In this document: one piece after another, positions 1 to 64,000 of the stretch
How the letters are laid out: each line of letters starts with the position of its first letter
How positions within the stretch are numbered: position 1 is the stretch's first letter
From: Dasypus novemcinctus
Taxonomy: Eukaryota > Chordata > Mammalia > Cingulata > Dasypodidae
Assembly: GCF_030445035.2 (NCBI RefSeq)
Contig: NC_080685.1
Coordinates: 113,138,432 to 113,202,431 of the forward strand
Length of the DNA stretch: 64,000 bases
Reading direction: 5' to 3'
The notes under the pieces: model-generated
Seen by the model: only the letters and a program-made list of their open reading frames with translations
What the model was told of the DNA's origin: nothing
Databases searched by the model: none
Made by a program: the position numbers and the translations under genes

Positions 1-602
1 AAATTAAAAGTGGAAACTGATGGTGAATCTTATAATTTAGAATCGGGTGAATCTGAGGAGGAGATGGTAAAGTCTCGACCTCTGCCATACGTTCCCTATC
101 CCGCAATCCCACCTATACTTATGCCAGTAGTTAACCCAAGGAAGGAGTTGTTAGAAAAAATAGAGAAACTAATAATACAACAGCAAAAAAAATCCCATAA
201 CCCTGCTGTGTTCCCAGTAACCGAGGCAAATGGGGAACCATCAGGTTTTTCCCCTCATCCTGATATTAACCCTTTCATCAACAAAAGCTCAGTGAAGGGT
301 CTTAATGAAATACCTTCTGTGTATCAGTACAACCCTCTGCACCTACTGAATTGCCTTCTGTTACTAAGCCTAAGTTAGAAATGTTTTCAGATGTTGCCAA
401 TGCTTTGCCTTATGTTAAACAATTGTTATCTGCTTTCCCGGTAACATTACATGCTATTAATACCACCAGATACAAAAATTCTGCAAGGGGTGTTGAGTTT
501 CATCCTGAGCCAAAACCTTTTAAACTATTGAAAGATTTAAAACAGGTAAAAATACTAAATAAAGTCAGTGAAATCAGGCTTGTAAGAAAACTCTGTTGTT
601 AA
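1..602 (+). pseudogene. ERV element 1: gag fragment (linker region and capsid start), decayed
   Basis: This is the middle of a betaretrovirus-like gag that enters from outside the window. Frame 1 is open from base 1 to 378 and encodes an acidic, proline-rich stretch (motifs such as PLPYVPYPAIPP), then a lysine/glutamine-rich segment, as expected between matrix and capsid. Frame 3 takes over at about 351 and carries a capsid-start signature (AFPVT, then FKLLKDLKQ near 525-545), so a frameshift lies at about 330-378. The capsid homology stops after roughly 20 residues, at about 550, and AT-rich non-coding sequence follows. The FPVT and FK-LK-LK motifs recur in the better capsid at 4634, which supports the call. 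Matrix and 5' LTR are not visible. The family is class II (ERVK/betaretrovirus) by motif resemblance only. Confidence 0.65.
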
Positions 603-2910
603 AATGTTAAGTAAGATAAGGAAACTATTCTGGCAGCAACTCTGCAAACCCCCTGCTGTCTACATAACAATGTAGCTGTGGGCTAGTGGGGGCCAATAGA
701 GTTAAGCCACTGGAAAGAGAAAAACGTGGCAATATTTGTGTTTTGTTTTGTTTCCATGCTGATTCTGATTAGGCTTATTTAACCAAAATAATAAAATTAG
801 TACCAAATTTTTATCAAAGTCTAAAAAGAATTTTCAGTTTTAAATCAATAGTTTTCTCCAAAACTTCAAGTCTCAGTATAGTCTTACAGAGTAATAATCC
901 AAAAATGTGTGTTAATGGTCTGTCTAAACTGCAAAATAAAAACTTAACTACATTTATGCTGCTCAAGTTATCCTAACTGATTGCTGATAATTAATAATGT
1001 TTCCAAGCACAAGCTTGCATGTTACAGGCAACATGGATTCCAGAAGAAATCTTAATAAAAACTTAAAAACAGCTATACCAAGAAAGTAAGAATTATGAGT
1101 TAATTGCAAACTGTATGTTTCTGTTAATGTGTTGTAATTGTTCTGTGTTTGTTCGTTCAATGTCAGTGTATATTTTGATACCTCCAGATGGTAATATAAA
1201 TTAATAAAAATTTATAAAAGAGCTCTATTCAAATGGCCAAAAATTAAATAAGCGCTTATATTAATACTTAAGTTTAAATGTTAATAAGATCTCTACAATA
1301 ATAAAAATTGTAAGTCTTGATTAACAAAATTAACTATAAGTCTTCATAAAAAGTTATTCTTGCCTAGATTGAAATAAATAGTTTATTTTTTTCTTCACAG
1401 AATAAAATGAAGAATGTAAAACTTAAATGAATATTAAAAAAAGGTTAAAAGTTTGTGGGAATGCTGACTGAAATTTTAAAAATTTTCCAAAAATTATGTT
1501 TTGTCCTAAAATAGGATGGCTAATTTTTCATAAACTCTTAAAACTTAATTTGCATGCGGCAAGTTATAAAAAGTATTGTGGTAACTTTAAGTAAAGAAAT
1601 GTGTTCTGTAAAGATAAAATTTGTCTTAAAATAATATAATTATAGTCTATATAGTTATAAATAATTATAAGAAGTTTTATAAAGCATTGTTTAAATTAAA
1701 GTGTTTAAACAAACCTGAATTAATAATAATAATAATAATAAAAGGTAATTTTATAACAGGAAAAATTGGCAACAGCCAGCCTCCCCTGCCAACTTGCTTC
1801 TAGGAAACTGTTTCTGATATTGCATGCTACTAAGTATTTAAAGAAAAGTTCATTATTTTAACAAGCTTGTTTAGTGTTAACGGTATTATGTTATAAAAAG
1901 TTTGCTTGATAACATTGTATTTAGGCTATATGGAATGTGTTTTTATTGTTAAGGAAACAGAAGATGATTTTGTCCTAAGATAAAATAATTGATTATTGGA
2001 AAGAGTAGAGTGTGGGACCTGAGTAAATACTGAAAGTGCAAAAGGTTGGTGGAAAAGGAATTTTTATGGGTAAAGTTGAATAAGATTTGATGAGTCTATT
2101 TATAAAATTTTAAAAGCTTTAGTATCAAGTAGTATGCTGATGAAAAGTTAAAAATTTTGTTCTTTCTCAAGGTCTCTCAAATCAATCTGTTTTGGTAAAA
2201 GTTTTTATCCTCAATAATCAGTATACAAAGAAAGTCTGTTTTATCAAAATAGCTCCTTGTGCTTCTTGTGCTCATCATTTCCTTGGTGTTCCAAGAAAGG
2301 AAAGTTTTCTCTCTTTTAAAGGAACATAATGTTCAAAACTGCTTTCTCAAAACCAAATCCTGAACAGTAGCCTTTTATTACAAACTAATTATAAGAGATT
2401 TGTTCTTTTACCTTAAAAGAAAAATTTAAGTAATAATTTAGTTCATTTAATATGTTATAAGTTGAATAAAAGGTGTTTTAAAGTGTTATAAAATTAACAA
2501 GTTTTTTCTTTCCTTTAACCCTCTGTTAATTAAAGTTGTGTGAATAAAAAGTTTCTATAAATGCTTAAAAGTGTATAAAGCTACCAATAGTTCAGCATAA
2601 TATTAAAGAGAAGTACAATGTGGTTATTTATAGTTTTAATTATAATAAAAGAGTATATGTCACAGAAACAACCTCTTACCATTGATTAAAGTAACAACAC
2701 TGTAGTATGCAGCAATCCCAGACACTGCTAGTTTATGGCAAGAAGTTAACGTCCAGCTGTGTTGCTATCACTTTGTTTTAAAACTTGCTAAAACTTTCTG
2801 TAGTGTGTTCTTAAACAACTCAAGCCAGCTGCATTCCTCTATCTGTAAAAAACCCAACAATAGACTTTTGCAGTGCTTTTCAGGGCTGTGTGCATAGCCC
2901 AATCATCTTG
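603..2910 (+). other. AT-rich block occupying the protease/reverse transcriptase position of ERV element 1
   Basis: About 2.3 kb of strongly AT-rich sequence lies between the gag piece and the RNase H piece. There is no open frame of useful length on the + strand and no reverse transcriptase YxDD context that I can find. It contains a short (TAA)n run at about 1722-1742. A recurring phrase close to TTGTCCTAAAATA appears near 1500, 1618 and 1970, and GTTATAAAAAG-type pieces occur several times, so it may have expanded by internal duplication. It could be a decayed non-coding internal region of an ERV family or an unrelated insertion. Confidence 0.5.
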
Positions 2911-2917
2911 TACAGTA

Positions 2918-4135
2918 TTTACTGATAGTAATAGTAATAAAAAAGCAGCATATGTTACTTCTCAAAAAGAACAGGTTTGGCAAACTCCTTATTTGTCTGC
3001 TCAATGCACAGAGCTTTCAGCCGTCATTAAAGTTTTACAAATGTTTTAAGAGCCCTTGAACATTGTCTCTTACTCTAAATATGTAAGTCTTACTGTCAAG
3101 CATATTAAAACAGCTCGTATCTTTGCTACTGATGAGTTATCTTAACTTTTCACTAACTTGCAACATCTCATCAGGTTAAAACAGCATCCTATTTACATTA
3201 CTCACATACGCTCTCATACCTCTTTGCCTAGTCCTATGACAGCAAATAATGCTCAAGCTGATTTATTAGTAGGGTGTTTACAAAATGCTCGTGATTACCA
3301 TGCTTTAACTCACACTAATGCTAAAGGCCTGCGAAATAAATATCAAAAGTTAACAAAACTACAGGCACAAGAAATTATTTGCACTTGTCCTACTTGTGGA
3401 CCACTAAAAGCGGTGCCTTTTCAGGCTGGAACTAATCCCAGAGGCCTGACTCCTAATCAATTATGGCAGATGGATGTTACTCACATACCATCCTTTGGTA
3501 AACTACAATATGTTCATGTTTATATTAACACTTATTCTCATTTTATGTGGGCTACTGCTCAAAGTAGGGAACGGTTTCATCATGTTCGTTCACATCTATG
3601 GTCTGCTTTTGCTGTAATGGGACGCCCCTTGAAAATTAAAACTAATAATGGCCCTTCTTACACTAGTAAGTCTTCTACTTCTTTTTGTTCTACATATGCT
3701 GCTAAGCATATTACTGGTATTCCTTATAATCCTACAGATCAAGCCATAGTTAAAAGCAGCCATCACACCCTAAAAACTATGCTTTTAAAACAAAAAGGGG
3801 GAGATAATGGTATTATAACACCAAAAGATTAATTAGCAAAAGCTTTATTTACTTTACATTTTCTTAATGTTTATAATTCATTAACACCTGCAGAATGTCA
3901 CTCTGGAAAATGTCAAACATCTACAGTAGACACAGGAAATGAAGATCAACCAATATTCTAGAAAGATATTTTAAGCAATGAATGGAAAAAAAGGCAGGAT
4001 TAAAGTAAGGGGGTGAGGCTATGCTCTTATCATTTCAGAAAATGGAGAACAAATTTAGTTACCTGCGAAAAGGATTAAACCCCAGAATGAAGAGATGGAG
4101 TCTTCTACAACTTCTGATGATGGTGATCGTAAGTA
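2918..4135 (+). pseudogene. ERV element 1: pol RNase H-integrase fragment, inactivated
   Basis: The fragment encodes the C-terminal part of a betaretrovirus-like Pol. RNase H begins at FTDSN (2918) and runs through QCTELSAV and AQADLL in one frame. That frame is broken by TAA stops at 3047 and 3143, and the third acidic position reads SYSKYV, with Y where D is expected. Integrase follows in the same frame from about 3158: an HHCC zinc domain (two histidines near 3299-3313, CPTC near 3386-3397), then the catalytic core. The first core aspartate is present (QMDVTHIP, codon 3473). The second is N (TNNGP, codon 3644) and the glutamate is K (codon 3752). A TAA at 3830 ends the long ORF, though the frame carries on to 3960. 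Integrase C-terminal homology (ISENGEQI, then LPAKRIKP) sits at about 4020-4090 in another frame. It is non-functional. Confidence 0.85.
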
Positions 4136-4136
4136 A

Positions 4137-4569
4137 TAAGGAAGCTGCCAGTAATTACACTTATTAGGCCTATGTACCTAAACCGCCATTACTTAGAGTG
4201 TTAACCTAGAAAGATCCATTCTTTCATATATATCTAAATAAAACCCATATATTCCCTGAACCAATTAATAATTGATTGCCAATTAAACCCTATGAAGAAA
4301 GACAAAGAATCGATAACCTCATATTACCATTTGATTATCAACCCTTATGCATTGGTAACCATATTTCCTGTATGTATGTTAAAAATCAGGTCATAATTAT
4401 CTTCAAAAGTAATAATACTCAGTTTATTGTAACTTTGTTTCCCTCTTACAATTTAATCATAACCAAAAATCCTACTTATAATTGTCGGAAAATTAACTAT
4501 AACCCAAAAATGCTCTATTCTATAAAAATAAGGCCTTGCCTCCTAGTAGCCACTACCCCACCCTAAGCC
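4137..4569 (+). pseudogene. ERV element 1: env surface-subunit fragment
   Basis: Directly after the integrase C-terminus, a 96-codon open frame (4276-4566) and the interrupted frame just before it resemble the N-terminal part of a class II (HERV-K/MMTV-type) env surface subunit. The visible phrases are AYVPKPPLLRVLT before a stop, and YQPLCIGN with later N- and C-containing segments. Several stops lie between 4140 and 4276. No signal peptide, cleavage site or transmembrane part follows, because the sequence switches to a second gag at about 4600. The position (integrase end overlapping env start) is as expected for this virus type. The family assignment rests on position and short motifs only. 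Confidence 0.5.
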
Positions 4570-4599
4570 ACTTATACCAGAAACAATCTTTAGATTTCC

Positions 4600-5430
4600 C
4601 CAGATTTCCAACCTATTAAGCAGCTTAGGAAAATTGGAGGCTTTCCCTGTTACAGAAAAGAGGGACGAGGACGATAAGCTCGTAAGAATCCACACCACTT
4701 TCCCGTTTAAAACCTTAAAAGAATTGAAATCGGCCGCTTCTAGCTATGGTCCTACTGCCCCATACACCATAACCATCTTGGAGCAAATCACTGACGGTTG
4801 GCTTACGCCTGCTGACTGGCATACTGATGCTCGAGCCACTCTGTCAGGAGGGGATTACTTGCTATGGAAATCAGAATATGTGGAGCTTTGCAAAGACACA
4901 GCCAGGCGTAATGCCCAGGTAGGCAATGGGTGGAATTTAGACATGCTTACTGGAGAGGGGGATTATAAGGAAAACATGAACCAAATGAGATATGACCCCG
5001 CACTGTTTGCTCAAACTCAAACTGCTGGCCTTAGAGCCTGGAGAAAGCTGCCAGCAAAAGGGGACCTTAGCTCCTCTCTCACTAGCATAAAACAAGGCCC
5101 TGATGAGCCGTTCTCCGATTTCGTGAGTCGACTCTCAATGGCAGCAGAAAGAATATTTGGTAATCAAGACCAAGGAACTGAGTTTGTTAAGCAACTGGCG
5201 TATGAGAATGCCAATGCTGCTTGCCAAGCCACAATTAGACCCTATAGAAAGAAGGAAAACCTGTCTGGCTATATTAGATTGTGCTCAGACATAGGAGCTG
5301 CATATCAGCAGGGTCTAGCAATGGCAGCAGCCCTACAAGGGTTTACAGTTAAACAGTATTTGGCCCAGCAAAATAAAGGAAATGCTTCACCTGTGGTGAA
5401 GAGGGCCACTTTGCTAAAAACTGCAAGGGT
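4600..5430 (+). pseudogene. ERV element 2: gag capsid and one nucleocapsid zinc knuckle
   Basis: This is the best-kept retroviral coding piece. From about 4600 the frame reads into a capsid start (AFPVT at 4638) and stays open to 5635. It covers a nearly complete betaretrovirus (type D-like) capsid: [35 protein letters not shown], then the major homology region with [15 protein letters not shown] at about 5090-5140, and [10 protein letters not shown] near the end. A CCHC zinc knuckle of form C-x2-C-x4-H-x4-C lies at 5383-5424, one base out of frame with the capsid ORF, so a frameshift lies at about 5365-5380. Family members normally have two knuckles and I see one. Matrix and upstream gag are missing. 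The 5' edge abuts element 1 with no LTR. Structural protein only, not expressed intact. Confidence 0.85.
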
Positions 5431-5439
5431 CATAAGCTT

Positions 5440-5640
5440 AGACCAAAAGGGACACTCTGCAGCCGAGCGCTTCTGGCACTCTAACCCTGGCACTAACCAT
5501 GCCACCGTTCTGTGGAAAGACCCAATGGATAATACCTGGCATGGACCCGATCCCGTCCTAATATGGGGCAAGGATCAGTTTGCGTCTATTCAAAGAACTA
5601 GATGCAGCCAGGTGGCTGCCGGAATGATTGGTTAAACAAA
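5440..5640 (+). pseudogene. ERV element 2: integrase C-terminal fragment fused to gag
   Basis: The translation passes from the nucleocapsid knuckle straight into the C-terminal domain of a betaretrovirus-type integrase: AAERFW, then [19 protein letters not shown] at about 5510-5567, then (in another frame) the end motif around DAARWLPE at about 5600. Protease, reverse transcriptase, RNase H and the integrase core are absent. An internal deletion of most of pro-pol therefore joins gag to the end of pol between about 5425 and 5455. At least one frameshift lies at about 5575-5600. The length is far below that of an intact pol. The WHGPDPV motif makes the domain call firm. Confidence 0.8.
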
Positions 5641-5687
5641 TGGATAATAAAAATCTATCCAGGGTAGAGGACTCTCCCTGAGATGAA

Positions 5688-5703
5688 TACTGTTTTCTTG
5701 CAG
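5688..5703 (+). promoter_or_regulatory. Probable env splice acceptor
   Basis: A pyrimidine tract followed by CAG (TACTGTTTTCTTGCAG, with AG at 5702-5703) lies 23 bases upstream of the env leader ATG at 5727. This is where a retroviral subgenomic env acceptor is expected. Inferred from position and consensus only. Confidence 0.55.
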
Positions 5704-5726
5704 GAGAGTAACCAACGCTAAAACCG

Positions 5727-5798
5727 ATGCAGCTGTGCGGCCCCCCTGGAATCCTTCCATGCAGCTTCATCACCATTATTGGAGCCCTTCTGTTATAC
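5727..5798 (+). pseudogene. ERV element 2: env leader (signal-peptide-like)
   Basis: An ATG at 5727, just after the putative env acceptor, opens a short frame with a hydrophobic stretch (SFITIIGALLLY), like a retroviral env signal peptide. The surface subunit that should follow is absent. At about 5799 the sequence switches to a GC-rich ALDH3B-like segment. The leader frame (frame 3) continues through GQIC of that segment before losing register. The call rests on the ATG, hydrophobicity and position between acceptor and transmembrane part. Which virus family's leader this is cannot be told. Confidence 0.5.
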
Positions 5799-5902
5799 GC
5801 CGGCCAGATCTGCGTGACTACGTGCTGTGCAGCCGCGAAATGCAGGAGCGGCTGCTGCCCGCCCTGCAGAGCGCCATCACGTGCTTCTACGGCGACAGCC
5901 CC
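5799..5902 (+). pseudogene. Captured host ALDH3B fragment inside the ERV env region
   Basis: About 104 bp, visibly more GC-rich than its flanks, translate into a stretch very like mammalian aldehyde dehydrogenase 3B1/3B2. AGQICV (5798-5815) matches the active-site loop with the catalytic cysteine (AGQ-x-C-V). Then in frame 2 come DYVLCS, MQERLLPALQSAIT and FYGDSP (5816-5902). I count about 25 of 29 residues shared with the ALDH3B1 sequence I remember for the second part. Between AGQICV and DYVLCS some 7 bases are missing relative to host coding sequence, which shifts the frame. Retroviral sequence lies on both sides: env leader upstream, and the membrane anchor starting LWNGLNG downstream in the same frame as the second part. 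The ALDH enzyme oxidises aldehydes; this piece is far too short to act. Alternatives are later gene conversion or an assembly artefact. Confidence 0.75.
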
Positions 5903-6150
5903 TTGTGGAATGGGTTGAATGGACTGTTACCCTACATACTCCCTCTCTTGGGACCTCTGCTTGGCTTACTAATACTTCTATCGCTAGGACCTATTCTCCT
6001 TAACAAGATTATGGCCTTTTTAAAGCAACAACTGAATGCCATAAAAATGCAGCCCATCTAGGTCCATTATCATAGACTGGACATGGCTGACTACGACAAG
6101 GGGTCTAACCGCTATTTGCAAATGGATCCAGCCGATAGGCCTGATCCCAG
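5903..6150 (+). pseudogene. ERV element 2: env transmembrane-subunit C-terminus
   Basis: The frame starting LWNGLNG encodes a long hydrophobic segment (about 5930-6010, rich in L, I and G) followed by a short basic/amphipathic tail and a TAG at 6060. The downstream frame still reads YHRLD-like cytoplasmic-tail sequence to about 6150. This is the membrane anchor and tail of a gamma/type-D style retroviral env. The surface subunit, cleavage site, fusion peptide and immunosuppressive region are absent. In intact relatives it anchors the envelope spike. Here it directly follows the ALDH3B-like piece in the same frame. Confidence 0.7.
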
Positions 6151-6391
6151 ACCATGAATATCTCGTCAGTATCTTCTGAGGCTCTGGACTGGTTAGTCAA
6201 TGACGGGCAACTGGGCAAGGCATTCTCACGATAGCAACCGCCTAAGACAGAGACGTGGCCTTTCGCTGCCATGGTTCTCAATGATGGGTAAGGTTTAATG
6301 CGGTCATCTTTTTGCCAGCCCTGACCTAAGACAGGCACAGTCCCCCCAGAACGGGCCGTCTTGTCAGTCTTCCTTTTCTGCTAAAAATATT
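6151..6391 (+). other. ERV element 2: non-coding stretch between env and the polypurine tract
   Basis: About 240 bp follow the env tail with no open frame of note on the + strand. The position corresponds to the env-to-LTR untranslated region of simple retroviruses. No accessory gene is recognisable. Confidence 0.5.
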
Positions 6392-6408
6392 AAAGTAAAA
6401 GGGGACCT
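6392..6408 (+). promoter_or_regulatory. Polypurine tract of ERV element 2
   Basis: A purine run (AAAGTAAAAGGGGA) sits immediately before the TG that opens the LTR. This is the usual primer site for plus-strand DNA synthesis. Its position next to a 445-bp TG...CA repeat supports the call. Confidence 0.75.
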
Positions 6409-6713
6409 GTGGGAAGCTGCCTCTGGCACTAGTATTGTATCGGACATCTTGATACCAAACGCCATCTTAGATACTAACCCATTTAGGTTTCTATTCCCCC
6501 ATCCTCACTGAAGTAAGTTAAGTTTCTATTTCTCCTTACGCCACTCCCCCGGGCTCTGATTGGGCACTCCCTAAAGCACGCGAAAGTTTTTCCGCAGACG
6601 TTGCCAAACAACCATCTGTGCATGCATGTGGCGCAAAATTCAAAATCTAGTTACCCAATCATTTACTGACATATGCGCTGTCGTCAGTGCGTACCACCTC
6701 CTTCCTTCCTGGC

Positions 6714-6720
6714 TATAAAT
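6714..6720 (+). promoter_or_regulatory. LTR TATA box
   Basis: TATAAAT lies in the 3' LTR about 20 bp upstream of the polyadenylation signal. This short TATA-to-AATAAA spacing is usual for betaretrovirus-type LTRs. Confidence 0.6.
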
Positions 6721-6737
6721 ACCCCTGATTAACCCTC

Positions 6738-6743
6738 AATAAA
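6738..6743 (+). terminator. LTR polyadenylation signal
   Basis: AATAAA lies in the R region of the LTR, followed by a T/C-rich U5. It would end the retroviral transcript. Confidence 0.6.
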
Positions 6744-6870
6744 CGAGACTTGATCAGAATCCTGTCTTGTCTCCATTCTTTGTGTCTCTTGTCCCCTTTT
6801 CATTCCCACTCCCTCCCTCAGGTCTCGGTCCGACAGACCCGCAGGTCGGGTCAGTATATGTGTTCCCACA

Positions 6871-7165
6871 ATTTTTTTTTTTTAAGTGTAAATAGGTTTT
6901 TAAATTTTTTAGCCTTGTGGGGAACAGTCACTTCCCTCCCTCCTTGTTTTTGGAATATTAGGACCAGGGAATGAACCTCGGACCTTATATGTAGGAAGCC
7001 ATCACTCAACCACTGTGCCACGTCGGCTCCCCTGAGTTGGTTTTTTCATTTGTTTTGCTTGCTGTTGCTGTTGTTGTTTTTTTAGGAGGCACTGGGAACC
7101 AAATCTGGGACGTCCCATGTGGGAAGCAGGTGCTCTACCACTTGAGGACCATATGTCCACCAGTC
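6871..7165 (-). mobile_element. Dimeric tRNA-derived SINE (DAS-III-like), older copy
   Basis: A T-rich left edge is the poly(A) tail read backwards. Two tRNA-like monomers on the minus strand follow. One covers about 6945-7030 (A-box-like CAGTGGTTGAG and B-box-like GGTTCATTCC in reverse) and one about 7083-7165 (GGGAACCAAATCT is the reversed B-box). The same two-unit plan is seen at 50616-50953 and 60328-60672. No clear target-site duplication is visible. Confidence 0.55.
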
Positions 7166-7280
7166 ACCCCTTTTAATACGTACATTTCTTCTGCCTTCCC
7201 ACATTCTGTCTTAGGATACATTTTTATTGAAACACATTAGCTTTTAAAGTTGGGATGTGGTTTTAGTTTTGTTTTGTTTT

Positions 7281-7947
7281 TTAAAGATATTTTTAATTTT
7301 TTAAAGATACATAGATCACAAAAAAGTTACATTAAAATATAAAAGAGGTTCCCATATACCTCACCCCCACCCCACCCTACTCCTCCAACATCAACAACCT
7401 CTTTCATCATTGTGGCACATTCATTCCATTTGATGAATATATTTTGGAGCACGGCTACACAGCATGGATTATAGTTTACATTGTACTTTACACTCTCTCC
7501 CAGCCCATTCAGTGGGTTATGGCAGGATATAGAATGTCCAGTATCTGTTCCTGCAATATCATTTAGGACGACTCCAAGTCCTGAAAATGCCCCCATATCT
7601 CACCTCCTTTTCTCACTCCCTGCCTTCAGCAACTCCCATGGCCACTGTCTCCACATCAATGATATAATTTCTTCCATTGCTAGAGTCACAATAATTCTAT
7701 AGTAGAATAATTCTATAGTAGAATTCTATAGTAAGTCCACTCTAGTTCATATTTTATTCCTCCATCCTGAGGACCCTGGGATGGCAATGCCTACTCCACC
7801 TTTAACTGAGAGGGGCTTCAGTCCCACGTGGCTGGTGGGTGGGACTCTCGTGCCCACAGCTGTAGACTCTCTTGATTCCTTGGTGTGGTGTTTTTCCATC
7901 CTCACCTCCCTGTCAGCTGACCTGGGTAAGTCCAATGAACTGGAGAG
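7281..7947 (-). mobile_element. L1 3' untranslated region, xenarthran type, minus strand
   Basis: Reverse complement of the repeat seen at 24845-25620 and 31560-32715. The shared phrases, read here in reverse, include the purine-rich GTGGGAGGAGT-type segment, ATGGCAGGATAT and GACTTACCCAGGTCAGCT. The T-rich left edge is the reversed poly(A). It is 5' truncated at about 7947. Confidence 0.75.
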
Positions 7948-8954
7948 TAAGTGGATATGTTTTTTTATGTCTTTGATCTTCCAAGACTTTACCTATGTGT
8001 TTAAGGGTTTTTTATTGGGGGGTGGGGGGAAGTAGTCATTTTTGAAGGAGAGGAGTTTATAACTAGAGAGGGTCTATTTTGTCAATGTGCTTTATTTGAA
8101 AATTGGTGTGTGTGTGTTGACTGATGTATTTGGGAAATTTATACTGTGGTGCTATAGCTTAGTAGATGAGGGAGGGAATTGATGACAGCTGACCAGGAAA
8201 CTGCTAATAGTGTCAGAGGGTGGTGGATCAGAGAATATCGGTAGTGCCTGGCACAGTCTCCAATGCTGGACTTGAAATTGAGAATATGGAATATGTAAAT
8301 TATTATTTTTATATTTATTCAGTCAGTAAGTAGTTATTGAATAAATAGTATGTGCCAGGCACTGTTCTAAGCCCTAGTGAGTAGATAATCATGTTTCTTA
8401 TCTTCACATAATTTTACAGGGGCAATAAACAAGTAAGAATTTCCAATGAAGTGTGGAACCCTTATAGGAAATTACAGGATGCTATGGGGACAAACATTTT
8501 TCTAATTTATCATCTCTCTGAAACTAGTGGCCATATGTACTGAAATGGTTGGGGAGTGAAGTCAAAGGTCAGAGCTTAATGTCTTAGCTAGTTTTTACCA
8601 AAACTGTTCAGTAGTTAACTCAAATATGCCTTGTTGTTGTTGTTGTTTTTAAGAGCAGAAACTTTATTATTTGATCAAAGAATGGAGAAAGGTGGACTGG
8701 TGTCTTTAAGCACGTTTTCCTCAAATATGTTTAATTTAGTTTGGTGACTGTCTGGTTTTGGAAGAGACCATGGCTTTTCCAATTTCTGAGTGTGTCATGC
8801 TTAAGCTCTGTTTATGAAATAAAAGGTACTATTCTACTTGTATTGAAGAAAACTATCTTTAACTTAGACCAGCTATGTGTGTTGGTTCTTTGTTAGGATT
8901 TAAAATCTCTTATTGACATGCAAATTCACTTTCTGATTGATTCAATTCATAATA
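7948..8954. other. Mostly unique sequence with one ancient repeat fragment
   Basis: No coding signal. At about 8310-8460 is a diverged copy of a common mammalian repeat phrase (ATGTGCCAGGCACTGTTCTAAGC), family not assigned. A short (GTT)n lies at about 8633-8646. The rest shows nothing I can name. Confidence 0.4.
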
Positions 8955-9337
8955 AAAGTGAACTTGACTATTAAAAAAAAAGCAGAAGCATACAATAGCA
9001 GACTTGAAATGATAGAAGGAAGAATAACAAGGGATACCCAGTAAGACTTAGTATGGATTTCTCTTCAGAAACCATGGAGGCAAGAAGACAGTAGTATGAT
9101 ATAATTAGGCTAGTGAAAGAGAAAAATTGCCAGCCAAGAATTCTTTATCAGGCAAAATTGTCCTTCAAATATGATAGTGAATATAAAATATTCATAAACA
9201 GAAATCGAGAGAGTTTGCAAAGCAGAATCCACCTTTGCAGAAAACATTAAAGAAAGTCTTAGAACCTGAAATAAAAAGACAGGAGAGAGAGGCCTGGAGG
9301 AAAGTATAGAAGAAAGAATAGTGAAAGGATAACCAAA
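8955..9337 (+). mobile_element. L1: end of ORF1 and inter-ORF region, decayed
   Basis: Contains the phrase CAGAAACCATGGAGGCAAGA followed by sequence encoding NCQPRILYQAKLSFKYDSEYKIF-like residues in broken frames. This is a widespread L1 ORF1 C-terminal pattern. It is contiguous with the ORF2 endonuclease region at 9725 once the DAS SINE is removed. No open frame remains. Confidence 0.7.
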
Positions 9338-9724
9338 AGAGTAAAAAGGGGAAACGGACTTGGCCCAGTGGTTAGGGCATCCGTCTACCACATGGGAGGT
9401 CCATGGTTCAAACCCCGGGCCTCCTTGCTCCGTGTGGAGCTGGCCCATGCGCAGTGCTGATGCGCACAAGGAGTGCCCTGCCACGCAGAGGTGTCCCCCG
9501 CGCAGGGGAACCCCACATGCAAGGAGTGCACCCTGTGAGGAGAGCTGCCCAGTGTGAAAGAAAGTGCAGCCTGCCCAGGAATGGTGCCACCCACACTTCC
9601 CGTGCCGCTGACGACAACAGAAGCGGACAAAGAAACAAGACGCAACAAATAGACACAGAGAACAGACAACCGGGGGAGGGGGGAATTAAATAAATAAATC
9701 TTTAAAAAAAAAGAGAGTAAAAAG
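9338..9724 (+). mobile_element. DAS-type SINE with 11-bp target-site duplication (short form)
   Basis: A tRNA-derived SINE. The head holds an A-box (TGGCCCAGTGGTTAGGGC) and a B-box (GGTTCAAACCC), then a GC-rich body with GTGTCCCCCGCGCAGGGG-type repeats, and an AAATAAATAAATC...A tail. The duplication AGAGTAAAAAG is exact at 9338-9348 and 9714-9724. The insertion interrupts an L1. Open frames across it, on both strands, are incidental. Confidence 0.92.
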
Positions 9725-11107
9725 ACAGTCAAAAATATGATATAACATATCAAAACCAAAAAATAAAATCAAAGAAGAAATTAATGCATTTACAGTAATA
9801 TCATTGAATGTGAATGGATTAAACTCCTGAATCAAAAGATACAGGCTGATAGAATGGATAAAAAAACATGAGCCTTCAATATGCTGCTTACAAGAAACTC
9901 ACCTCAGGCCCAGGGATACAAACCCGCTGAAAGTGAAGGTTGGAAAAATATATTCCATGTAAATAGTAACCAAAAAAAGAGCAGGAGTACCTATACTAAT
10001 ATTGGACAAAACAGACATTAAATGCAAAAAAGTTATAAGAGATACAGAAGGCCATTATATATTAGTAAAAGGGACAATATACCAGGAAGATATGACAGTC
10101 ATAAATATCTATGTACCTAACAAGGGGACCCCAAAATATATGAGATAAACTCTGGCAAAACTGAAGGAAGAAATAGATATCTGTACAATAATCATTGGAG
10201 ATGTCAACACACCACTCACACCATTAGATAAAACAACTAAACAGAAGATGAACAAGGAAACAGAGAACTTGAACAATATGATAAATAATTTAGACCTAAC
10301 AGACATATACAGAATGTTTCACCCAAACTCAGTGGGTTATACATTCTTCTCAAGTGCCCTTGGATCTTTCTCGAGGATGAACCACATGTTAGGGAAAAAT
10401 GCAGCTCTCAATAAATATTAAAGATTGAAATTATACAAAGCACCTCCTCAGATCATAATGGAATGAAAAAAGTAAGTTAAAAAAATGTGTGGAGGCTGAA
10501 CAATGCACTCCTGAATAATCAGTAGATCAAAAAAGAAATGGCAAGTGAAATCAGTAAATATATTGAGACAAATGACAACAAGGACACCTCTTATCAACTT
10601 TTGGGATAGAATGAAGGCAGTCTTGAGAGGGAAATTTCTAATATGGCCCTCAATGCCCATATTAAAAAAGAAGAAAGTGCTAAACTCAAAGATATAATTG
10701 AACAACTAGAGAAACTACAAAAAGAAGAGCAAACAATCCCAAAGCAAGCAGAAGGAAAGAAATAATAAAGATTAGAGCAGAAATAAATGAAGAAAAAGTA
10801 ATAGAGAAAATCAACAAAACCAAAGTCTGGTTCTTTGAGAAGATCAATAAAATTGACAAACCCCTAGCTAGACAAAGAAAAAAAGAGAGAAGATGCAAAA
10901 AAAATACAATCAGAAATGAAAGGTGGGGAGTTACAACTGACCTCACAGAACTAAAAAGCATCATAAGATTATATTATTAGGGAATATTTGCCAACAAACT
11001 AGACAACCTAGATCAAACGGACAAATTCCTAGATATGCAAAAACAACCTACACTGACACTACAAGAACAACAAACCAATCACATTTAAAGAGATTGGATC
11101 TGTCATC
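9725..11107 (+). pseudogene. L1 ORF2 endonuclease domain and linker, decayed
   Basis: Broken frames encode an L1 ORF2 start: LNVNGLNS, WIKKHEPSICCLQETHL, then EGHYILVKGTI, VINIYVPN, IIIGDVNTPL and NSVGYTFFSS. These are endonuclease-domain landmarks of LINE-1. Later (about 10780-10880) comes EKINKTKVWFFEKINKIDKPLARQ-like linker sequence. Many stops and frameshifts are present. The DAS SINE at 11108 interrupts it, and reverse transcriptase resumes at 11506. Confidence 0.85.
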
Positions 11108-11505
11108 AAAAATTTCCCAGCAGAAACGGACTTGGCCTAGTGGTTAGGGCGTCCATCTACCACACGGGAGGTCCGCGGTTCAAACCCCGGGCCTCCTTGC
11201 TCCGTGTGGAACTGGCCCATGCGCAGTGCTGATGTGCACAAGGAGTGCCCTGCCAGCAGGGGTGTCCCCCACGTAGGGGAGCCCCACGTATAAGGAGTGC
11301 GCCCCATAAGGACGGCCACCCAGGGCAAAAGAAAGTGCAGCCTGCCCAGGAATGGCACCGCCCACACTTCCCATGCCGCTGACGACAACAGAAGCGGACA
11401 AAGAAACAAGACGGAGCAAATAGACACAGAGAACAGACAACCAGGGGAGGGGGGGAACTAAATAAAATAAATGAATCTTAAAAAAAAAAAAAAAATTTCC
11501 CAGCA
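11108..11505 (+). mobile_element. DAS-type SINE with 15-bp target-site duplication (short form)
   Basis: Same structure as the 9338 copy: tRNA-like head, GC-rich body and A-rich tail. The duplication AAAAATTTCCCAGCA is exact at 11108-11122 and 11491-11505. It is inserted in the L1 ORF2 linker just before the reverse transcriptase. Confidence 0.92.
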
Positions 11506-12750
11506 AAGAAAAGTACAGGACTTGGATGGCTTCACAGGTGAATTCTACCAAACATTTTAAAAAGAGTTAACAGCAATCCTGTTTAAACTCTTCCAAAAAA
11601 TTGAGGAGGGAAAATTGCCCAACACATTTTATGAAGCCAAGATCACCCTAATACCAAAGCCAGATAAAGATACTACAAGAAAAGAAAATTACAGTCGAAT
11701 CTCTATAATGGACATAGATGCAAAAACTCTCACCAAAATACTTGCAAATAGAATCCAACAGCACATCAAAAGAATTATACATCACAACCAAGTGGAATTT
11801 ATTCCTGGTATGCAAGACTGGTTCAACATAAGAAAATCAATGAATGTAGTACACCACATTAACAACTTGAAGGAACAATCTGAGGAGGAAATCAATGAAA
11901 AAATTCCATTTACAATAGCAATAAAATGACTCAAATAACTAGGAATTAATTTAGTCAAAGAAGTAGAGGACCTTTATGCAGAAAACTACAAAACAATGTT
12001 AAAAGAAATTTTAAAAGACCTAAACAAATGGAAAGATATTCTGCATTAATGATTGGGAGACTAAATATCATGAAGATGTCAATCTTAATCAAACTGATTT
12101 ATAGATTCAATGTAATACCAATCAAAATTCTAACAGCCTACTTTACAGAAATAGAAAAGACAATTACCAAATTCATTTGGAAAAGAAAGTGTACCCTAAT
12201 AGCCAAAAGCATTCTAAAAGAAGGTCTACATGGGAGGAATTTCACTGCCAGACCTTGAAACATATTACAAAGCTACAGTGGTCAAAACAGCTTGGTACAG
12301 GTATAAAGATAGACACATCAATCCATGGAACAGAATTGAGAGTCCAGAAATAAACCCTTCTCTCTATGGCTAGCTGGTTTTTGACAAACCTACCAAGTTC
12401 CTGTTAATGGGACAAAACAGTATCTTCAACAAATTGTGCTGGAAGAACTGGATATATATAACCAAAAGAATGAAAGAGGACCCCTATCTCACTCCCTTGT
12501 ACAGGGATTCTTGTATAGAATTCTTGTATAGAAGCAATTCAAAATGGATCAAAGACCTAAATATAAAAGCCATGACCATAAAACAACTAGAAGAAAATGT
12601 AGGGATACGTTTTTAGGACCTTGTAGTAGGTGGTGGTATCTTGGAACTTACACCAAGAAACCACACAACAAAAGAAAAGACAGATAAATGGGACCTCCTC
12701 AAAATTAAAAACTTTTGCACCTCACAGGACTTTGTCAAAAGGGTGAAAGG
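11506..12750 (+). pseudogene. L1 ORF2 reverse transcriptase and C-terminal region, decayed
   Basis: Frames encode [15 protein letters not shown], then [23 protein letters not shown] and [12 protein letters not shown] (11615-11929), all LINE-1 reverse transcriptase landmarks. The catalytic FADD-type region is missing: the sequence jumps from NNLKEQ to later ORF2 ([20 protein letters not shown] at 12028). C-terminal landmarks follow, such as [10 protein letters not shown] and SKWIKDLN. Multiple stops and an internal deletion make it inactive. Confidence 0.85.
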
Positions 12751-12758
12751 CAACTGGT

Positions 12759-13362
12759 TGTTGTTATGATTTCCAAAAATAGATATTGGATTATATTTGT
12801 AATCTGGTCTGTACCTGGGTGGGATTGAGTTATGATTAGGGCTTTGATTGGGCCCCATCATTAGAGCATTGAATCCTCACCCCTTGGTGGGTGGGGACTC
12901 ACAGATAAAAGGCATGGCAAAGGACAGAATTGAGGGTTTCCTGATTTTTGAGTTTGATGCTGAAGTCTTAAGCTGGAGTCCCAGGAAGTCAGCACACAGA
13001 GGAAAGAGAAGCAAGCCCCAGGAAGAGAGGACATGAGCCAGCAGAAGAACAGAGGAATAGAGATTGCTCCTTAGACACAGCAGAAAACCCAGCGAGAGAG
13101 ACAGAGCCATTCACCTGATACTCTACAGCTGACCTTGTGGAAAAAACAGAGGAACTGAGCCCAGAGGAACCCAGGAAGCCTGAACCCTCACAGACATCAG
13201 CAGCCATCTTGCTCCAACATATGAAAATAGACTTTGGTGAGGGAAGTAACTTATGCTTTATGACCTGTTATCTGTAAGCTCCTACCTCAAATAAAAACCC
13301 ATTATAAAAAACCAACCAATTTCTAGTATTTTGTACCAGCACCCCTTTGGCTGACTAATACA
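12759..13362 (+). repeat. LTR of the ACTAATACA family (MaLR-like), 5' end damaged, inside L1
   Basis: Homologous to the intact solo LTR at 49191-49730 along most of its length (GTGGGTGGGGACTCACAGAT, GCCATCTTGCTCCAACAT). It ends GACTAATACA at 13362. The left end lacks the normal opening and part of the L1 target is missing, so there is no matching duplication. A deletion probably removed the LTR start together with L1 sequence. Confidence 0.8.
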
Positions 13363-13970
13363 ATCACTAATAATTAGAGAAATGCAAATCAAAACTACAA
13401 AGAGATATCATTTCTCCCCTATCAGAATGGCCACTATTAAAAAGACAGAACCAAAAATGTTGGAGAGGATGTGGAGAGTTAGGAACACTTACTCACTGTT
13501 GGTGGGAATGCAGAATGGTACAGCCACTGTGGAGGACTGTTTGGCAATTCCTAAGGATGTTGAATATAGACTTGCCACATGACCCTGCAATACTGTTACT
13601 AGGTATATACCCAGAAGAACTGAGAGCAGTGACACAAACAGACATATGTACACCAATGTTCATAGTGGTGTTATTCACAACTGCCAAAAGTTGGAAACAA
13701 TGCAGGTGTCCATCAACCATTGAATGGTGGATTCACACGATGGTATATTATGCAGCTGTAAGAAGAAATGAAGCTGTAAAACATATGACAACATGGATGA
13801 ACCTGGAGGACATTATTTTGAGCAAAGCAAGCCAGACACAAAAGGGTAAATATTGTATGGCTGCATTGCTATGAACCAAATATATTGTGCAACATATTGT
13901 ATGACTCAAAAAAATGTTATATGTATCCAGTATATTTAACTGAGAAATGTATGTTTTCATTCAACTGTGA
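13363..13970 (+). pseudogene. L1 ORF2 3' end, continuing beyond the LTR
   Basis: Resumes at AATGCAAATCAAAAC, the usual LINE-1 ORF2 3' phrase, and encodes ORF2 C-terminal residues in broken frames (MVQPLWRTVWQFLRM, PEELRAVTQTD, VHQP-like, NEAVKHMTTWMNLE). It ends in an A-rich stretch near 13970. Confidence 0.8.
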
Positions 13971-14299
13971 AAAAAAAATAGTGTGAGAAAAATTAGCCTT
14001 TGGTGAATTGAAGCAATTGTTTACAGCTTTTTAAGACTTGTATTTCCAGTTCCAGCAAAACACATTTTCTGCTGTCTTCTGCCATCATTTAGACAATTGT
14101 AAACAAACTCAAATTCAAAAATAAACAAAAGAAAATTCCTTTACTTAATTAAAATATATGGAAAATTTATTTTTGTTACAATCTCCACATTTGTAAAGGT
14201 AGATGTTTCCCATGTGGCCCCACACCTCTGAGGCAATGGCTATCAATTTTCTCTGCAATTTGAAATTATCTCTGGAGATTAAAATCCGAATGCCTGTAT

Positions 14300-15125
14300 C
14301 CCATCCCCAGAACTTTACACCCAAATAGCATGCAACAAAAGGAAAATAAGAGAAATGAGACCTCCTCAAGATAGGAAAAAAAACAAAAAACTTTTGCACT
14401 TCAAAAAAGTTTGTCAAGAAGGTGGAAGGGCAGCATTCTCCACGGGTGAAGATATTTGGGGTCAATTTATCCAATAAGGGCCTTATATGAAGCATATATA
14501 AAGAGATCCTACAACTCAAGAGTTAAAAGACGAACCATCCATTTTTTAAAATGGGCAAGAGATTTGAATAGACACTTTTCCAAAGTGGAAATGCAAATGA
14601 CTAAAAAGCACATGATATCAAAATCATTAACTATTAGGAAAATGCTAATCAAAACTACAATGAGATATCATCTTACACCTATAGACTGGTGGCTATTAAA
14701 AAAGCAGAAAATTAAAACAATAAAATAGAACGATTTAAAAATTTTTTTTTTTTAAAAAGCAGAAAACTATAAATGTAAGAGAGGATGTGGGGAAAAGGGA
14801 ACCATTATGCCTGCTGATGGGATTACAGAATGCTGCAGCCACTGTGAAGGATGGTTTGGCAGTCCTGGGGACGATAACTATACAATTGCCATATGATCCA
14901 GCAACCCAGAAGAATGAAAGTAGGGGCATGAACAGATTTATGCACACCAGTGTTCATAGTGGCATTATTCTCTATTGCTAAAAGTTGTACTCAAGCCTAG
15001 TGTCCATCAACATATAAATGAATATGCAAAATGTGGTATTTACATACAATGGTATTACTTGACCTTAAGAAGGAATGAAGTATTGACACATGACGACATG
15101 GACAAATCCTGAAGACCTTATGGGT
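14300..15125 (+). pseudogene. Second L1 ORF2 3' fragment
   Basis: Repeats the ORF2 C-terminal region in a more decayed form: GDLLKI-like and KSFCTSKKFVKK-like sequence near 14350-14420, [29 protein letters not shown] (partial, 14490-14580), a CAAATCAAAAC-like phrase at 14645, and VHPVFIV-like sequence later. It ends before a T-rich run at 15125, which begins a short opposite-strand A-rich tail. Confidence 0.75.
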
Positions 15126-18100
15126 TTTTTTTTTTAACTTTATTTTATACATTTAATAATTGAAAACATAAACAATAACTAAAAAAAAATACAGTTGAAT
15201 AAAAATATAAAAACTTATGTTCGGTGAAGTAAGGCAGTCACTAAGAGAGAAAAGTTGCATGACCTCACTGAGATGCCCTAAGCTTAGAGAGCAGAGTCAC
15301 AGAGTCTGAAGATAGGGCGTCAGCAGACAGAAAGGAAACAGAGTGGGTGGGGGTGATCGGTCTGGGCAGAGCCTATGACGAGGTGGCTGGGGGTGACGGG
15401 GCAGCAGAGATGTGAGTGGGGTTGACAGTGCTGGCGTGGGAGGGGGATCAGGATGGGGGTGGGGTGGACTATCTGTGGAGCTGGGGGAGGAACTGTCTCT
15501 CCTGCTTCCAGATGTCCGTTTTCAGGCAGGATTGGACCTCAGATGCACGGCAGCCTTCTCCTTTGGTCTGAAATTGCCCTGGAGTCCCTGGCAACAGGAG
15601 GAAGAAAGAACAGGGCAGTTCCATGCCCTTGGTCTCTCCTGTGGCCAGGGAGCACTCTGGATCAGGGAGCACCCTCGACTGGGAGCTCTCTGCCCTCTGC
15701 TCATTCTGCCCCTGGCATAACACTGCTCGTAAGCGGGAAAGCAGAAAGGCCATGGTTTCCTGCTGCTGGACAGGTCAGTACTAGGCCGGGTTCTTAATAT
15801 ATATATACACACAAAGGTTAAACATGTAAGATGCAACTGTTATAAGTTAAAGTAAAAATATGGTCTTCTAATCACAAAATATGGTATTCTAATCACAAAG
15901 AAAAGGAAATTGTCAAAGTATTCACAGAGGCTGCTGCTGAGTGAAAGGACTATGGCTCATGTTAATTTTTCCTGCCTCTTTACAGTAAATCCAAATGTCT
16001 TACAGGAATTAGTTATAGTAAAACCCCTGCCTCGCCAGGGACGCAAGGGCACAGGCCTCTGGGGTGTCCAACACACCAGGCGCTGTCAGTCTGAAGAGGG
16101 GAAGGTTTTTCCCTCACCCCATGGCCAGGGACAAACTGCAGGTTAGGCTTTGAGTGCTGGGCCGTGCTCTAACTGCATTCCGTCTGTTAGACAGACCACC
16201 TGTCTGTTAGTGGCCAACCCCTCCCACGACCGAGTGGTATCTCGTACGAGGCTGGCCTCCCACTGTCCCACATGCTTCCGATTTCCCGTTCTCCTCCCCA
16301 CCCTATCTCCCCAGTTCCTGGACCCCGTGCTCTCGGGTCCTGGACTCTGCCCTAAAGGAAGTCTGAGCAATCTCGAGTATTAGTGGGTTCCATACACCTC
16401 TTTTCTCTCTTCTGATTTAGGGACTTGCTTTTTATATAATAAGTGGCCAGGACTAAACAAGGGACATGGGGGGGCCAATGTATCCAGGGACACGGGGAGT
16501 TGTGGGGGCTTCCAGGATGGGGTGTATACTCAGCACCCTGGATCCGGGTAAACTACTGAAGCTCATCCCGAAATCACCCTCCCTGTAGAAAGAAACGCAG
16601 GGTTCTCTGCAGTCTGGAAACAAATGACTGGTAAGAACAACATTTTGAAGCCTGGGTGTGTCAGCTCTGCTCAATTCATACTTCCTCACTGGCTGGTCAG
16701 TTCCATCAACCAGGGCTTCTCGGGCCACTTTGCGAACCACGGGAACAGGCCCTAAGAAGGCTGGTGTGTGGCACGTGTGCATACGCATGCAGGCCTCTAA
16801 GCTGACTAGCCTGCCTGGGGGTTCTGTCCTTCTACACGGAAAGCAACTTCAGAAGGAGCTTCAATAGTTCATCCAGGCCCACGCTCCAAGCACCCAGACC
16901 TCCCCTACACAGGGTTCTTGATCCAGTCCATGCTACCGGTTCCAGCTGGGTGGGTGCCATCTGCTGTGGGTGCAGGAGGAGTCACAGATGGGTACAGATG
17001 GCAGAGAGGTGGGTGTGGGTGACCCAGGTGTCTGCCTGGGGAAACAGCAGGACAGCTGGTGTTGAACAGTGCATTTCAGCATGCCAAGGCCCTCAGAGAA
17101 CCACAGGGAAGCCTGCAGTTGTCTCCATTTACAGACAGGGCACCGAGGTCCAACGAGGCTGTGACTTAAAGCTGTGGTATTTCAAGCATTAGGATGTAGT
17201 TCTCTGAGACTTCAGCCAGAATCTGATGTGATTACCAAGACTGGGGTACAAGAGTGCTAATACATTGTTTCAAGGGCCTTACATGGCTGACAAGCTATAT
17301 TAGTGCCAAAGTCCTGAGAACAACTTCTTTTTACCTCCACTCTATTTCCCCAGAAGGTGTCAACTGAAGATGGAAGGGCAGTCCTCCAGATTAGAGAAAA
17401 AATAACAAAACAAGTTGATGTTTCACTTACTGTTTAGTAGATAAAGTTATCTACTCACCAAAAGATTAGTAGAGAATGGGCTTCTAAGACATGCAGAATA
17501 TTTCACAGTGAAAAGTTGTTTGCTTTTTAAGTCTTAAAATCTCAGTTTTAATTTTCAGTTATTGCCTGATTTAATGAGTGCCATCTCTCTGGCTGAAGAG
17601 GAAACCTGGATGTTTTCACTTATCCTTTTCTTTCTTTAGTCTGAGCTAAATACCCAGCAAATGTGTGGACTAAACTGTTGTCCACACTTTGATGTCTGAG
17701 CAATCTGGTGAGAGTCACCAGGTTTGCTGAGATATCTGACATTGTGTGACTTAAAACACTTGAAATCAAAGTGCAGACATAAATTCCTATTTTAGGTGCT
17801 TTGAGAGTTACATACACATTTTTACATGATTCTTTTCCTTTCACATTTTAATTTAACTTTTTTCCTCTAGGAAAAAATCAAAGAAGAAATATCACAGAAT
17901 AAAGCAAAAGCTTTCTGAAATATATTAGGTTAAGAATTGAATACCTAAACAACAGGTGAAACGATGGGTAATAGGAAGATTATTGAGTATCAGAAAATAA
18001 TCACCATCTAAATGTAATTATGTCCCTAGGTACATGCTAGAGGGAAAACTATATCCATATCAGTTTGCAAGGCAAGCATCTAGCAGAGAGGAGGGGACTC

Positions 18101-18389
18101 ACCAGTTTGGCTTCTTTGAATGCAGGAAAAGTGCAGTGATTACCCCTAAAAGGATTAAGGGAAGTACTGAAAGAAATACGCCTGCATTTCTGACTGGCAG
18201 AGTTCCCCAGGTGGGTGGTGCATCAGCCGCACAGCTCAGTAAGGAGCAGCAGCCCCTCTCCCCAGCTGTAGTACAGCCTTGACCTTGGGCTCTGTGAAAT
18301 GAGCTAAGACCCTGGAGTAGCTGAGGGCCATAGAAGCTGCTCACTGACCGATTTATTTGTTTGCTTTTCCAACTGCGCATAAATTTACA
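15126..18389. other. Unique sequence, no gene recognised
   Basis: Mixed GC content. GC-richer stretches at about 15300-15800 and 16020-17190 give overlapping open frames on both strands with no family resemblance, no splice context I trust and no sustained codon bias. A (TA)n(CA)n run lies at about 15797-15812. I see no RNA gene. Confidence 0.4.
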
Positions 18390-18876
18390 TTGTTTGTATT
18401 AGTCAGCCAAAGGGGTGCTGATGCAAAATACCAGAAATTGGTTGGTTTTTATAAAAGGTATTTATTTGGGGTAGAAGCTTACAGATACCAGGCCATAAAG
18501 CATAAGTTACTTCCCTCACCAGTCTATTTGGAGCAAGATGGCTGCTGACATCTGCGAGGGCTCAGGCTTCCTGGGTTCCTATGTTCCTGGGGCTTGCTTT
18601 ACTCTGGCTTCAAGGTTCCTTCCTTCCTGGGGCTGGCTTCCCTTTCCTCTGTGGGCTGACTTCCCAGGGCTGCAGCTTAAGTCTGCAGCATCAAACTCCA
18701 AAATCAAAACTCCATTATTAAAAGCCCTCAACTCTGTTCTTTGTCCATACCTTTTATCTGTGAGTCCCCACCCACCAAGGGGTGACTCAACACCCTAATC
18801 ATAACTCAATCATGCCCAGGTATAGATCAATATTTCTTTTTGGAATTCATCAATTATATCAAACTGCTACATTGTT
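18390..18876 (-). repeat. Solo LTR of the ACTAATACA family with 5-bp target-site duplication
   Basis: Minus-strand LTR, 18395-18871: TGTATTAGTCAGCC at the left, ending AAACTGCTACA at the right. The duplication TTGTT is exact at 18390-18394 and 18872-18876. The 5-bp duplication and TG...CA ends fit an ERVL-MaLR-like LTR. There is no internal sequence, so it is a solo LTR. Confidence 0.9.
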
Positions 18877-20889
18877 CTACCATTTGGCGGGGCCGAAACA
18901 GGCAAGGCAGGTCTTTCCTACATGGGATTTCCATGCAGTGCACTGACATACTCAGAGGAGCTAACCAAAAGGGCCAGAAAGATTATACAGGAGCTTTGGA
19001 TTCCATCCAGCTGACAATTCTCAGTCCAGTCTCTCCTTTTAGCATCTGGGAGACTCAAACAAATGCATTTGTGTACTTCTGATGGAGAAGGAGAAAACAT
19101 ATTTCCAGGACCCTCCAAAAGCCAGTGGTGTGTTCAATGTCAGAAAACAGCATGTTAGAGAATAAAGTTGAAAACATTCAGGAAGATGGCATTGTTCTGG
19201 TGGCTAGGGGGGATATATAGGAGTGGAAGGATGTTTGCAAAGATCCCTTCACTGGGAGGAAGTCAGAACATGCTCAGGGTAGTATGGCATGAGCATCCTT
19301 GGTTAGAATTGCTCAGCTTGCCAGCAGCCAATGGACAGAGCTGGGAAAGGGGGAGTATGGGAGGAGGGTAGAAGTAGAATCTTTTCTGCAATTCTCCCCT
19401 CTTTGGGTCCCCAGTGGTCCATGTCAAATCACCACAGATGATGTAAAATTGCTTTTACATATAGGGACCAATTAGAATTGCTTGTGTCATAAAGTTAGAA
19501 TGGACGCCAATGTGGCATTATCTATAGAGAGAAGATGGTGGTAGAGGGTGACCATGCCTGGTGGGATAAGATCAGAATCTGAAATGTCTGTGGAATAGTA
19601 GTAAACAAACAAACAAACAAAATCACAACACATTTATTTGGGGGTGATATCAAAAGAAATCCATTAGGAATAATCTCAGGGTAAGACCAGAGGACAGAAA
19701 CACCCAATGACAGAGAATGCCTGGTCAGCTGTAGGATGAAAGCGCGTGGGACTCGGTGCTCCTAAACCTTGACACTACTTACAAACATCTTCCGAGCAGC
19801 AGACAGAGGAACCCTTCTCTCAGCCCCCCCGTGATTCCTGAGGTGCTGATCTCATAATGCCTCTTCAGGAAACTGCCCTGCTGTTCTCCCAGCATCATGC
19901 TCATGACTGTGCACTGACTGAAGAAAAGCTTCTCTGTGAGCCTAAAACAACTCAGAGAGTCTCTTGGCAACCCCCATGGCTGAGGAAGCCAGAGCACATG
20001 AGGTCCTCTTCCCTTTTGCAGTGGTCTCCCCACTCCATCTGCTTTCAATAGACCTAATACTGTAACTAATGGGGATAGTTGCAGGGCACACGTCTCAACT
20101 GAATTAGACAAAACCTCTCTCCCTGTGAAAATCCCACAAGGACTTGGTGAAACAAACTTATAAGGAGCTCTTCTCTGAATCAGCAGCTCCATTCTGGGAT
20201 GTGCTAGGAAGGTGGCAGGTAGAAAGTCTTAGACATTCTCTCATTGTGGAGGGACTTCTGTCCCAGGAGCCACAAGTCCAGAAGGACAGGGGAAACGTGG
20301 AAAGTGGTTCAAGGGACAAGAAGGCTAATGAGGAAAGCCTCCAGAAGAGGGGGGTGTTTAGTCTGGAACTAGGAAGCGAGGCGTCACTTAACCCCGAGCA
20401 GCTCAAGGAGGGTAACAAGGCTTATCATATATGCAGTGTGTACTAAGAACTAGCAGCGTGACTGAGGGGTAGGAGCGCAGTGCACTTACACATGTAGAAC
20501 ACACACTACCTGGCTGTATGAAAAACACAGTTTTTCATGCCTCGGCCAGAAAAAGGGGCATTTGACTTAAGCATTAAGCACCAGGGACTGAGGTTAAACT
20601 CTCTATCACTGGAAAATGTCTGACCAATGACCTGAATGGTAGAATATTCATCAGCTTTGCAATCAATCCAACTTTGTTTTGTAAGAACCATGGTATGACT
20701 GAAGAAAATGAGCAGACTTTCCTTCTCATTAATGGTATGTGTTGAATAGGTAAGGCTAACAAGAAGAACCCTATAACAGCGAAAGAGTCCCTGGAAACTT
20801 CCTTCCAAGAGGGTTTTCAACTTAGATGGACTATCAGTGTGGGGGTATTTGTGCGTTTTTATGATTCTTCTACAATTATTTTTTTAATT
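18877..20889. other. Unique sequence, no gene recognised
   Basis: No coding or RNA gene found. An (AAAC)n microsatellite lies at about 19601-19621. Open frames are short and overlap on both strands. Confidence 0.4.
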
Positions 20890-21195
20890 TTTTGTCTTTT
20901 TTTTTTAAAGATACATAGATCACCAAAAATGTTACATTAAAAAAATTATAAGAGGTTCCCTTATACCCCACACCCTACCCCACCCCCACTCCTCCCACAT
21001 CAACAGCCTCTTTCATCATTGTGGCACATTCTTTGCATTTGGTGAATACATTTTGGAGCACTACTGCACCATATGTATTATAGTTTACATTGTAGTTCAC
21101 GCTCTCCCCCAGTACATTAAGTGTGTTATGGCAGGATATATAATGTCCAGCATCTGTCCCTGCAATAGCAGTTAGGACAACTCCAAGACCAGTGT
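20890..21195 (-). mobile_element. L1 3' untranslated region, xenarthran type, truncated, minus strand
   Basis: Matches the end of the repeat at 7281-7947: T-rich edge, AAGATACATAGATCAC, ATAAGAGGTTCCC, TGTGGCACATTC, ATGGCAGGATATATAATG. Only about 300 bp of the 3' end are present. Confidence 0.75.
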
Positions 21196-22559
21196 GAGGG
21201 TATTTTTGATGTGGGATTGCTCATGTCTTGAGCCTGGATTAAATGACACAACTGGATGCAATGGGCCTACCATACATGCCTTATCTTGTCAATGAAATTT
21301 TAATGTCTGAAGTTGTGGGAGAAAAGTCTCTTATTACTTATGTCCCCTATAGGGCCCCAAAGCATGCTACCACCTTATGGGGGTGCTTGATAAATTTGGG
21401 TTGAATTGCCCCATCCACCAGGTCCTTTTTTAACTGTAACTGGATTTTATCTAGGTTCTTGACTATGCTGCAGAAATGAATTTCAAGAGCACGTTGGGTG
21501 TGTTAGCCCAGTAATTTATTAAGGAAGGGAGGGAAGAGAGATGGGAGAAAATAACAGATCATGGGTCCCAGGTAGAGAGGAAGGGGCTGAAGAGTGATAA
21601 AGAGGGCTATTTACAGACTACAACTCCCCATTATAGGTTATAAATGCCCAGGTTTTACTTGTGTAGTGATCCAAGTCGGGGAGAAGGTGGCCAGAATCAG
21701 GGTCCAAAGAGAGAATGATTCATGCTTTGCGCTTACTTTTTAAGCCATTAATTCTTCCACCCCTTTGCTAATGACGGGAGGCCTCGCAGCTGTTGGCTGT
21801 TTTGATTGACCCCCCCCCCCATCAATCCCCTGGAGGGCCCCATGGTAAGGTCCTTGGGGAGCACCAGGGGCTTCCTGGCTTCTGGAGGAAACCTTGTTCT
21901 GAACGGCAGACTCTCGGGGAGGGTCCCCCAGCAGCCAGCCTGGGGCTCCTGATGCCCACAGGGACTCCCTGCCAGGTTCCAGACCCTTCTACTGACGCCC
22001 TGTCCTACTAGCCTGCGCCACAAGCCCCCACTCCTACCGCTGTGTGTGGGGAACACAGGGCAACACCCAGGACTGCACTCAGGCCTCTGAACAGCCATTC
22101 ATACGCAAAAGAGTTTTACTTTCAGGCTTTCAGTGGTGTACTAAAAACTGTTAAAAGGGGGAATGCTGAAGAAGTACAACCCTTTATTCTGAGTAACAAT
22201 TAGGAACAGTTAGGCATTTAAATAATTTTGAAAATTGTCTTTTGTGGATTCACTGCAAATGCTGTACAGCACCCGCTTTTCAGAAGAGTAAAGAGTGGGT
22301 CCTGAAATAAGGAAGTGCTTCATCCATTAGCTCCCAAAAGTGCATCCATTTCAGATATAACAGGCCTTTGATAACAATGCTGCGCTTTAAAGACGTTAAA
22401 GCCCTGAAAAGGGCACCCCTCGCTCTTTCTGTAGGCAGCCCTGTTACCTGGGCAAGAGTCATATTTTCACAGGTTCTTAGGAGGCAAGTATTAACCTTTT
22501 TCCAAGGGCTAAGGTTTATTAGGAAAGTAACATTAGTTTCTGCTGTGTGAGAAATCAAG
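21196..22559. other. Unassigned sequence, possibly an old LTR at about 21430-21790
   Basis: At about 21475-21560, AATTTCAAGAGCACGTTGGG then TAGCCCAGTAATTTATTAAGG resembles an LTR end, but I cannot define borders. A C-run lies at 21812-21821. No gene found. Confidence 0.25.
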
Positions 22560-22825
22560 ACATTAACGTGGGTTTTGGATAAATAGGAAACGTGAAGTAT
22601 TCCACGGTGCAGGAGACAGTGTAAACTACAAGGCAAACTATAATCCCCACTTAGTGCAAAGCTCCAGTACGTGTGCATCCGTTGTAGCGAACGCACCACA
22701 CTAATGAAGGATGCTGGTAAGGTGGGGGAGTGTGAGAGGGGCGGGGAGTGGGAATCCCCCACATTTTTTATGTAATGTTTATGAAATCTAAGAATCTTTT
22801 TTAAAAAAAGTATTTAAAAAAAAAC
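22560..22825 (+). mobile_element. Older L1 3' end, plus strand
   Basis: Contains GTGTAAACTACAAGGCAAAC, CGCACCACACTAATGAAGGATG and a G-rich run, then ATTTTTTATGTAATG and a poly(A)-like end at about 22798-22825. This is a diverged relative of the L1 3' ends elsewhere in the window. Confidence 0.6.
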
Positions 22826-24844
22826 ATTCCTGGATAAAAGGGCATCTGGGATGCCAGGCTGGCAGCAAGTTTGTCATCTCTTTGTGTTTATTTTCTTAAT
22901 TTTGCCGTGATTTGGAAAGCTTTCAGAACACGGAAAGGACACGTTTTGTTGCTGTTGATCATGGATATTTCCGCATCTTAGAAGGCACTGTCCTTCCTTG
23001 TGGGCTGAGCATGGGAACTGTCTTTCAAGGCAAGGCTTTGTTACCTGTACTTAAGAAGGAAATGCTCATGGAAATCCCAGCCCTGTGATAAGGAAGGAAA
23101 TATGCAGGCGATGTCTGTTAAAACCACCATTTGGAGTCCTTGGTTTCCCGCCTAGTTTTGCCACTCCTTCCCCTCCCATCCTCCCACCCTACTCCTTCCC
23201 CAATCTCAGGAGTGTCACAGTAACGAATTTGGGGTTCAGGTTTAACACCTGAAAACCCTGGCTAGAGCGCTCCCTCTCTCTCCCGCCCTCCGCCACCACC
23301 ACCCACCCAGGCCCTGGGTCAGCTCTGCCTGCCTTATCTCACCGGAAAGGGGAAAGGGAGAGACTTTCTGCAGTGATACAGCAAAGGCCTAACATGCTCA
23401 TTTTCCGTTTTCCCAACAGGTCACCTTTGATCAAAATTTGATCCTGTGTTTCCTTTAACACGCAGAACCGGGTTTCTGCTGTCCTAGGCCTCGCTGGCCC
23501 GGGGCGGGCTGCGAGGTCTCCGTGCGGGGCCCCCGCCGCAGCTGCCGATGCGCACCTGCTGCGCTGCGCGCCGTCCACGCCTGCTGCCTCCACGCGCCTT
23601 AGCTGACGGCCAGGGAGTCAAGTCAGCTGGCGAGGCCCCGCGGCCGTGACGGTTCTCTGGGCCTTCGCACACCTGGGCTCCTGACCCGGAGCAGAGCCCG
23701 ATCTCCAGGAGGACCCCGAGCTCAGAACCGGGGGATGGGGGACGGGGAGGGGGGGGGCGTGCCCGTCAGGGGCGCCCTGTCCCCGGGAACTTGCCCTCTT
23801 GGCCCTGGCGCTTCTGCCTGGCGCCGTGTAGGAGGGTGCACAGCCGGCTGGTGCACGCTTGTCAACGGGAATTCGTTTACCGCTTCCAGGTCCCCCATCT
23901 TCAGTGTAAGGAGGAAGTTCCGTGTGTCTAATTGATAGACATGCCTAATCCACCGTGACTCTGTCGTTAAAAATCTCACCTTGTCCGTGCTGATTTTTAA
24001 CTTTCGACTGAACAGAATCGGAAGGGAAAGTAACAACTTGGACCTTGGTGGCCCGTCTGGGCGTCAGGGGAGATGGCCTCGTCTTCAGTACCGTTCCCCC
24101 TCACCTGGGCGCAGCGCTCTCCCTGCTTTGCGAGGGGCTCCTCTTGCACCCAGTATACCCGGGGCTCACCCATGTGGAGCCCAAAACCCCGGAGTCTCCT
24201 GGTCTCCCCTTGCTCTCCACGGCTGCAGTAAAACACGAGCAGAAGGCGCCTCGCTCAGCCCAGGAGCAGCCCGGTGGGAGAAGGGAGTGGCAGCAAGCAC
24301 TCCTGGGAAAACTTTAAATGCCAGCCTCCAGGATAGTTCTAAGTCCATGAATATTTGGTGTAAAAACCTGGATTTTCCACTTTTTCCTTTCTCTGGATGC
24401 ACTGAGTCTCCTGACCCCTGATCTGGGGCTTTTTCAATCACGCTACAAAGCTACAATCCCATCATTTCAAATCGGCTGTGCCTTGGCAAGTGTGCAAGGT
24501 GGTGGCCAGCCAGTCTGGTGGGCTCACCCAACCCAGGGTCAAGAGACACTGGGCTCCCTCAACTCCACCTTCTTCACCCACTGGCCACCTGGTGCATTTT
24601 AATCCTGGGCCTCTGGAGGCCAGGACAAGGTCTGCTTCTAACCCAGCCAAGAGAGCCTAGTGATAGAGGCTTCGAAACAGAGCACGGATGACTACCAGAC
24701 CTACCAGGGAGCTAGTTTAAGGGGCTAGAGGGGGTGAGGGCCTGCTCTTTGGAACCGGATGGGACTACGTTAATTTTCAGGTGACTCCAGTTACTAGCAT
24801 CTTTACTGAATTGCTTTACCTCTCCAATCTCGTTTCCCTGTCAG
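22826..24844. other. Unique sequence with a CpG-rich block
   Basis: No recognised gene. About 23465-24250 is rich in CpG, with runs such as GCGCTGCGCGCCG near 23560, and may be a CpG island. Open frames inside it exist in several overlapping frames on both strands, as expected from high GC. Confidence 0.45.
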
Positions 24845-26060
24845 CCCTACTTTGGAATTTGTGCTCCTGAGTGTGATGCAGTTGGAGTCAGATGTGACCT
24901 CTCTACACATGCCTCTTCTGTCACTTTTACTAAATCTGTGGTTGGTGCTGGGATTGGTGTATACTCAGGAGACCTGAATCTCTGGACTGTCCATGTGCCA
25001 GCTGGGCCCTGAACTTTAGCAGAGTTGCAACTCCTACTCTCCAGTTCGTTGGACTTACCCAGGTCAGCTAACAGGGAGGTGAAGGTGGTCAGTTACTACA
25101 CCAGGAACTGAGAGAGCCTACAACTGCAAGCAGGAGAATTGCATCCATCAGCCATGTGGGATCTAAGCCTCCTCTCGATATAGAGGTGGAGTGGACATCG
25201 CCATCCAAGGGTCAACAGGATGGGGGAATAGAGTATGGATTAGAGTGGACTTACTGGTATTCTACTATAGAACTATTGTGACTCTAGCAATGGAAGAAAT
25301 TTTATCATTGATGTGGAGACAGTGGCTGTGGGAGTTGCTGAAGGCAGGCAGGGGGAAAAAGAGTGATGTGGGGGCATTTTCAGCACTTGGAATTGTCCTG
25401 AATGATATTTCAGGGACAGATCCTGGACATTTTATTTCCTGCCATAACCCACTGAATGTACTGGAGGAGAGTGTAAACGACAATGTAAACTATAATCTAT
25501 GCGATGCAGCAGTGCTCCAAAATGTACTCACCAAATGCAATGAATGTGCCACACTGATGAAAGAGGTTGATGATGTGGGAGGAATGGGGGTGGATGGGGT
25601 GTGGGGTATATGGGAACCTCTTATATATATTTTAAATCTTTTTTTAAAATTTCTCTCCCCTCCCCCTCCCCCCGCCCCAGTTGTCTGTTCTCTGTGTCCA
25701 TTTGCTGCGTGTTCTTTGTCCGCTTCTGTTGTTGTCAGTGGCACGGGAATCTGTGTCTCTTTGTTGTTGAGTCATCTTGCTGTGTCAGCTCTCCGTGTGC
25801 ACAGCACCAATCTTGGGCAGGCTGCACTCTCTTTTGCGCTGGGCGGCTCTCCTTATGGGGTGCGCTCCTAGCGCCCTACGCAGGGACAACCCATCAGCAC
25901 TGCGCATGGGCCAGCTCCACACAGGTCAAGGAGGCCCGGGGTTTGAACCGCGGACCTCCCATGTGGTAGATGGACGCCCAGCCATTGGGCCAAGTCCGCT
26001 TCCCCTTATATATATTTTAATGTAAAATATATATTTTTAATCTATGTGTCTTTAGAAAAA
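24845..26060 (+). mobile_element. L1 3' untranslated region, xenarthran type, split by a DAS SINE
   Basis: Same repeat as 31560-32715, beginning at GCCCTACTTTGGAATTTGTG. It runs to GGGAACCTC at 25620, is interrupted by a DAS SINE (25621-26020), then resumes and ends A-rich near 26060. The ORF of 226 codons at 25191-25871 crosses repeat and SINE and is not a gene. Confidence 0.8.
25621..26020 (-). mobile_element. DAS-type SINE with 15-bp target-site duplication (long-body form), minus strand
   Basis: The reversed tail is at the left (AAATCTTTTTTTAAAATTTC) and the tRNA-like head at the right, ending CCAAGTCCGCTTCCCC. The duplication TTATATATATTTTAA is exact at 25621-25635 and 26006-26020. It carries the extra body segment (ACACAGATTCC-like, read in reverse) also found in the 59202 copy. 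Confidence 0.92.
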
Positions 26061-26099
26061 AGTACAATTAAAAAAAATTTTTTTTTAAAGTTTCCCTAT

Positions 26100-26225
26100 C
26101 AGGTAGAGTGGAAAAAGCAGGATTTATTCCCTAGGTATTTGTGAATATTGAATGAGATAATTTATGAAACATCAAGCACCATCCCTCATATCTACTAAAT
26201 ATTTAATAAATATTAGCTCTTTTCT
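26100..26225 (+). repeat. MIR-like ancient SINE remnant
   Basis: GTGAATATTGAATGAGATAA, then AAGCACCAT, then CTAAATATTTAATAAATATTA follows the order of a MIR 3' half. Strongly diverged. Confidence 0.4.
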
Positions 26226-28254
26226 ATTGAGGGACTTGTAGCTCTTTGAATCATTTTACTTACCCATATATATTAGCCCCAAGGTATGTCATTCAATTCA
26301 ATATATTTTATGTTATTGTACATAATTTATGCAAATATTTCATTACTATATAACAAGCAGTAATTTTATGCTAATCTTTTAGTATATTAAAAATAAATAT
26401 ATATATTATGTGCAAAGCATGAATATCAATGTCAGCTTGTTTTTTTGCAGCTCAGGTGACTTAAGGATTTTTACAAATACTCAGGTTCATTTATTCATAG
26501 TTACAATGATAACAATGTAACACGCATTACAATCCCAAACCATAGTAAAAGGGTTTGAAAACCACTGAATTCCAAAGAAGGGTGTAGGTGGGCAGATGCC
26601 CAAAGTGGGCGTGAGTGGCCACATGTTTGGAAAAGGAAGTTGATGTGTGGGGAAAACAGAGTCCTCTCTTCAGTCACTGAATTTCATAGTCATCAGTGAA
26701 ATGTAAACTATTTATGGAAAAAGCTTTTCTATACATCTTTTATTTTCTCAGAGGACTTTAAGGTACAGTCTATCCAACATCAAACATTCCTGTGAAAAAT
26801 TTAAATTCAGTCTATTAACCAGCTCTTTCTAAATAAATAAAAATGTACAAACCATCTGAATTTCTCACTTTTCGGTTGGAGAAATATGTCATTTAGACAC
26901 ACCGCAAGCACACCGTGTAAGTGTATCCTACATTCCTGAGGTATGAAGCCAAAGTTTCCTTCAGATGAGCCGAGTGGAAGCCCCTGCTCAGACTGAACCC
27001 CTGAGGCGCGACTGGGATTCCCTCAGAGACCTCGGCTGGTGGCTGACTGCTGGGATCCCTTCTCTGTGCCCCAGGCTCCTCAGCTTTCAGTCGGCAAGGG
27101 TGGATGAAGCGAGCCATTCGTTCCCAAGTTCTGAGCCCACGGTGCTGTCATGCTTTCTGTGGTGGGAGTGTCTCCCCCAAGAACAAGAGCACAGAAGCCC
27201 ATGTCCTCCTCAGTGTGGGAAGGACCACCAACAGGTCTCAGCAACGCGCCCTCCTCGGGCTGGCTCGTTCAGGCAGTGACAGAGCTAGAGAGGAGCAGCA
27301 GCTTGGGGCAACGCAGATCTCTTTTGTACTTAATAATCTCGGTTTTGAAGACTGGGTCACTTGAGAGTCATACTTTAGGTTATGATGGAAGACGAGTCAT
27401 GAAGATTTGAATTGGGCCGCTTTCTTGGAGAGGTTTGCCTCCACAGAAGAGTCAATTTAGTAATTCACCTTTGACATTATTATTTCATTAAATTAATATG
27501 GCACACTTATTCACGAAAAACCCTAAATGTGTAAGGAGAGGTAGCCCCTTCAAAAATTAAGTTTCAGGCACACTGGGTCGTGTATCTACAACTTCCATGC
27601 ACACTAGCATCAAGCCTGAATTTCTGGGCTCTCTGAGAAATTTAGAGCTCATGCCTACTTTCTGCAAAAGAACTAAACAGAAGTTAGCAAAGAGGAATTA
27701 GAAACCCTCAGAACCATCCTGCTCTGCAGGACGGCGCCGGCATCAGCAGGCGGCTGGCCCTTTCGCTCGCTCTGACAGCCTGGGCCGAGGCTGAAGTGGG
27801 CGCAGCTTCAATGGGCCCTGTGGCCTGTGGAGTCAGCAGAACCAGCCCAGGACCTGGCAGTCAGGGTATGGCCATGCAGGGAAGGTAAACACAGACTCTG
27901 GGTAACCTGCCAAGGGTGCTGGGTGCCCTTTAATTTAAGGAGAAGATTTGACTTGGTTGGACGTTTCCATGATGTCTGCCTCATTTCCAGTGAGGGTGGT
28001 ATTTGTGCTGCGCTCTGTGTTGAAGGAGGATTAAAAGGTGTGGTGCACCAGAGGCCACGCAGCCCCCTGGCATCAGCACCCCCTTGGCAGGCCCTATGTG
28101 GGGATATTTGATAATCTGTTTCCCCAGTATGGCATAGGTATATTATTTATAATTCTCTAGTTATGATTCTTCTACTTCTTGTATTTTAACCTATAATTTC
28201 CAATGTACCTGTTAAATATATTTCTTAGAGATTTAATTGAATTGTTCACATGCC
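26226..28254. other. Unique sequence, no gene recognised
   Basis: AT-rich to about 26900, then GC-richer (about 26950-27310 and 27720-28110) with short open frames on the + strand. These lack family resemblance and convincing splice signals. No RNA gene seen. Confidence 0.4.
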
Positions 28255-28855
28255 TGCTGAACCCTGAATCCCATCCCCCAAAACAAGGAGTATCTACAAC
28301 TGCAAGCAGAACAATTCCTTCCATCTGCCCATAATACCGAAGTCCCTTCTCAGCAGGAAGCAATCAGAACAGGCATCACCCCAAATCCCTCAAGACTGAG
28401 AGATGACCAAGCATGGGGGCGAGTGTAACCACAGACAAAAGCAGATTTGTTATTGTAGTTATCTTGGGTTAATGGAAGAACTTGTAACATTGATAGAAAT
28501 GTAGTTGTTGTCAGGGGCTCAGCAGGGAGGGGAAGGGATGAATAGGTGGGACACGGCATATTTAGGGTGGCGAGATTCTTCTGTATGGTACTGCCATGAC
28601 AGACACATGACATTATGCATGTCAAGACCTATGGAACTGTACAGCACAAAGTGTAAACCACAATGTAAACCATAGATTTTGATTAGTAGCAATGCTTCAC
28701 TATTGGTTCATCAACAGCAACAAATGTACCACACTAATCTGTCAATAATAGGGGAAACAGTGTGTGTGTTTTATATGGGAATTCTGAATACTTTCAGCAT
28801 AATTCTTCTGCAAATGTAAATTTAAAACTTCTTTTAAAATAAAGTTTAAAAAAAA
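28255..28855 (+). mobile_element. Older L1 3' untranslated region
   Basis: Contains CCAAATCCCTCAAGACTGAG, GAACTTGTAACATTGATAG, ATGGAACTGTACAGCACAAAG, ATTGGTTCATCAACAGC and AATAAAGTTTAAAAAAAAG. This is the order of a common mammalian L1 3' end. Confidence 0.65.
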
Positions 28856-31269
28856 GATGTAGTGCATGTAAAGGTATTCATACAATAGAGGTGTTTAGTA
28901 AATTGTTACATTGTATATTATGCAGGAAGATATGATATATACAGTATGTGGAGAGAATATTTTCCAGGAGTCAAGGGAAATCAACATTTTTCTAATGTTA
29001 AATTTTTCATGGAATTCCTGCTAATAGTATGACAGTTATCTGACTGCAGAACCAGAAGATAAAATAAACACAAGGTTATTCGGTTAGTCATGCGAAGGAA
29101 GGAGACAAGCTAGTGCTCAGTGGCTCCTCAATATTCTCTTTGCAGGTAAAATGAAACCAGTGATTGACCAAGTTAAGAAGTCTCGATTCCAAGATGAGAC
29201 ACCCAGTAAATATGTGAGAAGAGGCTGGATAACCTGCAGAGCCGAACCAGCCCTCAGTTGTTCATCCAGAGTATAGACTGTGTGTGCCGCTGTGTGTCTG
29301 TGCACCTGGATGTTTGTGCACTTCTAGACCCATGAGAAGAAACTACCACCACGGCGCAGTAGCAGATCCTTCCCTCTACCCTTCCCAGGAAAGAGGAGCA
29401 ACTGGAAAGAGACCAATTCCCCCACCCCACCCCACTCAGTGCCAAGGAATATTTCTGGCACAAAGGAAAGAATCAGATCCTTAGGAATGAAACACAGCTC
29501 TCTCTATAGAATTTATTCCATATCATGTGTTTTTGTGGGGCTGGATCAGATTAAATACTCTGAATCCAACTCATCCTTCAGTATATGAAAATACTGGCTC
29601 AGAAAAGACTTTTCAGTAATGAATATAATTCAGAATAATGAACAACAGCCGAAAAAGAGAGATGTAAAGCCAATCAAAGGAAGGGCAAATGCTTAAAAAG
29701 CCTTTTGCTTTTCAGGATGATGATCCAGCAAAAGCAATTGTATTTCTGCTTTCTCAAATTCAAAACAGGAGAGAAGCATGTTGACATTTTCCAATGCTCC
29801 TATCTTCGCCTCACGCACAGCCAATGACAATGGATGCCAACCCAGGGTCATAACTGGGGACAGCCAGTGAGTAAAAGGCACGCCAGGTCAGGCAGGTGAA
29901 ATTCATATATGCAAAGATTGTCCACAGGTGCATGTGCATGTATATACCTATCTCAGGAAGGCTAATCAAGCCCTGCTTTCCATCAGATAAAAGAACCACA
30001 AAAACAAAACTGTAGGCCCAAACACGGGAGGAAATGATGTAAGGTAGCTCGTCTACTGATGGAGGAAGAGGACGGTCTTTGCCTGTGTCAGAAGACAGTG
30101 AGGCGACAAGAGGGGACGGGCCTTCCTGCCAGGACGCCTGGTGCCTGCCTTTGTGACGCCCTGTTCTTTTCACCACTGGAGGGCTGGATAAAATAAAACC
30201 GCTCAGGTGTGAGTGTATTTCCGACGAGGGCCATAAAATATGTATACTGCATACAGTTAGGTTACACGTTAGCAAGTGATGACTGCACGTCAAGTAAAGG
30301 TGTCCTTACTTGCCGCACACCTTGAAAGAAGAGTTTGGAATGGCTGCAGAAGAAAAGAGAAGAGTGCACAGGAGAACCATTTCATTTTATTCCTTATATG
30401 TACAAACAGGAATAATACAACATGTTTAGACAGTTTTTTCCTAAGTTAAGTCTTTTAATTAAGAGGAAAGGAAGGAAATACACTTTACATATAATGCAAG
30501 AAGGTGTGCATTCACAGCCCCAGCCTTCATGCTCCTCATTCTGGGTTGTAGAGAGCACGATGAAATCTCATCTTCTCGTGCCATCTTTTCATGCTTATGG
30601 TTGTTTTAGGTAACACGTAAATCAGGCTGAATGCGGTATTTTCCTTATTGCATGTCAAGAGCACATATTAAACTGGAGCGTTTCCCTTCTTCTGCTATTT
30701 ACTTTTATGGCAAATCAGTCCAAGTACTTTCCTGGATGCACCAGGCCATCTTACTGGGCTGCCTGTGACCAGGTAAGCTAAATGCTAACTTTTCAGCCTG
30801 TGCCAAGAGGCATGCCCTCAGCTCACCATCACCTGAATGAGAGCAGTGTATTCTGGGCTGAAAAATGGGCTTGAATGTTGGTTCTAATAAATTATGTGAT
30901 TATTAAAATGCCACATAATTCCAACCTGTATTATTTTATTTTGCCTTTTGCCAGCTCCCCCATTGCCTGCTCTATCATACCTCTGTTTTCTGTGTGCTTA
31001 CCTGGCAAAACGCTAAACAAGTTTTGATATTTACCTGTTTATGATTAAATTGCAAAACGATCTGCTTTGTTCTGTTCTAAATTAATGTCTGCATTAAGTG
31101 TCATAGCATTTATCTTTCATAAAATGAGACATTAGGGCCACTAACTTTCTATGTATTCAAACACTGCCCCATGCCACTTGATAGACAGCCTGAGAATGGG
31201 CCTGCACACAGGTCACAGCTCACTGACAGCCATGAGATGGAATCACAGAAGTCAATTATATAGGGTATA
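28856..31269. other. Unique sequence, no gene recognised
   Basis: No coding gene. The ORF of 160 codons on the minus strand (29811-30293) has no recognisable domain. A repeat-free AT-rich stretch at about 30640-31130 is a possible conserved non-coding element. Confidence 0.35.
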
Positions 31270-32715
31270 TAGATATGTTCAGATGTTCACTGGGTATTGA
31301 CACAGTGGGTAGAAATTCACATAACTGAGGGAGTTCCGGGTTCCCATCTGGGGGAGCTCTGCCGCACTCCCCAATGGAGCAGCAACAATCTCCAAAACGC
31401 AAGGGCAATGACCAGAGAAGAAGGATGCTCCTTTGATGACTATACTTATGAGCTTGTTGTGCTTGAAATTTCAACTTGGCCTAGTATTGCAGGATGCCTA
31501 AGAGTTACCTCCTGAGAGCCTCCATGTTGCTCAAATATGGCCACTCTCTAAGCCAAATTCAGTATATAAATGCATTACTTTCCCCCCAGCATGGAACATG
31601 ACTCCCAGGGATGAGCCTCCCTGGCACCAAGGGATTAGTACCATGTACCAGCTGGTGATGTAACTGGAAAAAAACCTTGAATAAAAGAGGGAAATGGTAA
31701 GACAAATGAATTTATATGGCTAAGAGACTTCAAAATGAGTCAGGAGGTCATTAGATCCTGCATGTCTCAGCAGGATCCCCAACACAGGCAAAGTAGAAAC
31801 AACCCCAGGTAGGGGTGCTCCTGAGGGTTACAGAGACACCCAGGTCCTACAGTCATGGAAGATAGCTCTGGAGTTTGGTGCCTTGCCAGTGGGCCCTACT
31901 TTGGAACTTGTGCTGTTGAGTGTGATGAAGTTGGACTCAGATGTGTCCTCTCTACACATGCCTCTTCTGTTCCTTTTATTGAACCTGTGGTTGGTGCTGG
32001 GGTTGGTTTATGCCCAGGAGACTTGAATCTCTGGGCTGTTCATGTGCCACCTGGGTCCTGAGCCTCAGGAGTATTGCAGCACCTATTCTCCAGTTTGTTG
32101 GACTTACCTAGGTCAGCTGACAGGGAGGTGAGGATGAACAACCACCACACGAAGGTACTGAGAGTCTATAGCTGTGTGCATGAGAGTCCCATCCACCAAC
32201 CATGTGGAATCAAAGCCCCCTCTCAGTTATGAGGTGGAGTAGGCATTGCCCTCCAGGGTCCTCAGGGACTAGTAAGGACTAGAGTGGACTTACTGGTATT
32301 CTACTATGGAATTATTATGACTCTAGCAATGGAAGAAATTATATCATTGATGTGGAGACAGTAGCCACAGGAGTAGCTGAAGGCAGGGAGAGGGAAAAGA
32401 GGTGTGATATGGAGGCATTTTTGGGACTTGGAGTTGTCCTGAATGATATTGCAGGAACAGATGCAGGACATTATATATCCTGCCATAACCCACTGAATGG
32501 ACTAGGAGAGAGTGAAAACTACAATGTAAACTATAATCCATGCTGTGTAGCAATGCTCCAAAATGTATTCATCAAATGCAATGAATGTACCACACTAATG
32601 AAAGAAGTTGTTGATGTGGGAAAAGCACAGCATATGGGAACCTCCTATATTTTTTAAAGTAACATTTGTATGATCTATGTATCTTTTAAAAATAAATAAA
32701 AAATACATTTTTAAA
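31270..32715 (+). mobile_element. Longest L1 3' end of xenarthran type
   Basis: The clearest part is 31560-32715: CCCCAGCATGGAACATGACT, GGCCCTACTTTGGAACTTGTG, GACTTACCTAGGTCAGCTGAC, ATGATATTGCAGGAACAGAT, then GTATCTTTTAAAAATAAATAAA as tail. The start at about 31270 is uncertain. The same repeat occurs at 24845, and in reverse at 7281, 20890 and 43505. The A-rich 3' end marks it as LINE-derived. No coding frame. Confidence 0.7.
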
Positions 32716-33954
32716 AATCAATCATGAAAAGCTGGTACAAGCACATATCAAACCAGTCTGGCAAAAAATGTTAATCAGTCCAGTATCAATATAATAAAGT
32801 CCTGCAAATTGGAGCAGTCAATAGGTTTAGGGTCTAATGAATCAATCTGAGGGCACTGGGTCAGGGTTCTTGTGACATGGCTGCCAGGAGAGTGCTACAC
32901 CTGCCAGCAGAGGTCACCTATCCCAATAGACTTGGCCAGGGGACAAGACCCACCCACCCACACCCTATGGCGCCTTGGGCACTGTACATGCCCAGTGCTC
33001 TAGTGAAATCAGGCGGCACATTTAGCCAGTGCGGTGCCCCTCTGCACACGAATGGGAACCAACCAACAGCCCACCAAACAGACAGACACACAGACACAAA
33101 ATTACATCCCTGGGGCCCATCAGCTGGCAGTATTAGGAACCCCCCATTCCATGAGATAAAATGTTAGATAACATATTTTAGCACCTCTAGATTTTGATTT
33201 TTACCTGTGACAGTTGTTACTGTTGCTGCTGCTGCTGTTGATATTTATTTCTTAGTCCATTTATTTATTTGTCCGGAAACTTTGATAAGTCTATGAATTC
33301 TCTCTCTCCTGTACTATACATCTGTGGATGTCTCTGCTTGGTTTATGTGAGTGTGTGTTTATTTATACACACACACAAACACATAGACATACATAAAGAA
33401 ACACATGTGTAAAATACTTTGTACAGAATATGTTACATAATCCTTGCTGGCTTCCTATAGGTTGTACCACTGTCAGTATAGGTTAATGGTCAGCTAATAA
33501 TTAGACCATGATTGTACTCAGCAACACTGAACTATTAAGTTTCATCCCTCTGCACATAGGTCTTAGTGGCTTTCAAAAGTTGATCAAATTAAGTTTTTAG
33601 GAACTTGGAATCATATAAAAACACGACAACAACAAGGGAAGTGATTGATGAAAAAGAAGCCACTAAATTTCATGGAGAGAATGTGGTCGCATTTTGGCAT
33701 GCTGACCTAAGGCCCCCCTTCCCCACACCTGAGGAGCTTTGGGGTCTGTGGCTCATGTTCCTGATGTTGCCAGGTCCAGAGGGGCAAATAGGGACCATGT
33801 TTCAAATCGTGCATGATTTGTTTGTGCACGATGACCTGCCTGGAGGATCCCTGTGTCACTGGTTAAGGGGCTCAATTTGTTGAGCTCAGACTCAACTCTG
33901 AATCTCCCAGAGTTGGTGAGGCCTTCCAGAAGGTGGTTGTTAAAAATAGTTAAA
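32716..33954. other. Unique sequence with simple repeats
   Basis: Short (CTG)n-like run at about 33218-33240 and a (CA)n-rich stretch at about 33365-33385. No gene found. Confidence 0.4.
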
Positions 33955-34690
33955 GGTATGTACTAGCCACAGCCACCTGGGTGAAAGATTACTGTGAAAC
34001 TATTTTGTATGATTCTATAATGGATACATGACCTTAAGCATTTGTCAAAGCCATAGAAATATAAAATGCAGAGTAAACTCTGATGTGAATTAGACTTCAG
34101 TTGATAAAAATGTGTCAGTATTGGTTCATCAACTGTTAAAAATGTACCATTGTAATGCAAGATCTTAATAAAAAGAAAATTGTGCAGAGACTGTAGAGAA
34201 GGGGATATTGGAACTAAATGTACTTTCTGTACAATTTTTCTGTAACATTACAGTGCTCTTAAAAATAAAGTCTATTATCAAAAACTAGAATACAGGTTAG
34301 AAGGGGCTAGGGAGGGTGTAGGGAAAGGGGACTTATGGCTTAATTGGTAATTTCTCTATGAGGGATGGAAAGTTTTGGTAGTGGATGGCAGTGACAATAT
34401 TGTGAATACAATTAACACCACCAAATTGTATATTTCAAAGTGGTTAAAATGGAAAATTTTAGTTTGTGTATTACCAGAATAAAAATTTCAAGTACCATAG
34501 AACTGTACAGTACAGTAAACCCTAATATGAACTATGGACTACAGTTAACAGTAAAATTCTAATAATATTTCTCGTCAATTATAATAAAAATATCACATCA
34601 GTGTGATGTGGCCATATGGAACTCTAGTTTATGCATGATTTTTCTGGAAAGCTAAAACTGCTCTAATAAAATATTTAAAAGAATAAATTG
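33955..34690 (+). mobile_element. Two or three stacked older L1 3' ends
   Basis: At 33955-34280 comes CACCTGGGTGAAAGATTACTG, AGTATTGGTTCATCAACTG and AATAAAGTCTATT. At 34370-34490 is another widespread L1 3' phrase (CACCAAATTGTATATTTCAAAG, AATAAAAATTTCA). At 34494-34680 is a third (CATAGAACTGTACAGTACAG, TCTAATAAAATATTTAAAAG). Each ends A-rich. Confidence 0.6.
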
Positions 34691-36620
34691 TAATTAAGAA
34701 GCAAAGTAACACACAACATTAATTCAACAAGAAAGAAATATTGTGACCATGCCATTTGTTGCTGATAAACCATTTGACAAAATCCAATACCTTTTCAAGA
34801 TGAAATACAAAAAAGCAAACAAGCCAACAAAACAGTACTACATAGCTAGCATCGTACTCAATGGTAAAAGACTGTGAGCCTTCCCCATTAATATCAGTGC
34901 CATATCAAATATGCTGTTTTTGTCGCTGCTATTAATCACTTTCTAGGATATCTAGCCAGAGCAATTTTTCAGCAAAAAGTAAGAAAAGGTATCCAAATTG
35001 CAAAGGAAGAAGGAAAACTATCTATTAGCAGATGACAAGATTTATAAAGGAAAAAACCCTCTAGAATTTGCAAAATACTGTTTCAGTTAATAAACAATGT
35101 CAGAAAGTTTCACAAAAGTCCATTGTATTTCTATATCATAGCAACAGTCTGAAATGAAAATTAATAAATCAGTATCTTTCACAACAGCATCGGAAAGAAC
35201 AAAATATTTAAGAAGAAATTTAACCAAGGAAGTGCAAGGATTGTAAAGTGAAAACTACAAAACTTTGATGAAACACATTCAAAGAAGAGACCTGGGGAAG
35301 ACATTTTTGGAAGCTAAAATTAATGGAAACATGAATGAAGCTTTTCACTCACATGGACAGAGCCAGAGCTGTCCCAGGGCCACGAGTGATTCCACTTCAA
35401 TCCTGCACGAGGAAGCTCTTGTCCCTGTGGGACGTGGTGCCAGAGCTTCAGGGCCCAGCAGGGAGGCTTTCTCCACTTGGTCTGAGTTCATTTGTATCCA
35501 AAAGCTGGCTCAGGCACCTCTCCTGGCAGCCAGAGCACAGGGCAGGAAGCTCAGCTGTGGACATGCGCCCCCTTCAGGCCATAATCAGAATCTGTGGAAT
35601 TAAAATTTCATATTATTCAGTGCTATAAATGTGCAAGTTCAAAGGAAATGGAGCTATCAAGTGACTTGATGAGACAGCAGGGAGATAAGAAGCAGCAAAG
35701 TACAAGCCAAATATACAAAAGTCAATTGATTTTCCCTTCTGTACAATGAACAATGAAGTAAAAGTCAATGCATTTATAGTAGTAAACATGCAATGTATTC
35801 CTTTGGTTAACCTAACAAAATATCTTATTTCATAAATGATGAGAAACCCAGAAGAAATAAAAAAGTTAAATAAATGGAGAAATATTCCTTATTCATGGTG
35901 GGTAGACTCAATATATTTAAGATCTCATTCAAAATCCCAAGAACATAGTTTGTGGATATTGACTGTTTCTACTCCTAGAATAGCAAGCAAACTACTTAAG
36001 GAGAAGAAAATTGGAGCAACCACACTACCTACTTTCAGCCTTTATTATAAGCTACATTACTTAATAGAGTAATGTAATGGAAAATAATAATAGAATCCAT
36101 ATGTAGACCCATGAAAATACAGTCAAGTGAACATAATCCTTTCCACAAATGGCAATGGATAGCCATACAGGGAAAAATAAACAAAGACATAAACTTTACA
36201 TCCTACACAAAAACTTACCCAAAATAGTTTATAGGCTTATGTGTAAGATGCAATATGATAAAATCTTGAAAATTCAACAGAAGAGGCAATCTGCATGACC
36301 TTATGTTTGCTGATGAATTTTTAGATGTAGCATCCAAAGACAGGGTCATGAAAGGAAAAAATTGTAATGGGACTTTATTTAAAAAGTTAAAAATTCTACT
36401 CTGGAAGATACTGTTAACTGAATGAAAAGACCTCAACCCTGTACTAGGAGCAAGTTTTGTTAAAGACATACATCTAAAAAGGACTTGTAGTAAAATATAT
36501 ATAAGGCCTATAAAACTCAATAAAAAGAAAACAAACCATGCAATTAAAAAATTGGAAAATGAATGAACAGACACTTCACCAAATTAGGTATACACTTGCC
36601 AAATAAACCCACATAAAGAT
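34691..36620 (+). pseudogene. L1 ORF2 fragment (reverse transcriptase to C-terminal region), heavily decayed
   Basis: Frames encode HLLLINHLTKSNTFS-like, then LADDKIYKGKNPLEFAK-like sequence around 35020-35075 (the L1 reverse transcriptase active-site neighbourhood), then NGEIFLIHGG-like and KKIGATTLPTFSLYYKLHYL at about 36000-36060. At 36540-36600 the CCAAATTAGG phrase precedes the 3' region. It is interrupted at about 35335-35620 by non-L1 GC-rich sequence. No intact frame. Confidence 0.65.
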
Positions 36621-36730
36621 ACCTAACATTGTTTGCTGCTCCAGAAAAGCAACTTAAACAACAATGAAAGACACTACTCTTTAGTAAAGTTCTGTGAATT
36701 TTTTTATTTTTTGTTTTTTTATTCTGGTGG

Positions 36731-36812
36731 AGCTGGGGTAGCTCAGTGGTTGAGCACCGACTTCACACATACAAGGTCCCAGGTTCAATCCCCAGTATCT
36801 CCTAAAAAACAC
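36731..36812 (+). mobile_element. Single tRNA-like SINE head
   Basis: About 80 bp look like one tRNA-derived monomer: an A-box (GTAGCTCAGTGGTTGAGC) and, 30 bp later, a B-box (GGTTCAATCCC). There is no CCA end or folded tRNA arms and only a short A-rich end. It resembles one half of the dimeric SINE. It sits just after a T-rich stretch. Not a functional tRNA. Confidence 0.6.
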
Positions 36813-36829
36813 AAAGTTTGTTCTGTTAC

Positions 36830-37490
36830 CATATATACAATCTAACATGTTTCAGTGCTGTAATTATGTTCACATGTTGTACTACCATCACTATCATCAA
36901 TTACCAAAACATTTCCATCATTCTAAATAAGAACCCTGTATACTTTATGTCTTAAATTCTCATGCCATATACTCACCCCATCCCCTGGTAATGAATACTC
37001 TACATTCAGACTCTATGAGTTTGTTTATACCAATTATTTTTAAAGAGTGAGCTAATGCAAAATTTGTCCTTTTGTGTCTGGCTTATTTCACTCACAGGAT
37101 GTCTTCAAGCTTCATCCATATTGTCACATGTATCATGAGTTCATTCCTTTTTACAGCTGAAAAACATTCTTTGTATGTTTATACCACATTTTATTTATCC
37201 ATTCACCCATTGATGGATACTTGCATTGCTTCCATTTTTGGCGATTGTGAATAATGCTGCCTTGAATATCAGTGCCCAGATTCCTGTTTGAGGCCAGGTT
37301 ATCAATTTTTTGGGTATATGTCCAGTAGTGCGGTTGCCAGATTATATGATAATTCTACACTTCTCTTTCTGAGGAACCGCCAATCTGTCTTCCACAGTGG
37401 ACGTGCCATTTTGCATGCTACCAGCAGTGAGTGAGGGCCCTATTCCTCCAGATCCTCTCCAACACTTGTTATCTTCCACGTGGTTTAATG
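36830..37490 (-). pseudogene. L1 3' region and ORF2 C-terminus, minus strand
   Basis: Read in reverse: ORF2 C-terminal phrases at about 37060-37460 (minus-strand AATGGCACGTCCACTGTGGA, and TGTCCATCAATGGG-type sequence), then a 3' untranslated stretch to 36830. This is the same region as 13400-13960 but older. No open frame. Confidence 0.7.
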
Positions 37491-40400
37491 AAATGAAAGG
37501 TGGCGAATTCAGTTGTAGAGAAGGACCTCCTCCCACTGTGGCGGCTCTCTTCTGACAGGACAGCTGTGGGCTCCCTGCTGCCACTTTGAATAACTCCATT
37601 TCATTGAATCTCACTGATTTAGAGAATTAAATAGTTTGAATTGAAAAAGGGTCTAGCAATAGATTTGTTGATGAGATTTAAACATAAATGTATTTTATAG
37701 GAAACAAACAAAAACAAAACCCACAATAAAACAAGGTAAGCAAACAAAAAAGATCAGTGTCATTTCCCACTCCTCAAAATCACACAGAATGATCTAAAGA
37801 TTACTTGTAAATAGATGTAACATGCCTGCTTCAAATATTGCACTTTATTAACGATCCTGTAACACAATTTAGGACTATACGGTCTGTCTTAGAGATAATG
37901 TCGATATCTAAATGTGAGTCGTTGTGTGACTCTGAGTTCTAAGCCAGTCTGAGAGCAGCCCTGGAGGAGCATGATGATAAAGTTGATTGCTTTGCTCTTA
38001 CTTGCTTCACAATCCGGAAGGTTATACAATGAAGAACACTGAAAAACTGTCATTATGGGAAATCATGGCCACCTTGAAGATGCTTCATCCCCAGCAGGCC
38101 TAATTAAAAGAAAATATGGTCATTGTTCCACCCAAATATAAGAAGGAATTAAAATAACCATTATGTTTGCTAATAAAGGATGGGGTGTTTATAGTCCACA
38201 GAATTCCTGGGATGTAAAAGGCTGAAGTGACCTCAGGCTGAGACCTGAAGAATGAGAAGCAGGCAGCCACACAAAGGGCTAAGGAGTCTGTCTGGCAGTA
38301 GTTACAGGAAGGGCAAATGTTCAGAAGGGGAAAAGCAGTTCATGAGTTCAAAGAACAGAAGAGAGAGTTGGGGAAATGTGGTTGAGGATAGAATTGGAGA
38401 GTCAGGATAGAGGCAGATCACATGGGGCCAACTTTGGACATGATAAGTTAGGATTTTATTCCTAGAACCTCTGTATGCAAAGGGGTTGGAGTATAATGTT
38501 GTGACAGGGTAGGAGCTGGATAGAAGCAGCAGGATGAGCCTGGCTGGAATGCGTGATCACTGTGGAATCACGTGGCGATGGAGCTGAAGACTCTATAAAT
38601 GTATTTATTCACAATTCACATTTATTCAAACTAATCTCAAAAGAAGCTCTGCAAAAATATATTTTGTTCGACTGGCTTGAATTAATATAAAGGAAGTATT
38701 ATACCTGAAAGTTGCAACCTATTAAAAATATGTGATTCAAAACTTTCATTAATTCTAAAGGAGTCTATTGCTAATAAGCCTATAAAGATGGATTTCATTG
38801 TATTCTAGAAACAATTAGATGCTAGAATAACTAATTTTATAAAATATAGAATATAAAATATGAATTCCACATGAGAATATTAAATCCAATTAGACAATTT
38901 CAGCAAATAATGCAACATTCAAAATTTAGTGAGCAACAACTTGGAGAGAAATGATAGGTTATATAATCCTTAAGATTTCTTTGTCAGAGTACAAAGAGTT
39001 TTAAATTAAATAACAAACATTTGCTAAAATCCAAATTGGAAAAAACTTTATCTCTACATTAGGCAGAAATTTGATTATTATAATATCTTGAAACAAAATC
39101 AGCAGTATTTATTACTAGTACACCATTTTTTAAAAATGTAAGTATTAGTATTTAAATATTAATCCCTGACCCAGATAATCCCTTGCAAATATTTATATTT
39201 TGGAGCTTAAATTTTTATGGATATATTAAGTTAAACATTCCAGTTTATTATGGTAATATAGGGTGTGTCATATAGAGTCTACAGGACCTACAGCAGTGCT
39301 CTAAAATTAAACACATTAGTAATTCTTTTATAAAACATAAAAATATTCAGTTCTCATTAGATTTTATGAAGAAATGAGTCAATAAGTTCTTGGTTCCAAA
39401 TAATCATTAAAAAACAGGTAGTAGCTACAGCTGTATGGATTTCAGAATTGCGGAAAAGGAATAGTCAACCTTGTTTTAATGTATACTTTATATACAATAA
39501 ATTACATCTTAATTTTTAAAAAGTGGGACACACCTGGACAATTAAAGCAGAACATGTAACTCTTGAAAATCATTAATGAAGTTATTAAAAAATCAGTTGT
39601 TTGCAACAAAGACTATCAAGAAATTGTCACGGGTTTCATATGCTTTTGTTCTTGTTTTTAAACATGGAATGAAATATTACCATGTGTATCAGGATGATTT
39701 GGGTTCCAAGGGAAAGAAAAACCGTCCCAAACAGTCTTAAACACAAAATGCATTTATTGACTATCATATACGAAAAATGCAACAGTAGTTTGTGGGCTTC
39801 AGAAGAAAACTTGAGCAGTCACATTTTTTCTGCTGTCCTTTCAGCTCTGTTAGTCTCTGTATGTCAGTCTGTCCTCACACTCCTTTACCTGGAAGTAGGA
39901 GGGTGCTTCCCGTGGATGACCTCACACCCACACATTCCTGTTCTCCTCCTGCCTGGACCTACTTGGGGCCCCCACCCATCAACACGGCCAGGGGAGTTAG
40001 ATTTTCTACTGACAGGGAAATCATGGCCCACCTTATAGCCACACACAATGGATAAAGGATAGAGTGGATACTAGGGAGGCAACTGTTAAGGTACATAATG
40101 TCACAGATGAAAAAAAGAGATTCAAAATTAAGATAAATAATAGATCATGGGGATGGTTACTATGAATTAACATATTCAAGTCACGTAGGATCTATTCATC
40201 CACTTCCTTACCCTGAAATCAATATCTCCTAAACCCCTGAGACTATTCTAGCTATTACACTAAAAATGCCAGGGATAAAGAAGACGATCAAGTTTGTAGG
40301 AAGACATTTTCTGTACATAAATGGAAATTACTAAAAATGAATATATCAAATCTATAAACAGAAGAAAACAGCATTTATGTCTTTAATACATTGAAATATC

Positions 40401-40600
40401 TGTGCACCTTTCTGACTTTTCAAAATAATGACATTTCCATATGAAGAAAGCAAGACCTGGCCTCTTACTGCAAAACTTCCTTAGACCAATTACCCTGAAG
40501 AAGGAAAAAATTCTGTCTCTTAAATTAGGAAAACCAAAGAGGTGCCACGCATGATGGGTCAGAATAAATGGCAGCATCTGTTTAACTTTACACAGAAGCC
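37491..40600. other. Unique and ancient-repeat sequence, no gene recognised
   Basis: AT-rich for most of its length. About 38230-38560 resembles an old mammalian interspersed repeat (GGATTTTATTCCTAGAACC), family unassigned. About 39685-40050 may be another. I see no exon or RNA gene. Confidence 0.35.
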
Positions 40601-40609
40601 CACAAGCCC

Positions 40610-41345
40610 GCCACTGCCCTGGCGATGCCCTCCCTCTAACACCAGCTGGGAGAGCGGCCGCGGGGCAGGGCAGGCCGAGCAGCCGCGGCCCAGCGGGGTC
40701 CCCGCCCTGTGGCCCTTCCCAAGCAGGCCCGGGCCTTAAACGCTGCCCAGGGCCGCGGCCCTCGCCCCTTCCCTCCCCGGGGGCAGCAGCCCCGGGCGCA
40801 GGCCCAGCGCGCGACCCCGCAGCGCAGGTGCTCCGGCAGCGCCGCCTCCGGCCTCTGGGCGCAGGGCGTCTCCCTTCCCCCGGGCTCTGCCCGCCCGTTC
40901 CCTCCTGGCGCTGGGTGTGCGCGCGCACGTGTGCACCTGTGCCCGCGCGCGTGTGTACACGCGCACAACCGAGCCAACCTCGGACCCCCGCCCGGCCCAG
41001 GGCAGCCGCACCCGGCCCCTGCACCGCCTTGCCCTGTTCCCGCACCCCCGCCCGCGCGCCCCGCAGGTCAGCCCCGCGGCTGACGCTGGCGCCGCAGGGA
41101 ACCCCACGCGGGGCCTTCAGGCAGCCCCGCGGGCTCCAGCTCCAGCAGCTCTCCTTCCACGCCTGACGGCAGCTCCCTCTCGTGGCCGTGGAAGGTGGCT
41201 TGAAGCCAGCAAAAAGGGGGCAGTGGTGGGCATGGTGGACCCCAGCCCGCAGAGCCTGCGGTCAGCTGGGCCCTCCTGCCACGTGGCCCCCCAGCCCGCA
41301 GCTGTGCTGAGACCCGGAATCCTGCCCCTCTGGGGAGCGGGGCCA
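40610..41345. promoter_or_regulatory. CpG island
   Basis: Dense in CpG and GC over about 700 bp, sharply bounded by AT-rich sequence on both sides. Overlapping open frames on both strands (up to 220 codons) are a by-product of composition. It could be the promoter of an unseen gene or non-coding RNA. It includes a Z-DNA-prone tract at 40915-40967. Confidence 0.6.
40915..40967. repeat. Alternating purine-pyrimidine tract (Z-DNA-prone)
   Basis: Two perfect alternating runs, 22 bp at 40915-40936 and 24 bp at 40944-40967, are made mostly of GC, GT and AC steps. They are separated by a 7-base break. Confidence 0.75.
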
Positions 41346-42309
41346 AGGACTGTCAGCTCCCCTTGATCTCAGTGCACCCCAGACCAGCTACTCTGAGCGG
41401 AGGTTGTCAGTACCCACGATTCAGGGGACACCAGCTTTTACATTTTCAGACCGCATTCAAATGTTACCTGCGATCAGCACCATCAAGGTAAACGGGAACC
41501 CCCAGATCACTGAGCTTGACTGATGTTCTCTAAACTGCCTCTGTTTCAACAGGATCAGGTGTCACAGCCAACTCAGTGTTGTTCCAGAAGTGTCCTAGCA
41601 AGTTCTGGAGACTTAAAAGAAAACAAAAGCAAAAGGCAAGCCTCGCTGTCTCTTTTCTGTGCGGGTTAAAACCAAAACGACAACCTCAACTGTGATTTGC
41701 CCTTTGGAAGAAGCTGCTGGGAAAAGACACTGAGCCATTATTCCCAGCACAAAACAAAATATTTATGCTGGATTTTATTCATACTACACTAAAATGGATT
41801 TGTGATGATTTGTGATTGGGAGATTTTATTCATCTTTTCAAAACATGGTGATGTTGAGAAACAAAAGTGCTAAAGAGTTAAAAATAAAAACAAAACAAAA
41901 CAAAAAACCCCGGTACAACAAATCAACCATCATTTCTGCACTGGAGTGGAATCTTGTAGGAGGACCAACATTTTAATGAAGGTATTTACATAGAATGTAA
42001 GTTGTTTTAACCTTTCTTTGTTGTTGTTTTATCTTTCATTTTGTTTTTGGCACAGCCTTATATTAATTCAGATCTTTTCTTGTATTTATTTATATTCAAT
42101 ATTTTTATTAGAGAATATGCAGTTTCTTTGAACTCCATGAATAGCAAGTTATGAACTTTTGAATGTATAAATATCTTAGGTCCCTGGGGGAAATTTATGT
42201 ATTACAACCATGGAACAGGTGAATTTCTACCTAAAAGAATTGAGAGAATCCTCCATATTCCTAAACTTAGGATTTCTTGATATAAATTGCTGTAATTTGC
42301 TTTTGGGAA
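41346..42309. other. Unique sequence, no gene recognised
   Basis: An A-rich (AAAAC)n-like stretch lies at about 41882-41907. Nothing else identifiable. Confidence 0.4.
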
Positions 42310-42600
42310 AACTTTCCAAATTTCGAGAAAACTGCTTTCTTTTAAAAATTGAGTTAACATTTGCATGGAGTGAAATGCACAGATACTACACTTATAAATT
42401 CACTGAGTTTTGACAAATGTAAACACCCATGCAAAGAACAATGTAGATACAAAACATTTCCATCACCTAGGAAAATTCTTTCCTCATTCTCCACTATCTA
42501 GATAAATTATTTTAGACTCACTTTTAAATATCTTGTCTTTTACAAATCTGATATATATGAATCCCCCTCTTATATTTCTAAATGTCATGTATCAATTAAA
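42310..42600 (-). mobile_element. Old L1 3' end, minus strand
   Basis: The order GAGTTTTGACAAATGTAAAC, CATGCAAAGAACAATGTAG, ACATTTCCATCACC is a common L1 3' phrase. Diverged and short. Confidence 0.5.
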
Positions 42601-42884
42601 ACAAAAATCTGTTGAAAATGCAAAATACCTCTCTATGTTTAATTTTTAAAATGCCAAACCATAATCCAACTAGCTTCGACTCAAAAGCCACAATTTCATA
42701 GCAGAGGGAAAAATTCAGTGCAAATCTTTCACACAAGCTAAAATACATTTCCTGACTGAATTGAATTGCTAGAACGTCTAGAAATAAGATCAGAAACGTT
42801 TGTGAAGCTTCTTTTGAACTAGAAACACCAGCCTTTAAAAACCGTAGAAGAACTTCCTCTGTCCTGCTTGCTTCCTGTTGGGAA

Positions 42885-43490
42885 CGCCTCCCGGGCAGAC
42901 AGGCCTGTCGACAACCTGGCTCCTTCCCGGCGCGGCCACCAGCCCTCTGTGGGGTCAGTTCCACCTGCCCCAGCGCGGCCTCCCCCCTTGCAGTAAACCC
43001 GCGCCCTCCGCCAGCTCGTGAGGCAGGAAAGTGGGGGCAGGAGCGGCGAGGCGACGTTCAGCGACTCTATTCCAGCCCCTTCCCAGAGCCTGCAGCCCCG
43101 CCCCGCCCGGGAGGACGCCCCGCTCCCGGCGCCCGCCGCGCACCCACCTGAGCCACCCACCTGGGCCACCCACCTGAGCCACCCACCCGGGCCACCCACC
43201 CGAGCCACCCGGCCGAGCCACCCACCCGAGCCACCCACCCGGGCCACCCACCCGAGCCACCCACCTGAGCCGGGCGCCCCACGTGGAGCGCCGTCCCCGC
43301 CCCGCGCGCGAGGCTGCTCAGCGCTGGGCTTTGCCTCCCGCGATCGCGCTGGATGGAGGCTGGGCCGCTGAGCTCCCGGGAGCATCCCCCGTGCAGAGGA
43401 GAGAGGAGACGCACCCGCAGCACCAGGCCACGCCTCCGCCCTGCTGGCTTCCTCTCCCCTGCCTCCCTCCTCTCCAGGCCCTCCAGTTCC
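42885..43490. promoter_or_regulatory. CpG-rich block with embedded minisatellite
   Basis: GC- and CpG-rich over about 600 bp, about 1.5 kb from the island at 41 kb. The long minus-strand ORFs here (up to 188 codons) are driven by the 13-bp repeat and lack family resemblance. Confidence 0.55.
43141..43268. repeat. 13-bp minisatellite, about ten copies
   Basis: The unit is GCCACCCACCYGR (13 bp), with one partial and nine full copies. The last three bases vary (TGA, TGG, CGG, CGA) and one copy has GGCCGA. Since 13 is not a multiple of 3, all three frames stay open, which explains the glycine/tryptophan-rich ORFs on the minus strand. Confidence 0.9.
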
Positions 43491-43504
43491 ACAGACTGTT
43501 GTTT

Positions 43505-43655
43505 TTGTTTTTTTTTTTCATTTTTATTATCATTTTAAATAAATACATAAATCACACAAAGTGTTGCACTAAAAAATATAAGAGGTTCCCATACACCCCA
43601 CTCCCCACACCTCCACTCCTCCCACATCAACAGCTTCTTTCATTATAGACTTTTG
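43505..43655 (-). mobile_element. Short L1 3' end of xenarthran type, minus strand
   Basis: T-rich edge, then ATAAATACATAAATCACAC, ATAAGAGGTTCCCATACACC and CTCCCACATCAACAGC match the last 140 bp of the repeat at 7281-7947. Confidence 0.7.
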
Positions 43656-46061
43656 CTCCTGCCTCTCGAGACCTGCAAAGGGGCATTGCAGTAGAGCTTT
43701 TTGCTTCATTGGTGGCTGTCCTGAAATTGTGCTTGTGTTCTGTGATTTCTTTGAGGGTGATTGTCTGGCCTGTTTTCAGTTGTCACTAATTTGAATGGGT
43801 TGTGGGTGGGAGTACGGAGGGTGAGTGACCTAGGGCTCTGATTGTTTACTTTGGAAGAAAAAAAGACAAGAAAAAATATATATCACTTTAGAAAATGAAA
43901 ATGCTTGGATCAACCTTTCTCAGAGGCAGTTCTCCAACCTTGGCTGGCAGCGACCTCCCTTTTCCCAGGCAGGCAATAATTCCGCTCCCCTCTGTGTCCT
44001 CAACAACCAGTCCTGGTCTGTAGAGAGAGGCTGAGAGGGTGGATGTTTAGTCCCTTGCCAGCTGCCCAGGCAAACAATGGCTCTGGAAGGGCTCGTGTGA
44101 CACAGCAGAGCAATTTGTTGGTCAAAAAATGAGTCATCCTTAGACTGTCACTAAGGGTCACAGCTTGCCATGGCTTATTCCATTTAGTCCTCCTTTTAAC
44201 CCTATGAAGTGGGTCCTCTCTCCATCCCACTTTTCAGAGGAGCCACCTGAGGCTCAGAGAGGTGAAGTGACGTTCCCACGACACACTGCTAGTATGCGGC
44301 AGAGTGGGGGCTTTGCTGGGATGAGGCGCTAACTTTGTGAAGAGAAGTTCCAGGGTCTGTGGCTCGGGGTCTCTAGCTGCATAGGACGTAGGTGATAAGA
44401 GAGAAGTCCCCTCACTGGAAGGCAGGGACAGGTGTCCCACCAACTTCACCCTGTCTGCTTTGACCTTCTTTACCCCATGCTGGTCTTGGCTGAATTCAAA
44501 GCTGGCACAGTTTTACATTGAGGTTGGGACAGATGGGGGACATGTGGCTTCTTTTTCTGCCCTGACACCAGTTTGACAAAAATTTTTAAAAAGCGATACC
44601 ACACATGGCTGGTCGGATGTAGGGAAGTCTCCACCATCATAGACTGCTGTGTGCAACTTAACTGAAATGGCCCCTTTTCAAAGTTTTCTGTCTCTAGAGA
44701 TTAAAATTTTAAGTATGCACACACTTCAACCCAGCACCCCCATTCCTGGGGGTCTATCCAGAGTGGGTGAAGAGCATTAGAATATTGAGAGACATGATCT
44801 TCCCAGCAGTGTGCTGAAAGGAAGCACATCAAGTTCCATCAGCTGCAAGAGGCTGAATCTCTGTTAGCATGCATCCCTTCTCGAACTTTCTCTGTCACTT
44901 GGTCTCTAGGAGTCTTGAGGGGTCACTGTGATGTGTTCCGTAGGATGGCAAGTTACAGAAACAGAGATATATAGTATTACCCCTCATCCTTACTTCATAA
45001 AAACAGTCCTGCTGAGCAGGATGATTATTAATGTTGGAGAAGTTTTGTGAGGATGGTCAGAGTAACACAGGGGACACCTGGGGTCAGGTAATAAAGACGA
45101 CCAATACATCACAAAATGCAAAGGCACTCGTGGTTCCCAATAAAGTGGAACCCTTATAAAAGGGTCTTTTCTGTGTTAGTACAAATGTAAAGCAGCTGCA
45201 CATGAACACAGCAGGGCTGGGCAGTGGGAAGGGGGGAATGACATCAGCTCAGGTATCTTGGGCAGTGGGACCCTGGACCAACAGCCAGGAACACCCTGGA
45301 AGGGAGGCTGGGGATTGCCGGGCTGGGGTCCGGGAGTCCTGCTTTACTGGCTTTGACCTGAGAGTGGAGACCGCTGTGCAGCCACCCTCACCTCTGCCTG
45401 CCCTGGCCCTTTGGGCAGTGTGCTGTGCCTGCTCCCTGCATGATGACCCGGTGTGGACGACTGTCTTGTCCAGCCTCTCACCCACTTCCTGGGGGAGCTC
45501 TGCTAAGACAGTGCCCAGCAGCCAGGCCTGGAGGCATCTGGTCCCTGCCTGCCCATCACATGATGCCCATCTCCTCAGGTTAGAAACAGAACCCTGACTT
45601 CACAGACGTGCAGCCCTTGAGTAAGGAGGTGACAGCGGTTGATGAAGCCGTCCACACTCCCTTCCCACCCTTCCAGCCATGCGCTGGGTGTGCACATAGA
45701 GGCCCACCAGGACCCCAACCCACCAAGACCCTGCTCCTGCCGGGGCCTGCCCACCCGATATCCTCCAGGCCACACATGTGCTGGGAGGAAGAACTGCTGG
45801 GAGGGTGTCCAGACAGTCACAGCTGCCAGCTGGTCTCCACTGCCCTGCCCTGTGTCACCCTGGCTACCTGAGGGTGTCTCCTGCTAAATGCCAGAAAGAC
45901 CTACACGTACACCACCTCATCCCATGGGCAGTGGAAGGCCTGGGAAGTTCAAGGCCCCAGTACTGAGGGGTGGAGCTCCACCAGACCTCACGCCCCCTCC
46001 GCCCAGTTGTGTGCTCTGGAAAGTGACTGGGCCTCTTGGGTCTTCCCAGTCTCCTCATCTT
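43656..46061. other. Unique sequence with one old L1 fragment
   Basis: About 44575-44800 (+) resembles an ancient L1/HAL1 ORF2 3' piece (CTTCAACCCAGCACCCCCATTCCTGGGGG-type order). The GC-rich part at about 45200-46050 has several overlapping open frames (up to 131 codons) with no recognisable domain. No RNA gene found. Confidence 0.4.
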
Positions 46062-46638
46062 TATAAGTCAGCCACAGGGGTGCCAATGGCAAGTCCCAGA
46101 ACTCTGCTGCCTTTTCTGTGGGGTGTTTATTTGGGGTAGAGGCTTACAGTCACAAGGCCATGAAGCCTGCTGCTCCCTTGTGGAGCAGGGTGGCTGCCGG
46201 TGTCTGTGAGGGCTCAGCCTCCCTCTTCCTCTTCAGGCTTGTTGTCCCAGCTTCTGATCTCAGCTGGAGGCTGGCATAGGGCTCGCCTCTCTTCCTCGAC
46301 TCATTTCTGTTTGGGCTTAGCTGCTCTGTTCTCTTCAGCCGCTAACTCTCAGGCTCATCTCTTTTCCTGGGCTGCAGGATCCTCTGTGTATCTTCTCCTA
46401 TGTGCCCACTACCTTGTGAGAGTCTGTCTTATCAGCCCGAGGGGGCTGGGACTCGGTGCTGAGTCCCACTCTAATGATGTGGTTTGATCAGAACCCTAAT
46501 CTTAACATAATTCAATCAGATATCTCAGCCAAATCTAATCTACTATAATCAAAGGGTTATACGCCCAGTGGAAAAAGGCCAGTTTACAAACATACTCTGT
46601 ATTTCTTTTTGGAATTCATAAATAATATCAAACTGCCA
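46062..46638 (-). repeat. LTR of the ACTAATACA family, older copy
   Basis: The minus-strand copy starts at about TATAAGTCAGCC and shows TTATTTGGGGTAGAGGCTTAC, GGAGCAGGGTGGCTGCCG, and a right end GGAATTCATAAATAATATC then AAACTGCCAC. Diverged from the 18395 copy, and the flanking duplication is not recognisable. Confidence 0.75.
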
Positions 46639-48139
46639 CCGCCTTCCCATCTGCACCTTGAGGATCTTCTAGCATGTACTCCCTAGGGAGTTTAGCAGAG
46701 GTATATGCAATAGTCTCTAAAGTTTGTGGAATGATGCCACAGGTACCTAATACATGAGCTTAGAGGTAGAAGAATTACAAGAAAGAACGGGAGGCAGCAG
46801 GAAGTTCAACCCAGAACAGTTTGGCTTTTGCGTATGTGATCGTGGGGATGCAACTTCACCTGTTGGCTTCATTTTCCAGTCTACACCATGATGGCCTTGA
46901 GATTCAATGAAAAGCAGGTATCTTCGTGCTTTGGCTTAAAACACTTCAGTGGCCACCCATGACGCTTAGAGCAGATTAAGTTCCTCCTCATCATTTATGT
47001 GGTGGGCAGCCAGTAAATGGCTTCCAAGGATCTCTCCTCCGGATACACATCCTTGTGAGGAATTAGTGGCTCTTCTAATCAGTAGAACATGTCACTTCCA
47101 AGATTTTTAAACATTTGTGACTTTTGTCCCTCTAGTTCTCTTTTGTTCTGTATGTAGGTATCTATGCCTATCAATCTTTCTATCTCTTTATCTTTTTCTC
47201 CCTCCCTCTCTCCCTCACTCTGGGAAACAAGCTGCAGCGTTACGGGCTGCCCTGTGCAGAGGCCCACATGGAATAAAACAGAGGCGGTTCCTGAAAACAG
47301 AGAGGGACACAGGCCCTCAGGAGAAACTGAATCCTGCCAATAACACAAGTGACCTTGGAGGTGGGTCCTTCCCCAGGGGAGCCTCAGCTGAGGGCACAGC
47401 CTCAGCCTTGGGGGAGGTGATGGGGTGCCAGGAGCCAAAAGGTTAGGAGAACTGGGCCAGATTTGACCCTGGATTTGGCAGCAAGTAGATTGTTGGGGAT
47501 TGCTAAGAACAAAAGTGGGGGTAGAGGTCATGGTGGGGTCACAGACAGAGGTCATAGACACAGGGAGCTGTGGACTGGAAGGCAGGAAGTAGGGCAGGCA
47601 GCTGGGAAAGGGCAGTTGTCAGTTAAACTGCTGCAGGCTGATGGGGCTTTGTGTGCTCTGAAATTCTAAAGGGGAGGTGAGGAGCAGTGTAATCACCTGA
47701 GCCTCCAGATGCAGGAAGAAGAGGATGTCAGAGAGACTGGAAGCAGGAGAAGGACCCCAGGTGCCACTGCTGCCCTGAAGATGGAGGAGGTATGGAGAGC
47801 AAGAGAAAGAAACAGAATTTGCCAGCCTCCTGAATGGCCTTAGAAGTGGACTTTCCTAGAACCTCCAGGAAAAACAGCCCTGGGGACCCTGGATTTCTAC
47901 CTGGTAAGATCCTGAGCGCAGGACCCAGCTAAGCTTGCCCAGACTTCTGACCCACAGAGCCTACTGGGTGAAAAATGGGTGTTGTTTAAAGTCATCACAT
48001 TTGTTATAACTTGGTATGTGGAAAAAAACAACACCCCCCAAAAAACAAAGAAACAAAAAACCCAAGCTTCTTGATAGACTTTCACTGAGTGAAACTTAAA
48101 ATAGGAAATATCTTCATATGTGTGACTTACTTCCATTTT
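46639..48139. other. Unique sequence, no gene recognised
   Basis: A pyrimidine-rich stretch lies at about 47160-47220. Open frames at 47079-47561 (minus, 160 codons) and 47117-47446 (plus) overlap each other and have no known domain. Confidence 0.4.
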
Positions 48140-49185
48140 TTTTTTACTAGAGAAGTGTTTGGCTTACAAAACAATCATGCATAAATTACAGGATTGCCAT
48201 ATCCCACCCTATTATTGACACTTTGTTGAAAATCTTATGATATGCTCAAACCCCTGGTCTCCATTTGAGAAAAGTTTGCACACAGAACATTTTAAAATGT
48301 AACAATGTTTACTATTTCCCTAAAAATATCTTCTTTGTGATCAGTAGATGGCAGTAGTTGTACAGTTTTTTCCCCTCTTCAATGTACTCAATACTAGAAA
48401 TTGAGATTTATGTAAAAGGCAGAGTTGGTTTAGGTTTTTGAATAGAATTAAAGCGGCACTAATACTCCACTTCCCCATCTGTACCTTTTTTTTTTCCTTT
48501 GTTCAATGAGGACAGTAATAATTTAATAAAAGTAATGCTTTTTTAATTTTTAAACCTTTTTTATTCTTCATCTTTTCAGACAGTGAAATTGACATAAAAG
48601 ATGCAATAGCAGTACAGGGACTTCATTTATCCAGACTCATTTGAGAGTAAGTTGTCGATGTCTATTTTCTACAAATAAGGGCATTCTTATTCATGGCCAC
48701 AATAATCAACATCTGGAAATGAACATTGTCAAATTAATAACCTGCAATACTCTGATATCATTCAAGTTTCACTAATTGCTCCAATAATGTCCTTTTAGCC
48801 AAAGGATGCAGTAGAGAATTATCTGTTGTATTTAGTTATCATGTTTTAGTGTCTTTTAACTGCTCATGTTCTACAGTATTTCTAGGATTCCATGACCTTG
48901 GTACTTTGGAGAATACAGTCCAGCTATTTGAGGACTACCCCTCAATTTGAGATTCTATATCTTCCTTATAGTAGATCAAGTCATGCATGTTTGGCAGGAA
49001 AATCACAAAGTGATGCTGTATTCTTATCATTTCATCCTGTCAGGGAGCACCTGGGTACAATTTGCCCCATTAGTGGTGATGTTTGCTTCCATCATTCTAT
49101 TGCATTGGTGTCTGCCAGGCTCCTCCACTGTAGAATTATTCTTCTCCTTTTTGTAATTAGCAAGAATTTTGTGGGTAGTTACTTT
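48140..49185 (-). mobile_element. Old L1 3' untranslated region, minus strand, split by a solo LTR
   Basis: AAAACAATCATGCATAAATT near 48160, then a long 3' region with CCAATAATGTCCTTTTAGCC, TTCCATGACCTTGG, GGCAGGAAAATCACAAAG and GTCTGCCAGGCTCCTCCACT, a classic mammalian L1 3' order. It continues after the LTR at 49736 to about 49920 (AATTACCCATTTATTTCTTT). Confidence 0.7.
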
Positions 49186-49735
49186 GAGACTGTAGTAGTT
49201 TGATATTATTGATGAATTCCAAAAAGACATATTAATTTATATTTGTAAACTGATTGTTTCCTCTGGGCATATTAGATTATATTGGATTCATAGATTTCCT
49301 TGATTAAGTAATCATGTAAACCTCTTGTGCCAGTAGAGTGTTGAGCTCCTACCCTTTGGTGGGTGGGGACTCACAGATAAAAGGCATGGCAAAGGACGGG
49401 GTTGAAGGCTTTTAATGTTGGTGTTTAGATGTTGGAGTTTGATGCTGAAGCTGGAGCCCCAGGGAGAGAGGCAAAGCCTAGAGAGCCTCATAGTCTCCAG
49501 CTGACCTTGTGGAGAAAACAGAGCTGAGCCCAGAGGAACCCAGGAAGCCTGAGCCCTCACAGACTTTGGCAACCATCTTGCTCCAACACATGAAAATAGA
49601 CTTTGGAGAGGGAAGTAACTTATGCTTTATGGTCTGGTATCTGTAAGCTCCTACCCCAAGTAAATACCCTTTATAAAAACTAAACTATTTCTGGTATTTT
49701 GCATCAGCACTCCTCTGACTGACTAATACAGAGAC
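49186..49735 (+). repeat. Solo LTR of the ACTAATACA family, complete, 5-bp target-site duplication
   Basis: LTR 49191-49730 (540 bp): opens TGTAGTAGTTTGATATTATT and closes GACTGACTAATACA. The duplication GAGAC is exact at 49186-49190 and 49731-49735. It sits inside an older L1 3' region whose sequence resumes cleanly. It has the best-defined ends of the family here and serves as reference for the other copies. Confidence 0.93.
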
Positions 49736-50605
49736 AATGCAAATATCATGTTCTTCATCAAACGTTCAAATTACCCATTTATTTCTTTTGGTATGGATTC
49801 ATGAACTCCTATTATATTCCATGGGTTATCATTTATTTTGATTCTCAAAATGTTTCAAATTTGATCAGTGGGATACACTTCAAACTGTCTTCTATGTCCT
49901 CTTGACAGGACTCATTCATTAATTTATGGCAAAACCAAGTCTTCAAGGCTCAAGAAGTACTTTCCCTGCCCCAGCCTGGAACCAGCTATTTTTCTAAAAG
50001 GGCTGCGTGCTGTTAGTGGACATTGGTATTTAGATACCAAGATCTAGGCAATAGGGAGCTCACTGCTATTAGGTTGTCACTGTTCACAGTTCTTGGTAGA
50101 CACAGCTAAGGAATATATAATATTTATACTGTGTATGTATATATCTATATGTATATACATAAGTGGGTAAGTAAAGACTGTTACATCTATATTTATTTCT
50201 ATATCTATATCTATTGAAAACCACAAATTCACCCAAAGAGCAACTACTTAATTGGCAGATGCCAGTACAAAATGCAGGACCCCTGTTCTAAAAGGGGGAA
50301 AAAGTGACAGGAAAGATTTTAAAATACAAGGCTTTTTCCTTTCTCCCACACTATCTCTACTTTTCATGGTATATTTTACTTACTACCTAATACCATTCTA
50401 ACTAAAGAAAAATTTTAAATTTAAACTATTACAATGAATTGTACTGTTGCTCTTTATATTGTGCAATGTCAGTTGTAAATACAAATACAAGAGCATTTAA
50501 CTTGTATGCGGAATCACTAAAATTACCCAAATCTTATTTCAAAGCTCTATTTCACTGTGCATGTATTTAGTTCTTACCAGAATAGTGGAAACCCTGCATG
50601 AAACT
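49736..50605. other. End of the split L1 region, then AT-rich unique sequence
   Basis: L1 3' sequence continues to about 49920. After that is AT-rich unique sequence with an impure (TA)n/(TATC)n microsatellite at about 50115-50215. No gene found. Confidence 0.4.
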
Positions 50606-50963
50606 AACTCTTTTTTAAAAATATTTATTTTTATTTATTTCTCCCCGCCCACTTGTTGTTTGCACTTGCTTTGTCTGTTTATTGTATTCTCATCTTCCTT
50701 TTAAGAGTCACTGGGAACTGAACCCAGGACCTCCCATGTGGGAGGGATGTGCCAAATCACCTAAGCCACCTCTACTCTGATCTTTGTTGTGTCTCTCATT
50801 ATGTTTTCCTCATTATGTCTCTTGTTGCATCAGCTCACCAAGCCAGCCCGTAACATCAGCTCACTGTCTTGGTTGCTTTCTTTAGGAACCAACCCCAGGA
50901 TCTCCCATGTAGTAGGTGGGAACTCAATCACTTCAGCCACATCCAATTCCCTCAACTCTTTTT
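50606..50963 (-). mobile_element. Dimeric tRNA SINE (DAS-III-like) with 10-bp target-site duplication
   Basis: The minus-strand element 50616-50953 has its tail at the left (AAAAATATTTATTTTTATTT) and two tRNA-like monomers with reversed B-boxes (GGGAACTGAACCC and GGAACCAACCCC). The duplication AACTCTTTTT occurs at 50606-50615 and 50954-50963. Confidence 0.85.
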
Positions 50964-52700
50964 ATTTTACTTTTAAAAATATTTATGTATTTTTTATTAG
51001 AGAAGTTGTGAGTTTGCAAAACAATCATGCATGAATGTGCAGAATTCCTATACATCACACCTTGATCAACAACTTACATTGTTGTGGAATATTTGTTAGA
51101 GATTATGAAAGAACATCAGATTTTTACCACTATGATCCATAGTATACATTTGGTATGTCTTTATATACTGCATATCCTTAGCACGAGCTATTAGTATTGT
51201 ACATTTGTTATAGTTCATGAGAGAACCCTCAGATATTTGTACTGCTAACCACAGTCCATCTTCCACTACATGGTTCATTGTGTAAAACAGTCCCATGCCT
51301 TGAACAATCTGTCCACAATGTAAACTCAGTGGCTCTCAACGGTCATCGCATAGTTGTGCATTCATCACCACAGTAAGTTTTTGAGCATTTTCCCTAGTTC
51401 AAAAGAAAATTCCCATACCACTCCTATTATTGAACCAAATGTAATATCTGCTTTCACAATGATGCAAGAATATTACAAATTGCTGCTAATTATAGCCCGT
51501 AATTTACATTAATTGTATTTTTCCATGTATCACCATATTCTTACCACTTTATAATTGTGGCATAACTTTGTTCTAGTTCATAGGAGAACATTCTTGTATT
51601 TGTATGATTAACCACAACCATCATCTATCTCTGGGTTCACTATGATTTCAGACCCTAGATTATTCTCTGCATTACTTTCAATTGACATTTACAACCCTAG
51701 ACCACCCTCTTTTAGCCACAATCCCATTTATAAACTGGATGTTTGAGTTATAGTCTCTATAATGTGTTTCCATCAACTCGATCCATTTCCACACTTTTAC
51801 AGTCAATCTAATTAAAAATTCTACATATATTAAGCCTCAGTACCCCTTCTCATTCCCCATCCTATCTTCTGATAACTTATGCTCTAGTTTTTAACTCCTG
51901 TGTTTGTTTTTCATATTTAGTTCATATTAGTAATACCATACAACATGTAACCTTTTGTGTCTGGCTGATTTCACTCAGTATAATGTCCCCAAGTTTCATC
52001 CATGTTGTCATATGTGTCCCAAGTTCATTTCTTCTTATAGTAGGATGGTATTCCATCCTATGTATATATAACGTTTTGTTTATCCATCCTTTGGTTGATG
52101 GACACTTGGTTTGTTTCCATCTTGGGCAATTATGAATAATGCTACTATGAACGTTGGTGGGCAATTGTGTGTTTGCCTCACAATTTTCAGTTCTTCTGGA
52201 TATATTCTTAGTAGAGGAATTGCTGGATCATATGGCAGTTCTGTGTTTAGCTTCCTGAGGAACTGCCAAACTGTCTTCCACAGAGGCTGCAGCAATTTTA
52301 CAATCCCACCAACAGTGAAGGTGTGTTCCTATTTCTCCACATACTCTCCAGCACTTATTGTTTTCTCTGTCTTTTAGTAATGGTCATGCTATGAGATGTG
52401 AGGTAATATCTCACTGTAGTTTTGAATTGCATTTCCCTATTGCTAGTTATATGGAACATTTTTTTGTGTGCTTTTTTACATTCATATTTCCTCTTTTGAG
52501 AAATGGACATATAAGTCTTCTGTCCATTTTTAAACTGGATCCCTTGGTTTTTTACTTTTGAGTTGTAGGATCTTTTTATATAGCATGAAAACCAAACCCT
52601 TAATGGATATTTGGTTTCCAAATACTTTCTCCCATTGAATGGGCTGCTTTTTCTTGACAAAGTCTTTGGAAGCACAATTTGTTTTATTTTTTGATATGTG
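50964..52700 (-). pseudogene. L1 3' untranslated region and ORF2 C-terminus, minus strand
   Basis: From the left, L1 3' untranslated sequence (AAAACAATCATGCATGAATG) runs to about 51900. Then on the minus strand comes ORF2 C-terminal coding in broken frames: PSTKGWINKTLYIHRMEYHP at 51922-52164, MLQPLWKTVWQFLRKLN at 52080-52295, and SYNSKVKNQGIQFKNGQKTY at 52355-52675. The frame changes at about 52100 and 52330. It is the best-kept ORF2 tail in the window but is truncated and inactive. Confidence 0.85.
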
Positions 52701-54030
52701 CACGTTTGACCAACACTCCTCCTTTGCCTAATCAGGAAGGGCTAGAAGGAAAGGAACTATTAGTTGCCCTATCTTTCCCTTTCCTTTAGTCATCATTTTC
52801 ACTGTAAGAGGTTGACTAACAGGGGGCAGCAGGAGGAAGAAAGGATCTGAAAGGAATTCTTGGTGGTTTTGTATGTCTTAGAAGGCCATTTCCTACCTTT
52901 GCTTTGTAAGTAGCTCTAGTTTGAAAGGAAAGTATGGCCTCATGGAGCAGTCAGCCTCTGCTCAAGTCACAGAGGCTAACATGGTTACCCTTGTACTCAT
53001 GTTGAGACTTGCTGAACTCCTACCCATCACAGAGTCATTGTAATTTTCTGCTCATGGGACGTAGTGAATGCAACATGCTAATGGAGTGGCAAGGAATGCA
53101 GACTTGCATATTGTGTATATGTCTTTAAATCCACTACACTGTTGGATTTCATGGACAAAACACAGTGCCTGCCCTATGGAACTTGGACACATGAATAGAA
53201 AACCCTTGAGTCATGGATCACTTTGAGTCAGATCATGCAAGCTTACAGAAAAAAGAGTTGGATATTTCCAATGTTGATATTCTGAGCTCTTTCAAAGCCA
53301 TATATCATTAAGGTTTTCAAACTAGAAATGTAGAAGCCACTGTGGCATTCTAGGTTATAATTTCTGATAAGGAAATAGAGCTACAACACACATAAACACA
53401 AAGCTCTGTGGGATCTTCAGTAATTTTGTGAAAAGTGTAGAGGGTTTTTGAGACCAGAAAGTGAGGAGGAACCCCTGAGGATGACCACAGCCTGGATTGG
53501 TGCATTTCTTGGATGACCTCACAAGAGCCACTGTGCTGGAACTCCACACCTTGTATAAGGTCTGGCACCTGAGGCTCGGGGTCTGCTTACCCAGGAAGCT
53601 GTTTTTGATGCACTGTGGGGCTAGGACTGCTCTTAGCGGGTTTATTTCTCATTTGTGGATTCTTTTGTTTATTTTGTTTTGTATTTTTTCTTTTTGTCCT
53701 CATTCTTTTTTCCAGATTTTGTTTTCCTTATTCTTTCCTCTTTTTTAAAAAAAAAATTCACTTTTTTCTTTTGCCTTGTTTGTTTTTTTAAATCTTTCCT
53801 TTTTCTTTTAGTCCTGTTTCTTTATTTTCTTGTTTATTTGATTTCATTATTTTGTTCATTCTTTTTCTTCTAGCATTTGATTTCTTTTTCCTTTTTTTAT
53901 TAGATCAGTTATTCAGATAGACTTTGGAAGAGTTTGTGTTTTTGGTGATTTCGACCATCTTGTCACCACTTCTTCCCGCTGGCAAGTCTGCCTAGAGTCG
54001 CCAGGTCTCCAGCCCAGCAGAAACTCCAGC
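52701..54030. other. Unique sequence with a T-rich stretch
   Basis: No gene found. About 53660-53920 is strongly T-rich (TTTTGTTT and TTTCTTTT blocks) and gives low-complexity open frames. The pseudogene starts soon after. Confidence 0.4.
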
Positions 54031-56210
54031 ATGCTGTGGGCTCTCGCAGCCTTGAGGGCTAAGGAGGAGACCCACTTCAAGAACTATCGGTTCCTAGAAC
54101 CACAGGCAAGGGTGCCTTTTGTGATCAAATTAGCATGGCACGTCCTCAGCAGCCACGGCCCCAGCAGCCTCTGCGTGCGCTCCAGAGAAGTGAGCATAAT
54201 GAAGAGCTTGAGCCATCCCAACATCATCCGGCTCTTTGAAATCATTGACAGCACCAAGGAGCTCTACCTCATCATGGAGTACGCCCATGGAGGTGATCTC
54301 TTTCAGTACTTGGTGGCCCATGACCCTCTATTAGAAGAGGAAGCCCGAGCGAAATTTCACAACAAGCAGTATCTGCTGTCCAGTACTGTCACCAGAAATT
54401 TATTTCCCACAGAGAATTGAAATCAGAAGAGCAGCTTTTGGGTGCTGCTGGGAATGTTAAACTTGCCGATTTCGGCTTGAGTAAGACATTTGACATGGAC
54501 TAGGAGCTGATAGCCCTGTGCGGCACTCCCTGTTGTACTGCCCCCACATCTTTAAGGGGCACACGTACGATGGGCCGGCCATGGGCGTCTGGAGCCGGGG
54601 GGTGATTCTGTACACCATGGCCAGTGGGGACGTCCCTTTCACTGCCCAGAGCTTCCAGGCCCTGCGGGAGCAGGCGCCCAGCGGGGAGCTCTATGTTGCA
54701 GACTGTCTGTGGACTGTATAAACCACACCAGAAAGTGCCTCGCAGCGGATGCCTGCAAGAGGACAAAACCACGGGATATAAAGAGCGACCTGTGGGTACA
54801 TACGGGCTAGCAGGACAAAGAACTGAAGCCCTCTGTGGAGCCCCTCCCAGATGGCCAGGGCCCCTGCTGAAGAGCAGTGACTACACCAGAGAGAGGTAGA
54901 GGAGTCCCTGGCTAATGTGAAACATGACGAGATCATGGCCATCTATCTCTTGCTGGGCGACAGCAGATGGGAGCAGGAGACCACCAGCTCCCCGCAGACC
55001 CAGCCCTCAGCTGGCAGAGACGCAGCTGCCCTCCTTCCCCACACCACGTGGAGCAGCACAGCGTGTCTGTGCAGCCCAGGTGGTGAAGAGGCAGCGAACC
55101 TGCCCTTCTCCCCCCTGATTGCTTGTCTACAGCCCTTCAATACAGGGAGAAGGACCGGAATTCAGGGAGGGAGGCTTGGGGCCTGAGCAACACATACGCC
55201 AGCCCCCTGCCAGGCCAGGAGTGGGAGAAGCCCACTCTGTGCCCTCCCACCAGCGCCTGCCCCTGCCCCGGTCAGCCCTGCAGCTCTCCTCTCCTGCAGA
55301 GGACCAGCCTCAGCCAGGCCTTCATGGATGAGGGCTGGGAGAGCCAGCGCACACCAAAGACAGGAGCCTCCAAGACGTCGGCTTCCCCCACAGGGCCCAG
55401 GCCCTGCCTCATGTGCACCAGCAGCCCCGGATGGCCTGGGTGAGGCCCAGCCAGGCCGCCAGGCCCTGCCCCAAGGAGCGTCGTCAGGAGGGTCCCCTGC
55501 TTGGCCCTGTGGTCACCGCCTCCTCCCAGGTCATCTGCAGCAGGGATGGAGGCCCCGAAGGAATCACTTCTTTGCCCACTGTTGGCACGGGTGAAGCCAT
55601 CCCTGGGGGAACACCCCAAGTCAGGGGCAAGCAGCAGAACTTGCCCTGCAGGGGGAGGTCTGCCTCCCCTCCCCCATCAGCCAGGGCCAGCTGGGCACCT
55701 TGAACATTACATGGCTTCCATCCAGCATTGCGTGTGCCTAGGGTGCACTGGCAAGGAGCAGCACCAGCGGGGGAGGAACGACCACGGGGGCCCTCAGGGG
55801 GCCCTGCCATGGTCACGGGACCTGAAGTGGAGGACGAAGGTCATTAGCTCCCTGGAGCCCCATGAGATGATGCGGAAGATCCGCCAGGTGCTCGATGCAC
55901 ATGGGAAGAGTCCAGGCTGCTCTCAGTAGATGTTCTGTGGAGGAACAAGTTTATGCGCCACACGGAGCCTGAAGGACAGTGGGGGAGATGAGCAGGTGTG
56001 GACACAGCAGCTGTAGTTGGACCTGGACAACAGTTTCGGCTGCTGGGCACGAGTGCCATGTGTGCTGGAGGGCTTAGGGCATGGAGGATGGAGGTCTGCA
56101 GTGCTGGGCGGGTCTCAGCGGGTCCACCTGCAGAGGAGGTCCTCATCCACAAGACCTTCCAAGCATTGGCTCCTAAGATCCAGGAGCTTCAGCTTCCAAA
56201 GGTGAAGGGA
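54031..56210 (+). pseudogene. MARK-family kinase processed pseudogene
   Basis: This is an intronless, broken copy of a microtubule-affinity-regulating kinase (MARK/Par-1) mRNA, with the domain order kept. Kinase N-lobe: REVSIMKSLSHPNIIRLFEI and LYLIMEYAHGGDLFQYLVAH (54188-54320). Catalytic loop and DFG (54387-54480): HRE where HRD is expected, DFG kept at 54468-54476. Then a TAG at 54501. The glycine loop is unrecognisable and the VAIK lysine segment is missing. A C-lobe remnant (VILYTMASGDVPF-like) follows, then UBA-like DEIMAIYLLLGD (about 54925-54960), a spacer, and the KA1 domain: SLEPHEMMRKIRQVLDAHG (about 55850-55905), with its end at about 56136-56205. Several frameshifts separate these parts. 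An AATAAA lies at 56383 but no poly(A) tail is visible. The parent kinase phosphorylates microtubule-associated proteins; this copy cannot encode one. Which MARK paralogue it came from is unclear. Confidence 0.88.
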
Positions 56211-59201
56211 ACCTTCTGGGGAACCAGAGGAGCAGCCTGCAGAGACTCGCTGCCAGGAAGCCACTCGCCCCACCTACGGTGCTGCAGAGACTGGCCTGGC
56301 CTGTGTCCCCTGGGGCCCTGCACCCCTCTCCTGCCTTCTCCATCTTTTCCTCTTTGTAGGAGAGTGGAGTCAATTCTGGAGAAATAAAGAGAATTCAAAT
56401 GAGAGCAGAGGCTGATTCTTCAAAGCTTGCCCTAGCAAGAGGGTCGATACCATCTCTGGTGTGGGCAGAGACCCCAGGTAGGCAGGAGCATGGCAAGCAT
56501 CACAGTGAGCAGCGAGAAGGCTCGGGGGGGCTCCCGATGCCAGTGGTGGGCAATGAAGGCCGCCTGAGAGGCAGCTTATGTGACTGGGGAACTCATTTGG
56601 CTTCCCCTGGTAGGTCCTTATTTGGGAGAATGCGTGACTTCCATAGGGTGAACACAGGGTGGCTGGGTGTCATTGGCAAAATTCCTCCCCTCTGGGGCCT
56701 GATGCTTACAGAGGTTTTGGGGTCTCAGTTCTTTCCCTGCCCAGAAATTCCCTCTCCCACCCTGTCCTCTACAGTGGTCCAAGGAAGTGGAGGAGGGGAA
56801 GATGCAGCAGGGCTCTCTCACAAACAGGCAGCACAGGGGGCTGCCTCTAAAGGACAATAATATGCATAACAACAAAAAATAAAATTCAGAGGTTCCCTTT
56901 TTCTCCAGCTCCAAGCAGGAAGTGGACACTGCATCCCTGGGTCCTGCCCTGGTGACGGGATTCCCTGTTAACCCTTGCAAAGCCCACTTAGGCTTCTACC
57001 CTCTCCTCCCTCCTTCCCCTCAAGCAAACCACCCCATGGCCTGCCCCTCACCTCAGGACCCTGGGACCCATGCCTGGGTGTCTGTGCGCCTGGCCTGGTG
57101 CAGATCTGAACAGGAGGGGCTGGCAGCTGCTCTAGGATGCAGAGGTGAGGGTGAGGGGTGCTGGTGACCCCCCACACCAAATGCTGTCCACTTCCCCAGA
57201 GTCAGGCATATTCCTCCCCAAGCTGCTGTCGGGTCCTGTCCTCCAAAGAGCCTGTGCTCCCACCTCCCCCAGCCCTCCAGGTGGAAAGAGGGGCTGACCC
57301 AGGCCGGGAGAGAGCAGGGGCTGTGGATTGCTGGGCCCCCAGTCACTAGGAGGCTGCCCCGGGGGTCCTCTCCCTGGTGAGGGGACACTGAGGCTTCACC
57401 CTCCTGGAGAGCCTCTGCCCGACAGCACCCACCTGCTGCTGCTCTTCCCTCGGGGTGCCCTTGCTGTGACCCACACAGCTCCTGTCACAGTAACTCCCCC
57501 TCCCCACCTCCCTGGGCCATCCCTCTTCTTCCTGCCTTCCCTCATGGACAGTGAGGTCCTGCAGTGGCTGAGGAAGAGGAGGGACCTCGGGGATCCAGCC
57601 TTCTCAAGGCCATTTTGGGAGCAGGTGTTTATGGGCACTTAGCTGGCAGCAGGCGGTACATCCTGATTCACCTCTCTGCTCTGTTGAACCTTTGAGACAT
57701 CGGGGAAGGGGGCCATACACAGATGCTCCCACTCTCACCTGGACTGTGCATTTTTCTGTGAGGGCTTATTTATAAATTCATGGGATCATGATGAGTCCAC
57801 AACCACCCATCATTTTCCGCCTCCCCTGGTCTCATTGCAGGCCCTGAGGAAAGTCAAGCCCTTGGGAACATGTGAAGCCCTGGCCAACATCGCCCCTCCT
57901 GCCCTACTCTCCTCCTGGGCCACCCCCCCTTCCCCTCTACTTTTGTGATGGCCTGAGGGTCCAGAAGAGCACAGCATAGCTGAAGAGGAGAGGGTCAGCG
58001 GGGCCCCACAGGGCGGACCCTTCCTGTCCACCTTTCCGTCCTGCACTAGCTTCTCTCAGCAGTATTTTGTGCAGTATTTTGTGGGGGGAAAAACCATGGG
58101 GAGCAAACAGAGTTTTCACCAACAACTGCACAGTGTGATGCAGGTTTGAATGGGATCCCTGCTTATAGGAAGTGGTGGGGGACAGGGGCAGAAGGAGGTG
58201 GACACTGGGAACACTGCCATACCCAGGGCTGCTCCCCTGGACCAGTGTCAGAGAAGCAGCATGGAGAGGAGTGCGTCCCCGTGGCTGGCAGCTTGCGCTG
58301 CTGCGCTGCCATGAGCTGCCCGGCTGACGATGCACCTCCAGCAGGGCCCTCTGCCTCCCAGGTCAGGACGGTCATAAAACCTCCTCTCCCCCTCTTCTCC
58401 CCAACCCTGTTTCCAGCTAATACCAGGAGATTCGAGTAACACAGGCAAAAAGAACTCTCCTAGGGTTTATGCTAATGGGGAACTAGAGGAGAGGAACAGA
58501 AGGAGATGGTCATCTGTTGATGGGGCTTGGTTGAAGGTAACAGAAACCAACCCAAGTTGATTTTGACGGGGAAGGGATTCATGTTGACACTGTGCAGAGT
58601 GCAAAATCGCGAGAGTGGATGGAGACTCGGGTTCTATGAAATTCAGAGAGGAGTCATACTACTACTGCATGGAGCAACTCCTCCAGTGGGGGACCCCTTC
58701 ACCCCACTAACACGACTCCAAGGCTGAACCCAACACACCGCTCTCTGGAGGCTGACATCGCCTCCACCCATCACCACAGCTGCCTTGGGGGTCCAGTCTG
58801 AATGAAGGGTCCAGGTCCCCAGCTGTCTGACTCCGTGGGTTCTGCTTCCGTGGCTGCACCTGATCCTGGAATGCCCCTCCCTGGGAGGAGTCCAGGAAGC
58901 AGGCGCCTGGCACTTTCAGCCCCATTTAGGCATTCTCTGCCTCCTACTGTGGGCAACAAAGTTGGGAGATCCCAAACCTGCCTGGCCTTGTAGAGGCTGA
59001 GCAGCCCACAGGCCACAAGTGCCTGGAGGAGAAGGGCAGAAGCAGTGAAGGTCCTTTGAGTATAAAATGAACACAATGTTTTCCTTTTGTGCTCTAGCCT
59101 ACACTAACAGAAGGAAATTCTGAAAAAAATAAAAACAGATTCCATCTTTCATTCTATCAGTTAGCCTCCTGAGGGAACTATGATAGACTACAATTAAAAA
59201 T
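56211..59201. other. GC-rich unique sequence, no gene recognised
   Basis: Open frames up to 153 codons occur on both strands and overlap one another. None shows a domain I know. The region at about 58490-58700 resembles the end of an old interspersed repeat (GGTAACAGAAACCAACCC). No convincing splice sites or RNA genes found. Confidence 0.35.
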
Positions 59202-59629
59202 CTTTGATAGGCAGAGGACTTGGCCCAGTGGTTAGGGCATCTGCCTACCACATGGGAGGTCTGCAGTTCAAACCCTGGGCCTCCTTGACCCATGTGGAGC
59301 TGGCCCATGCGCAGTGCTGATGCACGCAAGGAGTGCCCTGCCACGCAGGGGTGTTCCCCAGAAAGGGGAGCCCCACATGCAAAGAGTACACCCCGTAAGG
59401 AGAGCCACCCAGCATGAAAGAAAGTGCAGCCTGCCCAGGAATGGTACTGCACACATGGAGAGCTGACACAACAAGATGATGCAACAAAAAGAAACACAGA
59501 TTCCTGTACCGCTGACAACAACAGAAGCGGACAAAGAAGACACAGCAAATAGACACAGAGAAAAGACAACTGGGGTGGGAGGGGGAAGGGGAGAGAAATA
59601 AAGAAATCTTTAAAAAAAAAACTTTGATA
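59202..59629 (+). mobile_element. DAS-type SINE with 8-bp target-site duplication (long-body form)
   Basis: The tRNA-like head (TGGCCCAGTGGTTAGGGC, GGTTCAAACCC at one mismatch), GC-rich body and A-rich tail are all present. The duplication CTTTGATA is exact at 59202-59209 and 59622-59629. It is about 50 bp longer than the 9338 copy, through an extra segment after ATGGTACTGCACACATGG. Confidence 0.9.
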
Positions 59630-60327
59630 AAAAACACTTGTTTGAATGCTTGGTTAATATTGTTAAAAGCATGATAAAATTTATATGATAAACTGTAATC
59701 ATATATACTTATATACATACACAGAAATTCATATACACATGTATGCATATATGTAAAGAGAAAGAATGAGGAAATGATAAAGCCCTAAAAATATAATTTG
59801 ACACTCTTATTTTATCCAGTTGTACTTCAAGCTGAACTAAGTCTCAGAAATTCCAGGTATTTAAAAAATTTAATTACCTTTTAGGTTACATTTAGTTTAT
59901 GATGAGTTTCTGTCATTCACCTTTTTGCAGAATAAAATACTATATGAATAAATTTGGTATTTAATATCTGTTGGTTCTATGTTTTGCATTATAGACATAA
60001 ATGTACATAGGTTAGGATACGTATATACTATAAGAAGGAAATGTGAGAGAAAAACAAATGATTTTAGATTTAATTTTATAATCCTCTGTCAAAGGTAAAA
60101 AAAAAAATCTACCCTTAAAAATTCTCCTTAGTTTTGAGGATTTACATTTTTTTCTAGTGTGTAGGTGGGGCACAAGCATGTTTGACAGAAGATATAGATC
60201 TATTATATGTGGAAAAATTCTTTTTAAGTTTAGTCAAGGCTGGTTCTATTCATTCTTTGAGAGTACACTTGGTTTGAGAAAAATTTAATGTTATTTGCAA
60301 AAGAAAGATCTTAAAACGTAAGCAAAT
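59630..60327. other. AT-rich unique sequence
   Basis: A TATATACATA-rich run lies at about 59700-59755. No gene, RNA or datable repeat identified. Confidence 0.4.
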
Positions 60328-60672
60328 TTATTTTTTATTTATGTTTTTAAAGATTTTCTTTATTTCTCCCCACCCCCTCATTGTCTGCACTTGCTGTATG
60401 CTGTTTTTAGGAGGCACTGGAAACTGAACCAAGGACTGCTGATATGGGAGGGAGATGTGTAATCACTTAAGCCCCCTGTGTGCCCTGCCCTGTCGTGTCT
60501 CTCATTATGTTTTTTCTTCTTGGTCTCTTGTGCCATCTTGTTGCATCAGGTCACTGCCCCTGCCCATCATACCAGCTCGCTGTCTTCTTTAGGACACACT
60601 GGGAATCAAATCACAGACCTCCCATGTGGTAGGCAGGAGCTCAGTTGCCTGAGCAGCAACTCTTCCCTTAAC
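60328..60672 (-). mobile_element. Dimeric tRNA SINE (DAS-III-like), minus strand
   Basis: Same layout as 50616-50953: T-rich tail at left, CCCCACCCCCTCATTGTCTGC, two monomers with reversed B-boxes (GGAAACTGAACC and GGGAATCAAATC), and CCCATGTGGTAGGCAGGAGC at the right. A convincing target-site duplication was not found. Confidence 0.75.
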
Positions 60673-61539
60673 TAAATTAAAATACAAGAGCAAAGGAATA
60701 AGGAAAATTATATATGGGATTAAAAAATATTTTACAAGCATGAAATTTAGGCTCCACTAGAAATCTGAGTCCAGTGCTCTTTCCTCAACACATAACACAT
60801 ATGCACACAATATTATCCTCTAAGGTTTCTGGAACATTAGATTAAACAGGATATGAATATTAATATAAAAATGTTATGAAACACTTTCCAATAATCACTG
60901 AGAAATGACCATTGACATTTACCTCTGTTTTCTCACATAACTTCACTGAAATGATAGTAAAGTAATTTAAAAGGTTGAACCACAAGGATCAAAAGAAGAG
61001 ACAAGGAAAACAATAATAAAATATTGAAAGTAAAGTGTGGACTTAGGACTAGTAACTTGTTGGCAGAAGTAGAGAACCCTAACCTGAGGCGGCAGTGGCA
61101 GAAGGACAGGCCCGCTCACTTATGCTCTGATCCCTGCAGGGCTCGGCACTGCAGACCTCAGGGACCCTGTGGTGGAAGAGGTGGGGAGAAAGGCAGGTCA
61201 GGAGAGGGGGAGTCTGGACAGAATGATCAGCAGCCCGTAGCTCCTGCCCACTGCAGAAGACTGGGGTTTACTTTCCAGAGGTGCAGATTCAGTGATGCCC
61301 TGGGCTAAGGACCATTCGCCCCTGTGTGCAGTAAGACATCACTTAAAATAGGGGGCTATATGTAAGTCCACCTGTCAAACAGAGAGACTTCTAATACTGA
61401 ACACTGCATTATTTCTAATGGTTATTCATTAGAAAAAATGGTATGCTGAGGAACCCCGTGAATGTAGGGTTTTCCCTTCTATTGGCCTATTTTCTCTCTA
61501 TAGAGTTTTTCATAAACCTATTTAGTAAGAGAGTGATTT
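60673..61539. other. Unique sequence, no gene recognised
   Basis: Mostly AT-rich, with a GC-richer stretch at about 61080-61320 that gives a 94-codon frame on the + strand without recognisable features. Confidence 0.4.
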
Positions 61540-62154
61540 CCAGGTGTGACAGTTTGAATTTGGTGAATCCCCCCAAAAGTTTGTTTTTTAATTAATCCAT
61601 TCCTGTGGGTGCTAGGCCTTTTGATTGCCTTAGATTTGGTTCAGAGGTCTTGATTAAATCACTTGAGCAATTCCCTTTGATTGGACTACACCAGTGAGGC
61701 ATGGCCCAGGTTAGATTTCCCCCTCTTCCTGGGCCTTACATAAATGGAGACACAACAGGAGACATAGAGAAAGCAAGTCACCGTTTTGACCCTGCATGTG
61801 AGAGAGGCCTCGAAAATCACTAGCAGCTGAAGCTGAAGCCCGAAGCCCCTCAAGGCTGAAGAGATGAACCACACACCTGACCATCCACAGTCAAGCTCTG
61901 GGAAATGGTGAGCCTTGAGGGAAGGCAGGGACCAGGCAGAGATCTGCTGCCATCTTGTTCCTCCACATGGCAGGGCGCCAGGGTCACCTGCAGCTGACTT
62001 TGGTGAGAAAGCATCTCTGATGATGCCTTGATCTGGACATTTTCACAACCTCAGAACTGTAAGATTTTACCCTAATAAATTTCCCACTATACAGTAAGCC
62101 AACCCGTTTCTGGTACTTTGCATTGGGGGCTCTATGTCAAACTAAAACACCAAG
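61540..62154 (+). repeat. Diverged solo LTR, related type
   Basis: 61545-62149 opens TGTGACAGTTTGAATTTGG and ends AAACTAAAACA. Flanks are CCAGG and CCAAG (one mismatch), consistent with an old 5-bp duplication. It shares the GCCATCTTGTTCC and CTGGTACTTTGCAT phrases with the ACTAATACA family but differs elsewhere, so it is probably a relative of the same LTR class. Confidence 0.75.
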
Positions 62155-62934
62155 ATTTTCTGTTTCATTTCTCTTGAATTAATTCTTCTATTTTTTTTAA
62201 TGGAAACATGATATAATGGAGTAGATACAATATTGAAGGCTTGAGCTTTTAAAAATTAGATTCAAGACTTTTTATTTAAAAATTCAATTTTGAATGTGTT
62301 TAGACTTTCTGCTTTGTCAAGTGTCAATGAGAGTGTTATTAATTCTGTGTGTATGTGTGTGTGTGGTATGTGCACAAGTTTGTGGCTGTGGACTGAATAC
62401 ATTTTGCAGGCTATGATAGCCATCCTTTATAAACCACAGGAAGGTGACTTTCATGGAGCTCAGAAGGGAGTCATCTCTTTTCTGTCTCTGTACCTGAAGA
62501 AGCAGTGAATTGTCTAAATAATCTAGAAAACCAGGTCCTTTTAGAAAGATGGGCATTTGAGTATAGTCTGGGAGATCATATATTTGTATTGAACTAACAA
62601 ATATATGCGGTGAAATACATAAAACTTTTTTGCACTTCCTGAGCACTAAGATTTCCAAAAAAAAGTCAGTGTTGTAATTTTTATGGAGCTGTACTTTTGC
62701 TTTGATTTATGGTTAATCAAACAGAAGAAAGAATGGTGGAAAGCAGAGTCCTTTCATCTGTTGACTCCAACATGGGCATTACATGAGGCTGTTCTATGTA
62801 GAAGTCTAAGAATAAAATGGTACTTTGGATAGACGTTCATGGAATCAACTTTTGGTTTGCATTAAATTGGTAGTTTGGTAATGAAACGAATGATTGTCTT
62901 GTGAGTGTAACTCTTCTCTGTATCTGTTTTTTAG
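62155..62934. other. Unique sequence
   Basis: A (TG)n run lies at about 62347-62364. No gene except the possible exon that follows. Confidence 0.4.
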
Positions 62935-63002
62935 AAATTATCTTCAGGAACAACCATGTTCTGCAAAGGCTTAAACTTTCCTCCATGATGAAAGGAGATA
63001 AG
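62935..63002 (+). other. Possible internal exon (68 bp)
   Basis: A strong acceptor (pyrimidine tract ending TCTGTTTTTTAG) precedes 62935, and a strong donor (AAG then GTATGT) follows 63002. One of the three frames is open throughout (it contains IIFRNNHVLQRLKLSS). I do not recognise the peptide. It could be an exon of an unseen gene or a non-coding transcript, or chance. Confidence 0.3.
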
Positions 63003-63009
63003 GTATGTA

Positions 63010-63780
63010 GGACATCATGAGGGTGATAAATCACAGTGAAGGGGGGACAGGAACCGTGGGGTCCAGCAAGGCAGGCAAGGATAACAGAGCAGGGGGGCCC
63101 TTCCTGGGAGGTACATGTCCCCAAGGGTCAGAGGTGGGTCAGAGATGCAGGGGCACCTGGAGAGGAGGGCTGCAGGTGGGGGGAGCCTGCAGGAAGGTAA
63201 GGGTGCTGGGAGAGCAGCTGCCCTGGAGCACAGGGCGCCTGAGGGAGGAGCCTCTGCTCTGCAGTGGGAGGAGCCCTGGCTGCCAGCAGGTGCCTGGGAG
63301 CACCTGGGCTGGTCCCCAAAGCCTCTGCTCCCTGGGGTGGTCGCCGTCCTGGGCCACCCCGGCCACTGGCAGCACTGCAGCCGCTTCCTGGCTGCAGAGG
63401 ACGCCGTCCTGGGCTCCTGGTCCTGCACAGAGGCCGGTCCTCGTGGCCCAGGTGGCCGTGCAGCCCGGCAGAGCCACTCAGCTCCTCCAGAAGGGCCCCT
63501 GCTCGGCCTCACCCTGCAGCGCCCCCTCGGGGCCTGGAGAGCTCAGTGCGCGTCTTTGGGATCTGCTGCGCCCTCTGGTGGCGCCGGGCGGAGCCCCCTC
63601 GTGCCCTCGACCTTCTCCAAGGGAAGCCGGCAGAGCCCCCTGGGCTCCCAGGGCCCCCCAGCTCCTGGGCCCCGTGGACGAGGAGGAGGGCGCTGTGGAA
63701 GCGGGAGGCTCCAGGCTCCAGGCAGTCCCGTGAGGAGCCGGAGAGCGCCAGAGAGGGTTGGGGTAGCCCTGAGAGGGCAC
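63010..63780. promoter_or_regulatory. GC-rich block, CpG-moderate
   Basis: About 770 bp of GC-rich sequence with overlapping open frames on both strands (up to 238 codons). These give no family match and low-complexity proline/glycine/alanine content. It contains a CTCF-like motif at 63567-63582. It may be an intronic or intergenic regulatory block. Confidence 0.4.
63567..63582 (-). promoter_or_regulatory. CTCF-like binding motif
   Basis: On the minus strand it reads GCCACCAGAGGGCGCA, an essentially exact match to the core CTCF motif (CCACnAGrGGGCGC form). It lies in the GC-rich block near the end of the window. Confidence 0.6.
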
Positions 63781-63942
63781 ACTGGGTGCCACTCTCCAAA
63801 GTGAGGCTGGATCCCCAAATCTGGTATCCAGAATGTGGAGGTGTTTTCCTCAGGTGGAGTCACCGCCACAGATGGAAAGCAACCAGTTATTGAAATACAG
63901 ACATAGTAAGTGCTAAGGCCGGGGTTCAGCGTCTGTGGCTTT

Positions 63943-63962
63943 TTCCCCCCCCCCCTTCCCAT

Positions 63963-63997
<35 letters not shown>

Positions 63998-64000
63998 TTT
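63943..64000. repeat. Poly(C) run and (ATTT)n microsatellite at the window edge
   Basis: A run of C at about 63945-63954 is followed by about ten ATTT units from about 63961 to the end. It may be the start of a minus-strand SINE tail, which cannot be told from here. Confidence 0.85.

What the first reader, a model, noticed from the sequence alone, without database searches (positions are those of the whole stretch)
5799..5902. Host ALDH3B coding fragment captured inside a retroviral env region
Seen directly: a GC-rich segment of about 104 bp lies between a retroviral env leader and a retroviral env membrane anchor, and its translation (AGQICV; then DYVLCS, MQERLLPALQSAIT, FYGDSP) is not retroviral. 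It matches my memory of ALDH3B1/ALDH3B2 around the catalytic-cysteine loop, about 25 of 29 residues in the second part. Established: retroviruses can transduce host exons by template switching, as in acutely transforming viruses. Inference: the ERV replaced its surface subunit with a piece of host mRNA before it inserted. I know of no described ALDH-carrying ERV, but I could not search.
Basis: partly seen in the sequence, partly recalled or inferred. Interest (0 to 1): 0.88.

Follow-up and report, generated by a model that had tools for sequence, protein, structure and literature searches.

The report
ALDH3B mRNA scrap inside fossil retrovirus
A fossil retrovirus in a mammalian genome carries about 100 bases that look copied from the messenger RNA of a host aldehyde dehydrogenase gene, patched into the place where most of its envelope gene was lost; such host patches are a known side effect of retroviral copying.

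Summary
Window 5799-5896 (98 bases) encodes a piece of ALDH3B around and just after the catalytic cysteine. All 182 ALDH proteins gathered here (named ones are ALDH3B) match it at 5816-5902, tblastn E 5e-12 to 4e-7, with 19 to 26 of 27 core residues identical. Retroviral sequence lies on both sides in viral order: integrase end, env-like leader, ALDH, env membrane anchor, 3' LTR. Four unnamed relatives show the envelope sequence that should precede the anchor; here ALDH stands instead.

The piece runs unbroken through the place where the sister gene ALDH3A2 has intron 5, so the donor was most likely spliced mRNA. It has no poly(A) or mRNA 3' end, against an L1 retrocopy. Best reading: reverse transcriptase bridged a large env deletion with host mRNA ('patch repair'), leaving a defective provirus.

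Not seen: the host's own ALDH3B DNA, other copies, the 5' LTR, a relative for the left edge. The genome search did not complete in 11 tries. The process is known; the paper searches run did not show this instance.

The parts
5693..5703 (+). polypyrimidine-plus-AG stretch that looks like the env splice acceptor
   Evidence: sequence; resemblance only
5727..5798 (+). env-like leader: ATG and a hydrophobic signal-like peptide, in frame with the first ALDH residues
   Evidence: hydropathy up to 2.51 over 12 residues, printed before that script failed; no relative confirms it as env
5799..5815 (+). ALDH3B segment, first part: AGQICV, the catalytic-cysteine hexapeptide
5816..5896 (+). ALDH3B segment, second part: DYVLC...FYGD, 27 codons, after a small frame-shifting deletion
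5881..5882 (+). place that corresponds to the ALDH3A2 exon 5/exon 6 junction; no intron present
   Evidence: ALDH3A2 798+1 splice donor; alignment; position
5897..6061 (+). env transmembrane anchor and cytoplasmic tail with stop codon
   Evidence: PF00429 E 1.1e-9 on the frame 5735-6058; relatives P0001-P0006
5507..5572 (+). integrase C-terminal DNA-binding domain, the remnant of pol
   Evidence: PF00552 E 1.3e-5, 24.8 bits, cut-off 21
5383..5424 (+). CCHC zinc knuckle (nucleocapsid-like), in another frame than the capsid
4634..5371 (+). gag capsid, type-D-like betaretrovirus
   Evidence: Pfam Gag_p24 E 9.8e-43; PDB 6hwi_A E 1.5e-90 and 2kgf_A E 1.2e-54 on 4634-5452
6408..6870 (+). 3' LTR of 463 bases, TG...CA with matching inverted ends, preceded by a purine-rich tract; TATA box at 6714 and AATAAA at 6738
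   Evidence: no second copy in the window

Best explanation
This is a patched deletion in a defective type-D-like betaretroviral provirus. While the genome was being reverse transcribed, the enzyme lost its place in env. It copied about 98 bases from a spliced host ALDH3B mRNA that was in the particle, then returned to the viral template just before the membrane anchor. The surface subunit and most of the transmembrane subunit were skipped, and the host scrap served as the bridge. The product integrated and has since decayed. It probably has no function as an enzyme or as an envelope. Shown: ALDH3B identity, viral sequence on the right and viral genes on both sides in order, no intron at the ALDH3A2 position, no poly(A) at the right join. 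Inferred: mRNA as donor (from the intron position of a sister gene), reverse transcription as the step, and the defective state at the time of insertion.
For: ALDH3B identity. Viral flanks: integrase end at 5507-5572 and env anchor, LTR. Relatives P0001, P0002, P0004 and P0006 carry a CC motif and a heptad-like ectodomain directly before the anchor; the ALDH piece stands there in the window. Spliced donor: ALDH3A2 has its exon 5 splice site at 798+1 (passages of PMC6114270); aligned on 4qgk this falls between T269 and R270 of armadillo ALDH3B1, that is window 5881/5882, and the window reads straight on for five more ALDH codons. ALDH3B1 and ALDH3B2 are said to share precisely conserved exon boundaries (passage of PMC6941052). 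Codon third positions are G or C in 26 of 27 in the piece, against 26 of 53 in the anchor frame, stop included. Mechanism precedent: 'patch repair' with host sequences across nonhomologous junctions (passages of PMC4997597). Each joint keeps ALDH's own frame on its side (5727 and 5799 share one frame, 5816 and 5903 another).
Against: The host's own ALDH3B DNA, the intron in that species and the 5' LTR were not seen. The ALDH3B boundary at codon 269/270 itself was not seen: gaps between predicted ALDH3B isoforms fall elsewhere (about codons 54, 91, 159/160, 316, 372), two of these agreeing with ALDH3A2 boundaries that I only recall. The left viral edge is not backed by a relative. P0003 and P0005 have anchor matches that begin at Pfam profile position 511, against 512 here, so the deletion may be older than the patch, or a feature of the RNA may favour joining there.
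Confidence: 0.8

Rival explanations
1. An L1-made retrocopy or other DNA fragment of ALDH3B landed in an old provirus after integration, together with or followed by an env deletion.
For: The window holds repeats and an L1-like open frame (the L1 reading is recalled), and retrocopies are common in mammals (recalled).
Against: The piece is an internal 98 bases with no 3' UTR or poly(A), and it stands exactly across a missing env stretch with both joints in frame. In-frame joints arise by chance 1 time in 9, so that last point is weak.
Confidence: 0.1
2. Genomic capture: a provirus near or inside an ALDH3B gene picked up exon sequence by DNA rearrangement or repair.
For: DNA repair can leave filler pieces of distant sequence (recalled).
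Against: The piece crosses an intron position of the sister gene ALDH3A2 without an intron.
Confidence: 0.04
3. Assembly artefact: a chimeric contig joins an ALDH3B transcript or retrocopy to a provirus.
For: Cannot be excluded without reads; the genome search gave no answer (11 calls).
Against: A chimera would need two false joints about 98 bases apart that return to the same provirus in order.
Confidence: 0.03
4. A gene-carrying lineage: the provirus belonged to a replicating defective family that kept a leader-ALDH-anchor fusion protein. This overlaps the best explanation (a patch that then spread) and is the same as the novel case, so it carries the same odds.
For: Both joints keep ALDH's own frame; captured host mRNAs, one of them in place of env, are described in crocodilian proviruses (passages of PMC4299795).
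Against: None of the 30 candidates that one search drew from 5.77 billion proteins was reported with both parts (6 passed, none with ALDH), and viral contigs gave nothing. The piece is too short to be an enzyme and its frame is broken now.
Confidence: 0.06

Closest known systems
Host-RNA patch repair in retroviral nonhomologous recombination, reviewed in PMC4997597 (abstract start and passages seen)
   Same: A host sequence bridges a nonhomologous junction made by reverse transcriptase; the host sequence need not be linked to the provirus.
   Different: The passages describe experimental recombinants and HIV-1; this is a fossil provirus in a mammal with an ALDH3B piece. Microhomology could not be scored, because the donor DNA is not at hand.
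Captured nectin3 and KIT-ligand mRNAs in crocodilian endogenous retroviruses, PMC4299795 (abstract parts and passages seen)
   Same: Host mRNA inside a provirus; with nectin3, at the cost of env.
   Different: There long coding sequences are kept in several insertions (six for nectin3) and purifying selection is reported for KIT-ligand; here a scrap of about 33 codons, broken, in the one copy seen. KIT-ligand was captured without loss of a viral domain.
Deletions with insertions in retroviral replication, PMC3187697 (passages seen)
   Same: Deletion with a filler, made by template switching.
   Different: The passage lists them under intramolecular switches; the filler here matches a host gene.
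Acutely transforming retroviruses (v-src, v-sis), PMC13297096 (passages seen)
   Same: Host coding sequence inside a retroviral genome; the v-sis virus depends on a helper virus.
   Different: No function is carried here.

Membership tests
ALDH3B-derived sequence | closer to ALDH3B than to the sister enzymes ALDH3A, with the catalytic-loop motif | tested here: met
   19 to 26 of 27 identical to 182 ALDH3B-type proteins, 8 or 9 of 27 to three ALDH3A chains; other ALDH classes not compared
Retroviral host-mRNA patch or transduction | host coding sequence without its intron | tested here: met
   reads through the ALDH3A2 intron 5 position; the intron in ALDH3B of this species is inferred, not seen
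Retroviral host-mRNA patch or transduction | viral sequence on both sides, same strand, in viral order | tested here: met
   the leader directly at the left edge has no relative to confirm it
Retroviral host-mRNA patch or transduction | lies inside an LTR-bounded provirus | tested here: inconclusive
   3' LTR at 6408-6870; no second copy in the window, which starts inside another provirus
Retroviral host-mRNA patch or transduction | same joints in further copies | tested here: inconclusive
   source genome did not complete (11 calls); no hit in viral contigs or among the protein candidates, collections where copies would not be expected
L1 processed pseudogene | poly(A) tail and mRNA 3' end | tested here: not met
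   ALDH match ends inside the coding region and viral codons follow at once
Gene-carrying (transducing) retrovirus | an intact, potentially functional host gene | tested here: not met
   about 33 codons, with a frame-shifting deletion
Type-D-like betaretrovirus provirus | type-D capsid with a gammaretrovirus-type env anchor | tested here: met
   capsid matches 6hwi_A and 2kgf_A best (that these are Mason-Pfizer monkey virus is recalled); anchor matches PF00429

The most novel reading that the evidence does not exclude
A defective type-D-like retroviral lineage in a xenarthran-like mammal that spread through the germ line with a leader-ALDH-anchor fusion, so that a fragment of a host enzyme's active-site loop was displayed on membranes; the same joints would then be found at several loci, with the frame once open.
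Probability: 0.06. Interest if true: 0.65.

Novelty: new member of a known kind. Interest (0 to 1): 0.42.

Why it matters
Retroviral particles carry a little host mRNA, and host sequence can be patched into viral DNA (passages of PMC4997597). In the passages I read, the only captured mRNAs described in endogenous proviruses are two in crocodilians. If the reading holds, this locus records which mRNA was in a germ-line particle and where the enzyme jumped. In two unnamed relatives the env anchor match begins at nearly the same position, so the site could be checked as a recurrent jump point.

Tried and rejected
Search of the source genome for the ALDH piece: asked 11 times in the same form, never answered. 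Viral contigs: six scans gave no confirmed relative; ten stretches, thirty-eight and two matched a peptide pattern but failed tblastn, and searches gave 0. Proteins: one search gave 6 hits of 30 candidates, none with ALDH (sequences). An ALDH3B paralogue or species could not be named from 27 residues: gundi 26 of 27, armadillo ALDH3B1 24, two-toed sloth ALDH3B2-like 23, tamandua ALDH3B1 21. Pfam on the frame 5735-6058 gave env only, not ALDH. Rfam: 0 matches at gathering scores; tRNA genes: 0. NCBIfam on the env frame: 0. Papers: 10 searches; 'ALDH3B1' with 'endogenous retrovirus' gave 0 papers; (14 papers, 10 listed) only one listed paper holds 'aldehyde dehydrogenase', on alcohol and liver disease. 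These cover open-licence papers only. Considered and rejected: splicing of an ALDH exon into env, because the right ALDH end lies five codons inside an exon by homology; that the left end is also inside an exon is recalled.

Mended after a check against the calls (one search was made for it): length 98 bases; the source of the best stray tblastn rows; dUTPase matches told as below cut-off; one rival's odds raised from 0.03 to 0.06 only to agree with the novel case, which is the same claim.

Full report
What is there. Window 5799-5896 (98 bases) is a piece of an ALDH3B coding sequence. The first part encodes the hexapeptide around the catalytic cysteine, the next 81 bases encode 27 residues that follow it in ALDH3B. 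Between them a small deletion shifts the frame. A second search with that region of the best match (269 hits, 120 listed) brought the set to 182 ALDH proteins, and the 27-residue core is 19 to 26 of 27 identical; three ALDH3A chains share 8 or 9. All 182 hit 5816-5902 by tblastn, E 5.5e-12 to 4.3e-7. Four of them against 100 resampled windows reached at most 29.6 bits, against 48.1 to 59.7 in the window. The same run, with filters off, gave 1004 rows elsewhere, 12 of them with E up to 1e-3 and the best 1.5e-6; they fall in GC-rich stretches and come from three proteins with odd, largely proline-rich parts. The DNA of the piece occurs once in the window.

What surrounds it. Upstream lie a type-D-like capsid (4634-5371), a zinc knuckle in another frame (5383-5424) and the end of integrase (5507-5572). 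Only about 80 bases lie between knuckle and integrase end, so protease, reverse transcriptase and most of integrase are gone. Then come a splice-acceptor-like stretch and an ATG with a hydrophobic leader (5727-5798). Downstream the env anchor follows at once (5897-6061), then a purine-rich tract and an LTR of 463 bases with matching ends (6408-6870). Four unnamed relatives (P0001, P0002, P0004, P0006) show what should stand before the anchor: a CC motif and a heptad-like region. That, and the surface subunit, is missing here.

Edges. On the right, one of six relatives has SP and five have NP before the anchor; of 181 ALDH proteins none has SP, 175 have DP or EP and 6 NP. So the join most likely falls after FYGD at 5896, though a changed ALDH residue is not excluded. 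On the left, the ALDH match ends at AGQ; the leader before it is hydrophobic and in the same frame, but no relative was found to confirm it.

Donor. A case report on ALDH3A2 gives its exon 5 splice donor at 798+1 (passages of PMC6114270), after codon 266. In the alignment of armadillo ALDH3B1 with the ALDH3A2 structure 4qgk (the chain is one residue ahead of the native numbering, by my recall of the native start) this is the T269/R270 boundary, window 5881/5882. The window goes on for five ALDH codons beyond it. A paper says that ALDH3B1 and ALDH3B2 have precisely conserved exon boundaries (passage of PMC6941052). I did not see the ALDH3B boundary itself: gaps between predicted isoforms fall elsewhere, two of them, near codons 160 and 316, where I recall ALDH3A2 boundaries. 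So the donor was most likely spliced RNA.

How it arose. Host mRNAs enter retroviral particles in small amounts, and reverse transcriptase can use host sequence as a patch across nonhomologous junctions (passages of PMC4997597). One excursion onto an ALDH3B mRNA explains what is seen: no poly(A), no intron, one env deletion, viral order kept. Both joints keep ALDH's frame on their side, which chance gives once in nine, so I make little of it.

A pattern beside it. P0003 and P0005, two ORFs from unnamed contigs that share their first part and so may be one lineage, seem to join the end of a dUTPase to the env anchor. The dUTPase matches are weak (E 0.0042 and 0.0061, below Pfam's cut-off), and so is P0005's env match; the anchor matches begin at profile position 511, against 512 here. 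P0001 and P0004 have a leader-like start close to the CC motif, which looks like a loss of the surface subunit. Env deletions thus seem to recur in relatives. A shared endpoint may be a jump site, a splice site or shared descent; I could not tell.

Where. A repeat at 6960-7160 reads like the DAS SINE of armadillos (recalled, not searched), so the host is probably a xenarthran. The ALDH residues do not settle the species.

Verdict. It is a new example of a known process; interest 0.42. It would rise if the same joints were found at several loci.

Noticed in passing
window 1-4570 against 4634-6870: A second, AT-rich (G+C 0.32) provirus with a retroviral integrase at 3158-3832 (best chain 5cz2, MMTV by recall) abuts the type-D-like one at about 4570-4634 with no LTR seen between them; 4009-4566 reads env-like to me but has no Pfam env match. 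The two could be one multi-parent recombinant.
   Followed up: partly
P0003, P0005 against window 5897: Two ORFs from unnamed contigs seem to join a dUTPase end (below Pfam's cut-off) to the env anchor at nearly the same position as the ALDH joint here.
   Followed up: partly
window 6960-7160: SINE that reads like the armadillo DAS element (recalled); suggests a xenarthran genome.
   Followed up: no
window 54031-54420: Open frame with part of a protein kinase domain (PF00069 E 5.7e-13), perhaps an exon or a retrocopy.
   Followed up: partly
window 9351-9712, 11123-11489, 25668-26007, 59216-59620: A family of dispersed repeats, 67-88% alike.
   Followed up: no
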